Assembly (NCBI GenBank): GCA_026391455.1
Contig: JAPLEH010000062.1
Span: forward strand, 62,001-126,000
DNA length: 64,000 nt
Source of the DNA: Bacteroidota bacterium
Lineage (GTDB): Bacteria; Bacteroidota; Bacteroidia; Chitinophagales; Chitinophagaceae
Reading direction: 5' to 3'
The notes below the pieces were generated by a model. The model did no database searches. It was not told the DNA's origin and saw only the letters and a list, made by a program, of their open reading frames with translations. Below, piece by piece: positions 1 to 64,000 of this stretch (the stretch's first letter is position 1; each line of letters begins with the position of its first letter). Both the position numbers and the translations under genes were made by a program.

Positions 1-426
1 TTTGGCCAGTATCAGAATAACAGCATCACCCAAATCGATTCGCGGGTGTTGGCTGGTACGGGGCCCCGCTTCAAACTCGTAAAGAATAAATTTTTACGGC
101 TGTATGCAGCCACCCTGATCATGTTTGAAAGTGAAAAAGAACGCACCAATCCCGTTGTATCGCACAAAGATATCCGCAGCAGCAGCTACCTGTCTTTTAC
201 CTGGACCCCCAGGGATAATCTGGAATTGATCAGTACGACGTTCATTCAACCCTTATTAAAAAAATGGAGTGATTACCGGTTATTAAATCAGGCCAGTTTG
301 CGGGTGAAGGCCACCAAACACTTCAGCCTGTCGGTAAAATGGAATTACCTGCACGACCGCTTTCCGGCTGGTACGGCACCACGTACCACGTATACATTTG
401 CTACCGGGGTGGATTATGATTTTTGA
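1..426 (+). CDS. C-terminal part of an outer-membrane beta-barrel-like protein (5'-truncated by the window)
   Basis: Frame open from base 1; alternating aromatic/hydrophobic strands; ends in a terminal aromatic (VDYDF). Confidence 0.6.
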   Translation, partial: FGQYQNNSITQIDSRVLAGTGPRFKLVKNKFLRLYAATLIMFESEKERTNPVVSHKDIRSSSYLSFTWTPRDNLELISTTFIQPLLKKWSDYRLLNQASLRVKATKHFSLSVKWNYLHDRFPAGTAPRTTYTFATGVDYDF

Positions 427-941
427 CCTGAGTGTATTCAATGTTCTCACATATGCAACACTTCACTTATATTTTCAAAAATCCCCTAATCACATTTTGC
501 GTAGAGTTGAAACACATAGATTGCATAGGTAGATAGAAAGCATAGATTACATTGATTGATTTCAAGTGGCTTTCAAAATATTCGGCGTAGAATTGAAACA
601 CATAGATAGGATAGGTAGATAGACAGCATAGCCCACTCCCGATCTTCCGGACTTCCTGTCTTTCGGTCTTTCCGTCTTTCCGACTTCCCGACATTCGTTA
701 ATTTACGATTCTCCACTGTAACAACGACTTTAATTAAAGGCAAATCGTAGATTTCCCATAGCAGCAGCAAATAAAGTTGTATGAAAAATATAAAATGAGG
801 GACATTCGTTTGCAAAATTGAAAATTGATTCTAATTTTACACTCACTCCACCGCTATTTTCCAATTCTTGCTGAATACCTTATCCCAGCCTACACGAAAG
901 ACCTGGTTACTACATCTATTTGAAAACTAAAAAATCAGGTT

Positions 942-1046
942 ATGAAAAAATTTAAACTCTACTTTCAGAGCGAGGATCTGCAGGCCGGACTGGTGGTGTC
1001 CGGATTCTTTATCATTGTGGCATTGCTTGCTTTATTCTTTTATTGA
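942..1046 (+). CDS. small 34-aa putative membrane protein
   Basis: MKKFKLYFQSEDLQAGLVVSGFFIIVALLALFFY; basic N-terminus plus one TM helix; below the ORF track cutoff. Confidence 0.4.
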   Translation: MKKFKLYFQSEDLQAGLVVSGFFIIVALLALFFY

Positions 1047-1129
1047 CCGAAGGTTCTGTGCAGGGATTTCGAAAGCAACCATGTATAACGGCAATGCACA
1101 ACCGAAATGATACGGCCGGCAGCGGGTTA

Positions 1130-2134
1130 TCAGATCCGTTGCCCGGCCCTTTTCAGTAATTCTTCCACGGCTATTTTTTCCATGCACTTGAAATGGCCGA
1201 GCGGGCATTTATTGTATCCGATCTTGGAGCAGGGCCTGCACCAGAGTTTATTCACCTGCATGATCACATCCGATACCGGCGCAAATCCGTAATAGGGTGT
1301 CATACCAAACGAAGGCACCGTATTTCCCCAGAGGGATATTATCTGCTTTTTATATGCGGCTGCAATATGCATAAGCCCCGTGTCATTGGTAATCACCAGT
1401 TTCGACTTACGTACCAGGTCGGCACTTTCATTCAATTTGAATTTACCGCAGGCATTATACACTTTGATATTGTCTACTGCAGCAATTTCATCGCCATTTA
1501 CGCGGTCTTCGGGCCCGCCCAGTAAGATGATCGGGTGGTTCATCTGCCGGCAAAACTCCTTCCATTTATGTACCGGCCAGCGTTTGGTACCCAGGGCTGC
1601 ACCAATCACACAGGCGATATAACCCGCATGATGTGAAGCAGGAATATCTTTCAGCGTTGTCTCTTCATCCTGTCCAATAAAATAATCCAGTCCTGCACCA
1701 TCATTCCGTACACCATAGGAGGCTACTGTCTTCAGATAGCGGTCTACAATATGAATTTTGGGAAGGACATTGATCTTGAAAGCGGTATAGAAATATTTGG
1801 GAATATTGAGTTTATGAAAAGAATGAATCTCTTTCGGCCGGTGCGTGCCTTTCAGTAATGCCCGTTTGAGCCGCAGCGTACGGGTATTGTGATGGAGGTC
1901 GATGATATAATCGTATTGTTCTTCTTTCAGTTCTTCCACCATCAGTTCCCAACTATGGGCCAGTACATGTACTTTATCAATATAGGGATTGTGCTGCACC
2001 ACGGCGCGAAAAGAGTCTTTTACCAGAAAATGTACTTCACAACCTGTCACTTGTTTTTTCAGGCAACGCACCACCGGACTGGTGAGTACAATATCACCAA
2101 TGGACGAAAAACGTATGATGAGAAATTTGGGCAT
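1130..2134 (-). CDS. glycosyltransferase family 9 (heptosyltransferase-like)
   Basis: MPKFLIIRFSSIGDIVLTSPVVR N-terminus, ITNDTGLMHIAAA motif; start trimmed to MPKF. Confidence 0.88.
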   Translation of the reverse strand: MPKFLIIRFSSIGDIVLTSPVVRCLKKQVTGCEVHFLVKDSFRAVVQHNPYIDKVHVLAHSWELMVEELKEEQYDYIIDLHHNTRTLRLKRALLKGTHRPKEIHSFHKLNIPKYFYTAFKINVLPKIHIVDRYLKTVASYGVRNDGAGLDYFIGQDEETTLKDIPASHHAGYIACVIGAALGTKRWPVHKWKEFCRQMNHPIILLGGPEDRVNGDEIAAVDNIKVYNACGKFKLNESADLVRKSKLVITNDTGLMHIAAAYKKQIISLWGNTVPSFGMTPYYGFAPVSDVIMQVNKLWCRPCSKIGYNKCPLGHFKCMEKIAVEELLKRAGQRI

Positions 2135-2141
2135 AACAGCA

Positions 2142-3383
2142 TCAGGGAAGCGGGTCTTCCGACTCCACAAAGTTCAGGTCTTTATGAAATGTTTCTTGGG
2201 TATAAAGCGCCGCAACAACGGTGATCACCATAATGATAATACCCGTGATCCATCCGCCGGTAACGTAATCAGTTTCACTACGCAAAAATTTAAACAGCGG
2301 TAAAATAAAAAAGGCCAGCATTCCTCTTACCATATTGGGAATGGTAGTGGCGGCCGTGGCACGGAGATTGGTGCCAAATTGTTCTGCTCCCATCGTAACA
2401 AAGATGGCCCAGAAGCCTGTTCCGAATCCGAGCCCGGCACAGATCCAGTACATCTTTTCTGCACTGCCGTTCCATTGTGCGGTAAAGAACAACACCATGA
2501 ATACCGCTGTGATAAAATAAAAAAGATAGAGCGCTTTTTTCCGGCTTTGAAACCATTGGCTGACAAAACCAATGAGTATATCACCTATGGAAATGGCAGC
2601 ATATGCATACATGATGGCTTTGCCGGGGTCTATTTTTTCGGTGATGCCAAAGCGTTTGCCAAATTCGCTCGAAAAGGTAACGAGCACCCCGATCACAAAC
2701 CAGGTGGGCAGACCGATAAGTATACCCAGTATATATCGTTTGAAGCGGTCGGCATTGTTGAACAGCATCAGGAAATTGCCCCGTTGTACTTTCATATTCT
2801 TTACTTCCTTGTACATCCCAGATTCAAATACCGAAATACGAAGGAGCAACAGTACGAGGCCCATACATCCGCCAATGATATAACAGGTGCGCCAGTTGAA
2901 ATTTTCTTTCATGATGAATGCCACTACCGCGCCGGTAAGGCCGATGCCTGCTACCATGGAGGTGGCGATTCCCCTTTTTTGTTTGGGTATCAGTTCCGAC
3001 ACCAGGGTGATACCGGCACCGAGTTCACCGGCGAGGCCAAGACCTGCGATAAAACGGATGATTTTGAACTGGGTGGGCGTTTCAATAAAGCCATTGACGA
3101 TATTGGCCAATGAATACAAAATGATAGAGCCAAACAATACACTCAGCCTTCCTTTTTTATCGCCCATCACGCCCCAGATGATGCCGCCAATGAGCAGGCC
3201 CGCCATCTGCCACATGATGATACTTTCACCCTGTATGGTGATCGCGGTCTCATCCAGTTTCATGGATTGCAGGCTCGGCACACGGGTAATGCTGAATAAC
3301 AGCAGATCATAGATATCTACAAAGTAGCCGAGGGCTGCTACTATTACCGGGAGCGATAAAATACCGTATTGTTTTTGATTCAT
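2142..3383 (-). CDS. MFS transporter
   Basis: 12-TM-like profile, GDKKGR loop motif, sugar/acid-type MFS N-terminus. Confidence 0.85.
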   Translation of the reverse strand: MNQKQYGILSLPVIVAALGYFVDIYDLLLFSITRVPSLQSMKLDETAITIQGESIIMWQMAGLLIGGIIWGVMGDKKGRLSVLFGSIILYSLANIVNGFIETPTQFKIIRFIAGLGLAGELGAGITLVSELIPKQKRGIATSMVAGIGLTGAVVAFIMKENFNWRTCYIIGGCMGLVLLLLRISVFESGMYKEVKNMKVQRGNFLMLFNNADRFKRYILGILIGLPTWFVIGVLVTFSSEFGKRFGITEKIDPGKAIMYAYAAISIGDILIGFVSQWFQSRKKALYLFYFITAVFMVLFFTAQWNGSAEKMYWICAGLGFGTGFWAIFVTMGAEQFGTNLRATAATTIPNMVRGMLAFFILPLFKFLRSETDYVTGGWITGIIIMVITVVAALYTQETFHKDLNFVESEDPLP

Positions 3384-3399
3384 AGGCTTGTCAGCTTGC

Positions 3400-4149
3400 T
3401 TATGAAGGATTGGCAGGCGTGCTGTGTTTTTTTGATTTGCCCGTCACCATTTTATAGATCACCGGCGCGGTGGTAACGAATACGATACCCAGCACAATAA
3501 TTTCCAGGTGTTCTTTCAGATCGAATCCCCATTGGCTGTATATCCATTTTTGTAAAAAGAAACCGCCCAGAATCATGGTGGTCACCCAGGCAATACAACC
3601 CACCACGTTGAAGAAATGAAATTTCTTTCGGTCCATTTGTACGATACCGGCCACGATGGGGGCAAACGTACGGATGAAAGGAAGGAAGCGGGCTCCGATC
3701 ACTGCGAGGCCGCCATGCTTTTCATAAAAATCGTGGGCCTGGTGCAGGTATTTTTTCTTGAATAAAAAACGGTCGCGCCAGTTGTACATGGCCGGCCCTA
3801 CTTTGCGCCCGGTCCAGTAGCCGACTGCATTGCCAGCGATACCGCAAAGCGAAATGAGTCCGATCAGTACAATAAGATCTAACCAATAGGTATAACCGTA
3901 ATCGAGTCCGAACAGTTTAAGGAACTGATAACCGAGTCCGGGTTCGTACACCCCGAGTTTATTTTTTATTTCATGTGCAAATATGCCGGCCACAAATAAG
4001 AGCGAATCTCCGGGAAGAAAGAACCCGACAAATAAACCGGTCTCTGCAAATACCACGAACAGCAAGAGCCATAGTCCTCCGTTCTCTACATACCATTGGG
4101 GTTGGAGGAGGTTGGTCCAGTGAAAACTATCCAGCAAAAACATTTCCAT
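3400..4149 (-). CDS. DedA family membrane protein
   Basis: FLPGDSLLFVAG and GARFLPFIRTFAPIVAG motifs. Confidence 0.9.
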   Translation of the reverse strand: MEMFLLDSFHWTNLLQPQWYVENGGLWLLLFVVFAETGLFVGFFLPGDSLLFVAGIFAHEIKNKLGVYEPGLGYQFLKLFGLDYGYTYWLDLIVLIGLISLCGIAGNAVGYWTGRKVGPAMYNWRDRFLFKKKYLHQAHDFYEKHGGLAVIGARFLPFIRTFAPIVAGIVQMDRKKFHFFNVVGCIAWVTTMILGGFFLQKWIYSQWGFDLKEHLEIIVLGIVFVTTAPVIYKMVTGKSKKHSTPANPS

Positions 4150-4171
4150 AAGAGCGAAGATTATAATTTAA

Positions 4172-5674
4172 TTAATGTTCCAGGATGGCATCTGCCTCTT
4201 TTTCATTGAATGCAAGCGCTTTGTTATCGTCGAACTCTCCTTCCCACCGGGCTATGACACAACTGGCAAGTGTATTGCCAATAACGTTTACCGAAGTACG
4301 GGCCATATCCATTAGTTCATCTATGCCATAAATAGCCATAATCGGCCAAAGAGGAAAATGAAATGTGGCAGCAGTTGCAATTAAGATCACCAATGAAGCT
4401 CTGGGAACAGCGGCCACCCCTTTGCTGGTGAGCATCAGTGTCAGACCAATCATCAATTGCTCCCCAAATGACAGATGAATCCCAGCAGCCTGTGCTACAA
4501 AAACGGAAGCAAGAGACAGATATAAAGTTGTACCATCTAAATTGAAAGTGTAACCAGTCGGAATTACAAAAGACACAATCTTTCGGGGCACTCCGAACTT
4601 TTCCATGTTCTCCAATGCTTTTGGCAAAGCAGAGTCGGAACTGGTAGTAGCAAAAGCAATAGATACAGGCTCCCTTATTGCCTGAATAAATTTCTTGATG
4701 GGGATTTTTGCAACCCAGATGGCAATAGGAAGCAGTATAACAAGAATAAATACAATAAGTGCCAGATAAAGGGTAACGAGTAACAAAGCAAGGTTTTTTA
4801 AAATATCGATACCCAAATGCCCAACTGTAACGGCTATGGCTGCTCCAACGCCGAAAGGGGCAAAATACATGATGATATTAGTAAACTTAAACATGGTCTC
4901 AGCCAGACTTTCAGCAAAGTCCAGCATGGGTTTCTTTTTCTTTTCACTCAATAATGCAAGCGAAATCCCGAATATTACACTAAAGAATACGATAGGAAGT
5001 ACATTCCCTTCGTATATGGATTTAATAATATTCTCGGGGAAAATATCAATTATATGATCCTGCCATCCTTTGGGTGGTGTATCTGGCAATTTATTAATTA
5101 ATCCTTCTGGTGTAGCCACTCCAGCACTATCTAAAATAGTGATGACTTTGGATTGCAACTGTCTTTCTGGTGAACGCGGCAATTCTTTTAATAACTCCTG
5201 TGGAATCTGAATGCCTTTTCCTGCACCCGTAATATTGATGGCGGCCAATCCGATAACGAGTGCTATTGTTGTTACCACCTCAAAGTATAATAAGGATTTC
5301 CAACCCATTCTTCCAACCTGTTTAAGGTTTGAATGACTGGCGATACCTACAACCAACGTTGCAAATAACAAAGGCGCAACAATTGTTTTTACTAAACGGA
5401 GGAAAATTGTACTGAGAAATTTTAATTCCTGCGATCCCTGATTCTTCGGGAAATCCACTCCGATCTCAACACCGATCGCCATCGCCACCAATATCCAGGT
5501 GGTCAAAGATTTTTTATAGATGGCATATAAAACCAAAGCACCAAGAAAAACCCAACGGGTCGTTGTCAATACAGCTTTGGAAAAGCCAACCCAATTCCAT
5601 GCATCCGCAAAATGCAATACTGCCACCAGCGTAAAAAGCACCAAGGCGAGTATTCCTGCGTTTCTTTTATTCAT
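4172..5674 (-). CDS. dicarboxylate/amino acid:cation symporter (SDF family)
   Basis: IPTGYTFNLDGTTLY, TSKGVAAVPRASL, FATTSSDSALP motifs. Confidence 0.92.
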   Translation of the reverse strand: MNKRNAGILALVLFTLVAVLHFADAWNWVGFSKAVLTTTRWVFLGALVLYAIYKKSLTTWILVAMAIGVEIGVDFPKNQGSQELKFLSTIFLRLVKTIVAPLLFATLVVGIASHSNLKQVGRMGWKSLLYFEVVTTIALVIGLAAINITGAGKGIQIPQELLKELPRSPERQLQSKVITILDSAGVATPEGLINKLPDTPPKGWQDHIIDIFPENIIKSIYEGNVLPIVFFSVIFGISLALLSEKKKKPMLDFAESLAETMFKFTNIIMYFAPFGVGAAIAVTVGHLGIDILKNLALLLVTLYLALIVFILVILLPIAIWVAKIPIKKFIQAIREPVSIAFATTSSDSALPKALENMEKFGVPRKIVSFVIPTGYTFNLDGTTLYLSLASVFVAQAAGIHLSFGEQLMIGLTLMLTSKGVAAVPRASLVILIATAATFHFPLWPIMAIYGIDELMDMARTSVNVIGNTLASCVIARWEGEFDDNKALAFNEKEADAILEH

Positions 5675-5843
5675 AATTGAATACAGTATAGCTTCAAAAC
5701 TAAAGGTTTAGTTCCAAATATGGAGAAAATATAGGCTAAATGGATTTCCGGGCCACCGTTGGTAAATCTTTTATCTTTATTTTAAAGAAATCGCTATTTT
5801 TCCGGATACACTTATTAACCCAGCCGTCAAATAAACGCAGCTT

Positions 5844-7280
5844 ATGGCCGAACAAACCCCTTCATTCAAACCAACCCTCGGACTATTTGATGGTACAATG
5901 ATCGTGGCCGGGTCTATGATCGGCTCCGGTATTTTTATTGTAAGTGCTGATATTACCCGCAATGTGGGCAGTGCCGGATGGCTTATCGCCGTATGGCTCA
6001 TTACCGGTTTTATGACCCTTACCGCTGCCCTCAGTTATGGGGAACTCAGTGGTATGTTTCCCAAAGCCGGTGGTCAATACGTATATCTTAAAGAAGCCTA
6101 TAACCCGCTGATGGGATTTTTATACGGATGGAGTTTTTTTGCTGTGATACAAACCGCCACAATCGCCGCCGTGGGTGTGGCATTCTCCAAATTCCTGGCC
6201 TATCTCGTACCCGAACTCGGAAATAATTACCTGCTGGCCGATCTCGGGTTTCTTAAAATACATTCGGGACAATTGGTGGCCATTGCCATCATCTGCCTCC
6301 TTTCCTATATTAACTCCCGAGGTGTGAAAGAAGGTAAATTCATTCAAACCCTGTTTACTTCTGCCAAACTACTGGCCCTGTTCGGACTAATCGTATTTGG
6401 CTTCCTCCTCGTAAAGGAAAGTTTCTGGAGCGAGAATTGGAAAACAGGATTTCAATCGATGCAGGACATGGGCCAAAAAGGCAGCGACGGACAATTGCAC
6501 CCCACCTCCTGGATCGGTATTTCCGGCAGTGCCCTGATGGGTGCCATTGCGGCCTCCATGGTAGGATCCATCTTCAGCAGCGATGCCTGGAACAATGTGA
6601 CCTTTATTGCCGGAGAGATGAAAAATCCGAAAAAGAATATCGGCCTCAGTTTATTTCTGGGTACGCTCATCGTTACAGTTATCTATGTGTCCGCCAACCT
6701 GATGTACCTGAATGTGCTTCCGCTCAATGAACTTGCGTTTGCTACCGATGACCGGGTGGCGGTAGCGGCGGCCAATCGAATATTTCCTTCTTTTGGCACT
6801 ATCCTGATCGCCTTTTTGATCATGGTATCCACCTTTGGTTGCAATAATGGATTGATCCTGGCCGGAGCCCGGGTTTATTATACTATGGCAAAAGATGGTC
6901 TGTTCTTTAAACGGACAGGTGAACTGAATAAAAATGCCGTTCCGGCCGTAGCCCTTTGGGTACAATGTATCATTGCTTCCCTCTGGTGCCTGAGCGGAAA
7001 ATATGGTCAGTTGCTGGATATGATCTCCTTTGTGGTGGTTTTATTCTATATCCTGACCATTGCAGGGATTTTCATTCTCCGCAAAAAAAGTCCGGATGCC
7101 GAAAGGCCTTATAAAGCATTCGGATACCCGGTACTACCAGCATTGTATATACTCATGGGACTGGCCTTTTGTATCCTGCTCATCATTTACAAACCCGAAT
7201 TTACCTGGCCGGGGCTGATCATCGTATTGATGGGTATTCCCTTGTATTATGTGGCCGTATCCCGTCAAAAAACCAATTAA
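5844..7280 (+). CDS. APC family amino acid permease
   Basis: GSMIGSGIFIVSADI, GELSGMFPKAGGQYVYLKEAY. Confidence 0.9.
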   Translation: MAEQTPSFKPTLGLFDGTMIVAGSMIGSGIFIVSADITRNVGSAGWLIAVWLITGFMTLTAALSYGELSGMFPKAGGQYVYLKEAYNPLMGFLYGWSFFAVIQTATIAAVGVAFSKFLAYLVPELGNNYLLADLGFLKIHSGQLVAIAIICLLSYINSRGVKEGKFIQTLFTSAKLLALFGLIVFGFLLVKESFWSENWKTGFQSMQDMGQKGSDGQLHPTSWIGISGSALMGAIAASMVGSIFSSDAWNNVTFIAGEMKNPKKNIGLSLFLGTLIVTVIYVSANLMYLNVLPLNELAFATDDRVAVAAANRIFPSFGTILIAFLIMVSTFGCNNGLILAGARVYYTMAKDGLFFKRTGELNKNAVPAVALWVQCIIASLWCLSGKYGQLLDMISFVVVLFYILTIAGIFILRKKSPDAERPYKAFGYPVLPALYILMGLAFCILLIIYKPEFTWPGLIIVLMGIPLYYVAVSRQKTN

Positions 7281-7333
7281 TCGATATATTTCTTTTAGCT
7301 TTCTTATCTTAGTCACTTAATAAAAACCAACTT

Positions 7334-8985
7334 ATGAGTTTATTTGTCAGAAAACCGATGGGTGCTTTATTAAATGAAGCTGCGGAGACCGGTGAACATA
7401 CATTAAAGAAAACGTTAGGTGCAAAGGGCCTTATAGCCTTGGGTATTGGTGCCATTATTGGTGCCGGTTTATTTTCCATTACCGGTATGGCGGCTGCCAA
7501 CCACGCCGGGCCTGCCATTACCATTTCTTTTGTGGTTGCTGGTCTGGGTTGTTTATTTGCCGGACTTTGTTATGCAGAATTTGCATCCATGATTCCTGTG
7601 GCGGGAAGTGCCTATACTTATTCCTATGCCACCATGGGTGAGTTCATCGCGTGGATCATCGGTTGGGATCTGGTGCTTGAATATGCAGTGGGTGCGGCCA
7701 CCGTGGGTATCAGTTGGAGCCGTTACCTGGTAAAATTCTGGATGGATTTGGTATCACCTTACCTTCTGAACTGATCACCGGCCCCTGGGATGGTGGTATC
7801 ATTAACCTGCCTGCGGTATTCATTATTGTACTCATGAGCTTATTGCTTATTAAAGGAACACGCGAGAGTGCTTTTGTGAATGGTATCATTGTGGCCGTAA
7901 AGATCGCCGTGGTGATCACCTTCATCATCCTCGGCTGGAAATATATCAATACCTCCAATTACGATCCCTATATTCCTGATAATACCGGTAAGTTTGGCGA
8001 CTTTGGTTTCAGTGGCATCATTCGCGCTGCGGCCATTGTGTTCTTTGCCTATATCGGGTTTGATGCAGTGAGTACGGCGGCACAGGAAGCCAAAAATCCC
8101 AAGCGCGATATGCCCATTGGTATTCTGGGTTCACTGCTGATCTGTACTATACTCTATATTCTTTTTGCACACGTAATGACCGGTGTTACCAGTTATACCA
8201 CGTTTGCAGGAAAAGATGGTATCGCTCCTGTAGCTGTAGCTATTGATCATATGGGAACAACGGATGCCGCTGGAGTAATCAAACCTGATTATCCCTGGCT
8301 CAACCGCGCTATCGTAGTGGCAATCCTCTTCGGTTATGCATCAGTGATACTGGTGATGCTGATGGGACAAAGCCGTGTATTCTACAGTATGAGTAAGGAC
8401 GGTCTGATCCCCAAAATCTTCTCAGCAGTAAACCCCAAAACACAAACACCTGCCAAGAATAATTTACTTTTCATGGCCTTTGTAAGTGCATTTGCCGCCT
8501 TCGTACCTGCAAGGGTTGTTGGTGAAATGACCAGTATCGGCACCTTGTTTGCGTTCATCCTGGTATGTATTGGTGTATGGGTAATGCGGAATAAAATGCC
8601 GGAAATACCCCGTGCATTCAAAACTCCGATGGTACCCCTTGTACCGATCCTGGGTATCGCCACCTGTCTGTTCATGATGGTGTTCCTTCCCATGGATACC
8701 TGGATCCGCCTGTTGGTGTGGATGCTGATCGGCCTTGATATCTACCTGGTATATGGAGCCAAGAACAGTAAACTCGGCAATGGTACTGATAGCAGAAAAG
8801 GAATGAAACTGGCACGCCTCACCGGTATTGCACTTGCGCTGCTGCTGGTCGTAGTAGGATTCCTGCATCAGAAATCTGTTGGTTTTGATACAGATCGCAC
8901 CCTGTTGTATATATCATTGGGTTTTGCCGTGGTTCATCTGGGTCTCTATGCATCCAAACTTGGCCGCCCCGAATCTGCTGAATAA
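7334..8985 (+). pseudogene. APC family amino acid permease (CAT-like), split by a frameshift near 7733-7740
   Basis: Two overlapping ORFs (7334..7774 and 7714..8985) give contiguous homology: ...WSRYLVKF | ILDGFGITLPSELITGPWDGG.... Confidence 0.75.
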
Positions 8986-9004
8986 ATTTTTTCAGATAAA
9001 CAGG

Positions 9005-9033
9005 AAAAACCGCCTCCGGAAGGGGCGGTTTTT
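9005..9033 (+). terminator. intrinsic terminator after APC permease
   Basis: aaaaaccgcc-tccggaagg-ggcggttttt hairpin with T-run. Confidence 0.8.
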
Positions 9034-9100
9034 CATTTCCCCCTATTGCCTTAGATTTGCAGCCCGGAAACGAATTTTCCAAATACTAATTAACCGAGAA

Positions 9101-9823
9101 ATGGGAAGAATATTTGAAGTACGTAAAGCCTCCATGTTTGCCCGCTGGGACAAAATGGCGAAGAACTTTACCCGTATTGGTAAAGAGATCATTATTGCTG
9201 TAAAGGCCGGAGGCTCCGACCCCAATTCCAATGCCGCCCTGCGCCGCTGTTTTCAGAACGCACGAAGCGTGGGTATGCCCAAAGACCGTGTGGAAGCGGC
9301 GATCAAACGGGCACAGGGTAAAGAACTGGTGAACTACGATGAGATTCTCTATGAAGGGTATGGCCCCCACGGTGTGGCCTTGCTGGTGGAAACCGCTACG
9401 GATAACCATGTGCGCACGGTGGCCAACGTAAAATCGCATTTCAATAAAGGCGGCGGTACATTAGGCAATAGCGGCAGTGTGGCATTCCAGTTTAAAAAAA
9501 TGGGTGTTTTCAAATTAAAACCCGAAGGGCTGAATGCAGAAGACATGGAACTGGAACTGATCGATTTCGGACTCGAAGAACTGGGTGAAGGTACCGGCGA
9601 AAACGGAGAAGACATTTTAGTGGTTCGTTGCGGATTCACTGATTTTGGAAATATGCAAAAAGCACTGGAAGATAAAAACATCACTCCTATCAGTGCGGAA
9701 GTAGAATGGATACCGGGTACTACTGTACCCTTAACGGATGAACAAGCCGCCGATGTGAGTAAGCTGATCGAAAAACTGGAGCAGGATGATGATGTGCAGA
9801 AAGTGTTTCATAACATGGGATAA
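9101..9823 (+). CDS. yebC: YebC/PmpR family DNA-binding protein
   Basis: [21 protein letters not shown]..., [14 protein letters not shown]; start trimmed to 9101. Confidence 0.92.
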
Positions 9824-9864
9824 TTTGCTAATTTGCTAATTTGCTAATGTGATAATGTGCTAAT
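9822..9864. repeat. short tandem TTTGCTAA/TGTGCTAA repeat
   Basis: aatttgctaatttgctaatttgctaatgtgataatgtgctaatt. Confidence 0.75.
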
Positions 9865-9988
9865 TGAATACAAGAGGGATGTGTAGTGACAAGGGAGCTA
9901 GAATTGCAAATTGAAAAATGCTATCTGCAAACTGAGAACTGCCAACCCTCCTCCACTTTGTTACGGCGGGCAAGCTGCATACTCCTCA

Positions 9989-10489
9989 TCAGCACCCGAT
10001 ATTCTCACATTTGATATTCTTTATCGGCCAAGGGATGATCCTTCGTTTATCGGGATTGAAGCGCCAGGCCTTTTTAATCAGTTTTGAATATTCAAGGGTG
10101 TTATCCTTTGCCCATACAATGAGGTAATTATCCTGCACATTTCCCTGATAGCAAGAAGCTACGCGAATCGACCAGCCCTTTTGCACACCGGTGATCTCCA
10201 TTACATCGATGACCCTGTTGACCTCCGAAGCGGTGTCATCATTGATGGCAATAACAACAAGGCTGGTGGTGCCTTTTGTAAATACGCTTACATACAAAAA
10301 CTCCGGACCTGCATTCCCACTCATTAAAGTGCTTTGCATCATCTCCCAACCTTTCAGTCCGGATAAATCTCTCCCGTCAACATAGGTTTTACCGATCAAT
10401 GATCGTTTCGTTCCGGCGTATTTACCAGGTTGTGCAAATACTGGCCCTGAAATAAGCAGTAACAAAATAAGGAGATAATTCTTTTTCAT
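9989..10489 (-). CDS. hypothetical secreted protein
   Basis: N-terminal signal peptide MKKNYLLILLLLISGPVFAQ. Confidence 0.65.
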   Translation of the reverse strand: MKKNYLLILLLLISGPVFAQPGKYAGTKRSLIGKTYVDGRDLSGLKGWEMMQSTLMSGNAGPEFLYVSVFTKGTTSLVVIAINDDTASEVNRVIDVMEITGVQKGWSIRVASCYQGNVQDNYLIVWAKDNTLEYSKLIKKAWRFNPDKRRIIPWPIKNIKCENIGC

Positions 10490-10541
10490 ATAGAAAAGAT
10501 ACTAAAAAACGAATGACGAAGAAGGGGAATATATAAACAAA

Positions 10542-10572
10542 AAACGGTCACCCGCTAAGCGGGTGACCGTTT
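10542..10572 (-). terminator. intrinsic terminator, perfect 14-bp stem
   Basis: aaacggtcacccgc-taa-gcgggtgaccgttt. Confidence 0.8.
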
Positions 10573-10584
10573 AACATATCGTAT

Positions 10585-13500
10585 TTACCGGGGTGCTGTA
10601 TTGATCAAAACCTGGTTGAATTGTACACTCTTGATCTTTGTATCACAACGGCATCCTCCGCCGGCGCTTACATCATTGCCACCGGAATCCCCTACCACTA
10701 CAATACGGCGAATGAGTCCGCCGGTAACTGGCGGTTCCTGTACCACTCCTTCATTGCAGATACCAAATTCTGCACCCGCACCTGCTCCCATGAAATTTGT
10801 CACTGCGGAGGTGGCAGTAGTGGCCACTACCGATACAATACGGGTACCGGCTGATGCATTGAATACACGTTGCCTGAAACTTCCGGTTGCGGTGGTGCGA
10901 TCCCCTCCCATTTCTTCAGCCCTGTAGCTGATCACCACATCGAGCCCGCTTCCATCTGCAGTCACCACCAGATTGGCCACAATATTTATACGTGGACCAC
11001 CTCCAAATTCACGATCTCCTCTTTCCAATGTAGTGGGACAAAGCTCGGTAGTGATATCCGTCAAATTTACCGTTCTGGTGATCGTGGCCGGAGGTAATGA
11101 AATATTACCAACTCTCAACAGATACAAGTTATCCTGATCGGGCGTGGCGCCTTCCACGCTGAAATCAATAGATGTTCCCGGCCGCACAGCAGCTCCCTGA
11201 AATATCAATTCTTCTTCTGCGGCACTTACCACTTCCCTGCGCGAGAAAGTAATGCCCGTACCACGGATGGTAAGATTTCCGAAACGGGAGCCGGTGGGTG
11301 TGCGAAGTTTAAGTATTACCGTTTCACCGGAAACTGGGCGATAGGAGGAAGGTACATTCAGCCGGAAGCGATCCACATCCACAATAGCCGGGGCACCATC
11401 TGCACCTGGTATGCGGATAATCGTTCCATTATGCAATGAACCAGCCGTGGAATAAGTAATGGCTGTGGGTGTTACATCATCCAGACTCTCGGTGGCTTCA
11501 ATATTCCAGTTATTGCCATAGATCCCATCCGATACATTGGGCACCGGACTACCGTCTGCAAAGCCTGCTGCTTTGATGAATCGTATAGGATTGATCAGGT
11601 TTCTTCTTCTGGCAGTAGCGTCCGCCGGCAATTCAGCAGCCGACCATGCAGAGGTGGAAAGCATGTTTCGAATGGCAGGTACAATGCCTGTAATATTGGA
11701 TGATACATTTCGGTTCAGTTGCGGATTGAGGGCCATGGCATCTGCCACCAATCCTGCAATGAAAGGGGCTGCCGAACTGCTCGCATTAAAATCGGTTTTA
11801 AGCACGATCGGATTGCCCGGTCCGGCAGGTCTTTCACCGCTTTCCGGTGCCATATAAAATCCATCTTCCGGGGCCCATATATCCACTCTTCTTCCAAAGA
11901 ATTGGGTATTCAAATAGGACCCGGAAGGTTGCGTAGCACCCACACAGATTACATCGGGCAGACCTGCAGGTACTATTTCCCAATCTTCTACTGTCATTCG
12001 ATTTGGATCGAGATTAATAAAAGGCCTCAATTCAGCAGGCACACCACTCAGGTCACTTTCATCCATCATATTTCCGGCACTTACCACCACGGGTACTCCT
12101 CTGCTTTTTGCATACTGCACCGCTCCGCTCATAATTTCACCAGGATTGCCAATGGCAAATTGTGCAATGCATGCAGTAATATAAGCAGACGTTGCGGTGG
12201 CAATACAACCTCCAACCAGAAAGGGTCCCGCAAAAGGGATCCATCCCAATGCACTACAGGCGATTACTGCACCTGCTTCTACGATGGGAAATAATGCAGC
12301 ACAGATAGCACCACGTACTGCAGGATCACAATAACTGAAATCGCCCAGACTGGTAAGTGCACGGCAGGGAAATCCACCGCTCAGGTTGATCACATGAGCC
12401 CCATTATCCACAGCAGAACGGATCGCACCCGCAATACTGAATGCATAGGCTTCTGAACCCGACATTTTCAATATCATGGGTACAGCCACCTGGCCACCTG
12501 TACCTGCTGTACCAAAATTATTATTCAATACGGCTGCAGCCCTTGCCTGCACACCTGTACCATGCCATACCCGGCCACCAAATAAACTGGCACCTACCGT
12601 GGGAATACCCAATGCCGTACCCGGAGCACAGCGTATACCCGTGAGGGGAGATACTTCACATTGCACCATCGTAGCACTGTTGCGAAAGTCGGGTGTGGGC
12701 GCGAAACCGAAATCAAGCACCGCTACATTGATGGGTACCACATCCCTGTCCCACACCGCCATATAATTCCACACTTTCGGAATATTGGTGCGCACATCGG
12801 TAAAACTGGGTGGTATGGACTCACCGGTTCCGGGAGGGTTGGCATATTCGCCTATCCATTTATCTGAACCCTTATTAGTTCCATAAAACTGCATGCGGGG
12901 ATTCAGTGAAAGTGTATAGCCGTTCAGGTTAGCCAACGCACAAAACTGTACGAGCTTTAATCCCTCTTCATTACTGCAAAATACTTTTTGATTATACCCG
13001 AGAAACGTACGTAATTGCCCAAGGTCGCTGATGTTTTGATCTTTCACCGGTATCTCCACCAGGTATGCATCACCACCTGTATTTTTTCCGGATGGAATAC
13101 TGCCCAACAATTTACATTGGCTGTATTCCTGAAATTCTTTCCACTGCTGACCGCTATTGCTGTAAAAAATTGCCTGGTTCTTTGCCACTTGTACCGGCAG
13201 TTGACCTTCCACGAGTAAAGAGATTGCATTCGTAGCATCTTCGCTGGGGTCCAATGCATACTTTTTATTGATCTGAAACCGGGAGAGGTAATTTTCATTG
13301 CCCCGGATAAACGCAAATTCACACACTACATCCGCGTCTTTTTTATTCTTATTTGCAGCAGGTTTTTCACCCTTTATATCGGTCAGGTAGTAGTACGCCG
13401 TGATCACTTCACCCGCCTGAGTAGTCAGCATACCATCGTTTTTACCAACTGTACCGCCAACGGATATTTTCAGTTGTCCCTCTGTAATAAGTTCCGAGGC

Positions 13501-13773
13501 AGAGCCGTTCTTTAGCTTGAGCCCTTCTGCATCACCAGTTTTTGGTGATACAAAAACAATGAATTGCTGATACATCGGGGCAATGACTCCGTTTTTCACG
13601 GTTGCCGATATCAGATCCCCATTACTGTAAAAGCGTTGATTGAGTTTCATGGTTACAGTGCTTGAGGATGCTTTTACAAGGCGCTGCGCCTCTGTTGCGG
13701 AGATCAGCAACAATATAGCGACCAGTAAGCCTGTTATCCTGAAAGCATTGCGAGAGAAAGGAGAATGTCCCAT
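10585..13773 (-). CDS. secreted S8 (subtilisin-like) serine peptidase
   Basis: Asp box VINVAVLDFGF, His box WHGTGVQARAAA, Ser box FNASSSAAPFIAGLVADA; signal peptide. Confidence 0.82.
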   Translation of the reverse strand: MGHSPFSRNAFRITGLLVAILLLISATEAQRLVKASSSTVTMKLNQRFYSNGDLISATVKNGVIAPMYQQFIVFVSPKTGDAEGLKLKNGSASELITEGQLKISVGGTVGKNDGMLTTQAGEVITAYYYLTDIKGEKPAANKNKKDADVVCEFAFIRGNENYLSRFQINKKYALDPSEDATNAISLLVEGQLPVQVAKNQAIFYSNSGQQWKEFQEYSQCKLLGSIPSGKNTGGDAYLVEIPVKDQNISDLGQLRTFLGYNQKVFCSNEEGLKLVQFCALANLNGYTLSLNPRMQFYGTNKGSDKWIGEYANPPGTGESIPPSFTDVRTNIPKVWNYMAVWDRDVVPINVAVLDFGFAPTPDFRNSATMVQCEVSPLTGIRCAPGTALGIPTVGASLFGGRVWHGTGVQARAAAVLNNNFGTAGTGGQVAVPMILKMSGSEAYAFSIAGAIRSAVDNGAHVINLSGGFPCRALTSLGDFSYCDPAVRGAICAALFPIVEAGAVIACSALGWIPFAGPFLVGGCIATATSAYITACIAQFAIGNPGEIMSGAVQYAKSRGVPVVVSAGNMMDESDLSGVPAELRPFINLDPNRMTVEDWEIVPAGLPDVICVGATQPSGSYLNTQFFGRRVDIWAPEDGFYMAPESGERPAGPGNPIVLKTDFNASSSAAPFIAGLVADAMALNPQLNRNVSSNITGIVPAIRNMLSTSAWSAAELPADATARRRNLINPIRFIKAAGFADGSPVPNVSDGIYGNNWNIEATESLDDVTPTAITYSTAGSLHNGTIIRIPGADGAPAIVDVDRFRLNVPSSYRPVSGETVILKLRTPTGSRFGNLTIRGTGITFSRREVVSAAEEELIFQGAAVRPGTSIDFSVEGATPDQDNLYLLRVGNISLPPATITRTVNLTDITTELCPTTLERGDREFGGGPRINIVANLVVTADGSGLDVVISYRAEEMGGDRTTATGSFRQRVFNASAGTRIVSVVATTATSAVTNFMGAGAGAEFGICNEGVVQEPPVTGGLIRRIVVVGDSGGNDVSAGGGCRCDTKIKSVQFNQVLINTAPR

Positions 13774-13978
13774 AGTTGTGTATTTATATTTATGATATGT
13801 GGTAAGAATTGGTTAATCCAACTTATTCTGCGATCAGGGGAATGAGTACGGTGACAAATAGGAAGCGTTTATGCATTACTGAAATTTTCTATAAAATTCA
13901 GCTAATTGCTTACACGGGGCAATTACACATTCGGGTAAAACAGGGGATGGAGTTTGCAAAAAACCAAGACTAAACTGC

Positions 13979-14620
13979 TCAATCCAGTTTGATGATCTTA
14001 TGCTGCAGGGCCTTTGCCACTGCTTCGGTGCCACAATTCACATGCAGTTTGTGGTATATATTCTGAAGATGCTTTTTTACTGTATCAATTGATACGTTGC
14101 TTTTATCCGCGATCATTTTATAAGAATTCCCTTTCACCAGCAATTCCAGAATTTCTTTTTCCCTTGCCGTGAGATTAAACTCATCACGGGTAGCTTTTAC
14201 TCCCCTGAAATGCTGAAATATTTTTTGTGCCACAAAGGGGCTCATCGGTGCTCCGCCATTCATTACTTCCTGCAGGGCCGTAATAAGCTGCACGGGTGAT
14301 GTATTCTTCAGGAGGTATCCATCTGCCCCTGCGCAAATGGAATCGAAGATGCGGTTATCATCGTCGAACATGGTATGCATTACCACTTTCACATTGGGGC
14401 AACTACCTTTTATCCGTCTCACACCTTCCACCCCGCCAATACCGGGCATATCAATGTCCATCACTACAAGGTCTGCCTTATTTCCTTCTACGATCGCTTC
14501 CGCCAGATCACAATCCGGATAAGCGGCCACTACACGAAAACTGACTTCATCATTGAGCAAAATCTCCATAGACTGCCTAAGCCGGGCATTGTCTTCAAAA
14601 ATAACAAGTTGATAAGGCAT
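13979..14620 (-). CDS. NarL/LuxR-family response regulator
   Basis: Receiver VVMDIDMPGIGGVEGVRRI; HTH LTAREKEILELLVKGNSYKMIADKSNVSIDTVKKHLQNIYHKL. Confidence 0.93.
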   Translation of the reverse strand: MPYQLVIFEDNARLRQSMEILLNDEVSFRVVAAYPDCDLAEAIVEGNKADLVVMDIDMPGIGGVEGVRRIKGSCPNVKVVMHTMFDDDNRIFDSICAGADGYLLKNTSPVQLITALQEVMNGGAPMSPFVAQKIFQHFRGVKATRDEFNLTAREKEILELLVKGNSYKMIADKSNVSIDTVKKHLQNIYHKLHVNCGTEAVAKALQHKIIKLD

Positions 14621-14677
14621 ACATTCAAAAGTAAAATATACAAGTTAAACAGCCTATTACCCTTTTGTGTAATGGCA

Positions 14678-14851
14678 TTATCCCGGCAATGGCATCACCA
14701 GCTCAACCGATGTTCCTTTACCAGATTGCGAAGAAATGGTGAGCTCAGCTCCGGAGTTTTTGGCCCGTTGCAACATGTTTTGCAGCCCATTACCGGTAGA
14801 AATAGCCTTTGTATCAAAGCCCTTTCCATTATCCCTGATGACCAGATTCAT
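14678..14851 (-). pseudogene. remnant of a HATPase_c domain (G1/G2 boxes) of the adjacent histidine kinase
   Basis: Translates to MNLVIRDNGKGFDTKAISTGNGLQNMLQRAKNSGAELTISSQSGKGTSVELVMPLPG, in a different frame from the upstream kinase ORF. Confidence 0.8.
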
Positions 14852-14855
14852 ATTT

Positions 14856-16646
14856 CTATCTGATCCGTTGAATATCCTCTGAAGCTTTGGTCAGATATTC
14901 CCTCGATTTATCGGGCTGGCCAATACTACGCCGGGCCAGTTCATTCAGTATATTGATATTACTCAGCGATGCACCAATATCATCATGCAGATCACGGCTA
15001 ATCGTATTGCGCATGGCCAAAATACTTTTTTGCTGTTCCAGTTTCCGTTTAAGCTGGTAGCGGTTGAACCAGGTAAATCCAAGCAAGGTAAACAGCACAA
15101 TGCTTGCCAGCAAGAGATTACGTACATTCTTCTGATTGCGCAACTGCTTTGCATTGAGCAGGTTTTCCTTCTCCGTGAGCTGCAGTTGCTGGGCATTGGT
15201 TGTGGCAAGCAACTGCTGCTTCTCCAGCTCTTCTGCCTGCTGCTTTAACTGAGCCTCCTGCAATTCCCGTGTTTTAGACAACAGGTCAATTTCATTTTGC
15301 TTTTGCAGGGCAGTGGCGGTATTTCCTGCAATAATAGCCTTTTGTTTTTCGATCTCGAGCAACCTGATCTTTCGTTCATTATTGAGCCTTGCTATTTCAT
15401 TGTCCTTCTGATTCGCTTCATACTGACTCTCCAGTTCAGCTATTTGTTCCTCTTTTTCTGCATTTTGCAAACTATCACGATAGAGAATATACTTTTTATA
15501 ATGCGTATAGGCTCCTATATAATTCTTCTGGCGGTAATTGAAGTCGGAAATATAGAGGTATGCATCCCGCAGGTTGATTTTGTCGCCGTTCTTTCCCGAC
15601 ATCATCAATGATTTAGTAAAATATTCATTGGTAATAGCCGTATCATATTTCAACTGTTCGGTATAAAAGGCTGCAGCGATGTAACGGCGTGCCAGGGTAC
15701 GGGGGTTAGAACCGGATTTCTCGAGCAGTCCGATTACTTTGAGTTCATAGTCAAAAGCTTCTTTATTTTTTTTAAGTGCATTGGCCACCAGACCCGATGT
15801 GATATAGGAATGTATAAGCCTGGGTTCAGTACCGGTTTGCTTCGCATATTTTTCACATAGCGCGCGGTATTTCTCTGCTTCGTCAATATTGATACCCAGG
15901 TAATACTGGCACAGATTACAACAGGTAAGCGCTATCCGTTCGATATCGCCCGTCTTCTCCCGGTACTCAAGCGATTGTTTCGCGTATTCAATAGCCTTTT
16001 CTTTATTGCCGATTTCATAGTAAACCGAAGATAAATTATTCAATGCCTGAGCTATACCCGCATCATCTTTCAACAGTTGATAAACTTCGAGGGCCTTGTG
16101 CATAAATTGGGATTTTCGCACCAGTTCACCTTTCATACCCCAGGCAAAGCCCAGATCATTGTATGCAGTTGCCAGGTATATGCTTGGTTTACGGCCCAGC
16201 CCTACTTTAATACACTTGTCAAAGGCAAGTATCGCTTTATCCGGATCATCATTGTACATACTGATCTGGCCTGTTTGCAACATCGCTACTGCTGCAAGCA
16301 TACTGTCGCCGGCCTGCATTGCATAACGCGAACACTGCTCTGTAAAGATTTCAGCCGTATTCAGTTTACGCTGCTGTATAAGCATATCACTCGCACTCAC
16401 CATGGCCCATCCGATTTCGGCTTTATTGCCATTTCGTTTCGCCAATGAAATAGCTTGTGTAATGACCGCATAAGCTGAATCCTGATTACCCTTTTCAAAA
16501 AGCGTTTCTGCCTGCAGCGTCATCTTGCGTACCTGCATATGATCATCTGCCGGCTGTGCACGAAGCAGGCAGGGAAGTAATAAAAGAAAGGAAGTGAATA
16601 GTCTGATAGGTCTCATTATCCGCATATTCAGGATCAAAAAATACAA
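14856..16646 (-). pseudogene. TPR sensor histidine kinase, truncated after the HisKA_3 domain
   Basis: TPRs, TM, HisKA_3 (ISRDLHDDIGASLSNINILNELARRS), then stop immediately after SEDIQRIR. Confidence 0.8.
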
Positions 16647-16659
16647 CTAATTTTGAATA

Positions 16660-17061
16660 ATGGAAGTAAATGAGCCGGTTTTGCTGTTTGATGGCGTTTG
16701 CAATTTCTGTAACACGATGGTGAATTTTGCTATCCGTAATGATAAAAAAAGGCGTCTTCGCTTTGCGCCTTTACAATCAACTACCGGTGAGCTGCTTCGA
16801 AATCAATATGGTGTATCACCGGATACGGATACCATCGTTTTTATTGAAAAGGGAAAAGCGCATACCTATGCCCGTGCTGCCATACGGGTATGCAAGTATC
16901 TCGACTGGCCGGCGCGACTGCTATATGCATTTATCATTGTTCCGGATTTTATCAGCCGCCCGGTTTATAAATGGATCGCCCGCAACCGCTATAAATGGTT
17001 TGGAAAACGCGAAACTTGTATGATTCCCACTGCAGAAGTACGGAGCCGGTTTCTGGAGTAG
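16660..17061 (+). CDS. DCC family thiol-disulfide oxidoreductase (DUF393)
   Basis: LLFDGVCNFCNTMVNFAIRND. Confidence 0.9.
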   Translation: MEVNEPVLLFDGVCNFCNTMVNFAIRNDKKRRLRFAPLQSTTGELLRNQYGVSPDTDTIVFIEKGKAHTYARAAIRVCKYLDWPARLLYAFIIVPDFISRPVYKWIARNRYKWFGKRETCMIPTAEVRSRFLE

Positions 17062-17062
17062 T

Positions 17063-17180
17063 AATAGGTTGAATAAGTTACATAAGTTGCATAGGTTTTT
17101 GAGGCCGCTGCCTGAGCGTAGCCGAAGGCAGGTTTAAGAAGTTCAAGAGGTTTAAGAGGTTCAAAAGGTTCCATAGGCGT
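17063..17180. repeat. imperfect 9-bp tandem array (RGTTNNANA type)
   Basis: aggttgaataagttacataagttgcatagg ... ggtttaagaagttcaagaggtttaagaggttcaaaaggttccatagg. Confidence 0.75.
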
Positions 17181-17338
17181 GCTTGCCCCTTTGGGGCCCG
17201 CCATGCCTCCATTTAATTTCGGCAGGTAAACCGTAGCGTAACGCAGGAGGGTTCAAGAAGTTTGGCGGCAGGCAGGTTCCAAAAGTTCGATAGGAAACTA
17301 TAAATAAACAGGGTTATTCACAATTCACCGTTGACAAT

Positions 17339-18148
17339 TCACCACCTGCCGACAGGCAGGTTCACAATCTCCCCTTTCATATAAAACACACATTCTCCGG
17401 CCATCAGCACCCGGTCTTCGGGTAAAAGACTGCACCAGAGCTCGCCTTTTCGGGCCGACAATTGGAAAGCATGTAATTCCTTTTTATGCAATTTCGCTGC
17501 CCAGAATGGAATAAGCGTGGAATGGGCAGAGCCTGTTACCGGATCTTCATTGATGCCACTGGCTGGTGCAAAGAACCGAGATACAAAATCGCAATGCCGG
17601 CCCGGTGCGGTAATCATAATCCCTGTTACGGGTATTTTTCCCAGTACAGCAAAATCGGGCGTACATTTTTCCACCTCTTCCTGCGTATTCAATTCCACCA
17701 CATAATCCCTGCTTTTGTATATAGCTACCGGATTCGAAATAGCCAGACCCTGTAACAATTGTTCCGGATAATCTGTAACCATATCGGGCATACGCGCCGG
17801 AAAATTCAGTTCCAGCAAGTGATCTTTTCGAGTTACCAATAACTCTCCGCTTTTAGAATGAAAACGAACTACCGGTGATGTATACCCTAAAAAACGGGTG
17901 ATGATATAGGCCGCAGCCAGCGTGGCATGCCCGCACAAATCAATTTCCACCAAGGGAGTAAACCAGCGGATATGATAGTCATGTTGTCGTTTTACAATGA
18001 ATGCCGTTTCCGCCAGGTTGTTTTCCATCGCAATCTGCTGCATCAGGTGATCATCGATCCAGCTTTCCAGTGGTACAATGGCAGCAGGATTTCCGCCAAA
18101 CAACCGGTTGGTAAATGCATCTGCCTGGTAAATGGGGAGGGTGTTCAT
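17339..18148 (-). CDS. PhzF family isomerase
   Basis: IYQADAFTNRLFGGNPAAIVPL, DLCGHATLAAAYII, NEDPVTGSAHSTLIPFW. Confidence 0.93.
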   Translation of the reverse strand: MNTLPIYQADAFTNRLFGGNPAAIVPLESWIDDHLMQQIAMENNLAETAFIVKRQHDYHIRWFTPLVEIDLCGHATLAAAYIITRFLGYTSPVVRFHSKSGELLVTRKDHLLELNFPARMPDMVTDYPEQLLQGLAISNPVAIYKSRDYVVELNTQEEVEKCTPDFAVLGKIPVTGIMITAPGRHCDFVSRFFAPASGINEDPVTGSAHSTLIPFWAAKLHKKELHAFQLSARKGELWCSLLPEDRVLMAGECVFYMKGEIVNLPVGRW

Positions 18149-18179
18149 ATATATATAGTTTAATTGTGAGATAGATGAA

Positions 18180-18812
18180 TCAGGTATTGGTGTCCTTCCC
18201 ACTATTATAAAAGACAGGAAGCGATAATTTCCATTGCACGGCTAATACCCTTATGGCAAAGATGGCGAGGATACAGAGTATGCGTGCAACATCAGCATCC
18301 ATTTCCAATTGCTTCAATCCGAAATAAAGAAGGCCACCCACGATACAAGCCAACGCATAGATCTCTTTGCGAAACAACAATGGAATACTGTTGAGCAATA
18401 CATCGCGCAGCACCCCGCCAAAGCAGGCCGTGATAGTGCCAAGTCCGATACACATACCGGTACTCAACTGATGACTCAAACCCAGTTCTATGCCGATAAT
18501 GGTAAACAATCCAAGACCGAGCGCATCGAATAAAAATAAGGTGGTGGTGAAATGTTTGAGGTAGCGGCCAAAGAACATAGTAACAAAGGCAGCGGATAAT
18601 ACTACCCCGGCGGCTGTTTCATTGCGTAGCCAGCCGACGGGAAGATTGCCTATTAGCATATCGCGTAAGGTACCCCCTCCCAAAGCGGTGACAAAGGAAA
18701 TGACCAATACACCAAAGGGATCCAGTTTTTTCTCCATAGCGAGAAAAGCGCCTGACACCGCAAATGAAATGGTACCTAAGATATCAATAATGTGCAGGAA
18801 ATGCGTGGGCAT
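18180..18812 (-). CDS. TRIC/UPF0126 family cation channel protein
   Basis: DILGTISFAVSGAFLAMEKKLDPFGVLVISFVTALGGGTLRD. Confidence 0.92.
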   Translation of the reverse strand: MPTHFLHIIDILGTISFAVSGAFLAMEKKLDPFGVLVISFVTALGGGTLRDMLIGNLPVGWLRNETAAGVVLSAAFVTMFFGRYLKHFTTTLFLFDALGLGLFTIIGIELGLSHQLSTGMCIGLGTITACFGGVLRDVLLNSIPLLFRKEIYALACIVGGLLYFGLKQLEMDADVARILCILAIFAIRVLAVQWKLSLPVFYNSGKDTNT

Positions 18813-18946
18813 GCCACAAAGCTAGAAGATTCCGGAATACAAATTGCAGACACGATTTACGATGTACGATGTACGATGTGCGGTGTATGGTGTTTGCCAG
18901 AAAAGAAGGCGTAGCGTACATCGAACACCGTACTTCGTACATGAAA

Positions 18947-19165
18947 CTATTCTTTTTCTTTCTTGCCATCAATCCTAAAAGACACTTTGCAAATCACACC
19001 ATAGGATTTGATCTTTCCATCTTTTACATGTGCCTTCATGTCCTTTACCCACACGGAGTCGATGTTGCGGATTGTTTTGGAGGTTTCTTTTACTGCCTGC
19101 TTTACGGCATCGTCAAAACTTTTTTCAGATGAAGCGATTACTTCTATCACTTTTACAATGGGCAT
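18947..19165 (-). CDS. dodecin family protein
   Basis: VKVIEVIASSEKSFDDAVKQAVKETSKTIRNIDSVWVKDMKAHVKDGKI. Confidence 0.92.
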   Translation of the reverse strand: MPIVKVIEVIASSEKSFDDAVKQAVKETSKTIRNIDSVWVKDMKAHVKDGKIKSYGVICKVSFRIDGKKEKE

Positions 19166-19328
19166 AATCGTTGATTTTAGGAGTGTTTAAAATAGGAATA
19201 TAAGATACAGATTATAAGGCAGATTTGCAAACGCATTATTTTGGTACAGTGAGTCAAGCCAGTTCAGATAAACACCAACCGTAAGTAATGCCCGGCGAAA
19301 TGCAAGTTTGTAATGATTGAAATGGCTG

Positions 19329-20009
19329 TTAATCCCGGGTACACCGTACAGCATACCCCATATTTTTATTCCATCTGCCGGTAATCAAGCTTTGTTCATT
19401 ATACATCAGTTCACAAGTATTGCTATTGAGTGCATCAAACGGTGAAGATGTCCAGAAAATTCCAGAAAATGTGATTCCGCTGAATGGACCATGTAAATCC
19501 CTGAATCCGGATGGCAACCCGGTAAAACCGGTGCTGTTGGTTGCATTGCTATTCGGACTCATCCAGTGTGAATTCCCCGATTCTTTCAATAAACCACCAG
19601 CAACAGCATTTCCGCCCAGACTGGTGGACAGAGTTGTCCATTCTACGGCATCCGGCACATGCCATCCCGCAGGAGCCAGCCCCCCCGGATCATTTACTGC
19701 ATACCAATTATATAACTTTCCATAAGTAGCTGCGTAAGTAGCTGAGTCATTGTTATACCAGCACCAGGCGCCGGTGGTAAGCGTATCCCATTGGGCTGGA
19801 TCTGTAACATTGGGAATAACGGCTCCATTGCGGTATCTGGAAGTGGACAGGTTTTGTTTCATCCACTCCCTCCCGCCAATTGAGATGATTTCATACCGGT
19901 TACCATCTATATCGGATACCACAGCGGGTGTATCAGGTACATTCGATTCGTTTTTATTACAGGCTAATAAGACTAATAGCAATGCAGTAAATAACAATAC
20001 ATTTTTCAT
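19329..20009 (-). CDS. FISUMP-domain lipoprotein
   Basis: Lipobox LLACNKN; IGGREWMKQNL, YGKLYNWYAV, GWHVPDAVEW; start trimmed. Confidence 0.88.
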   Translation of the reverse strand: MKNVLLFTALLLVLLACNKNESNVPDTPAVVSDIDGNRYEIISIGGREWMKQNLSTSRYRNGAVIPNVTDPAQWDTLTTGAWCWYNNDSATYAATYGKLYNWYAVNDPGGLAPAGWHVPDAVEWTTLSTSLGGNAVAGGLLKESGNSHWMSPNSNATNSTGFTGLPSGFRDLHGPFSGITFSGIFWTSSPFDALNSNTCELMYNEQSLITGRWNKNMGYAVRCTRD

Positions 20010-20231
20010 GGTGCTAAAATTATTCCGGCCATTACTTAATCGTCCCACTAATATACAGATTAAATAAAGACGTTTTTTGGGGAGACTTGAAAAAAACACC
20101 TGATTCACCCATACCCACTGAATGAATCATTGACAGCCACCACTAGCCCACCAAGCCGAATGACCCTTTCACCCAATCTGTAAAAACCCATCGCATGCGC
20201 CTCCTACATTCGTAACGTCAAAACTTCTGAT

Positions 20232-21938
20232 ATGAAAAAAATACTCACCTCCATCGTCTTAAGCCTTTGTATGTACACAGCAGGGGCTAACGGATTATTT
20301 GAACAGTTGTGTGCATTCAACCCCAACTGGAAAAACTATAGATCCGCTGTACCCATAGCCGCTGCACGTAGTTTCGAAAATGACAGGGACTATATCCGCA
20401 CGCATTTAACGCACGTACTGCAGGTATTGAAGCAAAACTCCATCTGCTATACAAATTCCGCACTATTCTCAAAACGGATGACGATGCTGCAATTGCTCGA
20501 CGACTATCGTCTGGCGGGTCGTTTTCCTATCAACGATGCGCGCCGTGAACGAATCCCTGTTTTTATAGATCCTAACTTTACCCATTGTGCAGTGGCCTAC
20601 CTGATGCAACAAACCGGCTTTGAGGATCTTGCCTTCCGTATTGCACAGGATGATAATTTCGCCTGGGTAAAAGATATTCATACAGAAGGCGTGCTGCAAT
20701 GGCAGCAAAGTTCCGGGCTCACACTCGACGAATTGAAACTGATACAGGGGGCGTACGATTTTTACGAACCAAGAGGATTTGAATTGCCCAATAAATATGA
20801 GATTCCGCAAAAGCCCACGTGCATCACCGTCGAATTTGAAACCACCAAAAATTGGCGTCGTGCCAATCCCGGTAAACAAGCCATCTGGTGCAGAGGAGAA
20901 GGGGTAAATGGTGTTTTGAACGGACGCTGGGAACAAAACTATGCGGTGGATATGCCCTGGATCATCGGTTACTATACCTATGGTAAACGTACGGGTCAAT
21001 GGTTTGAATATTACCCGGGCACCCATCTCCTTTGCCGTACTGAACGCTGGGAGAATGATAAACTGAACGGTATCCGTACCCGCTTTGACAGGGATGGAAA
21101 TATCATCGAAGAGATCACCTTTAAAGATGGCAATGCGATCACGAAGATCAATTACGACCGGGCCGACTCTATCAAGTGGGTGCGTGAACCCATCGACAGC
21201 ATACAGGTGAATACAAAAGTTTATACAATGAGCGGTACCCTGCTCGCCTTGGGCCGTGAAAAAATATATAATCCCGGCAACCTGCTCTGGTTTCAGAATA
21301 TTGAATTAACGGCACTGAACTCAGCCTCTATCAGTGCCAGAAGTACAGTCACAGGGAATACGGGTAATAATGATCTCCAGTTATTGAATGACCCCTATCT
21401 GCAAAGACAAGGCCTTTTCTTCTCTCCGCCGCTGGTAACCTATAAAAAAGAAGGTACCTGGCATTATTACCAAGATTGTGATCCGCGCTTATTCAAGATA
21501 CAGGAAAAACACCCTGCGAAGGAAATGGTGTTCCGCCAATTCCGGCACTTTGGTTTGTCAATCTACCAACAGATCAGCCGCTACACAGATTTAAAACCCA
21601 TTTCCGGGATTGATCATCTGAAAATAAATTATGCCAATGATCAAATACAGGATTTTTATGCCTTTACAACCTCGGAATATATTCATCTGAAGTTTCTGTA
21701 TTACGCCTTCGATGATGGAACGATTGTCAATCAATACTATCTCGATCCCTATCGCGGGCTCAGGGAAAAGCCATCCATTGTAAAAACGATCGGAGCTTAT
21801 GATCAGTATAACCAGCGAACCGGCACCTGGAATTATTTCGATAAAATGAACCGGTTATTCAAAACAGAATACTACCTCTTGCCCCAGAAAGATGAAGATG
21901 ATGAAATGGGGCAAGGGCCGGCACATGCAAAAAGATAA
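20232..21938 (+). CDS. secreted protein with MORN/YwqK-like repeats
   Basis: Signal peptide; repeated TGQWFEYY / GTWHYYQD / TGTWNYFDKMN motifs. Confidence 0.55.
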   Translation: MKKILTSIVLSLCMYTAGANGLFEQLCAFNPNWKNYRSAVPIAAARSFENDRDYIRTHLTHVLQVLKQNSICYTNSALFSKRMTMLQLLDDYRLAGRFPINDARRERIPVFIDPNFTHCAVAYLMQQTGFEDLAFRIAQDDNFAWVKDIHTEGVLQWQQSSGLTLDELKLIQGAYDFYEPRGFELPNKYEIPQKPTCITVEFETTKNWRRANPGKQAIWCRGEGVNGVLNGRWEQNYAVDMPWIIGYYTYGKRTGQWFEYYPGTHLLCRTERWENDKLNGIRTRFDRDGNIIEEITFKDGNAITKINYDRADSIKWVREPIDSIQVNTKVYTMSGTLLALGREKIYNPGNLLWFQNIELTALNSASISARSTVTGNTGNNDLQLLNDPYLQRQGLFFSPPLVTYKKEGTWHYYQDCDPRLFKIQEKHPAKEMVFRQFRHFGLSIYQQISRYTDLKPISGIDHLKINYANDQIQDFYAFTTSEYIHLKFLYYAFDDGTIVNQYYLDPYRGLREKPSIVKTIGAYDQYNQRTGTWNYFDKMNRLFKTEYYLLPQKDEDDEMGQGPAHAKR

Positions 21939-21973
21939 ATGACACAGCAGCAGGGAGCCGGTTTATCCATTCA

Positions 21974-22426
21974 TTACATTGCTTTGTAATGATGCAGGGT
22001 GAACCGGTTCCACCCTTTTTTTGTTTTTGATTCCACCGCCCAGTTGAAACCGCCCGCTTCATGTGGCCAGTAAATCATACGCGCGGTACCGGCAGGCATT
22101 TGCGCTTCAAAACAAATAGCAGCCGGGTGTACATCCGTACCATCGGATAAAATACCGGAAGAGTTTTTGCCATCAGAGGTAAAAGACCAAAAGTTGATTT
22201 GCCCTTCTTTCATACCGATCATAGCCGTTTCTGTATAAACACCTTTGCTGAATTTCCATTGAGCGGTTAGCTGGATATATTGCCCGCTTAAAACCGTTTC
22301 AAACACCCTGGTGCAGGTAAGCTTTCCCATCGGAGAATCCGCTTCGGCTTTCCACGAACCAATCAACGGAGCAAAGATGCCCAGCTTGCCACGGCCTTTT
22401 TTCCAGGTATTTACTTTTTTAGCCAT
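21974..22426 (-). CDS. hypothetical protein (lipocalin/DUF1579-like)
   Basis: LIGSWKAEADSPMGKLTCTRVFE...; intact ORF. Confidence 0.5.
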   Translation of the reverse strand: MAKKVNTWKKGRGKLGIFAPLIGSWKAEADSPMGKLTCTRVFETVLSGQYIQLTAQWKFSKGVYTETAMIGMKEGQINFWSFTSDGKNSSGILSDGTDVHPAAICFEAQMPAGTARMIYWPHEAGGFNWAVESKTKKGWNRFTLHHYKAM

Positions 22427-22454
22427 ATTCTAATTTACAATATAAAAAATAAAA

Positions 22455-22490
22455 AAAGGCTGATGAAACAAAAGGGTTTCATCAGCCTTT
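22455..22490 (-). terminator. intrinsic terminator, 15-bp stem
   Basis: aaaggctgatgaaac-aaaagg-gtttcatcagccttt. Confidence 0.8.
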
Positions 22491-22506
22491 AAAATTGTTT
22501 GTTTCA

Positions 22507-24933
22507 TCAGAGTGTCAGCACCTTCACTGTTTGCATTACTCCATTGATCATCACCTGTACAGCAATAATATCACCAGCCCCGGATCCGAAGTTGCGGGCA
22601 TTGGCGGTAAAACGGTGTGTGCCGGCCTGCAATGTACTCTCTGCTTGTAATGTGCGGGTTATACGGCTTCGTGTTGAAATGGCCTGTACACTAATACGGG
22701 AGTCATTTTTCAGTACTACCTGTACCGTAAACTGATCCTTTACCGGATTGGGAGATACGATCACACTGATGGCTTCATCCATGGTGGCCGTTGCATCCGT
22801 AGCAGACAATTGCTTCAATATCTTTTCAATATATAAAACTCCGTTATCATGATCACCGTGAATTTTATAACGACCCTGTGCATCATTGGGGTTGGCCAGT
22901 CTTTCTTCTCTTACTTCAGTCAGCAGATGACCATATTTTGCAGTAGTAAGTGTAACCAGCAGTTTGCTCAGGAAATGATCATTGCTATTCACATATTTAT
23001 CAAAAACCAGATACATCGACGCGTCTGTATTTCTCTGACAGAATGCCGCCAGCCTTTCATACTCCGCATTATTGCAATACATATAAGGATCACTCATGGA
23101 TAAGTTTTTAGCTTTCGTCTTATCCCAGGCCTGGTAAAGCATTTCAAATGTGCCGGAAATATTCAAGTCATTCTTTGCGATAAGCGTACGCAGTTTTTGC
23201 TGTGCACCGTTGGTAAGGCTGGCTTTATCAATAACAGCCAGACCTGCATTCACTGCGTCGATATCCGTAGTAAAACCAGTATTCATTCTTGAGTAAGTTC
23301 CGGCAAATTTATAATAGTTAGTTACAGCTCCATACCAGCTTGGATTTTCCAGAGAATTGCGCGGATGCAAGGTTCTGTCCAGCCCCCCTGGTTTGCTTTC
23401 CCAATCATATCCGTGCGGATGAGCATTTCCTGGTTTGGTTACAGATGCATGGGTATATGCACTGGCCGTTTTCCAGAGATCTACTGCAGCGTTGGCAGCG
23501 GTAGCACCGGAGCGTGTATAATTCCAGGCACCGGGATATCGCTGGGGTGTATTGGAATAAAATTTATCAAAACTTCCCAATGGATTATTGGCCACATACC
23601 AGGTAGAGGATGGGTCAATGGGCCATACCCAACTGGTAGTGATACCGCCCGACCAGGAGATGCAGTTATAATATTCACTAGGTGCTGTTTGAATGGCATC
23701 TTCTCCTTTCAACAAGGGGAAATTACTGGCTTCAAAGGTAGTGGGAATAGTGGCATTGGTATTACCCATATACACATCACAAAAGCCTGTTCTTGCGGCA
23801 CTGTAGGAACTCACAAAAACTACAGTACTGCCGGTAGCATAATTCTTTTTGATCCGGGATGCAAGGAACCAGTTCCAGGTACCGCCAGAAGAGTTGGAAT
23901 AATCATCATTATAGCCAGTCACGTTGGTGCCAGATGATTTAATGGTAAAGATGCGTGTATCAGGGGTAGTGCCAGTTAAGCGGGCTGTAAAATAATTGAG
24001 GTTCCCGGTGCGTGAAGTAGTATTAAACCGCAAACCTGAAATGGGTGTATTGGAAAGGTACGCGCTTCCATTTTGGGCAATAGAAGTGGTACCACTCTGT
24101 CCTCCATAATAGGGCCTCGCCAATAAATAATAACTTCCTGTAGTCGGAATTGTAACGGTGAGGGTGCTTTCCCATGTACCATTACTGTCATCACTCCACC
24201 AGGAATAGGCATCGACATTAGCAGGGTCAAATAAATGTAAAACCGGATCAATGGTGGAACCACTGGTTGAAAAGGTATATGTAGTACCAGCAGTAAGGTA
24301 TACCCATTGCATGGTGGTATAGGCAAAGGCCGTATCAATGGCATGCTCATAATTACCACTTGGATTGTTAAGTACTTTACCGGAAAGACTGTTTGCTTTA
24401 TCAGCAGCCGGCACATTACTCACCGGTTTATCCTGTACCCATTGGGTAAGGCGCTGTGAAAACTGATTCCAGTCTGCATCCAATCCTGTATGATTGCCGC
24501 TTCTGCTGCAACTGAGTTCATCAATCAGCGGAGGCATATTACTATTTACCGGGAATACAAGCAAATGACGACCAGCGGTGAGATACACACCACAGGCATC
24601 ATTCTTCGTGATGGATGACGCCATGGTTTTCTGCCAACCGCTTTCTGTGGTCGTAAACTGATGCGGCATTGCTTTGCCGTCTACCAGTACCGGCATATTT
24701 ATTCCTTTTTGCAGATTCGTGATTACAGCGAGCGAATAGCAGGCACTCACCGGAACTTCGATAGCATACACTGTAGAAGAACGAAGTCCGTCACTCTCAC
24801 TCCATTGTTCCAGCAGGGCCACTTCTCCGGCCATAGTGCCGCGGGGATACCGTTTAACTTCACTCTTAAGTTGAGCACCGGCAACGGCACAAAATAATAC
24901 GGCGAAGATTGCCGCAATAAGCATTCGTAACAT
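22507..24933 (-). CDS. secreted protein with T9SS type A C-terminal sorting domain
   Basis: Signal peptide; IVSPNPVKDQFTVQV...VKVLTL C-terminus. Confidence 0.75.
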   Translation of the reverse strand: MLRMLIAAIFAVLFCAVAGAQLKSEVKRYPRGTMAGEVALLEQWSESDGLRSSTVYAIEVPVSACYSLAVITNLQKGINMPVLVDGKAMPHQFTTTESGWQKTMASSITKNDACGVYLTAGRHLLVFPVNSNMPPLIDELSCSRSGNHTGLDADWNQFSQRLTQWVQDKPVSNVPAADKANSLSGKVLNNPSGNYEHAIDTAFAYTTMQWVYLTAGTTYTFSTSGSTIDPVLHLFDPANVDAYSWWSDDSNGTWESTLTVTIPTTGSYYLLARPYYGGQSGTTSIAQNGSAYLSNTPISGLRFNTTSRTGNLNYFTARLTGTTPDTRIFTIKSSGTNVTGYNDDYSNSSGGTWNWFLASRIKKNYATGSTVVFVSSYSAARTGFCDVYMGNTNATIPTTFEASNFPLLKGEDAIQTAPSEYYNCISWSGGITTSWVWPIDPSSTWYVANNPLGSFDKFYSNTPQRYPGAWNYTRSGATAANAAVDLWKTASAYTHASVTKPGNAHPHGYDWESKPGGLDRTLHPRNSLENPSWYGAVTNYYKFAGTYSRMNTGFTTDIDAVNAGLAVIDKASLTNGAQQKLRTLIAKNDLNISGTFEMLYQAWDKTKAKNLSMSDPYMYCNNAEYERLAAFCQRNTDASMYLVFDKYVNSNDHFLSKLLVTLTTAKYGHLLTEVREERLANPNDAQGRYKIHGDHDNGVLYIEKILKQLSATDATATMDEAISVIVSPNPVKDQFTVQVVLKNDSRISVQAISTRSRITRTLQAESTLQAGTHRFTANARNFGSGAGDIIAVQVMINGVMQTVKVLTL

Positions 24934-25019
24934 AATGAATTGGTTTAATGGTTATCAGTATTTGAAATATGGTTTTTCGAAATGCAGGACGAAGGTAACG
25001 GGCAAGCCACCACCTAACA

Positions 25020-25037
25020 ATACCACGAACAGGTTAT
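25020..25037 (-). promoter_or_regulatory. ATACC-N8-GGTAT-like inverted repeat, site 4 (degenerate)
   Basis: Gene-direction ATAACCTGTTCGTGGTAT, 22 nt before TACCTTCG. Confidence 0.4.
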
Positions 25038-25107
25038 ACTATTATACGGTTGTTTTGAATGATTAAACGGCGAAGAAAAGGCTATAGAAAATTATGAATT
25101 ATGAATT

Positions 25108-25286
25108 ATTGTTGTCCGGTAAAACTATTTATTAGTTTGAAAATCAATTCAGACCCCTCCCCAAGCGCTACGCGCGTTTCTTTCATCCGCACGTTGTGCG
25201 AACTCAGAAACCCCACAGTAGAGGGGCTAGAACCCGCTCTGGGGCAATGTTTCAGGGCTTTGCAAAAACTTTCCCCGGACAATAAT
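25108..25286. repeat. MITE-like dispersed repeat, copy 1, with ~52-bp internal insertion
   Basis: Imperfect terminal inverted repeats ATTGTTGTCCGG / CCGGACAATAAT; nearly identical to 29765..29891. Confidence 0.8.
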
Positions 25287-25406
25287 GATTAAGAATTATG
25301 AATTGTACGCTTTTGGTAAGCTTTAGCAATAATGATTATTGTACGTATAGGTAAGATGCGGATGAGTAATTGAAGGCAGTTAAACATGTTTGTATTACCA
25401 AACAAA

Positions 25407-25438
25407 AATGGGGTTTCGCGTTAATACGAAACCCCATT
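25407..25438 (-). terminator. intrinsic terminator of E1 dehydrogenase
   Basis: aatggggtttcg-cgttaata-cgaaaccccatt. Confidence 0.75.
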
Positions 25439-25468
25439 CATAATTCATAATTCTTAATTCATAATTCT

Positions 25469-27862
25469 TTACTCCGCCATCATTTCCCGTATCACCTGCT
25501 CAATCTCCTCCGCATTGGGTTTGGAGAAATAATCGCCATCACTGCCATAGGCCGGACGATGTGCTTTACCGGTAATGGTACGAGGGGCTACATCGAGAAA
25601 ACGATAGCCGCTCTGTTCTTCCATTACTTTATTGAACATATATGCGGCCGCGCCACCCGGCACATCTTCATCAATGAATACGATACGGTTAGTTTTTTTA
25701 AGCGAAGCCAATACAACCTGTTGTGTATCGAACGGTAAGAGTGTTTGTACATCCACGATTTCGCAACTGATACCCTGCGCTTCCAGCATCGTTACCGCTT
25801 CCTGAATGATACGAAGCGTGGAGCCATACGATACAATAGTTATATCATTTCCTTCCTTTATTACTTCGGGTACCCCCAACGGCACAGTGAATTCAAGCAG
25901 GTTGGAAGGTAATTTTTCTTTGAGCCGGTATCCGTTGAGGCATTCCACCACCAGTCCGGGATCATTGCTTTTTAATAAGGTATTGTACATTCCCACCGCC
26001 TGTGTCATATTGCGTGGCACACAAATATACATTCCCCGCAGGGCGTTGATCACCATTCCCATGGGTGATCCGCTGTGCCAGATTCCTTCGAGGCGGTGTC
26101 CGCGGGTGCGAATGATCAGGGGGCAACTTTGCTGTCCCGCCGTGCGGTAATGCAGCGTACTCACATCATCGCTCAATGGCTGCAGCCCGTATAATAAATA
26201 ATCGAGGTATTGTATTTCGGCGATCGGGCGAAGGCCGCGCATGGCAAGCCCGATACCCTGCCCCATAATAGTAAGTTCGCGGATACCGGTATCGAATATG
26301 CGTTGTTTGCCATGCTTCTGCTGCAAGCCACTGAAACCCTGATTCACATCACCGATATAACCAAGGTCTTCGCCAAAGGCCAATACTTTGGGGTTCGTGC
26401 TGAAGAGTTCATCAAAATATCGGTTCAGTACTTCAAAGCCATTGAGGGTTGGTGCATCGGCGGCGAAACTGGCCTTCACCACTTCCACTTTCATAGCACT
26501 CTTCGGGCCTTCATTATATAATTGCGAATTATATTTTTTTCTGTTCTCTGCCTGTAGTTCGTTATGGTAATCTTTTACATCTGAAGCTGCATCTGCACTA
26601 CCGGCTATCACCAGGGCCCGGTGCAAGGTCTTTTGTACATCGCGGCGAAGCGGTTCCCGAATAGCCGACAGTTCGATTGCGAGTTTTTGAATGTCCGTTG
26701 TTTTCTCCGGCAATGCGGTGGCCAGTGCATGCAGTTTTTCCGTGGCACGTGCTACCTGCTGACGAATCGGAGTTATGAATTTTTCCCAGGCGGCAGCACG
26801 GCTGTCGCGCACCCATTCTTTCGCTTTATCAGCAATATCGTTCAGTTCTTCGTCGGTAGCGAGTGCATTCTCCACGATCCATTCTTTCATCTTCTTTATT
26901 CCATCCCACTCGCGTTCCCATTCGAGTCTTTCCTGCGTTTTGTAACGCTCATGACTGCCGGAGGTACTATGTCCCTGCGGTTGCGTGATTTCTTCTACAT
27001 GAAAGAGTACGGGTGTATGTGTGTCTCGCGCTATGCCAATCCCTTCCTCAAATGCCTCGCACATACCAGCATAATCCCAGCCTTTTACTTTATAAATATG
27101 AATACCATTAGTGCCATCTGTTTTTTGCATGCCGCTCAGGGCATCGGACACCGATGCTTTGGTGGTTTGAAATTTCTTAGGTACGGATATTCCGTAGCCA
27201 TCATCCCAGACAAATACGGCCAGGGGTACCTGTAATACACCCGCAGCATTGATCGTTTCCCAGAAATGACCTTCACTCGTAGAAGCATCGCCAATGGTGG
27301 CAAAACAGACTTCATTTCCATTGGAAGAAAGATGTTTGAAGGCATGCAATTCCTGAATATTCCGGAAGGCCCTGGATGCATAGGCCAACCCAAGGGCCCG
27401 GGGCATTTGCCCGGCTGTGGGGGCAATATCACTGGAAATATTTTTAAGCCCCGAAAGCTGGAGCCAATCACCATTTTCATCCACCATTTTAGTGGCAAAA
27501 TGACAATTCATCTGGCGACCGCCGCTGAAGGGCTCAATATTCACATCGGGGTTAGCATATAATTGTGCAAACACCTGTTCGGCGGTAGTAAGACCGGTTG
27601 CAAACATGAAGGTCTGATCGCGGTAATAGCCGCTGCGAAAATCCCCCGTCCGGAAAAATTTTGCCATGGCCACCTGGGCCACTTCTTTTCCATCTCCAAA
27701 AATGCCAAATTTAGCCTTGCCACCTAATACTTCTTTTCGGCCTAACAAGCTGGTTTCCCGGCTAATGCAGGCAACCCGATAATCATTCAATACTTCATCC
27801 CTGAATTTGTCGTATGACAATTTTTCTTCATCGGTAAGCATCGCCGGGTTAGTATTTTCCAT
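25469..27862 (-). CDS. fused alpha/beta E1 component of 2-oxoacid dehydrogenase (TPP-dependent, BCKDH-like)
   Basis: Alpha domain ATIGDASTSEGHFWETINAAGV; beta domain FGEDLGYIGDVNQGFSGLQQKHG; one ORF; start trimmed to MENTNP. Confidence 0.9.
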   Translation of the reverse strand: MENTNPAMLTDEEKLSYDKFRDEVLNDYRVACISRETSLLGRKEVLGGKAKFGIFGDGKEVAQVAMAKFFRTGDFRSGYYRDQTFMFATGLTTAEQVFAQLYANPDVNIEPFSGGRQMNCHFATKMVDENGDWLQLSGLKNISSDIAPTAGQMPRALGLAYASRAFRNIQELHAFKHLSSNGNEVCFATIGDASTSEGHFWETINAAGVLQVPLAVFVWDDGYGISVPKKFQTTKASVSDALSGMQKTDGTNGIHIYKVKGWDYAGMCEAFEEGIGIARDTHTPVLFHVEEITQPQGHSTSGSHERYKTQERLEWEREWDGIKKMKEWIVENALATDEELNDIADKAKEWVRDSRAAAWEKFITPIRQQVARATEKLHALATALPEKTTDIQKLAIELSAIREPLRRDVQKTLHRALVIAGSADAASDVKDYHNELQAENRKKYNSQLYNEGPKSAMKVEVVKASFAADAPTLNGFEVLNRYFDELFSTNPKVLAFGEDLGYIGDVNQGFSGLQQKHGKQRIFDTGIRELTIMGQGIGLAMRGLRPIAEIQYLDYLLYGLQPLSDDVSTLHYRTAGQQSCPLIIRTRGHRLEGIWHSGSPMGMVINALRGMYICVPRNMTQAVGMYNTLLKSNDPGLVVECLNGYRLKEKLPSNLLEFTVPLGVPEVIKEGNDITIVSYGSTLRIIQEAVTMLEAQGISCEIVDVQTLLPFDTQQVVLASLKKTNRIVFIDEDVPGGAAAYMFNKVMEEQSGYRFLDVAPRTITGKAHRPAYGSDGDYFSKPNAEEIEQVIREMMAE

Positions 27863-27967
27863 AGGGCAAAAATAGGAATATTGCCAGCATACACAACGGT
27901 GCCGCACAAAGGGGGAAAAAATATGCATAACCATGCAACCCCCCTATTAATTATGCCATCTTTTAGC

Positions 27968-27975
27968 TAAATTTG
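27968..27975 (+). promoter_or_regulatory. Bacteroidota -7 box (TAAATTTG) upstream of DUF1573 gene
   Basis: Perfect TAnnTTTG match 21 nt before ATG. Confidence 0.5.
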
Positions 27976-27996
27976 GGGTCTGCAATTTTTCCTACT

Positions 27997-28500
27997 ATGA
28001 AATATATCAGCAGTAGTTTATTTGTTCTCTTTCTTGCTCTGGGGGTTAATGCCCAGCAACCTGCCCATGATGATCATGCCGGTCATAACCATGGTACGCA
28101 GCCTGCAAAACCAGCCGTTGCCCTTACACCCGGTGAAGATGTGCTGAAATTGAAAGAAACAGAGCATGATTTTGACAAAATACCACAGGGTAAACCAGTC
28201 TACTACAATTTTGAAATTGTAAATACCGGCAAGACCCCGCTTACCTTGGACAATGTACAGGCCAGTTGCGGCTGTACCACTCCTGAATGGAGCCGCGATC
28301 CCATCGCTCCTGGCGCTACCGCCAAAATCAGGGTTGGTTATAATGCAGCAGCAGAAGGTACATTCCTTAAAACGATCACGATCACTTATAATTCAAATCA
28401 ATCAAAAGTATTACAGATCAAAGGCTTTGTGTGGAAGGCCCCCGAGGGTTCTGCACCCGCCAATGCATCTGTTGATTTCTTAAAAAAACAAACGCTTTAA
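27997..28500 (+). CDS. DUF1573 domain secreted protein
   Basis: EHDFDKIPQGKPVYYNFEIVNTGKTPLTLDNVQASCGCTTPEWS. Confidence 0.9.
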   Translation: MKYISSSLFVLFLALGVNAQQPAHDDHAGHNHGTQPAKPAVALTPGEDVLKLKETEHDFDKIPQGKPVYYNFEIVNTGKTPLTLDNVQASCGCTTPEWSRDPIAPGATAKIRVGYNAAAEGTFLKTITITYNSNQSKVLQIKGFVWKAPEGSAPANASVDFLKKQTL

Positions 28501-28511
28501 ACTACATTATC

Positions 28512-28955
28512 ATGAAGAAAATCTTCTTACTCGCAACTGCATTTGCATTCACCCTTACTGCAATGGCTCAACCCGCAGCCCCTAAAGCTGACGATGTTAT
28601 CAAAATGAACGTGGAAACACATGACTTTGGAAAGATCAAACAAAGTGTTCCCGTTACTTATGTTTTTGAAATTAAGAACATCAGCGACAAACCCATTGTA
28701 GTATCCAATGCTTCAGCTTCCTGCGGATGTACTGTGCCTGAAAAACCCGAGCAGCCCATCGAACCCGGTAAAACCGCTCCCCTCAAAGTACAATTCAACG
28801 CTCCTGCTGTAGGACCCATCAACAAAGATGTGTATATCACTCTCGCAGGTGTGGATGGTCCCAAAGTAGTACATATCACCGGAGAAGTTTTAACTCCTGA
28901 AGCGTATGAAGAATACATCAAAACAAAAGGAAAAGCTGAAAAGCCCAAAAACTAA
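28512..28955 (+). CDS. DUF1573 domain secreted protein (tandem paralog)
   Basis: THDFGKIKQSVPVTYVFEIKNISDKPIVVSNASASCGCTVPEKP. Confidence 0.9.
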   Translation: MKKIFLLATAFAFTLTAMAQPAAPKADDVIKMNVETHDFGKIKQSVPVTYVFEIKNISDKPIVVSNASASCGCTVPEKPEQPIEPGKTAPLKVQFNAPAVGPINKDVYITLAGVDGPKVVHITGEVLTPEAYEEYIKTKGKAEKPKN

Positions 28956-28974
28956 TCAGTTTTAATTTATAATA

Positions 28975-29006
28975 AAAATCCCGTTCATGTATGAACGGGA
29001 TTTTTT
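28975..29006 (+). terminator. intrinsic terminator
   Basis: aaaaatcccgttcat-gt-atgaacgggattttt followed by T. Confidence 0.85.
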
Positions 29007-29089
29007 ATTTTGAGCCATCCCCAGCTTGTCAGAAAGTATTAGGCCAATGATACAAAGGGAATATTCACTATCGCAATACTCAATTAATC

Positions 29090-29551
29090 ATGAAAGAACA
29101 GCTTTTACAAACCTGGCAAATTCACCAGCAGAAGAACCTGCTTGTACTGGACAATACCTCAGATGCCGGATTGGAAAAAACGCTCAGTACACGCGGCGGA
29201 CGCACCATTTATCAGCAATGGGTACATATACACAGTGTACGCCTGCAATGGCTGGAGAGCTGCGACAAAGAACTGTTCAAACAACTCACCCCGATCAATA
29301 AAGACGATAAACCCGATCGCAAACTGTTGAAAAAATCACTCGAAGCTTCTGCCAAAGCCCTCGCTACCCTGTTTGCTGCCAGCTATGACAATGGCGGAAA
29401 AGTAAAAGGATACAAAGCCGGATTAGTTCCCCTGCTTGGTTATTTTATTTCACATGAATCCCATCACCGTGGCAATATGCTGCTTACCCTCAAACAATGC
29501 GGTGAAAAAATTCCGGACAACATGAAATGGGGGCTGTGGGAGGTTGCATAG
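29090..29551 (+). CDS. DinB-like family protein
   Basis: FISHESHHRGNMLLTLKQCG. Confidence 0.75.
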   Translation: MKEQLLQTWQIHQQKNLLVLDNTSDAGLEKTLSTRGGRTIYQQWVHIHSVRLQWLESCDKELFKQLTPINKDDKPDRKLLKKSLEASAKALATLFAASYDNGGKVKGYKAGLVPLLGYFISHESHHRGNMLLTLKQCGEKIPDNMKWGLWEVA

Positions 29552-29692
29552 GTTTCATAGGTTCAAGAGGTTGAAGAAGTTCAATAAGTTTAAGAAGTTA
29601 CATAGGTTGCATAAGTTGAATAGGTTCCATAGGTTCAAGAGGTTGAAGAAGTTCAAGAGGTTGAAGAAGCCTGCCGGCAGGCAGGCAGGTTG
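29548..29692. repeat. imperfect 9-bp tandem array
   Basis: ggttcaagaggttgaagaagttcaataagtttaagaagttacataggttgcataagttgaatagg.... Confidence 0.85.
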
Positions 29693-29764
29693 AATACAGT
29701 TCGCGGTTGGTTGGTTGCCCACCCTTAATAGGCTTGCCTTCTTTTGGGCTGGCTGTTCAAAGCC

Positions 29765-29891
29765 ATTGTTGTCCGGTAAAACTATTTATTAGTTTGAAAA
29801 TCAATTCAGACCCCTCCCCAAAGGAGAGGGGCTAGAACCCGCTCTGGGGCAATGTTTCAGGGCTTTGCAAAAACTTTCCCCGGACAATAAT
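29765..29891. repeat. MITE-like dispersed repeat, copy 2
   Basis: Same 127-bp core as 25108..25286, TIRs ATTGTTGTCCGG/CCGGACAATAAT. Confidence 0.8.
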
Positions 29892-31096
29892 GGTCCAAAG
29901 CTCGTTTGTAAAGCCGGGAGTTTTCGCCAGTCCAGCGCTTTGGCGGAAAGCAAAATTGCGGAGTCATGTTGCATATATCGTATGGTAAGGATGGAATCTG
30001 CATCCCGGTATACGATGTCAATATTTCTTTTCCGTTGCTGATAATCGGTTAGTACATAGTGATAGCTATCCGAATCATAATCCAATTTATAATCCTGCAT
30101 CTTATCATCCTGATCCTGAAAAATGAGATAGCCCTGGCGGTGAATAAAAAAACGTTTCACCGGAGCATCCGCCCCGCTCAAGGTATCACTGCCCCTGATA
30201 AATTGCTGTACCGCATACGCCCCGTGCAGGTTATGCCGGGGAGCCGTATCATCATTAAAATTGCGGGTATTGATATACGGTATCAGGGATTCTAAAAGAA
30301 TAAAACCGGTAATACATAACCGGATAGCCACCCGCCAAAAGGGATGTGTGATTACTGTCGTTTCCGGCAGTGCAGCCAGCGTAATCGTTTTATGTCCGGA
30401 GAAGAAAATACGAAACCGGTCAGCATATCTGCCCAAAAGGAATAAGGATATGCCCAGCAACAGGGCTGAATACAACTTCACCGAAATGTCGAAACTGAGA
30501 TTGATCATTAGTACCTGTGCCAGTATACCCATGGCCAGCAACGCACCGGCCATTCTGCTGCGGCGGAACAGCAACAACAAAGCGGCCAGTACCTCCACCC
30601 CACCCGCAAAGATGTTGTACAAACGGGAGGTACCCATCGACGACCAATACAACAAGTCTTTATCCACTTTACCCAGCGGGGTGTATAATATATTTGGCTC
30701 CGGTAGATAAAACTGGTGTTTGAAAATTTTATCAAACCCATATTTCAACAACATCAACGCGAGATAGTACACGGCGATCAGATAGATGATCTTCAGCAGA
30801 TGGCCAAACCAAACACGTTGCCGTCCATTGTACCATACTATCCACCCAACAGGAATGCTGATCAACAGCAACAACCCAACCAGCACGTACATGGACCTGG
30901 AGTCGGAGTATACCAGGGTACTTTTAAAGGAAATATAAAAGAATATGCGTCCGGCTACCCGGATCAGTGGGCCAAAAAGGCTATCCGTAATGAACTCCTG
31001 CAGGGGGAACAGATGAAAAGGAAAAGGAATAAAGAAAATACAGAGCAGGAAAAATACTGCTGTAACTGTATAGAAAAAGGATGGCTTCTTTTGCAT
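29801..31096 (-). CDS. multi-TM membrane protein of unknown function; C-terminus encoded by repeat copy 2
   Basis: Several TM helices; last residues LLSGESFCKALKHCPRAGSSPSPLGRGLN derive from the repeat. Confidence 0.7.
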   Translation of the reverse strand: MQKKPSFFYTVTAVFFLLCIFFIPFPFHLFPLQEFITDSLFGPLIRVAGRIFFYISFKSTLVYSDSRSMYVLVGLLLLISIPVGWIVWYNGRQRVWFGHLLKIIYLIAVYYLALMLLKYGFDKIFKHQFYLPEPNILYTPLGKVDKDLLYWSSMGTSRLYNIFAGGVEVLAALLLLFRRSRMAGALLAMGILAQVLMINLSFDISVKLYSALLLGISLFLLGRYADRFRIFFSGHKTITLAALPETTVITHPFWRVAIRLCITGFILLESLIPYINTRNFNDDTAPRHNLHGAYAVQQFIRGSDTLSGADAPVKRFFIHRQGYLIFQDQDDKMQDYKLDYDSDSYHYVLTDYQQRKRNIDIVYRDADSILTIRYMQHDSAILLSAKALDWRKLPALQTSFGPLLSGESFCKALKHCPRAGSSPSPLGRGLN

Positions 31097-31114
31097 GAAC
31101 CGAGCTATATAGTA

Positions 31115-31678
31115 TTATACTGATACAGGCCGGAGTCCGGAATACTTCCATCGCCAGGCGATCCATCCGGCCAGCAACGACGCCAACAGGATGAGCCCGC
31201 TGATAAATACTGCCATGCCATCAAAGGGATTATAACGATCATGGTTATGCGAAAAATAAAACAACCCTCCGTTCATTTTTGAAGACACTTCTTCTTTCCC
31301 AAAGCCGATAAACCGGATGGAATCAGCCGGATTGTCAAAGCGGATCAGCTTATGGATATTTTTCTTCAGCGTATCAATGGATATTTTTTTATTAAACAGG
31401 GATTTTGACCGCAGGGTATCCCGTTGGCGAAACACAGGAGCCCCTTCTCCCCTGCTGGTTACCACTACTGCTACCGATTTTTTGATCAAAATAACGCTGT
31501 CAAGCTGCAGGGTGGAAGGCAGTCCGAAATTGGATGCATCAATATCAAAAAGATTCAGTTCCAGTGCGGTGGAAAACTGCTCCATATTGCCACTATGACT
31601 TTTATAGGCGATCAGGCGGGTTTGCGCATTCACCGAAAGGGTATACAACCCGGCCAGTAAGAGGAATATTATTTTCAT
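31115..31678 (-). CDS. hypothetical secreted/membrane protein, IAYKSHSG family (copy A)
   Basis: Signal peptide; LIAYKSHSGNMEQFSTALELNLFDIDASNFG; C-terminal TM helix. Confidence 0.65.
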   Translation of the reverse strand: MKIIFLLLAGLYTLSVNAQTRLIAYKSHSGNMEQFSTALELNLFDIDASNFGLPSTLQLDSVILIKKSVAVVVTSRGEGAPVFRQRDTLRSKSLFNKKISIDTLKKNIHKLIRFDNPADSIRFIGFGKEEVSSKMNGGLFYFSHNHDRYNPFDGMAVFISGLILLASLLAGWIAWRWKYSGLRPVSV

Positions 31679-31759
31679 ATTCTTTATTATGGTTCAAATT
31701 ACAACTATTCTAAAGGATTCTTCCCTGTTACTGACCAGAGGCTTTTTTACCCTGACTCA

Positions 31760-32410
31760 TCAGGCGTGTGCAGGTGCAAAATCCTTTCCGGCTGATTTTT
31801 GCAACGATCGCAAGTACCAGGCGATCCAACCCCCACACAGGGAGATCACCAGTATGCCTGCGAAAATGGTCCATCCCGTATTATCGAGCGGTGGTTTCCG
31901 ATCCGTGATCATCCCGATTACCCCTTCCTTTGGTTTTTGTTTTCTGACACGTGTCACCGGCTTGTCGCCTGCATTATCATATCCCACAAACACCACTTTT
32001 TCGATCGGGTTTTGAAAATTGTATTGCGTACGGATCACGTTTCGGATACTATCCAGCGAATGCTGTCGCGAAAAAAGGGGATGGTTTTTTACTTCCATTT
32101 TCCCGGGGTTCCAGAGGCGGGGTTCGCCTTGTGTTTCCCTGCTATGCCGCAAAATGCGGGTACAATACTCACTGGTAACCATGATGGCCACCGTATCGCA
32201 AACAAAGATCACGCTGTCCAATTTTGCATGGCGAACTAATTCGGTGGGTGCCACCCCAAAATTGGAATGATCCATATCAAAGAGCCGCTCATCGAGGGCG
32301 GTGGCAAAATTGCTCTCAGCACCACTGTGGCTTTTATACGCGATCTTTTTGGTCTGTGCCATGACCGGGGCCATCAGCAACGAGCAACATACGATGAAAA
32401 GCAGTTTCAT
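31760..32410 (-). CDS. hypothetical secreted/membrane protein, IAYKSHSG family (copy B)
   Basis: KIAYKSHSGAESNFATALDERLFDMDHSNFG; C-terminal TM helix. Confidence 0.65.
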   Translation of the reverse strand: MKLLFIVCCSLLMAPVMAQTKKIAYKSHSGAESNFATALDERLFDMDHSNFGVAPTELVRHAKLDSVIFVCDTVAIMVTSEYCTRILRHSRETQGEPRLWNPGKMEVKNHPLFSRQHSLDSIRNVIRTQYNFQNPIEKVVFVGYDNAGDKPVTRVRKQKPKEGVIGMITDRKPPLDNTGWTIFAGILVISLCGGWIAWYLRSLQKSAGKDFAPAHA

Positions 32411-32535
32411 ATTATTTCAGTTTTATAAACTGAAAATAACAGGATAGTGGTTCTTTTTTTTTCCAAAAGGGTGAAGGCAAATTACCAGGTGGTGAAAACC
32501 ATACTTCACGGGGTGAAATTATTACCTGGCAGCAG

Positions 32536-33669
32536 TTACATAGCATCCACTCTTTTCTGCAATTCCGCCACATATTTGGAGGATATTTTTTTCAATGCAT
32601 CCACCATTTTTTGCGCCATCGTTTTATTCCGCTGTTTTTCATAAACCAATACCGCATAGTACCGTGCATTTTCATTGTTCGGATTCAGCTCCATGGCTTT
32701 ATTGAGATTTTCCAGCGCATCGGCGTATTGTTGCGTACGGTAGTAGCTGTATCCCAGTTCCACAAAAGCGGCGGTATACGTGGGTTCCTGCGATACAGCC
32801 GTTTTGAGATACGGTATCGCATCGGAAAATTTTCCGGTAGAATTATAACAGTATCCGATTCCATAACAGGCCTTGCGTTCATCCACCTTTATATCGAGTG
32901 TTTTCTGGTACCAGTTGAGGGCTTCGGCATAATCCTTTTTTATATCCCGGTATACTTCGGCAATACCGTTGTACGACACATGGTTTTTCGGGTCAATGGC
33001 CTTTGCTTTTTGGAAATAACCGATCGCTTCATCCGCCTGTTTCAGCCGGGTGGCTGCGTAGCCCAGTTCGAGATAAGTATTAATATAATCTTTTTTCCTT
33101 TCCAGCGATTTATTCAGTGCCAGTATAGCGTCTGTATAGTTTTTTTGCGCATTCTGCATAAAGCCTTTCCTATACCAATAGAGATAATCGGTTATGTCCA
33201 CTTTGGTATTGGCCTCATACTTGCTGAAATAATCCAATGCCGCTTCATATTTTTCCTTGTCATATTGAATATATCCCAGTTGTTTGAAAGCGAGGGAATA
33301 GTCTGGCTTCAATTGCAGGCATCGCTGGTAACATTCCAGTGCAGAATCAATCCGGTCGGTCTTTTGAAACGCATAGCCCAGTTCAAAATGCACTTTGGGA
33401 ATGTTGGACCAGCCAATACGGGCTTTCCGGAGACTGATGATGGCATTCATGTAATCTTTCAGATCGTTGTAACACCAGCCACTTTCATAGTGCGCCTCGG
33501 AATAATTGGGTTTGAGCGCAATGGCTTTTTTGAACTTTTCGATCGCTTCAGCGGGCTTTTTGGCCTCTTTCAGTTTAAGACCTTCATTGTAAAAACTCGT
33601 AGCATCCTGAGAAATACCACAGATACTGATTAGCAGGGCCATCGCGGCCAGGAAGTGTTTTTGGAACAT
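32536..33669 (-). CDS. TPR repeat protein
   Basis: Multiple TPR units (e.g. YSEAHYESGWCYNDLKDYMNAIISLRKA). Confidence 0.88.
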   Translation of the reverse strand: MFQKHFLAAMALLISICGISQDATSFYNEGLKLKEAKKPAEAIEKFKKAIALKPNYSEAHYESGWCYNDLKDYMNAIISLRKARIGWSNIPKVHFELGYAFQKTDRIDSALECYQRCLQLKPDYSLAFKQLGYIQYDKEKYEAALDYFSKYEANTKVDITDYLYWYRKGFMQNAQKNYTDAILALNKSLERKKDYINTYLELGYAATRLKQADEAIGYFQKAKAIDPKNHVSYNGIAEVYRDIKKDYAEALNWYQKTLDIKVDERKACYGIGYCYNSTGKFSDAIPYLKTAVSQEPTYTAAFVELGYSYYRTQQYADALENLNKAMELNPNNENARYYAVLVYEKQRNKTMAQKMVDALKKISSKYVAELQKRVDAM

Positions 33670-33757
33670 GTTATGAGTTATTTTTATAATGCCGGTGTTC
33701 AGAAAAATGGTTGACCGACATTTCCGGCTAAAAATACGGGGTTATTCTGTTCATACC

Positions 33758-33775
33758 ATACCGTGTATTGGGTAT
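33758..33775 (-). promoter_or_regulatory. ATACC-N8-GGTAT inverted repeat, site 1
   Basis: ATACCGTGTATTGGGTAT; exactly 21 nt before TATTTTTA in gene direction. Confidence 0.5.
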
Positions 33776-34023
33776 AAAAAAATCCCTGGTTAAAAAACCC
33801 GGGATTACCAAACAAACCGATCCGCCGGACAGCGGAAAGCGAATTCAGGCGCTGGTTATAATTGTATGAAAGGCTCTTTGCAAAAGTATTCCTAATGAAA
33901 TGGCACTGAAGCGCCGATTAATAACTGCCCCTTTTTATTTCATAAACGGGGTATTTTATGAAAAATCACCCTATGATCTGCAATAATAAAAGCGCTGACC
34001 CGTTGCAGGTAAAATATTGTTAT

Positions 34024-34728
34024 ATGTTGCGTAATTGGTGTTTACTCGCGTTCGCATTATTCAATTTTTCATTGGTAAAAGGGCAGCAAAATCCGCTTGC
34101 CGATACATTGCCCCGTGTTGCTACGGTACAGGTTACCGTTACCAACATGAAAGGGCAACCCCGCAAGGGAGAAGAGATCCTGTTCAGGGGCGAGAAGACA
34201 GGCAGGCTACTCACCGGTATCTCACCCGCCAATGGGAAATTTGACATTCAGCTCCCGCCGGGTGATACCTATGTGATCAGTGTAAAAAGTATTACGGATA
34301 CCACCCGGTATACCAAACTGGTGATTCCCGAACTGGGGCCGGATGAATTTTTTTCAGAACCCTTTTGGATCAATATTAAATATGAGCCAGCCCGCCGTTA
34401 CCGGTTGGATGATGTGCATTTTGATACGGATAAGGCCAGTCTCCGGCCGGAATCCTATACACAGCTAAATGAATTACTGGAGTATCTTCAACGGCATGAA
34501 ACCAGCCGGGTGGAAATTGCAGGACATACGGATAATACAGGTACGGAAGCGCATAATCTGAAATTGTCGCAGGACCGGGCCAATGCCATACGGAGTTACC
34601 TGATGAATAAAGGCATCCCCGGCACACGGGTTGTGGCGAAGGGATATGGTGCCAGTGAGCCCGTTGCAGATAATACATCCGAAGAAGGAAGGCAACTCAA
34701 CCGCCGTACAGAAGTACGTTTTTTATAG
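34024..34728 (+). CDS. OmpA-family C-terminal domain protein
   Basis: VHFDTDKASLRPESYTQLNELLEYL...VEIAGHTDNTGTEAHNLKLSQDRA...NRRTEVRFL. Confidence 0.92.
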   Translation: MLRNWCLLAFALFNFSLVKGQQNPLADTLPRVATVQVTVTNMKGQPRKGEEILFRGEKTGRLLTGISPANGKFDIQLPPGDTYVISVKSITDTTRYTKLVIPELGPDEFFSEPFWINIKYEPARRYRLDDVHFDTDKASLRPESYTQLNELLEYLQRHETSRVEIAGHTDNTGTEAHNLKLSQDRANAIRSYLMNKGIPGTRVVAKGYGASEPVADNTSEEGRQLNRRTEVRFL

Positions 34729-34763
34729 GCTTGTGGCATTTACAAAAAAGTTAACTTGCCGGA

Positions 34764-35321
34764 ATGAAATTGCTACATTCCATCATCACCACCTGTATAC
34801 TGCTGACGGCCATCCCTGCGGTTCAAGCTCAAAAAACAATGGCCGTACCCCTATCCTGGAAGAAACATACTGACTCTGTTTACAATTTTACGCTATACTA
34901 TCCGCCCGAATGGAAGTTAAAACTTCCCGGCACTACTACCCGTTTTTTTGTAACCAGCCAGTCTGAAAATGAAAAGGATCAATTCAATGAAAACCTTAAC
35001 TGCGTGGCAAGGGCTTTACAACAACAGAGTTTTAAAGTCGCCGATGCAGAAGCCGAGATAAAAAAGACATTGATGGATAACCTGAAGGATTATCACCTTA
35101 TCTATTCCGGCTATTCCACCTGGAACGGGGTGCAGACCCTTACACTGGAATACAGTTTTACGAAAGAAGATGACGGCAAAACCTATAACCTGCATATGCT
35201 TCAAAAGATAGCCGTCGTAAACGGAATTCTTTTTACCTTAACGTATAGCGCGGAAGATAAAAGCTACGCAAAATTTGCAAATACCATCAACAAAATAATT
35301 GGCTTGATGGAAATAAAATAA
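34764..35321 (+). CDS. hypothetical secreted protein (PsbP/DUF1795-like)
   Basis: Signal peptide; SVYNFTLYYPPEWKLKLPG. Confidence 0.5.
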   Translation: MKLLHSIITTCILLTAIPAVQAQKTMAVPLSWKKHTDSVYNFTLYYPPEWKLKLPGTTTRFFVTSQSENEKDQFNENLNCVARALQQQSFKVADAEAEIKKTLMDNLKDYHLIYSGYSTWNGVQTLTLEYSFTKEDDGKTYNLHMLQKIAVVNGILFTLTYSAEDKSYAKFANTINKIIGLMEIK

Positions 35322-35512
35322 TGAATGGTGTTGTTCCGGAATCAGTTTTCTGTTAATGCAAGCACCTGAAGAATCATTATTCTTTTTCAAAGGGGAATGA
35401 GGCAGCAATTGTTAAAAGAAGAACAGGATTTTCAATTACTTAATCTCTGAACCTGCCGGTCTGTTACAAAAAAGTCTGTAAGTTAAAGCTGAACAACAGG
35501 ATAATTGAAAAA

Positions 35513-35533
35513 AAGCAGGCATTACACCTGCTT
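35513..35533 (-). terminator. intrinsic terminator on minus strand
   Basis: minus strand aagcagg-tgtaatg-cctgctttttttc: 7-bp stem then T-run. Confidence 0.75.
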
Positions 35534-35612
35534 AAATAGGTTTACTAACATTCAATTGTGCAGGAAGAAAAACTGGTATTATACTATTAACCCCAAGTAT
35601 AATACCAGTCAT
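35532..35612 (-). CDS. candidate 26-aa peptide (or sRNA)
   Basis: MTGIILGVNSIIPVFLPAQLNVSKPI between a perfect TAAATTTG box and an intrinsic terminator. Confidence 0.35.
   Translation of the reverse strand: MTGIILGVNSIIPVFLPAQLNVSKPI
35572..35609. repeat. 14-bp perfect inverted repeat
   Basis: actggtattatact-attaacccca-agtataataccagt. Confidence 0.8.
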
Positions 35613-35633
35613 AAAATTTAAACAGGTGCTGCG

Positions 35634-35641
35634 CAAATTTA
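35634..35641 (-). promoter_or_regulatory. -7 box TAAATTTG (minus strand)
   Basis: + strand caaattta; 21 nt from operator site 2. Confidence 0.5.
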
Positions 35642-35662
35642 TTACAACAATCAGGGACGACA

Positions 35663-35680
35663 ATACCCCTTTTTGGGTAT
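35663..35680 (-). promoter_or_regulatory. ATACC-N8-GGTAT inverted repeat, site 2
   Basis: ATACCCCTTTTTGGGTAT. Confidence 0.5.
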
Positions 35681-35719
35681 TCTGCTTTAGCTGATTTTAG
35701 GTGTATTCACTTAGCAACT

Positions 35720-36295
35720 TCATCGCTTCACGATCCGTCGCTCCACTGCAAAACGGGTAAATAACAGTGCGGCTTTTTCATTAGTACCCGCTTTTCTCAT
35801 TAGTTCATTACCTGTTTGTTTGATAGATACCGGCTTACTGTTTACACCGGGGTTGATAACCTGAAGTTGCCCCGCCATACCTGCGGCAAACCGTTGTATA
35901 TTTCCGGAGGGTATGATGACATACAGTTCGCTTCCCTCTTCATTGGAATAGGTATTCTCATACCTTTCTCTACCCGCTATTACCACCGGATTACTGGAAG
36001 TAAAAGCAAAGCCCCTTCCGCTGATTGTAATGAGCAGATCACCGGCATTGCCGATACGGGTACTGGTATCCAATGTCTGCACTTCCACACTCGTCAATTC
36101 AAGCGGTATGCTGCGCGGCTTAGCCGTATCACCCGTGGCTGTGCCAGTGGTTAACCGAACTTCTCCGGGACCATTGAGGATCGGTGATAATTGTGAGCTG
36201 TCGACATCTGTAGCGGGCCGTTTAGCAGCGGGTTGTCCGCAACTGATCAGCAGAATGAAAAGCGCACTGCAAGTGAGGATGAATATTTTTTTCAT
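35720..36295 (-). CDS. hypothetical lipoprotein (IPT/TIG-like)
   Basis: Lipobox LLISCGQ; SPILNGPGEVRLTTG...; start trimmed. Confidence 0.5.
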   Translation of the reverse strand: MKKIFILTCSALFILLISCGQPAAKRPATDVDSSQLSPILNGPGEVRLTTGTATGDTAKPRSIPLELTSVEVQTLDTSTRIGNAGDLLITISGRGFAFTSSNPVVIAGRERYENTYSNEEGSELYVIIPSGNIQRFAAGMAGQLQVINPGVNSKPVSIKQTGNELMRKAGTNEKAALLFTRFAVERRIVKR

Positions 36296-36333
36296 AATAT
36301 AGTTATTCAAAGTAGTGTACCCTTTTTGATTAA

Positions 36334-37869
36334 TTATTTGGTGAATTCCACATCATCAACAGTAATCGCTCCGGTATTATTGACATAGTCGCCGGAATTG
36401 GGCGCATCAAACAGAAAAGCTACCTGCACGATCGAATTAAGATTGACGCCGGTAAATCCGGAAAGTTTAATGCGGAAAGTGGAAGGGATATTTTTATATC
36501 CTCCGGGGCCACCCGGATATACGGCCTGGTCGGGATACTGCAACCCCTTATAGGTACTGTTGGTGATGGGCAGCGTAAATGTATGTCCTGCATTATCTGT
36601 GAGGCGTACTTTTATGTTTTTAAATGTATTGACAGTATTGCCCGCTTCCCCATGCCGTTGTGCTGCACGAAAACTGATATAATCATACGCACTGGCATTC
36701 GTAGCGGGTATATTCATTTGCAGGGCATCGGTGGAAGCATTCCAGCTTACACGGAGGCCATTTGTATTTCCATACTGGTTTGCACCAGCACCCAGATTGC
36801 TGTCGTCGAAAAGTGTAAGTGATACGGGGGTATTGGTTCCTCCGAGATTATTCACATTGGGAGTGCCCAATACGCCGCCATCATCAACGATCAGTTTATT
36901 TTCATTCATATATTGAACATAATACTCGACGGTATCCACTTTGCGCAGGTATGTAAGATAATCCGGCCAGGAATAACGGTTATACCCCCTTACCTGCTGA
37001 TCGAAGAATGCATTGATAAATCCTTTGGCGATGTTCTGGTGATTTGCCCGGAGTATTCCGTTTGTCTCGTGGTCATATATCAGGTCATCGGAGAAAAAGA
37101 AATGGTTGGCACCATACACTTCCACATACACTTTTGTTTTATTACGTGGTGCGGGATCCCAGAGTTTATATCCCGGTGCGCTGCTCAGATCACCATCCCA
37201 GGTGCCATAAATCATTAGTTGTGGCATATCTGTTACTGGTTGAATATCCACGTTAGTGGGTGATATGGTAGCAAGTGCTTTAATCTTGCGGGGGCTTCCC
37301 TGTGCTACGTTACGGTTTACAGCCGATACCGCACCTCCGCCGCCGCGGGAATGTCCGATGATACCAATCCGGTTCACATCTATCTTCTGGTAAAATTTTG
37401 AATTGGGATCACTGTTCTGTGCAACCATATAATCAATGGCTTTCAAAAACAATTCGCCTCTTTCACTGAGCCCGTTGTTCAGGGAATTTACCACATCAAA
37501 ATTGACTGTAACACAAACATAACCCCAGGAGGCCAGTTGATTCATAAGATAAGAAGCGTGCAGGTAATTATTGGGATAACCGCTGCCGGGATACGGACCA
37601 AAACGTCCATGTCCGAAAATAACCAGCGGATGCAGCCCATCCGTCAGAGGTTTATTGATCGTATCGAAAGTAGAATAAAATACACGGGCTATGAAATCCA
37701 CCGTATTCAACCCTTCAGTCGGTTCCTGGAAAGTATAGGTTTCACCTGCCGGCACATCCCAGGTGCGGATATATCCAATGCTGCCGGAACGGGGATTACA
37801 GGTATTGCAACTGGTAAGTATAACCGAAATGATTAGTACCAGCAAAAAATGAGTGGAACGTAAACGCAT
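36334..37869 (-). CDS. alpha/beta hydrolase lipoprotein
   Basis: Lipobox LTSCNTC; IGIIGHSRGGGGAVSAV; GANHFFFSDD. Confidence 0.82.
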   Translation of the reverse strand: MRLRSTHFLLVLIISVILTSCNTCNPRSGSIGYIRTWDVPAGETYTFQEPTEGLNTVDFIARVFYSTFDTINKPLTDGLHPLVIFGHGRFGPYPGSGYPNNYLHASYLMNQLASWGYVCVTVNFDVVNSLNNGLSERGELFLKAIDYMVAQNSDPNSKFYQKIDVNRIGIIGHSRGGGGAVSAVNRNVAQGSPRKIKALATISPTNVDIQPVTDMPQLMIYGTWDGDLSSAPGYKLWDPAPRNKTKVYVEVYGANHFFFSDDLIYDHETNGILRANHQNIAKGFINAFFDQQVRGYNRYSWPDYLTYLRKVDTVEYYVQYMNENKLIVDDGGVLGTPNVNNLGGTNTPVSLTLFDDSNLGAGANQYGNTNGLRVSWNASTDALQMNIPATNASAYDYISFRAAQRHGEAGNTVNTFKNIKVRLTDNAGHTFTLPITNSTYKGLQYPDQAVYPGGPGGYKNIPSTFRIKLSGFTGVNLNSIVQVAFLFDAPNSGDYVNNTGAITVDDVEFTK

Positions 37870-37920
37870 AGTATGAGTTTAATGGTACGGTGAAGCTACA
37901 GTAAAAAACAGGGAAGAACA

Positions 37921-37938
37921 ATACCACGTTTTGGGTAT
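37921..37938 (-). promoter_or_regulatory. ATACC-N8-GGTAT inverted repeat, site 3
   Basis: ATACCACGTTTTGGGTAT inside a larger GAACAATACCA...TGGTATTGTTC palindrome, upstream of 37869. Confidence 0.5.
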
Positions 37939-37997
37939 GGTATTGTTCCGTTTCAGGTTTTTCAGTTCAGCTTATATTCAACCGGTGCTGTCATCGC

Positions 37998-38213
37998 TTA
38001 ACGTCCAACTACAGCCATCTTTTTTTCCAATTTCCCATTATTGCAAACGACCTCTAACTTGTTGCAGGAGCGTTTAGAAGTACCAATGGTAATGTTAACC
38101 GGCAAACCCACATAGCATTTTTCAGCTGAAATCCGGATCCCGATATTTTGTCCCACCGCCAACATCGGATATACAACGAGGGTATACACTATTAACAAAA
38201 AGAAATTCCTCAT
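37998..38213 (-). CDS. small hypothetical secreted protein
   Basis: 71-aa ORF with signal-like N-terminus. Confidence 0.4.
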   Translation of the reverse strand: MRNFFLLIVYTLVVYPMLAVGQNIGIRISAEKCYVGLPVNITIGTSKRSCNKLEVVCNNGKLEKKMAVVGR

Positions 38214-38356
38214 TTCACTTAAACGTTTGCCCTTGTGTATTTGGTATCTGCAGACCTGCCCTGCGATTTACTTTTATACCAGAGAGCAGGCCATCACTTT
38301 CCATTTTCCCATTTCCATTTTCCACTAATCCTTCCCTTCTTCCTTACCTTTGCCGC

Positions 38357-39559
38357 ATGCTAACCATATCTGCCCGGGGCCAGCAGATGCCCCCCTCACC
38401 GATCCGCAAACTGGTACCGTTTGCGGAAGCCGCAAAGAAAAAAGGGATTAAAGTATATCACCTGAATATCGGGCAACCCGACATAGAAACGCCACCCGCC
38501 ATTTTGGATGCGGTGCGCCATGCGGATATCAAGGTATTGGAATACAGTCATAGCGCCGGCAATGAAAGTTACCGCCGCAAACTGGTGCAGTATTATAAAA
38601 AAGTAGGAATCGATGTTACTCCCGAACAGATACTGATCACCACGGGAGGCAGCGAGGCCATCATGTTTGGCTTCTTTACCTGTCTCAATCCGGGTGATGA
38701 AGTGATCATTCCCGAGCCTTTTTATGCCAACTACAATGGATTTGCCTGTGCGGCTGGTGTAAAAGTGGTTCCCATCACCTCCCGTATCGAAACTGGATTT
38801 GCCCTTCCTCCGATCCAGGATTTCAAAAAAGTAATTACCGATAAAACGAGGGCCATCATTATTTGCAGCCCCAATAATCCCACCGGCTATCTGTACAGTC
38901 GTGCAGAAATGGAAGCCCTGAAAGATATCTGTATTGCACATGATCTTTATTTATTCAGTGATGAAGCCTACCGCGAATTTTGTTATGACGGTGAATACGT
39001 AAGCGCCCTCCACCTTCCGGGCCTCGAGCAACATGTGGTATTGATGGATACGATCAGTAAACGATACAGTGCCTGTGGTGCACGACTGGGTGCATTCGTT
39101 ACTAAAAACAAAGCGGTGTATGATGCTGCGATGAAATTTGCGCAGGCCAGGCTCAGCCCTCCGGGTCTGGCACAGATCATGGGCGAAGCGGCCATTGATC
39201 TGCCCGACAGCTATTTTGATGCACCCAAGGCCGAATATCAACGCAGAAGAGACCTGCTCGTTAGCCGACTCAATGCCATGCCCGGTGTATTCTGCCCCAA
39301 CCCCGGTGGTGCATTTTATGCCATTGCGCGATTACCCATCGATGATGCGGATAAATTCTGCCAATGGTTATTGGAAGATTTCTCGCATGAACAGCAAACC
39401 GTGATGCTGGCTCCGGCCACCGGTTTTTATGGTACCCCGGGGCTCGGTAAAAATGAAGTGCGGCTGGCGTATGTACTCAACCTTGAAGCGATTGATGCGG
39501 CCATGGATTGTTTGGAGAAAGCGCTGGAGTTGTATCCGGGAAAAGTAGGCCACGAATGA
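38357..39559 (+). CDS. PLP-dependent aminotransferase (AspC class I/II)
   Basis: HLNIGQPDIETP, SPNNPTGYLYSRAEMEAL, SDEAYREFCYDG, SKRYSACGARLG. Confidence 0.94.
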   Translation: MLTISARGQQMPPSPIRKLVPFAEAAKKKGIKVYHLNIGQPDIETPPAILDAVRHADIKVLEYSHSAGNESYRRKLVQYYKKVGIDVTPEQILITTGGSEAIMFGFFTCLNPGDEVIIPEPFYANYNGFACAAGVKVVPITSRIETGFALPPIQDFKKVITDKTRAIIICSPNNPTGYLYSRAEMEALKDICIAHDLYLFSDEAYREFCYDGEYVSALHLPGLEQHVVLMDTISKRYSACGARLGAFVTKNKAVYDAAMKFAQARLSPPGLAQIMGEAAIDLPDSYFDAPKAEYQRRRDLLVSRLNAMPGVFCPNPGGAFYAIARLPIDDADKFCQWLLEDFSHEQQTVMLAPATGFYGTPGLGKNEVRLAYVLNLEAIDAAMDCLEKALELYPGKVGHE

Positions 39560-39790
39560 CGCTAATAAATACAGAATCGCCTCCGGCGAAAAGCTGTGCC
39601 ACAACTTGTCCCGCCTAAGCGGGAGATGAACACAGATGAACACAGATGAATACAGGATCGCCTGCGGCGAAAATATAGAGCCACGAATGGCACGAATGAC
39701 ACTAATCAATACAGAATCGCCTCCGGCGAAAAGCTGAGCCACAACTTGTCCCGCCTAAGCGGGAGATGAACACAGATGCACACAGATAGC
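39550..39790. repeat. partially duplicated intergenic repeat (gccacgaatgac..., cctccggcgaaaagctg, ccgcctaagcggg, aacacagatga)
   Basis: Two ~90-bp near-identical copies separated by a related partial copy. Confidence 0.8.
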
Positions 39791-39805
39791 CAATAGTGTT
39801 ACTAA

Positions 39806-39924
39806 CCTATGAAACTTATGGAACCTCTTCAACTTCTTCAACCTATGGAACCTCTTGAACCTCTTCAACTTCTTCAACCTATGAAACCTATGGAACCTCT
39901 TGAACCTATGGAACCTATGGAACG
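39806..39924. repeat. imperfect 9-bp tandem array (opposite orientation)
   Basis: aacctatgaaacttatggaacctcttcaacttcttcaacctatggaacctcttg.... Confidence 0.85.
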
Positions 39925-40045
39925 CCGTTACCCTGCGGCTCTTCTACACGAATTACACACAACCGTATTTTTTCAGGGCCATTTCGGTAATGACCTATAA
40001 TATTTACAGTATATTTAAGGCGAATTCTTAACCAAAACTTCACAT

Positions 40046-42799
40046 ATGAAGAAAACACTGCTTTTGACTCTTGCTTTTATTTTTGCCGGTATCACCTGCT
40101 TTGCACAGCAAACTATATCCGGTAAAATCGTGGATGCCAATGGCGTTGCACTGGCAGGAGTATCCGTAAAATCCAAAAAAACGGGAAAGTCCACGCAAAC
40201 TGCTGCGGATGGAACATTCAACCTCACCGTTGCCGCCGATGATGAACTTGAAATAACATCGGTAGGATACTCAACCAAAACAGTTCCGGCCCGCGGTACC
40301 ATCAGCGTTACGCTGGAGACCGCCATTACTGAACTCAACCAGGTCGTACTCGTTGGTACTCGCCGGGTGGGTCGCGTAAAAACGGAGACCACTGCACCGG
40401 TGGATGTGATCAATGTATCACAGGCAACCGCTCCTACCGGTCGTATGGACCTTACTTCAGTATTGAACTACGCAGCACCTTCCCTTAATTACAATAAACA
40501 AAGTGGTAGCGATGGCGCCGACCATGTGGACCTGGCCACCCTTCGCGGATTAGGACCCGATCAGACATTGGTACTCGTGAATGGTAAACGCCGGCACCAG
40601 ACTGCCTTCGTTGCCGTATTCGGAACAAGAGGCCGAGGTAATGCCGGTACCGATCTGAATGCACTGCCTTCCTTTGCTATCGACAGAGTGGAAATCTTAC
40701 GAGACGGTGCTTCTGCCCAGTATGGTTCTGATGCCATTGCGGGTGTAATCAACCTGATCACCAAAAAGAATATAAATAATGTAACTGGTACAATCGGATT
40801 CGCCGGCTATCTCGATCCCAAATTCAATACGGCATTCGAAGAAAGTTTACACCGCGATTACGAACATGCCGGTAAAATAGATGGCAAAAATGTTACCGCC
40901 AATATCAACTTCGGCGTACCCCTGGGAACCAAAGGTGGATTCATCAATCTTACTTTTGAAGGTACCAGCACCAGTAAGACGTTCCGCCAGGCATTGAAAA
41001 CAGAGAACTACCTGACCGATGATGATGCCATGTATCTCGATATTTATCGCCGGGGTATGGGCGATGCCGGCCTGAATGCAGGGGGCACATTTTACAATAT
41101 GGAAATACCGATGAAGAATAAAGCCACTTTTTATTCTTTTGGTAGCTACAACCACAAATCGTCAGACGCTTATGCATTTACAAGAAATTTCTCTGCACGT
41201 CCCGAACGGTTTCCCACCGACAACCTGGGCAACCTGATCTATGACCCTAAGATCATGCGTGTGGGCAGCGATGGCGAAGTATGGTACAGCCCCCATATTC
41301 AAACCAAGATCAATGACTATTCGGTTACCGGTGGTTTCAAAGGCAACTGTGGCAACAACTGGAATTGGGACCTCAGTAATACCGTTGGAAAAAATAATTT
41401 CCATTTCTTTGGTTATAAAACATACAATGCTTCACAGGGAAATGCACAAACTAATTTTGATGATGGTGGATTTTCTTTCCTGCAAAGCACGTCTAACCTG
41501 AATGTGAGTCATGAGTTTTCCAGTAAAGTAAACCTGGGACTGGGTGCAGAATACCGCTATGAAAATTACCAGATCTACGCGGGCGAACCCGGATCTTATA
41601 AAAACTTTGATCCCAATAAAGCAACCGGAGCACAAGGTTTTCCCGGTTACCAGCCTTCTGATGAAGTAAATGCCAAACGTAATGTTTGGGGAGCCTATGC
41701 CGATGTGGAAATAGACGTTACGCCTGAGTGGTTGATCGACATCGCTGCCCGTGCAGAAAATTACAGCGATTTCGGTTTCACCCACAACTATAAACTGGCT
41801 ACCCGTTACAAAGCCTCTTCCAATATAAATATCCGTGGTTCGTTCAGCACCGGCTTCCGGGCTCCATCTTTACAACAGATCAATTTCAGCTCCACCTTTA
41901 CCACCGTACAGGCAGCCACGATTGCTGAAGTAAAAATCGCTCCGAATTACAGCTCACTCGCAAAAGCAGCCGGTATTCCTGATCTTACACAGGAGAAAAG
42001 CCTGAGCGGAAGCCTTGGTTTTACCTGGAAAACTACTCCACACCTCAATGTAACAATAGACGGATATATGACCAAGATCAAAGACCGCGTGGTGATCAGC
42101 GGCCAGTTCGATGGCAGCGATCCTAACCTCGATGCAGGTCTCCGTTCACAAATGGCCGCATTGAATGTTAGCCTGGCGCAATTCTTTGCCAATGCGGTGA
42201 ACACTACCAATACCGGTGTGGACATTGTACTGGACTATAATAAAAAAGTGGGATTGAATCGTTACAAAGGTTTATTAACCGGTAATATTCAAAGCATGAA
42301 GATCGATGAGATCAATATCCCTTCTAAACTGAGTGGTTCTGATTTCTTACGTAAAACATTCCTGAGCGACCGGGAACAAAAATTCATTCTTGCTTCAGCA
42401 CCCAAAATGAAATTTGCCTTCAACTTTGAATATGGCAGAAAGAAACTGACTGTTGGTACCAGACTTACCTATTTCGGAAAAGTAACATTACTCGGCTACG
42501 GACAGGATGGTCTGGGCATCAACCCGACTGTACCACTTGATAATGGAAGTGGTGATGTACCCGATCAGTATGATTATTCCGGTAAACTGGTAACGGATCT
42601 TTATTTCGGCTATCCGCTCACCAAATGCCTTACCTTCTATGCAGGTGCAGATAATATCCTGAACGCACACCCTGATTTTGGTGTGGTAAAAGGTGCAAAA
42701 GACTGGGCCTACAATACAGAAACAGGCGGTGCCTGGGATGCTGTTCAAATGGGCTTCAATGGAAGAAGATTATTTGCACGGATCGCTTTTACCTTCTGA
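40046..42799 (+). CDS. TonB-dependent receptor with carboxypeptidase-like regulatory domain
   Basis: ISGKIVDANGVALAGVSVKSKKTGKST; plug VLVNGKRRHQTAF...GTDLNALPSFAIDRVEILRDGASAQYGSDAIAGVINLI; terminal F. Confidence 0.95.
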   Translation: MKKTLLLTLAFIFAGITCFAQQTISGKIVDANGVALAGVSVKSKKTGKSTQTAADGTFNLTVAADDELEITSVGYSTKTVPARGTISVTLETAITELNQVVLVGTRRVGRVKTETTAPVDVINVSQATAPTGRMDLTSVLNYAAPSLNYNKQSGSDGADHVDLATLRGLGPDQTLVLVNGKRRHQTAFVAVFGTRGRGNAGTDLNALPSFAIDRVEILRDGASAQYGSDAIAGVINLITKKNINNVTGTIGFAGYLDPKFNTAFEESLHRDYEHAGKIDGKNVTANINFGVPLGTKGGFINLTFEGTSTSKTFRQALKTENYLTDDDAMYLDIYRRGMGDAGLNAGGTFYNMEIPMKNKATFYSFGSYNHKSSDAYAFTRNFSARPERFPTDNLGNLIYDPKIMRVGSDGEVWYSPHIQTKINDYSVTGGFKGNCGNNWNWDLSNTVGKNNFHFFGYKTYNASQGNAQTNFDDGGFSFLQSTSNLNVSHEFSSKVNLGLGAEYRYENYQIYAGEPGSYKNFDPNKATGAQGFPGYQPSDEVNAKRNVWGAYADVEIDVTPEWLIDIAARAENYSDFGFTHNYKLATRYKASSNINIRGSFSTGFRAPSLQQINFSSTFTTVQAATIAEVKIAPNYSSLAKAAGIPDLTQEKSLSGSLGFTWKTTPHLNVTIDGYMTKIKDRVVISGQFDGSDPNLDAGLRSQMAALNVSLAQFFANAVNTTNTGVDIVLDYNKKVGLNRYKGLLTGNIQSMKIDEINIPSKLSGSDFLRKTFLSDREQKFILASAPKMKFAFNFEYGRKKLTVGTRLTYFGKVTLLGYGQDGLGINPTVPLDNGSGDVPDQYDYSGKLVTDLYFGYPLTKCLTFYAGADNILNAHPDFGVVKGAKDWAYNTETGGAWDAVQMGFNGRRLFARIAFTF

Positions 42800-42821
42800 T
42801 AAAGACCTATATGTTATTCAG

Positions 42822-42842
42822 ATCCCCGGCATGGCCGGGGAT
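42822..42842 (+). terminator. intrinsic terminator
   Basis: atccccggc-atg-gccggggat followed by tttta. Confidence 0.8.
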
Positions 42843-42901
42843 TTTTATTTTCAGACACTGATTATTGGTGTAATTTTATTTCTTCAGCTATTCTACTACA
42901 G

Positions 42902-43411
42902 ATGAAATTAAGTAATTGTACAATTGAAGACATTCCGCTCATGCTCCACTTTTATGATCTTGCCAGAGAACACCAGCAAAAAAAATCAACCCGGCATTGG
43001 AACGTTTTTGATACTGAAGCCGTGAAGAAGGAAGTGGAATCACTCAACCACTGGAAAATATTGGAAGAAGATACCGTAGCCTGCATCTTTCTGGCAATCT
43101 ATGACGACCCGTTTATTTGGGGGGAAAGGAACGCAGCCCCTGCGGTTTATATCCATCGGATTGTAACACATCCGGATTTCAGGGGACGTAACTATACGGC
43201 ACGCATTGTGGAATGGGCGAAGGAGCATGGCAAAGCCTTGGGAAAAAAATTCATACGAATGGATACCTGGGGGGATAACCCCGGGCTTATTTCCTATTAT
43301 CAGCAACAGGGGTTTACCTTGCTGGAAATTATTACCCCGGATTCCAGAGGCGATCTCCCTTCCTACTATAATTTTATTTCGCTGGCTTTGCTGGAAATGG
43401 AAATTTACTAA
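42902..43411 (+). CDS. GNAT family N-acetyltransferase
   Basis: VYIHRIVTHPDFRGRNYTARIVEWAKEHG. Confidence 0.85.
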   Translation: MKLSNCTIEDIPLMLHFYDLAREHQQKKSTRHWNVFDTEAVKKEVESLNHWKILEEDTVACIFLAIYDDPFIWGERNAAPAVYIHRIVTHPDFRGRNYTARIVEWAKEHGKALGKKFIRMDTWGDNPGLISYYQQQGFTLLEIITPDSRGDLPSYYNFISLALLEMEIY

Positions 43412-43421
43412 ATTAAACACT

Positions 43422-44057
43422 ATGCAACGCCCCTACTCCAACCCTGCGCTGAATACCATTTATCATCAACTATTCTGTGATGAGTGGGCATTATATAAAA
43501 CAGATCCCGCAACACCTGCTGAATTTCCCTGGTCTGTTTTGCTATCAGATACGGAAGATCAGGATGCATTAACGAGCCTGGCAAATGATTCATCCAATCC
43601 CTCCCGGGTAAGGCTGCTGGCTGCACGCAGACTGGCGGCTGCGGGTAAGCCTATCTCCGGCAACGAATTACTGGGAGTAATCATCGAAGTGGGAATGGAT
43701 ACAGGGTTGGATACACTTGCTGCATTCAAGGATGGATCAGCCCGCTATATCAATCATGCTGAAAAAATCATCATTTGGGATTCCGGGACCCGCGAATCTA
43801 ATGCGATCATTGAAGACTTAATACAGGTAAGTAAATCGGTGGTGGCACAAATCGGCCCCTGGACAGATGCACGCTTACCCGCTCCCGGTCCCGGTACATT
43901 ACGGTTGAATTTTCTCGTTACCGATGGTTTGTATTTTGGAGAGGGCCCTTTTAACGTCTTACAGCAAGACGCTATGGGTGGCCCTGTAATTCAAGCAGCT
44001 CTTGCCCTGTTACAATACCTGACTAGTGTAAATGAAAACAGGGATGCGGAGAATTAA
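43422..44057 (+). CDS. hypothetical protein
   Basis: Intact ORF from ATG 43422, 11 bp after GNAT stop. Confidence 0.6.
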   Translation: MQRPYSNPALNTIYHQLFCDEWALYKTDPATPAEFPWSVLLSDTEDQDALTSLANDSSNPSRVRLLAARRLAAAGKPISGNELLGVIIEVGMDTGLDTLAAFKDGSARYINHAEKIIIWDSGTRESNAIIEDLIQVSKSVVAQIGPWTDARLPAPGPGTLRLNFLVTDGLYFGEGPFNVLQQDAMGGPVIQAALALLQYLTSVNENRDAEN

Positions 44058-44064
44058 AAAGGAT

Positions 44065-44652
44065 TTATCGCAAGTTCTTTTCATTGGAAGAAAAGAGCTC
44101 AGACAAAAAAACCTTTTCCATGCTTGAAAACACCAATGGCGGATCTGGCTCTTCAGAAAACTCATTGAGGATAAGCCGCCACCAGCCAACGTTTTTCCAA
44201 CGGCCCAGTTTATACCCTACCTTTTCATACGTAGCAAAATAGGTAAACCCCATGTTTTCATGCAGGGCCACACTTTTATCATTGGGCAAATTAATCACCG
44301 CATATACATTCCGGAATCCCTGTAATTGGAGGATCGAAAAAAGCGTTTCGTATAACACACGGGCAATTCCACGGCGGTGATAATCATCGTGTACATACAC
44401 AGAACATTCCACACTCCATTGATAGGCCACTCTTTCCCGGTGCCGGGCTGCATAGGCATATCCGGCAATCACACCATTTTCTTCCACCACCAGCCAGGGC
44501 CATTGCTGGAGATAACTGCTTATCCGTTCAGCAAAGGCTTCCACAGAAGGTACTTCCGTTTCGAAAGTAAAGGATGTGTTTTCGATATACGGCGCATAAA
44601 TATCCAATATTCCACGGGCATCACCGGGCGTGGCCAAACGGAGTGTAAGCAT
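44065..44652 (-). CDS. GNAT N-acetyltransferase (phosphinothricin acetyltransferase-like)
   Basis: LRLATPGDARGILDIYAPYIENTSFTFETEVPS...SVYVHDDYHRRGIARVLYETLF. Confidence 0.9.
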   Translation of the reverse strand: MLTLRLATPGDARGILDIYAPYIENTSFTFETEVPSVEAFAERISSYLQQWPWLVVEENGVIAGYAYAARHRERVAYQWSVECSVYVHDDYHRRGIARVLYETLFSILQLQGFRNVYAVINLPNDKSVALHENMGFTYFATYEKVGYKLGRWKNVGWWRLILNEFSEEPDPPLVFSSMEKVFLSELFSSNEKNLR

Positions 44653-44860
44653 AGTATCAGCTTTATATGTCAGCAACGAAGGGAATAATAGTTCCAAAAT
44701 TACTGAAAAAAAATACAGGATACTGTTTACAACAGGATGATCATACCCAGCAATACCAGCAGAAATAAACCGGTGCAGAGACGGAGCAGGATTACCTGCC
44801 GCTTCAATGAAGCACGATTCATAATTTTTATTTTCGCTTATACATATCCGTTATCTTTTC

Positions 44861-45532
44861 TCAGGCAACCAGGAGTCCGTCGGTGAGTGAGCCGGCAATA
44901 GCAAAAGATCTCGCTGCCGGCAGCTCTTCTTCGATCTGTTTTAACAATCCATCAAATACGAAATGGGGCGCCTTCTCTTTAATTTCCCTAAGCCATGTGG
45001 TGATCTCGGGGTTGCTCAAACCGCGGATCATCCATTTGTTATACAAGGCCAGTTTTTCCGGCACAATAGCCGATACGATACGCATGGTCAGTTCGTGCAG
45101 TTCAGCATCGGAATAATAACGCCAGAGTATCTGATTGATCACATCTTCTTCACGGGCCATATGATCGAGATTGAAAACCATAAAGGCCACGAATGCAATA
45201 TTTAATTCCTGTCCGGCCAACACGGCGTCACCGGTTGTTTCCAGGGCATCCAGCGCCACTTGCAGTTGCACTCCCAGCGCATGGTCTTTTACATGCTCCT
45301 GTTCAAATGCATCTGCTACTGCGGGTTCCCAGCTCTTTACGGCCGAAAACACCTGATTGTCTTCTGTATCCGCATGTTTCTCAAAGAGAGCCAGCAATGT
45401 TTCTGTCTGTTTCTTTACAAAACGGCGTTCATCGCTATTGGCAAAATCAGTCTGTTGTATCAACAGCGCTGTTTCATACATCAGGGCACGGAGTCCCTTG
45501 TGAATCTGATAGAAAAGATTGTAACGTTTCAT
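44861..45532 (-). CDS. hemerythrin-like domain protein
   Basis: Helical; FEKHADTEDNQVF, FNLDHMAREEDVINQILW. Confidence 0.65.
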   Translation of the reverse strand: MKRYNLFYQIHKGLRALMYETALLIQQTDFANSDERRFVKKQTETLLALFEKHADTEDNQVFSAVKSWEPAVADAFEQEHVKDHALGVQLQVALDALETTGDAVLAGQELNIAFVAFMVFNLDHMAREEDVINQILWRYYSDAELHELTMRIVSAIVPEKLALYNKWMIRGLSNPEITTWLREIKEKAPHFVFDGLLKQIEEELPAARSFAIAGSLTDGLLVA

Positions 45533-45644
45533 ACTATTCGTAGTTTAATAATTTAATAGGGCAAAGATGTTGTATCAGGTTGCGAAGGGAAAGTATAGCT
45601 GTTACAAACTGTATTTATTGGTGTATGAACCGCAAAAAAAAGCC

Positions 45645-45664
45645 GCCGGTCTTACAAGACCGGC
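45645..45664 (-). terminator. intrinsic terminator
   Basis: minus strand gccggtctt-gt-aagaccggc followed by T-run. Confidence 0.8.
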
Positions 45665-45736
45665 AGCATATCAACAACCCAACACTACTTTTTTTATATA
45701 TTAATATCTGTATTGCTCTTTACATACTGTACTGCA

Positions 45737-47059
45737 TTATTTTTCAAACCGGAGTAACCATGCATCGGAACTGCCTTCGTGATGGTTACCGGTCACATCG
45801 CCGTCGTTTCCATAAGTACGGGCCGCCACATAGCAAGCATCAGTACCCAAGGGCAGTACACTGTATGCCTGATCCAGCAAAGTGCTTCCGGCTGTTTTTT
45901 GCCAAATCAATTTTCCACTTGCATCCAGCTTCAGTACAAACACATCATCCATTCCCTTGTTTTGTGTAAAATCGCCATCCCGGCTATTGGTTACACCGGT
46001 AACCATGATGCCATTGTCTGATGTAGCCGCAATGCCATAGCCAAAATCAGAACCCATACCTCCGATTGTTTTTAACCACACCTTTTCTCCGGCATCATTC
46101 ACTTTTAATACCCATATATCACCACGGTCTTTATAGCCGGACATATCGCCATCACTGCTCGTTGTATAACCAGTGGCCACATATCCGCCTGCAACCGCAC
46201 TGAGCGCAAAGGTGTAATCAGAGTTCGATCCGCCAAAGGTTTTGCTCCATGTCCTTTCACCGGTACCTGTAAGTTTAATTATCCAGATATCAGCGAGGTT
46301 CCTGGTGCCGGAGAGATCTCCATTATTGCTTTCCGTATAAGCACCCAATACAACGGAACCGTCTGCATTGCACACCACACCATGCATCACATCAATACGT
46401 GAACCACCCATGGAGCGCTGCCATTCCAATTGGCCATTGGCGGAAATTTTGAATACCCACGCATCGTAGTTACCATGATTGTTGGTAAGATCACCGTTAC
46501 TGCTTTCTGCGGTTCCGGCTATTACATAACCCCCATCAGTACTTTGGGCCACTGCATTGGCAAAATCACTGCGCGAACCACCATAACATTTTTTCCATTG
46601 TATATTCCCGGTCGCATCCAGTTTTACCACCCATGCATCATCACCGCCATGGTTACCGGAAACATCACCATCATTTCCACCGGTTTGACCCGCCAGCAAA
46701 CATCCGCCATCAGGTGTGGCAATCATAGCCTTACACTCATCATTGCCGGAACTCCCCAGCAATTTATGCCAGAGCTTTACACCCGCCGTGTTATACTTCG
46801 CTATGAAAATATCCTGTTCACCATTATTACCGGCAATATCTCCATCCATACTTCTGGTTGTTCCGGCGATGATGAAACCGCCATCTGCAGTTCGCTTTAC
46901 CACCTTCGCGATATCATCCAGAGAACCGCCAAAAGTTTGCTGCGAACGGAGCGTGACAGGTTTCTCCGGTTGTACAGGAACAGGGATTGGTGCCGTTTCT
47001 TTTTTGCAGGCTGCAAACAAAAAAAGCACTGCAGCCGAAATAGTTATCAATGTTCTCAT
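45737..47059 (-). CDS. lipoprotein with ~57-aa internal repeats (propeller-like)
   Basis: Lipobox LFAACKK; repeated DGGYVIAGTAESSNGD...DAWVFKI..GQLEWQRSMGGS. Confidence 0.7.
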   Translation of the reverse strand: MRTLITISAAVLFLFAACKKETAPIPVPVQPEKPVTLRSQQTFGGSLDDIAKVVKRTADGGFIIAGTTRSMDGDIAGNNGEQDIFIAKYNTAGVKLWHKLLGSSGNDECKAMIATPDGGCLLAGQTGGNDGDVSGNHGGDDAWVVKLDATGNIQWKKCYGGSRSDFANAVAQSTDGGYVIAGTAESSNGDLTNNHGNYDAWVFKISANGQLEWQRSMGGSRIDVMHGVVCNADGSVVLGAYTESNNGDLSGTRNLADIWIIKLTGTGERTWSKTFGGSNSDYTFALSAVAGGYVATGYTTSSDGDMSGYKDRGDIWVLKVNDAGEKVWLKTIGGMGSDFGYGIAATSDNGIMVTGVTNSRDGDFTQNKGMDDVFVLKLDASGKLIWQKTAGSTLLDQAYSVLPLGTDACYVAARTYGNDGDVTGNHHEGSSDAWLLRFEK

Positions 47060-47085
47060 ATTTCAATTATTGATTGATTAGTTGA

Positions 47086-47565
47086 TTATTTGGTTGAGCG
47101 CCGGCCATTTCTGAAATCGATATCGCCCCAGCTGATGATACTAATTTTTCCAATGGTTCTGAGACTAACCCTGCATTCATTATTGATATGCACATAGAGT
47201 TTCTTCAGGCTTATCACCCCTTCACCAGAAAGCAGGCCGGTACCATTCATATGTACCGAACGCAGGTTGGCAGAGGGAACATATACGACTAACGGGGATG
47301 AAGTCGAGTATTTCTTACGGCTCAGCCGCAGCGTACCCGACTCCAGTTCTACTTGTACCGGGATAGATTGTTCTTCGGCCACGGCAACTGTAATTTCCTT
47401 ACCGGATTCATTGGTGAGGATGACAGTTATATCATCATTCACTACCAGCGTGGTTACCGGAGCAGGAATGGTAACATGTACCGTGTCGAAACGGGGTTCA
47501 TTGAAAAAGGCCCTGGCAGAAAGGCCATTGATAAGAAATAATGCTGCCACAAATGTTTTGATCAT
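47086..47565 (-). CDS. GIN/DUF2807-like secreted protein
   Basis: Beta-rich head domain LVVNDDITVILTNESG...LRSVHMNGTGLLSGEG. Confidence 0.6.
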   Translation of the reverse strand: MIKTFVAALFLINGLSARAFFNEPRFDTVHVTIPAPVTTLVVNDDITVILTNESGKEITVAVAEEQSIPVQVELESGTLRLSRKKYSTSSPLVVYVPSANLRSVHMNGTGLLSGEGVISLKKLYVHINNECRVSLRTIGKISIISWGDIDFRNGRRSTK

Positions 47566-47601
47566 AATTTGTTTTTTAGATAAGGTAAATGGTCAATGGT
47601 T

Positions 47602-47760
47602 TTAATAACGATGTAAAAATGGTGCGGTTTGATTAGGACAGGAAGTGTGACCTGCTTCAATTGACAATAACAGGGTATCAATTGCATTTGCACATGTTCT
47701 GCTATTATTCAGATACATCATATAGGCTGATATTGGATGGTGTTCAATAAATGCTGCCAT
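47602..47760 (-). CDS. candidate 52-aa small protein
   Basis: MAAFIEHHPISAYMMYLNNSRTCANAIDTLLLSIEAGHTSCPNQTAPFLHRY; downstream of repeat pair A; below track cutoff. Confidence 0.35.
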   Translation of the reverse strand: MAAFIEHHPISAYMMYLNNSRTCANAIDTLLLSIEAGHTSCPNQTAPFLHRY

Positions 47761-47894
47761 GTTTTTCTTTTTTTGTTACGATATTAGTACAGGCATCTTC
47801 CTTCCGGTTACGGCACCTCTTCCACCTGTTTAAATCCATGGTTGATTAGATTGGGGTTTTTTCCCTTTTTGGGGCTTATGCAGTCCAAAATGCC

Positions 47895-47925
47895 GTATGA
47901 ATTGAGAAAAAAAGTGTATGAATTG
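47895..47925 (-). promoter_or_regulatory. LytTR-type direct repeat, site A (two perfect copies)
   Basis: GTATGAATTG-N11-GTATGAATTG on + strand, 21-bp period. Confidence 0.6.
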
Positions 47926-47998
47926 CCGCGACGGCTGCATCAGCAGGACCTTCATTTGACATAACTGCACTAAATTTGGACAACCATAATACCATTTC

Positions 47999-50900
47999 TT
48001 GAAAAAAAGTGGCCCATATCTTTTCTTGTTCCTGCTCATGAGTGTGCAGTGTATGGCACAACTGGCCAATAAGCCGGAACGTCAATATATATTCAACCAT
48101 TATACGGTTTCCTCCGGGTTATTATCTAATCAGGTAAACAATGTGGTGCAGGACGAAGAAGGCTATATCTGGATCGCCACAGCAGAAGGGTTGCAGCGAT
48201 ATGATGGTAACAAATATGTTTCATTCCGACATGCTGATAATACGCCCGGAACTTTGCCCTCCAACTTCGTGCAATTTTTGCGGATGGACCGTAATAACAA
48301 TCTGTGGGTTGTATTCCCGGGAGGGCATATTGGTATTTTTGACCGGAAAAAATTCATATACCGGGAAGCCGACATCAATCCTACGCTGGTAAAAACCAAA
48401 TCTGAAGTTATTCAGCAGATCCTTACTGATGATAAAGGAAATGTATTCATCCATTATGGAATGAAGGAAATCCTGGTCTACAACAAAGCCCTGAATAAGT
48501 TTGTATCCGCCAGCAGTTACTTGAAATATCCGAAAGACTGGATGATCACTGATCTCATTCACCAGCCCGGTAGCCGGAAGTACTGGCTGAGTGTACGCAA
48601 TGCGGGTTTTGTTGTATTCGATGAGGCAACGGGTAAGCTCAGCACTGCTGAAAAGAATATTTCAGGTGATCCGTTCATAGAACGATATCGAAAACTGCAA
48701 AACATGTACGGTTTTCACTTTGACAAAAAAGGCCGATTCTGGTTCATGTATTGGGATAATTCTATACCGACCATATATTGCTATGATATCCGCTCGAATA
48801 CACCTGTGCTGGAAGGTTATGAAATAAATTCTTACCTGCAGCATTATCATACGATTGATGATTTTTTCGAACAAAAAGACGGCACGATCTGGATACGCGG
48901 AACGCCCGTTCTGGCAAAATACCTGGAAGATGAAAAAAAATTTCAGTTTGTCAGCAATGGCTTCATGAATGAACAAAGCATCCATTATGAAATTGTAATG
49001 GACATGCAGGAAGACCGGGAGAATAATCTGTGGGTGTCCACAGATAACAGCGGGTTATACATGTTCAATCCAGCAAATGAACATTTCCAGAATATATCGC
49101 ATATCAACAGGCAGATCAATAAACCCGGTGACGGAGACCCGATGTCATTCCTGTATACCAGATGGGGTACTATATTATGTGGGGTATGGGGCAATGGTAT
49201 TTATCATTATGACAGTAATTTCAATCCCATACCAACGAATATCAAAGGAATCGATAACAACCTGGGGCCCACAGTATGGAGTATGTGCCTTTCCAGGGAC
49301 AGTAATACGATATGGATGGGTGCACAACCCGGTATATGGAAAGTGGATCAAGCAAAGCGAAGTGCGGTGCAATACCACCCCCCTACGCTTAAAGACCGAA
49401 CCATACGGCAGGTAACAGAAGATCGTTTTGGCAATCTCTGGATCGGCACCCACGGTCAAGGAGTTTTTAAATGGGATGCCAAAGCTGGAAAAACAGATTT
49501 CAATGCAGGCATCAGTCACTTTTCAGCCATACCAGACGGAATTGCAGGTAATATCGTACGTGATTCAAAAGGTTATATATGGATCACCAGCAGCAATTCG
49601 GGCCTCTATATGGTAGACCCCGCTACGGACAAGATCGTTCTTCACTTTGGTGAAAAGGAAAAAAAACCTTTTCAGTTACCCGAACCCGCTGTGTCTACCA
49701 TATTGGAGTACAACGACACGATAATGCTTATTTGTACAGGCACTGAAATGCTGGGTTATGACCGGAAAAATATCCGGCTTTTTAAAATTGCAAATCAGGG
49801 TATGATCTCTGGTTTTATTGCTGCCATGCAAAGAGACCGTTCAGGGCTGGTATGGCTAACCACAACCAACGGACTGTACCGGTGCAATATTCTGAAAAGG
49901 GTGTTTGTACGGTTTGGAAATATTGATGGAATAAATAGTGAGCACTTTTGCCAGATATCAGCGTATACATTGCCGGATGGCCGTATGTTATTTGGTACAA
50001 CCCGGCAATTTATTGTATTCAATCCCCAAACAATAAAGTTTAACGAAAGTAAACCTGACCTGAGAGTGACCATGTTCAAACTGGAAAACAAGGCTTTATT
50101 GGTGGATTCATTGTTGCAGTTGAAAGAACTAAATCTTGGCTACCGGAGTAATTCGATCGTCATTTCATTTTCCACAATGACATTTACAAGCGCCTACGCT
50201 ATAAAATATAAACTGGAAGGATTGGACAAAGATTGGAAATTCGCAGATAAAACCAATGAAGCGATTTACAGTTATCTTCCACCGGGCAATTACAAATTCA
50301 GAATGAGGAGTGTGGATCAGGAAGGCAATGAGCTGGAAGAAACCATACCAATCCTCATACGAATTAACCCGCCATTCTGGAAAACCTGGTGGTTTTACTC
50401 CCTGCTGGTACTGGTGGCAGGAGGTTTGCTCTATTGGTTCGACCGTGAACGGATGCGTCGTAAAGAATCCATTTACCGGATGAGAAGTAATATAGCCGAT
50501 GATTTGCACCAGGAGTTGAATACAGCGTTGGGAAATATCAACATCCTGAGTGAGATGGCCCGGCTGAAAGCGGATTCCGAACCGGAAAAATCAAAAGAAT
50601 TCATCGAGCAGATACATAACCGTAGTCATACTATGATGATCGCAATGGATGATATTATGTGGAGTATCAGCCCTGAAAACGACAGCACAGAAAAATTATT
50701 GCTCCGGTTAAAGGAATATACTGACGCGTTGAAAAACAGGTACGGCGTTTCGATTGAGATTGTGATGGATGAAAAAGTTAATGTATTACCCCTCAATATG
50801 AAACAACGGAAAGACATCTTCTGGCTTTTCAAAAACGGGATCGGCAATGCGGTAATGACCGGTTGCAGGGATTGCCGGATATCCATCAGCTTTGAGAAAG

Positions 50901-51073
50901 GTATCCTCCTGTATGTACTGGAATCAGATACCACCTGCTGCGATCTTGTACAATTGAATAACCTGCGCCAGCGTAAGGAGCTGTCGGATAAGCTGAAAGA
51001 AATAAATGCTGTTCTTGACATGCAATCGAGCAAGAACAGCATTGTATTCAATTTACAGATACCCCTTACATAA
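47999..51073 (+). CDS. two-component regulator propeller sensor (Reg_prop/Y_Y_Y/HisKA_3) with degenerate ATPase domain
   Basis: VQDEEGYIWIATAEGLQRYDG repeats; Y_Y_Y YKLEGLDKDWKFADKTNEAIYSYLPPGNYKFRMRS; DDLHQELNTALGNINILSEMA; no DNGxGF/GxGLxNM boxes. Confidence 0.88.
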   Translation: MKKSGPYLFLFLLMSVQCMAQLANKPERQYIFNHYTVSSGLLSNQVNNVVQDEEGYIWIATAEGLQRYDGNKYVSFRHADNTPGTLPSNFVQFLRMDRNNNLWVVFPGGHIGIFDRKKFIYREADINPTLVKTKSEVIQQILTDDKGNVFIHYGMKEILVYNKALNKFVSASSYLKYPKDWMITDLIHQPGSRKYWLSVRNAGFVVFDEATGKLSTAEKNISGDPFIERYRKLQNMYGFHFDKKGRFWFMYWDNSIPTIYCYDIRSNTPVLEGYEINSYLQHYHTIDDFFEQKDGTIWIRGTPVLAKYLEDEKKFQFVSNGFMNEQSIHYEIVMDMQEDRENNLWVSTDNSGLYMFNPANEHFQNISHINRQINKPGDGDPMSFLYTRWGTILCGVWGNGIYHYDSNFNPIPTNIKGIDNNLGPTVWSMCLSRDSNTIWMGAQPGIWKVDQAKRSAVQYHPPTLKDRTIRQVTEDRFGNLWIGTHGQGVFKWDAKAGKTDFNAGISHFSAIPDGIAGNIVRDSKGYIWITSSNSGLYMVDPATDKIVLHFGEKEKKPFQLPEPAVSTILEYNDTIMLICTGTEMLGYDRKNIRLFKIANQGMISGFIAAMQRDRSGLVWLTTTNGLYRCNILKRVFVRFGNIDGINSEHFCQISAYTLPDGRMLFGTTRQFIVFNPQTIKFNESKPDLRVTMFKLENKALLVDSLLQLKELNLGYRSNSIVISFSTMTFTSAYAIKYKLEGLDKDWKFADKTNEAIYSYLPPGNYKFRMRSVDQEGNELEETIPILIRINPPFWKTWWFYSLLVLVAGGLLYWFDRERMRRKESIYRMRSNIADDLHQELNTALGNINILSEMARLKADSEPEKSKEFIEQIHNRSHTMMIAMDDIMWSISPENDSTEKLLLRLKEYTDALKNRYGVSIEIVMDEKVNVLPLNMKQRKDIFWLFKNGIGNAVMTGCRDCRISISFEKGILLYVLESDTTCCDLVQLNNLRQRKELSDKLKEINAVLDMQSSKNSIVFNLQIPLT

Positions 51074-51076
51074 AGA

Positions 51077-51835
51077 TTATTTTCCCATCCACTTTTTGAA
51101 ATCGCTTACTTTCTCCCGGCTTACAAGCGCCTCTTTGTCTACAACAGGCTTTAGACCGAGTATAAGGCGGTTACCAAAATAATCATCGATCTTTTCAATA
51201 CTGTTAACTGACACAAAGAAAGAGCGGCTCACACGAAAATAAATAGCGGGATCGAGCATTTCTTCCAGTTCATCCATGGTATAGTCCACCACAAATTTCC
51301 GGTTGTCGGTGGTCTTAAAAAAATTGAGTCTCCCGTCGCTGTAGAAATAAGCGATCTCGCCGATTTCAACCGATACAAGCTTTTGTCCGTGTTTCACCAG
51401 AAAACGCTTGCGGTAATCTTTCGGTTGCAATTTTTGCTGCAGCTCCTTTACCAGTACATCGAGGTTTACATCCGGGCCCGTACGCATTTTCTGAAATTTA
51501 TCGAGAGCCGCTTTTAGTTCTTCTTTCTGTATGGGTTTTAACAGATAATCCACACTGTTCACTTTAAAAGCTTTTAATGCAAACTCATCATACGATGTGG
51601 TGAATATGACCGGGCTTTTTACGTCCGTAAGATTAAAAATCTCAAAACTCTGTCCGTCGGCCAGTTCTATATCCATCAGGATCAGGTCCGGTTGCGGGTT
51701 ATCCTGCAGCCATTCCACCGTGGACTTGATACTGTCTGTAAATCCCATTACTTCTGCGTCGGGACTAACCGCCTCGAGCGTTTTTTGTAATTTCTTTACG
51801 GCCAGTTCTTCGTCTTCTACAATTAATATTCGCAT
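51077..51835 (-). CDS. LytTR family response regulator
   Basis: Receiver LIVEDEELAVKKL, DLILMDIELADG; LytTR domain RFLVKHGQKLVSVEIGEIAYFYSDGRLNFF...FRVSRSFFVSVNSIEKI. Confidence 0.94.
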   Translation of the reverse strand: MRILIVEDEELAVKKLQKTLEAVSPDAEVMGFTDSIKSTVEWLQDNPQPDLILMDIELADGQSFEIFNLTDVKSPVIFTTSYDEFALKAFKVNSVDYLLKPIQKEELKAALDKFQKMRTGPDVNLDVLVKELQQKLQPKDYRKRFLVKHGQKLVSVEIGEIAYFYSDGRLNFFKTTDNRKFVVDYTMDELEEMLDPAIYFRVSRSFFVSVNSIEKIDDYFGNRLILGLKPVVDKEALVSREKVSDFKKWMGK

Positions 51836-51852
51836 ACAGTTTGTTTTTAAGA

Positions 51853-52914
51853 TTATAGTTGAGGTGCATTTTTATTGTTCCAGATAAGCGGCAATACCAC
51901 GGTAAAATTCTTGCCATCCTCCATGACCCGGAAGCCGGGTTGCCGGAGGAGGTCGTACTTAGCTCTTATATTATCAAGCCCCACTTTATTACTTGGCGCC
52001 TGCACAGTTCTGCGCTGCAGGTTGTTGTTCACTACCAGCTTATTGCCAGCCGTGGTAAAAATATCAATCACAAGCGGCTTATTCTTTGACAATACATTAT
52101 GTTTTACGACATTTTCCACCAGCAATTGCAATGTAAGTGAAGGCAAAAGGTAGGGATTATACCGTTTATCGATTTCAATGTTGATCCGAACTGCTTCTCC
52201 GTGACGGGTCTGAAGCAACTGGTAATAGGATTCGATAAACCGGATTTCACTTTCCAGTGTACCGACGCCGTCTTCATTCTTACGCAATAAATAACGGTAC
52301 ACTTTGCTCAGTTCATTCAGAAACTTTTCGGCGCGCGGTTTATCCACAGCTATCAGAGAGGAAAGCGTATTGAAGCAGTTAAACAAAAAATGCGGATTCA
52401 CCTGGTTCTTCAGGGAATCAAATTCATTTTTAACCGACAACTCCTGCAATGTTTCCTTTTCGGCTGCATACTCCTTGTACTTATTGAATGCAAAATCGGC
52501 CTCATACAATGTTTCGAATACCATGTTAACAGAAAGCCCAACCAGTAAGCCTTTTATCAGATCCGCATTCTCCAGTTCATAACCCAGTATATGAAAAGTA
52601 TCATACACCCAGAAGATGAGTAAAATACTGGGTGTCATTACGAAGAGAACGATCAGTGATTTCAGGGTAATACGCTGACGGCTCTGGTGCAGCCCGGGAT
52701 ATTTTTTTTCCACATAAATATCATAGCACACATGTGAATACCAGGAAATAAATCCGATCACAAATAACAGGGGAAATGATACAAGCCAGATGCGGTAATC
52801 AGACCAGAATTGTTGTTTATATAAAATCAGGTTTACGATCACATCGATCAATGGCATCGAAAAGAGGAAAGAGTACCATTCCAGTTTCGGGGGTCGTATC
52901 AGTCGAAGTTTCAT
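51853..52914 (-). CDS. LytS-type sensor histidine kinase (His_kinase family)
   Basis: LKNQVNPHFLFNCFNTLSSLIAVDKPRAEKFLNELSKVYRYLLR. Confidence 0.92.
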   Translation of the reverse strand: MKLRLIRPPKLEWYSFLFSMPLIDVIVNLILYKQQFWSDYRIWLVSFPLLFVIGFISWYSHVCYDIYVEKKYPGLHQSRQRITLKSLIVLFVMTPSILLIFWVYDTFHILGYELENADLIKGLLVGLSVNMVFETLYEADFAFNKYKEYAAEKETLQELSVKNEFDSLKNQVNPHFLFNCFNTLSSLIAVDKPRAEKFLNELSKVYRYLLRKNEDGVGTLESEIRFIESYYQLLQTRHGEAVRINIEIDKRYNPYLLPSLTLQLLVENVVKHNVLSKNKPLVIDIFTTAGNKLVVNNNLQRRTVQAPSNKVGLDNIRAKYDLLRQPGFRVMEDGKNFTVVLPLIWNNKNAPQL

Positions 52915-53969
52915 ACGGCCACCTCCTTTTGTTGAAACAGCAATGGCACCATGATCTGCCGTACCCGACCTGTTTCGGTGATCAGAATTCGTTTATCGCC
53001 GAGTAATTGGTACTTGCTTACCAGGTTGTCCAGACCGGCTTCCGTATCAAAATCATCTTTAATGAGTTTCGGTTGAAGATTATACGAAAAGACCAGTTGG
53101 CCTGGTTCCCCAGTAATATGGATAACGAGTGGGCTGGCCTTCTGTATACTGTTTTGCGTAAAGGCATTCTCAATAATGATCTGCATTGTTAATGCAGGCA
53201 CATACAAATTACGTGATGCCGGGCTTATATTGGTGATCAGTTGGAGGCCACTGCCATATCGGGCCTGGAGAAGGTAGGCATAGGAATCCAGGAATTTCAG
53301 TTCTGTATCCAGGGTAACCAGGTTATCGTCTTCCCCGCGCAGCATATAGCGGTACACTTTGCTCATTTCATCCAGGAATCGTTCGGCTACATCCCCCTCC
53401 TCACTGATGAGGCTCGAAAGTGAATTGAGACTGTTGAAAAGAAAATGGGGATTGACCTGGCTTTTTAAACCCTGCAACCTGCTTCTGCGATAAGCTTCCC
53501 GCAGTTCGTCCGTTTCCTTTTGTTTTACTTTCCAGCTTTCGTACCGGGCAATGCCTTCATGCAGAAAAGTGAGGAATATATTGATGATTCCCAATCCGAA
53601 ATAGGCCCAAACAAAACGGTCTTCATTGACCTGGTAATTGAAATAAGAAACAGAATGGAAGAGACTGAATAATGCAAGCAGGAAAAGACCCGACATAATG
53701 AGAAAGGAAAATATCATTATTGTCATTCGCCGGGTAACCTGAGATTCATTGGGGAAACGATTTTTCATCAGTACGGCCACTCCGCCGCAAAGAATAAAGT
53801 AGAGCGAAAAACAGAGGCCCGTAACCAGAGTGGCTGTCAAAAAAAAGCGAAGTGATTCGAAATACCGTGGCCCAAATGCTGAGCTATTAATGGCAAGTGT
53901 GAATGGCAATACCACCAGCGGCATTACCACATAGTCTTTGGACGAATATCGGGGCAGCGTAATCTTCAT
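52911..53969 (-). CDS. LytS-type sensor histidine kinase, tandem paralog
   Basis: LKSQVNPHFLFNSLNSLSSLISEEGDVAERFLDEMSKVYRYMLR; 4-nt overlap with downstream paralog. Confidence 0.92.
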   Translation of the reverse strand: MKITLPRYSSKDYVVMPLVVLPFTLAINSSAFGPRYFESLRFFLTATLVTGLCFSLYFILCGGVAVLMKNRFPNESQVTRRMTIMIFSFLIMSGLFLLALFSLFHSVSYFNYQVNEDRFVWAYFGLGIINIFLTFLHEGIARYESWKVKQKETDELREAYRRSRLQGLKSQVNPHFLFNSLNSLSSLISEEGDVAERFLDEMSKVYRYMLRGEDDNLVTLDTELKFLDSYAYLLQARYGSGLQLITNISPASRNLYVPALTMQIIIENAFTQNSIQKASPLVIHITGEPGQLVFSYNLQPKLIKDDFDTEAGLDNLVSKYQLLGDKRILITETGRVRQIMVPLLFQQKEVAV

Positions 53970-54036
53970 ACGTTAATACAAAATACTGTGTTTTCGCGGT
54001 TTTTGAGTCGGGCTTGGTTCCGCAGCGGCTTTGTAT

Positions 54037-54067
54037 GTATGAATTGAGTAAAACCGGGGATGAATTG
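54037..54067 (-). promoter_or_regulatory. LytTR-type direct repeat, site B
   Basis: + strand GTATGAATTG-N11-GGATGAATTG, 67 bp upstream of ATG 53969. Confidence 0.65.
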
Positions 54068-54186
54068 TGTTTCGAGCCAATTTACACCTGATATTATAAA
54101 AAAATATATTGCCGCCAATCCCTTTGCTAACCAACCCTTTCAATATCAGGAAGCTTCCCTGCTAACCGTACCATCAGAAATAAACA

Positions 54187-54741
54187 TCAGAAACGCTGCA
54201 GGAATGTAATTGGGTTACCCGTACCTCCGAGGGTAAGGTAGATCGCCTTTGTACCATTCGTCTCCTGGCCAGTGCTATAGCGGTAAGTGGTACTACCGTT
54301 CAATTCTGATTTCAGCAGATCACGTTCCTCCACCGTACGGCCATTTTTGGTTCGTTTGTAATGTGAAGTACAGGGGTAGGTGATCATGCTGCTATTTTCC
54401 GGATTGATGACCACCGTACCTCGGGTGACCGACTGCTGATAGGTAACCACTCCTCCCATTACAGCACTGGACGTGAAATACTGTTCATAGGTACCATCTG
54501 CATTGAACCTGAATGCAATGGCAAATTGCAGCGCATTACCCAGATATTCGGAGGGATTTTGTGTCCAGTATTCCTTCATAGAAAAGTTACCATACATCCA
54601 GTTTCCCTGCAGGGCTGCTTGTATACTCGTAACAGGGTTTCCACTACATCCAGAATTCTTAATTAACCGCCCTTTGTTTTGCTGGCAGGCGCCTGTAAGC
54701 GAGGCAACAGCCAGTGATAAAACGATCAGTACATGTTTCAC
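54187..54741 (-). CDS. hypothetical lipoprotein (lipocalin-like)
   Basis: Lipobox LTGACQQ; LQGNWMYGNFSMKEYW. Confidence 0.5.
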   Translation of the reverse strand: MKHVLIVLSLAVASLTGACQQNKGRLIKNSGCSGNPVTSIQAALQGNWMYGNFSMKEYWTQNPSEYLGNALQFAIAFRFNADGTYEQYFTSSAVMGGVVTYQQSVTRGTVVINPENSSMITYPCTSHYKRTKNGRTVEERDLLKSELNGSTTYRYSTGQETNGTKAIYLTLGGTGNPITFLQRF

Positions 54742-54819
54742 ATTTATAGTTTTTTATTTTACCTGTATCCTGTTTGGTTACTAAGCCACTCCAATTTTAT
54801 AGCATTTTTGTGTGGAAGA

Positions 54820-56142
54820 TCATTTCATGATAAGCTCGTATTGCTCCTGCTGGCCTTTATGTTTGCTGGTAAGGCCTTCCGCAGAATTGGTGAACTGCAC
54901 CATCTGATCGTAGATACTCTGCACCGCTTTAGCCACCTGCGCCTCGGTATAGGAGCCATCGATCAGGTTTTCATTTTTCTCTTTTCCCCAATGGTAGCTG
55001 CCGATAAAATCATTGAATTCGCCAAAAGCCAGTTTGGTACGGAGTTTCAGGCTGGTCCACAAAATGGTACGGGTAACTGCCTCTCTTTTCTGAATAGCAT
55101 ATTCAATTGCTTCGCGAAATTTATTCAACGCACCCAGTCCCACTTTCTCTCGCATTTCGCCGGAAACAACAACAGGTAATGCATCGGCCTGTTCTTTATG
55201 CCACTTCGCAATGGCCATATATAAAGATGTATAAAATTCGTCGGCGATACGGGTGCTGTTACCCACCTGCTTTGATGCTTCAAGCATCCGCTCCAGACAA
55301 CGACCCAATAGCTGTTGTATTGAAACCTGGTAATTTGTTTTGTTCCGCTCTGCCATCGATTGCTCAAAGGCTTTATCATCCCGGGGAATGGTCTTATTGG
55401 TCATGTATGATTTCAGTTCAGCCTCTTTCTCCGCATCACTCATTTTATTATACTTTTCCCGGTAGGCCGGATCGTTCATCATTCGCTTCATCATTGCATT
55501 CATACCCGGGTCAGACACGCCGCTGTAAGCACCGGTATTATTCAATACATTTTCTTTCATATTCCTGGCAGCATTTTTCCGTTCTGCTTCACTCATTTTC
55601 ATAAATGCATCCGCTCCGCCCATTTGCTGCACTACGGCGTTTTTATTCGCTTCATTTTTCGCATCTCGCATCATCTGATCTTTACCGGTCCGTTGTTGTG
55701 CCACATGTTGCGCCTCCATATCGCTCAGTTGTTTCATCATTACTTCCACCCTGTCGATAAAAGCCCGGTACTTCTGATCGAAGTTGACCGTTTTGGCTTC
55801 CGGGAGGGAAGGTACCGGCGCGGGAATATCTTCAAATACCGGAAATAAATTCATCTCCCCGGGCTTATGCTGATAACCCGGTCTGTATTCTTTTGCCATT
55901 CGTGCATCTTCTTTTTGCAATGCCAAAATAGAGGCAAAACGGGCTGCCAGGCCTTTATCCAGTGCGGCTTCAAACTCTTTGAAATCACGCTGCCTTTCCA
56001 GTTCTGCCGCCCGTTGTATTTGTTTGAACTTCACAAAAAGACTATTCATCATCTGATCAGTGATTACAGACTGTTGCTGACCATGTGAGATGGGGTAAAA
56101 TGCCAGTAGAGCCAATGTCAGGATTATGATTCGCTGTTTCAT
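54820..56142 (-). CDS. hypothetical secreted, helix-rich protein
   Basis: Signal peptide; charged helical body. Confidence 0.6.
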   Translation of the reverse strand: MKQRIIILTLALLAFYPISHGQQQSVITDQMMNSLFVKFKQIQRAAELERQRDFKEFEAALDKGLAARFASILALQKEDARMAKEYRPGYQHKPGEMNLFPVFEDIPAPVPSLPEAKTVNFDQKYRAFIDRVEVMMKQLSDMEAQHVAQQRTGKDQMMRDAKNEANKNAVVQQMGGADAFMKMSEAERKNAARNMKENVLNNTGAYSGVSDPGMNAMMKRMMNDPAYREKYNKMSDAEKEAELKSYMTNKTIPRDDKAFEQSMAERNKTNYQVSIQQLLGRCLERMLEASKQVGNSTRIADEFYTSLYMAIAKWHKEQADALPVVVSGEMREKVGLGALNKFREAIEYAIQKREAVTRTILWTSLKLRTKLAFGEFNDFIGSYHWGKEKNENLIDGSYTEAQVAKAVQSIYDQMVQFTNSAEGLTSKHKGQQEQYELIMK

Positions 56143-56203
56143 ATACTAGAATTATTTATTTATCAAAACTAAATTTGTCATGTAGGTTATATAAAGCCTG
56201 CCT

Positions 56204-56234
56204 GTATGAATTGAACAAACCACAGGCTGAATTG
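56204..56234 (-). promoter_or_regulatory. LytTR-type direct repeat, site C
   Basis: GTATGAATTG-N11-GGCTGAATTG; 32 nt to TAGTTTTG (56164..56171). Confidence 0.65.
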
Positions 56235-56242
56235 AACGAATG

Positions 56243-57514
56243 TCAGCGTCGTATAAATTCGACGCGACGGTTAGCTGCTTTCCCTTCTTTGGTTGCATTA
56301 TCAGCCACCGGTTGAGTTTCTCCTTTGCCGGAAGTGAATAATAGTGCTGCATCCAGGCCATACTCATTTACAAGTGCTTCCTTTACAGCGGCAGCCCTGC
56401 GAACAGAAAGGTCCATATTGGTTTTATCATCCCCATCGCTGCTGGTGTGGCCGATTATACTGATCTTCATTTCAGGGTTTGCCCGCAATACGGTTGCGAT
56501 TTCTTTCAGTACACCCGATGATTCGGGGCGTATATGTGCAGAATTCACGTCGAACAATATTCCGGTGGTGGAGAATTTACCTTCTTCCACCAGCTTATGC
56601 CTGGTATCAGGAAGCCCGGTTGCCATCCTGATATTACTGATATACACGGCATATTGCTCCTCCGCATAGTTGGTATGGCTCAGTTTGAAAAACAACTGAT
56701 TCATTTTTGCAGACACCGGAACCGCCTTTGGAGCATCAAATGCTTTTACCCCATTGACCCAAACCCGGTAGCGTTCTTTCTGCACCTGAATGGACACATG
56801 TACCGGCTTCCCATAATATTTTTCCAGTTCATTGTATTCTTTCACACTGCCTGTATAATAATTGGCATTGGCAAGAACCGATTCAAGAGTGAGGTGGCTC
56901 ACACCAATACCCGGGTGTATCGTAGCTGTAACCGCTGCATACTTTCCATATTCTTTCAGTAAGCTATTGTCGGTGGTGGAAAGTTCGCCGGATGCTAAAA
57001 CACCAAACTGAAGAGAAGGAAATAACCAACCATTATTCTTCAGATCGAGGATCATATCAAACTCTATGGTATAATCAGGACCCAATGCTTTTGTATTGGC
57101 GCTGAGATAGAAAAAAGATTTATGCAGGCGCAACCATTTACCGGACTGCCCTTCAATGTTCACCACTTCACCGCTCCCATTTGTATTCCAACCTGTGGGC
57201 AATTCACCTAATGCTTCGGTAGAAAACTCTTCGGCGTATATGATCTTTGCTCCGGGTACAAAATCATAGGCAGCATAACTGGCCGGACGCGCCTGTTCGA
57301 TCAATGTATCTTTCCCTGACGGCTCTTCATTTTCCGGGGTAGCAGCTTTACCTTTCCCTTCCAATTGATCCAGGGCATTGTCCATGGCCCGGTCTGCTTT
57401 ATTATCGGCCCGCTGAATTACTTTGTTCTTAGCCTTGTTGGCCAGCCGGCCAAATTGTGCAAAGGTGCTCATACTCAAAAGCAATATAGCACTGATGATG
57501 ATCGTTACTTTCAT
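56243..57514 (-). CDS. OmpA-family protein
   Basis: LFDVNSAHIRPESSGVLKEIATVL...ISIIGHTSSDGDDKTNMDLSVRRA...NRRVEFIRR; start trimmed. Confidence 0.88.
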   Translation of the reverse strand: MKVTIIISAILLLSMSTFAQFGRLANKAKNKVIQRADNKADRAMDNALDQLEGKGKAATPENEEPSGKDTLIEQARPASYAAYDFVPGAKIIYAEEFSTEALGELPTGWNTNGSGEVVNIEGQSGKWLRLHKSFFYLSANTKALGPDYTIEFDMILDLKNNGWLFPSLQFGVLASGELSTTDNSLLKEYGKYAAVTATIHPGIGVSHLTLESVLANANYYTGSVKEYNELEKYYGKPVHVSIQVQKERYRVWVNGVKAFDAPKAVPVSAKMNQLFFKLSHTNYAEEQYAVYISNIRMATGLPDTRHKLVEEGKFSTTGILFDVNSAHIRPESSGVLKEIATVLRANPEMKISIIGHTSSDGDDKTNMDLSVRRAAAVKEALVNEYGLDAALLFTSGKGETQPVADNATKEGKAANRRVEFIRR

Positions 57515-57569
57515 AATTATTATTTGAAACAAAATTGTTGGTTTGAATTTCAGTAAAGAAGACAATGCG

Positions 57570-57600
57570 TTACAGAATGTGTAAACAGATGTTTGAATTG
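57570..57600 (-). promoter_or_regulatory. LytTR-type direct repeat, site G (one good half, one degenerate)
   Basis: TTACAGAATG-N11-GTTTGAATTG; 32 nt to CAATTTTG (57530..57537). Confidence 0.4.
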
Positions 57601-57791
57601 AACCTGAATAGTGGAAAACCTGTTTCGCCCCATGAATGGTGTTGGCAATACATTACTTTCCATTATTGATACTGTTACCAACTTTTTCCGGACAAACCCA
57701 ACATGCCACACCAATGCGATCAGCGAATTCATTACTGTACCGATGAACAACTTTTAACTAATTGCAGTCTTTCAGGTTGCTTATAAAAAAA

Positions 57792-57823
57792 CTGGCAGTG
57801 TCCTTTAATCAGAACACTGCCAG
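57792..57823 (-). terminator. intrinsic terminator of cytochrome c gene
   Basis: ctggcagtgt...acactgccag, minus-strand T-run. Confidence 0.8.
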
Positions 57824-57894
57824 CATCCAAGGAATAATAAATACGGTTTATTTTACCGAAAAATTGTTGCTGTCAACTTAATTGTGTACAACCC

Positions 57895-58503
57895 TTATTG
57901 TTTTGTCTCGGGAGCTGCCGCCAATCGGGGAGCTGGCACTACATTTTCTACGGGTTTGGTGGTTCGGAGATAGGCAAAGATAGATTTCAGATCCTCCTCG
58001 GGCATATTACGATAAGCAAACCAGGGCATTGGAGGCAACAAATCGCGGCTATTCTCCAACCCTTTGTACTTTCCTTTGCGGATCGCTGTAAGGAATTGTT
58101 CTTCTGTCCAGTTGCCTATACCGGTTCCATCGCTGGTTAAATTTGCAGCAAAAGACACCCCCCAGGGGCCTGCAGTGGCGGTAAAGTCGGGTGAGAACAT
58201 GGTCCATCCCTTTTGTATTTCTCCGGTATTCACTTCGGGCAACACATTCTTTGATGTATATCCGGAAAGACGGAGTTCGGGAATCAACTCAATGCCATTG
58301 GGCCCCATTCGTTTGGGTGAGTGACAATCGTCGCAACCGACCGAACTGACCAATTGCTCTCCCCGTTTTACAAACCATACAGAATCTTTTTCAACATTTT
58401 CTTTCTTTTCGGATTTGTCAAAACCAGGTCCACCGTTGCAGGCGGCAATTAAAAGAGTTACTGTTAACACTGCGCCTGACAGTAGCAGAATTGTTTTTCG
58501 CAT
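57895..58503 (-). CDS. c-type cytochrome lipoprotein
   Basis: Lipobox LIAACNG; VGCDDCHSPKRMGPNG haem-binding CxxCH; LLPPMPWFAYRNMPEEDLKSIFAYLRTTKP. Confidence 0.88.
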   Translation of the reverse strand: MRKTILLLSGAVLTVTLLIAACNGGPGFDKSEKKENVEKDSVWFVKRGEQLVSSVGCDDCHSPKRMGPNGIELIPELRLSGYTSKNVLPEVNTGEIQKGWTMFSPDFTATAGPWGVSFAANLTSDGTGIGNWTEEQFLTAIRKGKYKGLENSRDLLPPMPWFAYRNMPEEDLKSIFAYLRTTKPVENVVPAPRLAAAPETKQ

Positions 58504-58513
58504 AATGATTGAT

Positions 58514-58723
58514 TTAATGATTAATGACTGATGTTATGTTGGTTTCATAAATAAACATATCTGGGTTGTGACTGCATCCTGAAAAATCAGTCGAGTCAGC
58601 AACCTTTTTCTTTTCCGACCTGTGCAGTCTTTTTGCTTCCCTTGATGGATAGGAACTTGCCGCCGCCAGCACCGCAAATGCAGCGATGAGTATCAGTGAG
58701 GCCGCTTGTATTACTTTTTTCAT
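58514..58723 (-). CDS. small (69-aa) secreted protein
   Basis: MKKVIQAASLILIAAFAVLAAASSYPSREAKRLHRSEKKKVADSTDFSGCSHNPDMFIYETNITSVINH. Confidence 0.6.
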   Translation of the reverse strand: MKKVIQAASLILIAAFAVLAAASSYPSREAKRLHRSEKKKVADSTDFSGCSHNPDMFIYETNITSVINH

Positions 58724-58789
58724 AATTTTCGATTTTCTTAAAATATGCTGCAAGCTACTCCCGGCATTTCCGGCTTACAATGCTTACAG

Positions 58790-58820
58790 GTATCAATTGA
58801 ATGAAGTGCTGAATGAATTG
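58790..58820 (-). promoter_or_regulatory. LytTR-type direct repeat, site D
   Basis: GTATCAATTG-N11-GAATGAATTG; 32 nt to TAGCTTGC (58750..58757). Confidence 0.6.
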
Positions 58821-58900
58821 TTGGCAGACTTGTGTATTTGTCGTTCCCGGGTGAAAAGCTTCCAAAAGAAGGTGCAATTCTCAATGAAGAATACTTTCCT

Positions 58901-59293
58901 CTATACAACCTCTTTATCCTGCAGCAGATAAAGACCGGAGAGGCTGCTTTTAACTGCCTGCTTCTTTCGCTTAGCCACAGATACCATTTCATTATTAAGC
59001 AATACAGCTACTGGGGTTCGTTGCTGCTTAAAACTTTTTATGAACGTACTGTTTACCAGGTGACTCCGATGGAGCCGGACAAACCCGCGTGGTGCAAGCA
59101 ACTGTTCAAACCAGGCCAGCACTTTGGCAACCACTATGGTGCTGCCATCGCTGAAAAAAAGTTTACTGTAATTGCTGATGGCTTCTACACGGATAAGCAG
59201 GCTGCTGTCAATGTATTCATGGCCTTTGCAGGTGGGCAGCAGAAACCGGAAGGGGTAAGCACCGGCTGATGTATGATGATGGATGAATGACAT
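58901..59293 (-). CDS. stand-alone LytTR DNA-binding domain protein
   Basis: LLIRVEAISNYSKLFFSDGSTIVVAKVLAWFEQLLAPRGFVRLHRSHLVNSTFI; no receiver. Confidence 0.82.
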   Translation of the reverse strand: MSFIHHHTSAGAYPFRFLLPTCKGHEYIDSSLLIRVEAISNYSKLFFSDGSTIVVAKVLAWFEQLLAPRGFVRLHRSHLVNSTFIKSFKQQRTPVAVLLNNEMVSVAKRKKQAVKSSLSGLYLLQDKEVV

Positions 59294-59310
59294 ATGTTGA
59301 AATGGGATAT

Positions 59311-60915
59311 TTATTCCAGTGTATTGTAACGCCAGATATAGTATCCGGCATTATACTGCATCGTACTGCCAAACACGGCTGGTGAAAGATTGCAGAACCC
59401 TCCCGTATAAATATTGTGCTGGTAGGGGTCTGCACAAATAGTACTTACATTATCATTACCGGTACTACCCTGTTGCTGTATCCATTGAAACTGAGTAATC
59501 CCAGGATTAGGAGCAAACATCCGGGTGATATACATTTCATATCCTCCCCGGGGTATCAGTGGATAGCTGATATTGGCAACCGTTAAGGCAGTGGAAGAAA
59601 GAGAGTTGGCAGAAATATATACAAAGGATCGTGCATATGAAATACCGGTGATACTTTCAGAATTGGATGATTGAACTGCATATCCGGTGGCAGTACCACT
59701 CACCGGTATTCGTACAAGCAAGCCGTCTGTACCACCCAGATTTGTTAATGCAGACGATCCGATTACGGTGTTCCCTCCAAAATACTCTCCTGCCACAAAT
59801 AAAGTACCCGTCTCATCGCAGGTTATCGCTTTTCCCGTTTCGTAAACGGTAGCTACACCGTACTGTTGTGCCCAGTTGCAGTTACCATTTTCATCCAGTT
59901 TCAATACCAATAACTGGCTGCCTGCCCCTGGGTTGGTTAGTGTGATGGCATTGAGGGACAACGAAGATGATTCAAATGAGCCAGTTGCAGCAAGTGTATT
60001 ATTATACCATAAAACATCGTTCAGTTTATCATCAGCATTGCCAGCAAGCTGCTTTGTCCATTGCACAGTCCCTGCAGCATTATATTTAACAATAAACGCA
60101 TCGTACATACCTGTATTATTATTAAGCGAAAAGCCGGGTGCAACATTCAGGATGGAACTGGTAAAATTTCCAGTTAAGTACACATTTCCGTTAGCATTTG
60201 CAGCAAGACCCCCGCTTCGAATCACACCCGTACCTTTAATTGCATTCATCCAGGACAGATTGCCGTTCACGTCCAGGCGTACCACTACCAATGCTCCGGG
60301 ATCGGTTGTGGAAACAGAGCTGCCACCGATAGTTAATGTGCCGGTGCCGAATTCACCATAGGCATATACAAAGCCGTTTGCCCAGGCCAGTTGACGAAAG
60401 CTTACCAGTGAAGAGCCGGATGTTTGCCGGGCCCAAAGCGGTTTGCCGTTTTTGTCATACTTGGTTATAAAGCCGTTCTGAGCACTGGTATTTACCAGCG
60501 TATAGGGGCCAAATGAGGTTGCCTGGTTATACCAGCCAGTCACATAAATATTGCCGGCACTATCTGCACATATATCGCTGATGCTGGCATTCGTACCCGT
60601 GCCATCCCCATACACAACCGATTCACCCAGTGGCCCAGAGGGTTCCTTTATCTCACCGGCAAGCCTGATCCAGCGGGTGCCATTATAATATCGCAGGCAG
60701 TTATAGGTCGTATCATATACCTGTAATCCTGCTGCCGGATTTGTGATGGCAAGAATATTATCATAATTCATACGCGGTGGAAGAAAGCCCTTGTTTTGAC
60801 TCTGTACATCCAGCATCGCACTGGGATCTGCCATAGTACCCGTTGTGTTAATTGCTACCTGGGCATACACAGATTGCAATGCAAGGTTTAACAAAAGCAA
60901 AATCAATAATCGCAT
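59311..60915 (-). CDS. secreted SBBP-like repeat protein
   Basis: Signal peptide; repeats DICADSAGNIYVTGWYNQATSFG, GGLAANANGNVYLTGNFTSS, KYDKNGKPLWARQTSG. Confidence 0.7.
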   Translation of the reverse strand: MRLLILLLLNLALQSVYAQVAINTTGTMADPSAMLDVQSQNKGFLPPRMNYDNILAITNPAAGLQVYDTTYNCLRYYNGTRWIRLAGEIKEPSGPLGESVVYGDGTGTNASISDICADSAGNIYVTGWYNQATSFGPYTLVNTSAQNGFITKYDKNGKPLWARQTSGSSLVSFRQLAWANGFVYAYGEFGTGTLTIGGSSVSTTDPGALVVVRLDVNGNLSWMNAIKGTGVIRSGGLAANANGNVYLTGNFTSSILNVAPGFSLNNNTGMYDAFIVKYNAAGTVQWTKQLAGNADDKLNDVLWYNNTLAATGSFESSSLSLNAITLTNPGAGSQLLVLKLDENGNCNWAQQYGVATVYETGKAITCDETGTLFVAGEYFGGNTVIGSSALTNLGGTDGLLVRIPVSGTATGYAVQSSNSESITGISYARSFVYISANSLSSTALTVANISYPLIPRGGYEMYITRMFAPNPGITQFQWIQQQGSTGNDNVSTICADPYQHNIYTGGFCNLSPAVFGSTMQYNAGYYIWRYNTLE

Positions 60916-60987
60916 AGTAATTCATTTAATATGTTAAAAAATCGGACACAAAATATCGTTGTCCTAACCTGCATACAATCCTGCATT

Positions 60988-61018
60988 GTGTGAGCTGTTA
61001 TATCCGGGTAATGAATTG
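60988..61018 (-). promoter_or_regulatory. LytTR-type direct repeat, site E
   Basis: GTGTGAGCTG-N11-TAATGAATTG; 32 nt to TATTTTGT (60948..60955). Confidence 0.5.
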
Positions 61019-61058
61019 CTAAATCTGAAAGAGAATGATCTGTACCCGATCGAATTTT

Positions 61059-61089
61059 CAATTCATACCGTCTTTCGGGCAGTTCAATA
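61059..61089 (+). promoter_or_regulatory. LytTR-type direct repeat, site F
   Basis: CAATTCATAC-N11-CAGTTCAATA; 32 nt to GATTTTTG (61122..61129). Confidence 0.6.
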
Positions 61090-61155
61090 CAATCTGGCTT
61101 TTTCAGGGTGTTGTTGTTTGCGATTTTTGCAGCAGAAGTCAGTATAAAAAATATT

Positions 61156-61878
61156 ATGAAAGTTGTAGTGGTGGAACCTGATAAGAAGGTTGCGAAAAAG
61201 ATGATACGGATGCTTTACTCGATCGATAAAAGCATAGATGTATTGGCTGTGCTGAGTAATATGCCTGCTTTGCTTCGTCATACAAAAGCCGGGATAATGC
61301 CCGATCTTGTACTTATTAACCGAAATCTGATAAGTCATATTCAGCAGTCGGTTGAGGCAAAACTGATCATCCCCGGAGGCCAAACCCCGTTGGTGTACCT
61401 CGCCTACCGGATCAATAATCTCAAACATCTTGAAAAGCAAATTTCCAATACAAAATCATTGATCAGCAGCAGTGATCTTTTACAGCATGTTGCAGTCAAT
61501 AATTATCCGCTTGCAAATACTCCAGCTTCAACCGGGGAGGCAAAAAAGAGGTTTCTGGTATCTCAACAGCGGAAATTTTTATCCATACCTGTGGAAGAGA
61601 TTGCCTATTTCTTTTCTGATAACCGGTTTATATTCTTTACTACATTCTCGAATAAAAAATACCTGATCGAATACCGGATGGATGAACTGGAAAACCTGCT
61701 CGACATGCAGGAATTTTTCCGGATCAACCGGTCATATCTGGTATCCATCCGCTCTATAATTTCTATACAACCCTATCCGGGAAACCGTTTCCGGCTTTCG
61801 CTGAATCCCGCATCCGACAAAGAGATCATCGTAAGCCGGGAAAGACTTCCCGCATTCCGCGCCTGGTTGGGTGAGTAA
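61156..61878 (+). CDS. LytTR family regulator with degenerate (pseudo-)receiver domain
   Basis: MKVVVVEPDKKVAKKM; PDLVLINRNL in place of the phospho-Asp motif; LytTR RFLVSQQRKFLSIPVEEIAYFFSDNRFIFFTTF...FRINRSYLVSIRSIISI. Confidence 0.88.
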   Translation: MKVVVVEPDKKVAKKMIRMLYSIDKSIDVLAVLSNMPALLRHTKAGIMPDLVLINRNLISHIQQSVEAKLIIPGGQTPLVYLAYRINNLKHLEKQISNTKSLISSSDLLQHVAVNNYPLANTPASTGEAKKRFLVSQQRKFLSIPVEEIAYFFSDNRFIFFTTFSNKKYLIEYRMDELENLLDMQEFFRINRSYLVSIRSIISIQPYPGNRFRLSLNPASDKEIIVSRERLPAFRAWLGE

Positions 61879-62130
61879 TCATTTTTTCAACTCAGTTACG
61901 GGGAGAAACAACTTAGGTATGAATTCATGCAACTCCTGCACATCCGTTCGTGCATATCAAACACACGCTTTATGTTTGAATCACTAACAGGTGTTAATGC
62001 CTGTTGTTGAAATCCAATATCCATGATTGTTTGGTTCACCGGGATAAAGACCAGCAGGCAGGATGCTGTACTGGTCTTTCCCGGCGAACAGCAGTATAAT
62101 AAAAACCCTTCACCCTAAAAATCCAACAAT

Positions 62131-63504
62131 ATGAAACCCCAACACTTCCCGGTTCTTTGCTGCCTGCTATTTTTTTTATTGCTTCATTGCCATGCCTTTC
62201 CGCAATGTATCAATGCACCAGTGGTAACCTGCAGTGCCGGGCCTGCAGCGATAGATGGAGAGTCGCTCCCGGCCGGCGTTACCAAATGGTTCAATGGTGC
62301 TACTCCCACATTCAATGACTATACTCTCAAAGGAGGAACCCTGATTGTTTGCAGTGATCTTACCATTGATAAATTCACGATGGATTCCGGCACACTCTTC
62401 ATACAGCCCGGCATCAAACTGGTGATCGGCAATGGTATTGGCGCCGGCCTCGTACTCCGGGGCAGCAGCGCGATTTATAATTATGGCACGCTGGAGATTC
62501 AACGAAATCTTTCACTGGAAAATGGCTGGAGCAGTTCGGCCCGCCCCAATATCATTTGCAATGCCACACCAGCATCGGTCTTGTACATGCAGAATCAATA
62601 TTTTGTTATCAACAATATACATTCCTGGTTTATCAACAAAGGGAAGGCCTATTTCCACGGATTGATCACAGACCCGCAGGCTGCTGCAGGCAGTGTATGC
62701 CTGGGTACGGGCAGTGAAACTAAAATGACCGTATTATATAACAAAGTGAGGAACAGCTATGCAGCTCCGGATGGTTCAGCCTGTGTACATGTGAGTGAAT
62801 TCTCCCAATTATGGGATACACTCACGCCCTATCCCCAGGTAAATATGTGTCTGGGAGCCGGACATCGCACCGATTCATCCTGTATGCTCTGGGGATGCAA
62901 ACCGCTGGCCTGGGGAAGAGCCAATTTGTTTCGCGGATGTACGGGATGCGTCGCTATTCAATTTTTACCTGTCGGGCGCTTCCTGTCGTTTGACGTTCTG
63001 CAAGCTACTGTTTCCAATGAATTGCGTTGGGAGTTGGAAGGCGCCACACCCGGCGGTGTATTCACGATTGAACGCTCTGGAGATAACACCCATTATTCAA
63101 GAGTTAAAAGTATCACGCTGAACACCGCCTATCCCGGCACCCATTATTCAGAATGGGATCATACTCCACCGGCAGGCCTAAGTTATTACCGGGTAAAATA
63201 TGCAGAGCCGGGTGAACAGGAGGTTGTGTATTCGCATACGCTGCGTACGGAAAGAGTGTCTTCAGCATCTCCCCGTATATGGCCAAATCCGGCAACAACG
63301 GAAGTGCATCTTTCATTGCCCTGCAAGGGAAGTGTTCAAATTACTATACATGATATGAACGGGAAAAAAATAATGGACCAATTCACTGTAGCGGGTAACG
63401 GATCCATTAAGCTCTCAATCCCTTCCAGTGCTGAAAAGGGGTTATACATTTTAACGGTTGTTTGCGCAATGCAACAATACAAACTGAAATTTATCCGGAA
63501 CTAA
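62131..63504 (+). CDS. secreted protein with T9SS type A sorting domain
   Basis: Signal peptide; RIWPNPATTEVHLSLPCKGSVQITIHDMNGKKI...YKLKFIRN. Confidence 0.82.
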   Translation: MKPQHFPVLCCLLFFLLLHCHAFPQCINAPVVTCSAGPAAIDGESLPAGVTKWFNGATPTFNDYTLKGGTLIVCSDLTIDKFTMDSGTLFIQPGIKLVIGNGIGAGLVLRGSSAIYNYGTLEIQRNLSLENGWSSSARPNIICNATPASVLYMQNQYFVINNIHSWFINKGKAYFHGLITDPQAAAGSVCLGTGSETKMTVLYNKVRNSYAAPDGSACVHVSEFSQLWDTLTPYPQVNMCLGAGHRTDSSCMLWGCKPLAWGRANLFRGCTGCVAIQFLPVGRFLSFDVLQATVSNELRWELEGATPGGVFTIERSGDNTHYSRVKSITLNTAYPGTHYSEWDHTPPAGLSYYRVKYAEPGEQEVVYSHTLRTERVSSASPRIWPNPATTEVHLSLPCKGSVQITIHDMNGKKIMDQFTVAGNGSIKLSIPSSAEKGLYILTVVCAMQQYKLKFIRN

Positions 63505-63545
63505 TCGAATATTTAATTTTCTCATCACCCTGCAACCCTCCGTAA

Positions 63546-64000
63546 ATGAAACAAGCGTTATTGCAGCAGTACCGAGCGCTGAGCGGTGAACTGCACGCGG
63601 TCCGGTTCGCTGGCATGTCGGCATTGGAAATAGTGGAAGAAAGTTTCGCAAGGGCCATGGATCATTGGAACAGTATTCGCCGTTGGGTGGAGGGGTATAC
63701 ATTTACCGGAATAAAGGAAGAGATCATTTTTTTTCGGGATATCAAACCGCTTTTTACATCGATTCTTGATTATTGTGTGTTGCAATACGGAAGTCTTTTG
63801 TTTTGCCCGGCTGAAGAAAATGCCGAACGTATCCTGTACTGGAAAAAAGAGCGTAAGCGGGTGCAGTTGTTCTTTACTGCAGAAGAAAAATTCTGTACCT
63901 ATTATTTCTCTCATAACAATAGCATGGATGATTCCTACTTTGTGCGGTTAAGAGAAGAGGCCATGATTCCACGTATGCAGCGAAGTTATCCGGATGGCAA
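63546..64000 (+). CDS. RteC-domain-like protein, 3'-truncated by the window
   Basis: Open frame from ATG 63546 to window end: ...GIKEEIIFFRDIKPLFTSILDYCVLQYGSLLFCPAEE.... Confidence 0.6.
   Translation, partial: MKQALLQQYRALSGELHAVRFAGMSALEIVEESFARAMDHWNSIRRWVEGYTFTGIKEEIIFFRDIKPLFTSILDYCVLQYGSLLFCPAEENAERILYWKKERKRVQLFFTAEEKFCTYYFSHNNSMDDSYFVRLREEAMIPRMQRSYPDG

Follow-up and report, generated by a model that had tools for sequence, protein, structure and literature searches.

The window analyzed here, 64,000 nucleotides long, spans bases 62001-126000 of a 128-kb contig in a 5.5-Mb genome whose closest relatives by sequence are Chitinophagaceae. Near its end lies a gene for a LytTR regulator with a degenerate receiver, which we named PRL and which is followed by the gene of a surface protein:

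61156..61878, plus strand: PRL, an open reading frame of 240 aa, LytTR regulator with degenerate receiver
62131..63504, plus strand: surface protein of 457 aa, secreted, mostly beta, T9SS-sorted, with a T9SS C-terminal sorting domain
63546..64000, plus strand: RteC-family gene that runs beyond the window end (239 aa in full), common to the three closest loci

PRL is composed of a pseudo-receiver (residues 1-97), a linker (98-130) and a LytTR domain (131-240). The LytTR domain had been described as intact in the initial annotation, and Pfam agreed, with PF04397 matching residues 140-238 at 3.4e-21 (75.7 bits against a curated cut-off of 22.6). Pfam returned no receiver match, and LytTR was the sole domain reported for PRL. 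No histidine kinase gene adjoins PRL within the window, the nearest being those of a sister system about 7 kb off.

The register of the receiver was set by an alignment of PRL with its orthologs and canonical LytTR regulators, and by profile comparison. The PRL family profile matched canonical receivers with 99.8% probability in hhalign (E 2.4e-27, 101 columns), and the first 60 residues were gap-free. The alignment places Asn55 at the phospho-Asp position, just as the initial annotation had read it from PDLVLINRNL against PDLILMDIEL of the sister. Its two other placements were ruled out by both methods. VEPD, taken as a conserved N-terminal acidic pair, aligns without a gap to VEDE; E7 alone is kept, the second, directly Mg-binding acid (D8 in the canonical register) is Pro8, and D9 stands opposite the Glu just after the pair. 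VYLAYR, taken as the Thr/Ser strand, pairs with the alpha4 region (DEFALKAFK), and the conserved Thr position is Gly74 in AKLIIPGGQ. Beyond the initial annotation, Lys94 is kept; it is followed by Q instead of P, so there is no KP. Three of the five catalytic residues are lost (P8, N55, and G74), E7 and K94 remain, and the C-terminal part of the receiver is shortened. A sequencing slip was excluded as the cause, since 23 orthologs in other genomes show changes at these positions too. PRL therefore has neither the full set of catalytic residues nor the adjacent cognate kinase of a canonical response regulator, and its receiver homology without that set is that of an Asp-less or pseudo-receiver.

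The AlphaFold model of PRL had a mean pLDDT of 81.6 (74-75 for the other four models). The receiver part is predicted to fold as beta1-alpha1-beta2-alpha2-beta3 followed by two strands plus one short helix, with residues 99-126 as a disordered linker. Foldseek matched the model to LytTR structures (3d6w at E 7.7e-9) and to full-length ComE, and on the receiver side the fit to a receiver covered about 50 residues only. PRL departs from other Asp-less receivers in its lack of HMM recognition and, according to the model, of the full (beta-alpha)5 fold. The C-terminal half, including the alpha4-beta5-alpha5 face through which many receivers dimerize, appears to be remodelled, a call that rests on a prediction from a shallow alignment.

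Orthologs were searched in 399 Chitinophagaceae genomes at a match cut-off of E<=1e-40. Matches were obtained in 24 genomes, all of which hold a PRL on alignment; in one of them (locus L106) the search also returned the sister protein. The phospho-Asp is absent in 24/24 members (N in 18, S in 5, R in 1), as is the second acid Asp, and the Lys is missing in 22 and kept in 2. Among 50 distinct canonical relatives every catalytic position was intact, and 0/50 were without the Asp. The Pfam receiver model matched 4 of 23 PRL members at E<=1, with a best value of 0.045. In an order-level search with a pseudo-receiver profile, the matches inspected beneath the three true members were canonical and had the Asp, and a plasmid search retrieved distant LytTR proteins only.

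Close pairs had a dN/dS (Nei-Gojobori) of 0.02-0.05 in the receiver part, compared with 0.00-0.015 in the LytTR part; a few distant pairs gave higher values, which are unreliable as dS is near saturation. The low values in close pairs indicate that the pseudo-receiver is maintained. By these comparisons PRL is a family and no one-off, and would represent a degenerate copy long retained beside the surface-protein gene. A functionless, decaying duplicate would account for the lost catalytic residues and for the patchy distribution (24/399 genomes). Yet both domains show low dN/dS and no stops, and promoter site and partner gene are conserved, so that selection and synteny already speak against decay, which in our view is barely credible.

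The initial annotation had also suggested control independent of phosphorylation. As far as sequences can speak to it, this is strongly backed by the lost residues, the Asp gone throughout the family and the purifying selection. Residual control by phosphorylation, through weak chemistry or deamidation of Asn to Asp, could draw on the retained Lys94 and E7, and deamidation at this position is on record (PMC4395418). However, the second Mg-binding acid and the Thr are lost as well, six members have Ser or Arg in place of the Asn, and the Lys is missing in most members, which makes this reading highly improbable.

Among the canonical regulators of the genome, PRL is closest to the sister, with 31% identity over the full length:

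51077..51835, minus strand: sister, a canonical response regulator of LytTR type whose catalytic residues are all present (Pfam receiver and LytTR)
51853..52914, minus strand: LytS-type histidine kinase (His_kinase, PF06580), adjoining the sister
52911..53969, minus strand: second LytS-type histidine kinase (Pfam), first gene of the sister operon

In a tree of LytTR domains only, PRL and sister-type proteins fell into one supported clade (95/92), within which PRL formed a single group with weak support (79/54). Three LytTR differences are fixed from sister to PRL (N171->I159, S203->N191, and hydrophobic->K/R213). Sister orthologs were present in 95/399 genomes, namely 24/24 with PRL versus 71/375 others (Fisher 9e-17), and by genus in 11/11 with PRL versus 28/93 (8e-6), counts that are phylogenetically non-independent. 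PRL without the sister occurred in 0/24 PRL genomes. These data fit a history in which a sister-type gene was duplicated and PRL then came to depend on the sister, an order of events that we infer.

The initial annotation had assigned PRL its own repeat pair (site F), which was confirmed at 61059-61087 with a period of 21. Five similar sites, likewise of period 21, precede other genes of the region:

47898..47925, minus strand: site A (CAATTCA repeat), about 100 bp ahead of the propeller sensor gene at 48026, in opposite orientation
54040..54067, minus strand: site B (CAATTCA repeat), 70 bp ahead of the sister operon
56207..56234, minus strand: site C (CAATTCA repeat), 64 bp ahead of gene 54820-56142
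58793..58820, minus strand: site D (CAATTCA/CAATTGA repeat), about 69 bp ahead of the ATG (58723) of a short ORF
60991..61018, minus strand: site E (CAATTCA...CAGCTCA), 75 bp ahead of the divergently oriented gene 59311-60915
61059..61087, plus strand: site F, direct repeat of LytTR type (CAATTCAT...CAGTTCAA), with the ATG of PRL about 69 bp downstream

All of these sites but A are 64-75 bp ahead of an ATG, the distance of site D being counted from the printed sequence to the ATG of the short ORF, which precedes the cytochrome c gene 57895-58503. The exact motif CARTTCAN14CARTTCA occurs seven times in the 5.5-Mb genome, and four of these copies lie in 13.2 kb of the window (47.9-61.1 kb), a clustering for which a rough scan bound gives a chance of 2e-6. 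With one mismatch allowed, the same interval holds the six period-21 sites A-F. In 48 loci (640 kb), CARTTCAT pairs with <=2 mismatches were found 50 times at period 21, whereas every other period from 15 to 30 had 0-7; overlap between loci inflates the count, not the contrast between periods. Such pairs precede PRL and sister kinase operons, as well as cytochrome-like, hemerythrin-like and small lipoprotein genes. Upstream of PRL, 18 loci have the end of the pair 64-70 bp from the ATG and six have it at 109-115 bp, and the match is poor (5 mismatches) in locus L103.

The sister-operon repeat is also found in two Chitinophagaceae loci around canonical regulators, without a PRL match there (L042 and L046). 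Since sister promoters bear this motif even where the locus has no PRL, the sister would be the simplest binder of site F. The cross- or autoregulation through site F envisaged in the initial annotation gains support from the conserved position and the sister-promoter motif, which favour cross-regulation by the sister over autoregulation.

A homolog of the surface-protein gene, whose link with PRL goes beyond the initial annotation, adjoins PRL in 23/23 testable loci; the 24th (L091) was left out of this count as its contig ends too early, and in one locus (L109) the pair is divergently oriented. When the whole surface protein was searched at order level, the T9SS C-terminal domain dominated the results. 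Two distant homologs of the surface protein have no PRL alongside. A PDB search with the surface-protein model gave Fn3/Ig-like partial matches only, which do not indicate a function. The invariant linkage makes the surface-protein gene the simplest candidate target of PRL. Two promoter elements lie between the genes:

61924..61954, plus strand: site G, TTCATGCA and TTCGTGCA paired at a period of 23, in the interval from PRL to the surface-protein gene
61971..61978, plus strand: -7-like element downstream of site G, where TATGTTTG matches the Bacteroidota TAnnTTTG

Site G is the only TTCRTGCA pair in that spacing class in the genome. Across the loci, the regions between PRL and the surface-protein gene share TTC[AG]TGCA repeats, mostly of period 21, and after them a TAnnTTTG-like element. 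As a set, these promoters carry LytTR-type TTCNNGCA pairs and triplets at 20-22 bp, with 28 mismatches versus 60.5 ± 2.8 in shuffles for pairs and 58 versus 107.8 ± 3.4 for triplets. None of 300 dinucleotide shuffles (0/300) was as good, and the consensus was taken from RcoM1 (PMC11347149), independently of these loci. The site of the window has a period of 23, not 20-22, and alone is non-significant; no clear motif was found in the surface-protein promoters of the Ser clade (L105, L108, and L111). In most surface-protein leaders a TCCAATA element is conserved shortly 3' of the -7-like element (about 62013 in the window), and in the leader of the window an inverted repeat AAAGACCAG...CTGGTCTTT (62040-62085) may form a hairpin. 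The generic LytTR consensus [TA][AC][CA]GTTN[AG][TG] gave only a modest excess at period 21 and was uninformative for single sequences.

The surface-protein repeats are unlike CARTTCAT, in step with the fixed LytTR differences, which suggests that the DNA specificity of PRL may have changed. This bears on the idea that PRL is a competitor of the sister, sitting unswitched at the same CARTTCAT sites and damping the sister regulon by negative feedback, with the surface-protein gene as one more shared target. The common ancestry of the two LytTR domains, the single motif at sites A-F and the presence of the sister in every PRL genome would all be expected of such a competitor. On the other hand, the three fixed substitutions and the different repeat of the surface-protein promoters, TTCNTGCA, suggest a changed specificity, and the constant pairing with a single gene points to a dedicated target; we consider competition rather unlikely.

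We lean toward the reading that PRL is a paralog of the sister whose receiver can no longer be phosphorylated, which has moved from phosphorylation to transcriptional control and drives the surface protein. The sister kinase/regulator system, on its own signal, would act on site F in the PRL promoter. PRL would be competent for DNA binding as made and be controlled by its amount, and would act on the LytTR-type repeats before the adjoining gene of the T9SS surface protein, whose expression it would most likely activate. The half-receiver it has kept would probably serve folding, dimer or protein contacts. Against this reading, the sister or another of the roughly ten LytTR proteins of the genome might bind both sites.

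Alternatively, the pseudo-receiver could be a sensor in its own right, a small molecule or partner protein on the half-receiver switching DNA binding. The selection on the receiver part, with its family-specific invariant residues D24, I27, and R85, would suit such a role, and other pseudo-receivers bind ligands or partners (PMC12632262). But no ligand, pocket or linked partner gene was found for PRL and the product of the linked gene is exported, and we hold a sensor to be unlikely.

Asp-less receivers are well known, with Asn as a frequent substitute (PMC4395418), and include RitR, ChxR, and HP1043 (PMC4395418; PMC12632262). Like PRL, these regulators join a receiver-derived N-terminal domain without the phospho-Asp to a DNA-binding domain, and RitR shares the Asn at this position. 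Unlike them, PRL has a domain missed by the Pfam receiver model, with a C-terminal half that looks remodelled, and its output is LytTR, which has 0 occurrences as an output in the two reviews (PMC4395418; PMC12632262). With canonical LytS/LytTR systems (the sister operon; AgrA, ComE, and LytR) PRL has in common the LytTR domain and direct-repeat sites about two helical turns apart, whereas it has no adjoining kinase and no catalytic receiver. RcoM1 and CoxC, LytTR regulators whose sensor domains are of other kinds (PMC11347149), also have a LytTR output independent of Asp phosphorylation, as the residues suggest for PRL. RcoM1 binds TTCNNGCA triplets with 12-13 bp spacing (PMC11347149), and RcoM1-like triplets occur in most surface-protein promoters here. 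CoxC has an identified MHYT gas-sensing domain, whereas PRL has a receiver remnant and no known sensor (PMC11347149).

In the open-access literature, no work joining LytTR with a pseudo-receiver or with Chitinophaga was found, nor any description of a LytTR family with a short, HMM-invisible receiver that is tied to its parent system and to one T9SS protein. We tentatively propose that PRL may be a new LytTR family of this kind, a duplicated response regulator put under transcriptional control of the parent system in place of phosphorylation and dedicated to one T9SS protein. The switching of pseudo-receivers is described as an open question (PMC12632262), for which PRL is a testable case, as parent regulator, paralog, both promoters and putative dedicated target lie within 16 kb and PRL-free relatives are natural controls. 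It also suggests that surveys based on receiver HMMs overlook such domains.

Several other genes of the region were noted. A LytTR-only protein of 130 aa without a receiver (58901-59293, minus strand) lies 2 kb from PRL and is the third LytTR gene of the region. The two-component propeller sensor (48026-51073, plus strand), which converges on the sister, has a Y_Y_Y domain and a weak HisKA_3 match and no ATPase domain by Pfam, and the promoter of its homolog in locus L045 contains a CARTTCAT-like repeat. The short ORF between site D and the cytochrome gene (58513-58723, minus strand, approximate) encodes about 70 aa. The cytochrome c-like gene (57895-58503, minus strand) and a hemerythrin-like gene (44861-45532, minus strand) have counterparts elsewhere with a period-21 repeat upstream, hinting that the sister regulon may be redox- or gas-related.
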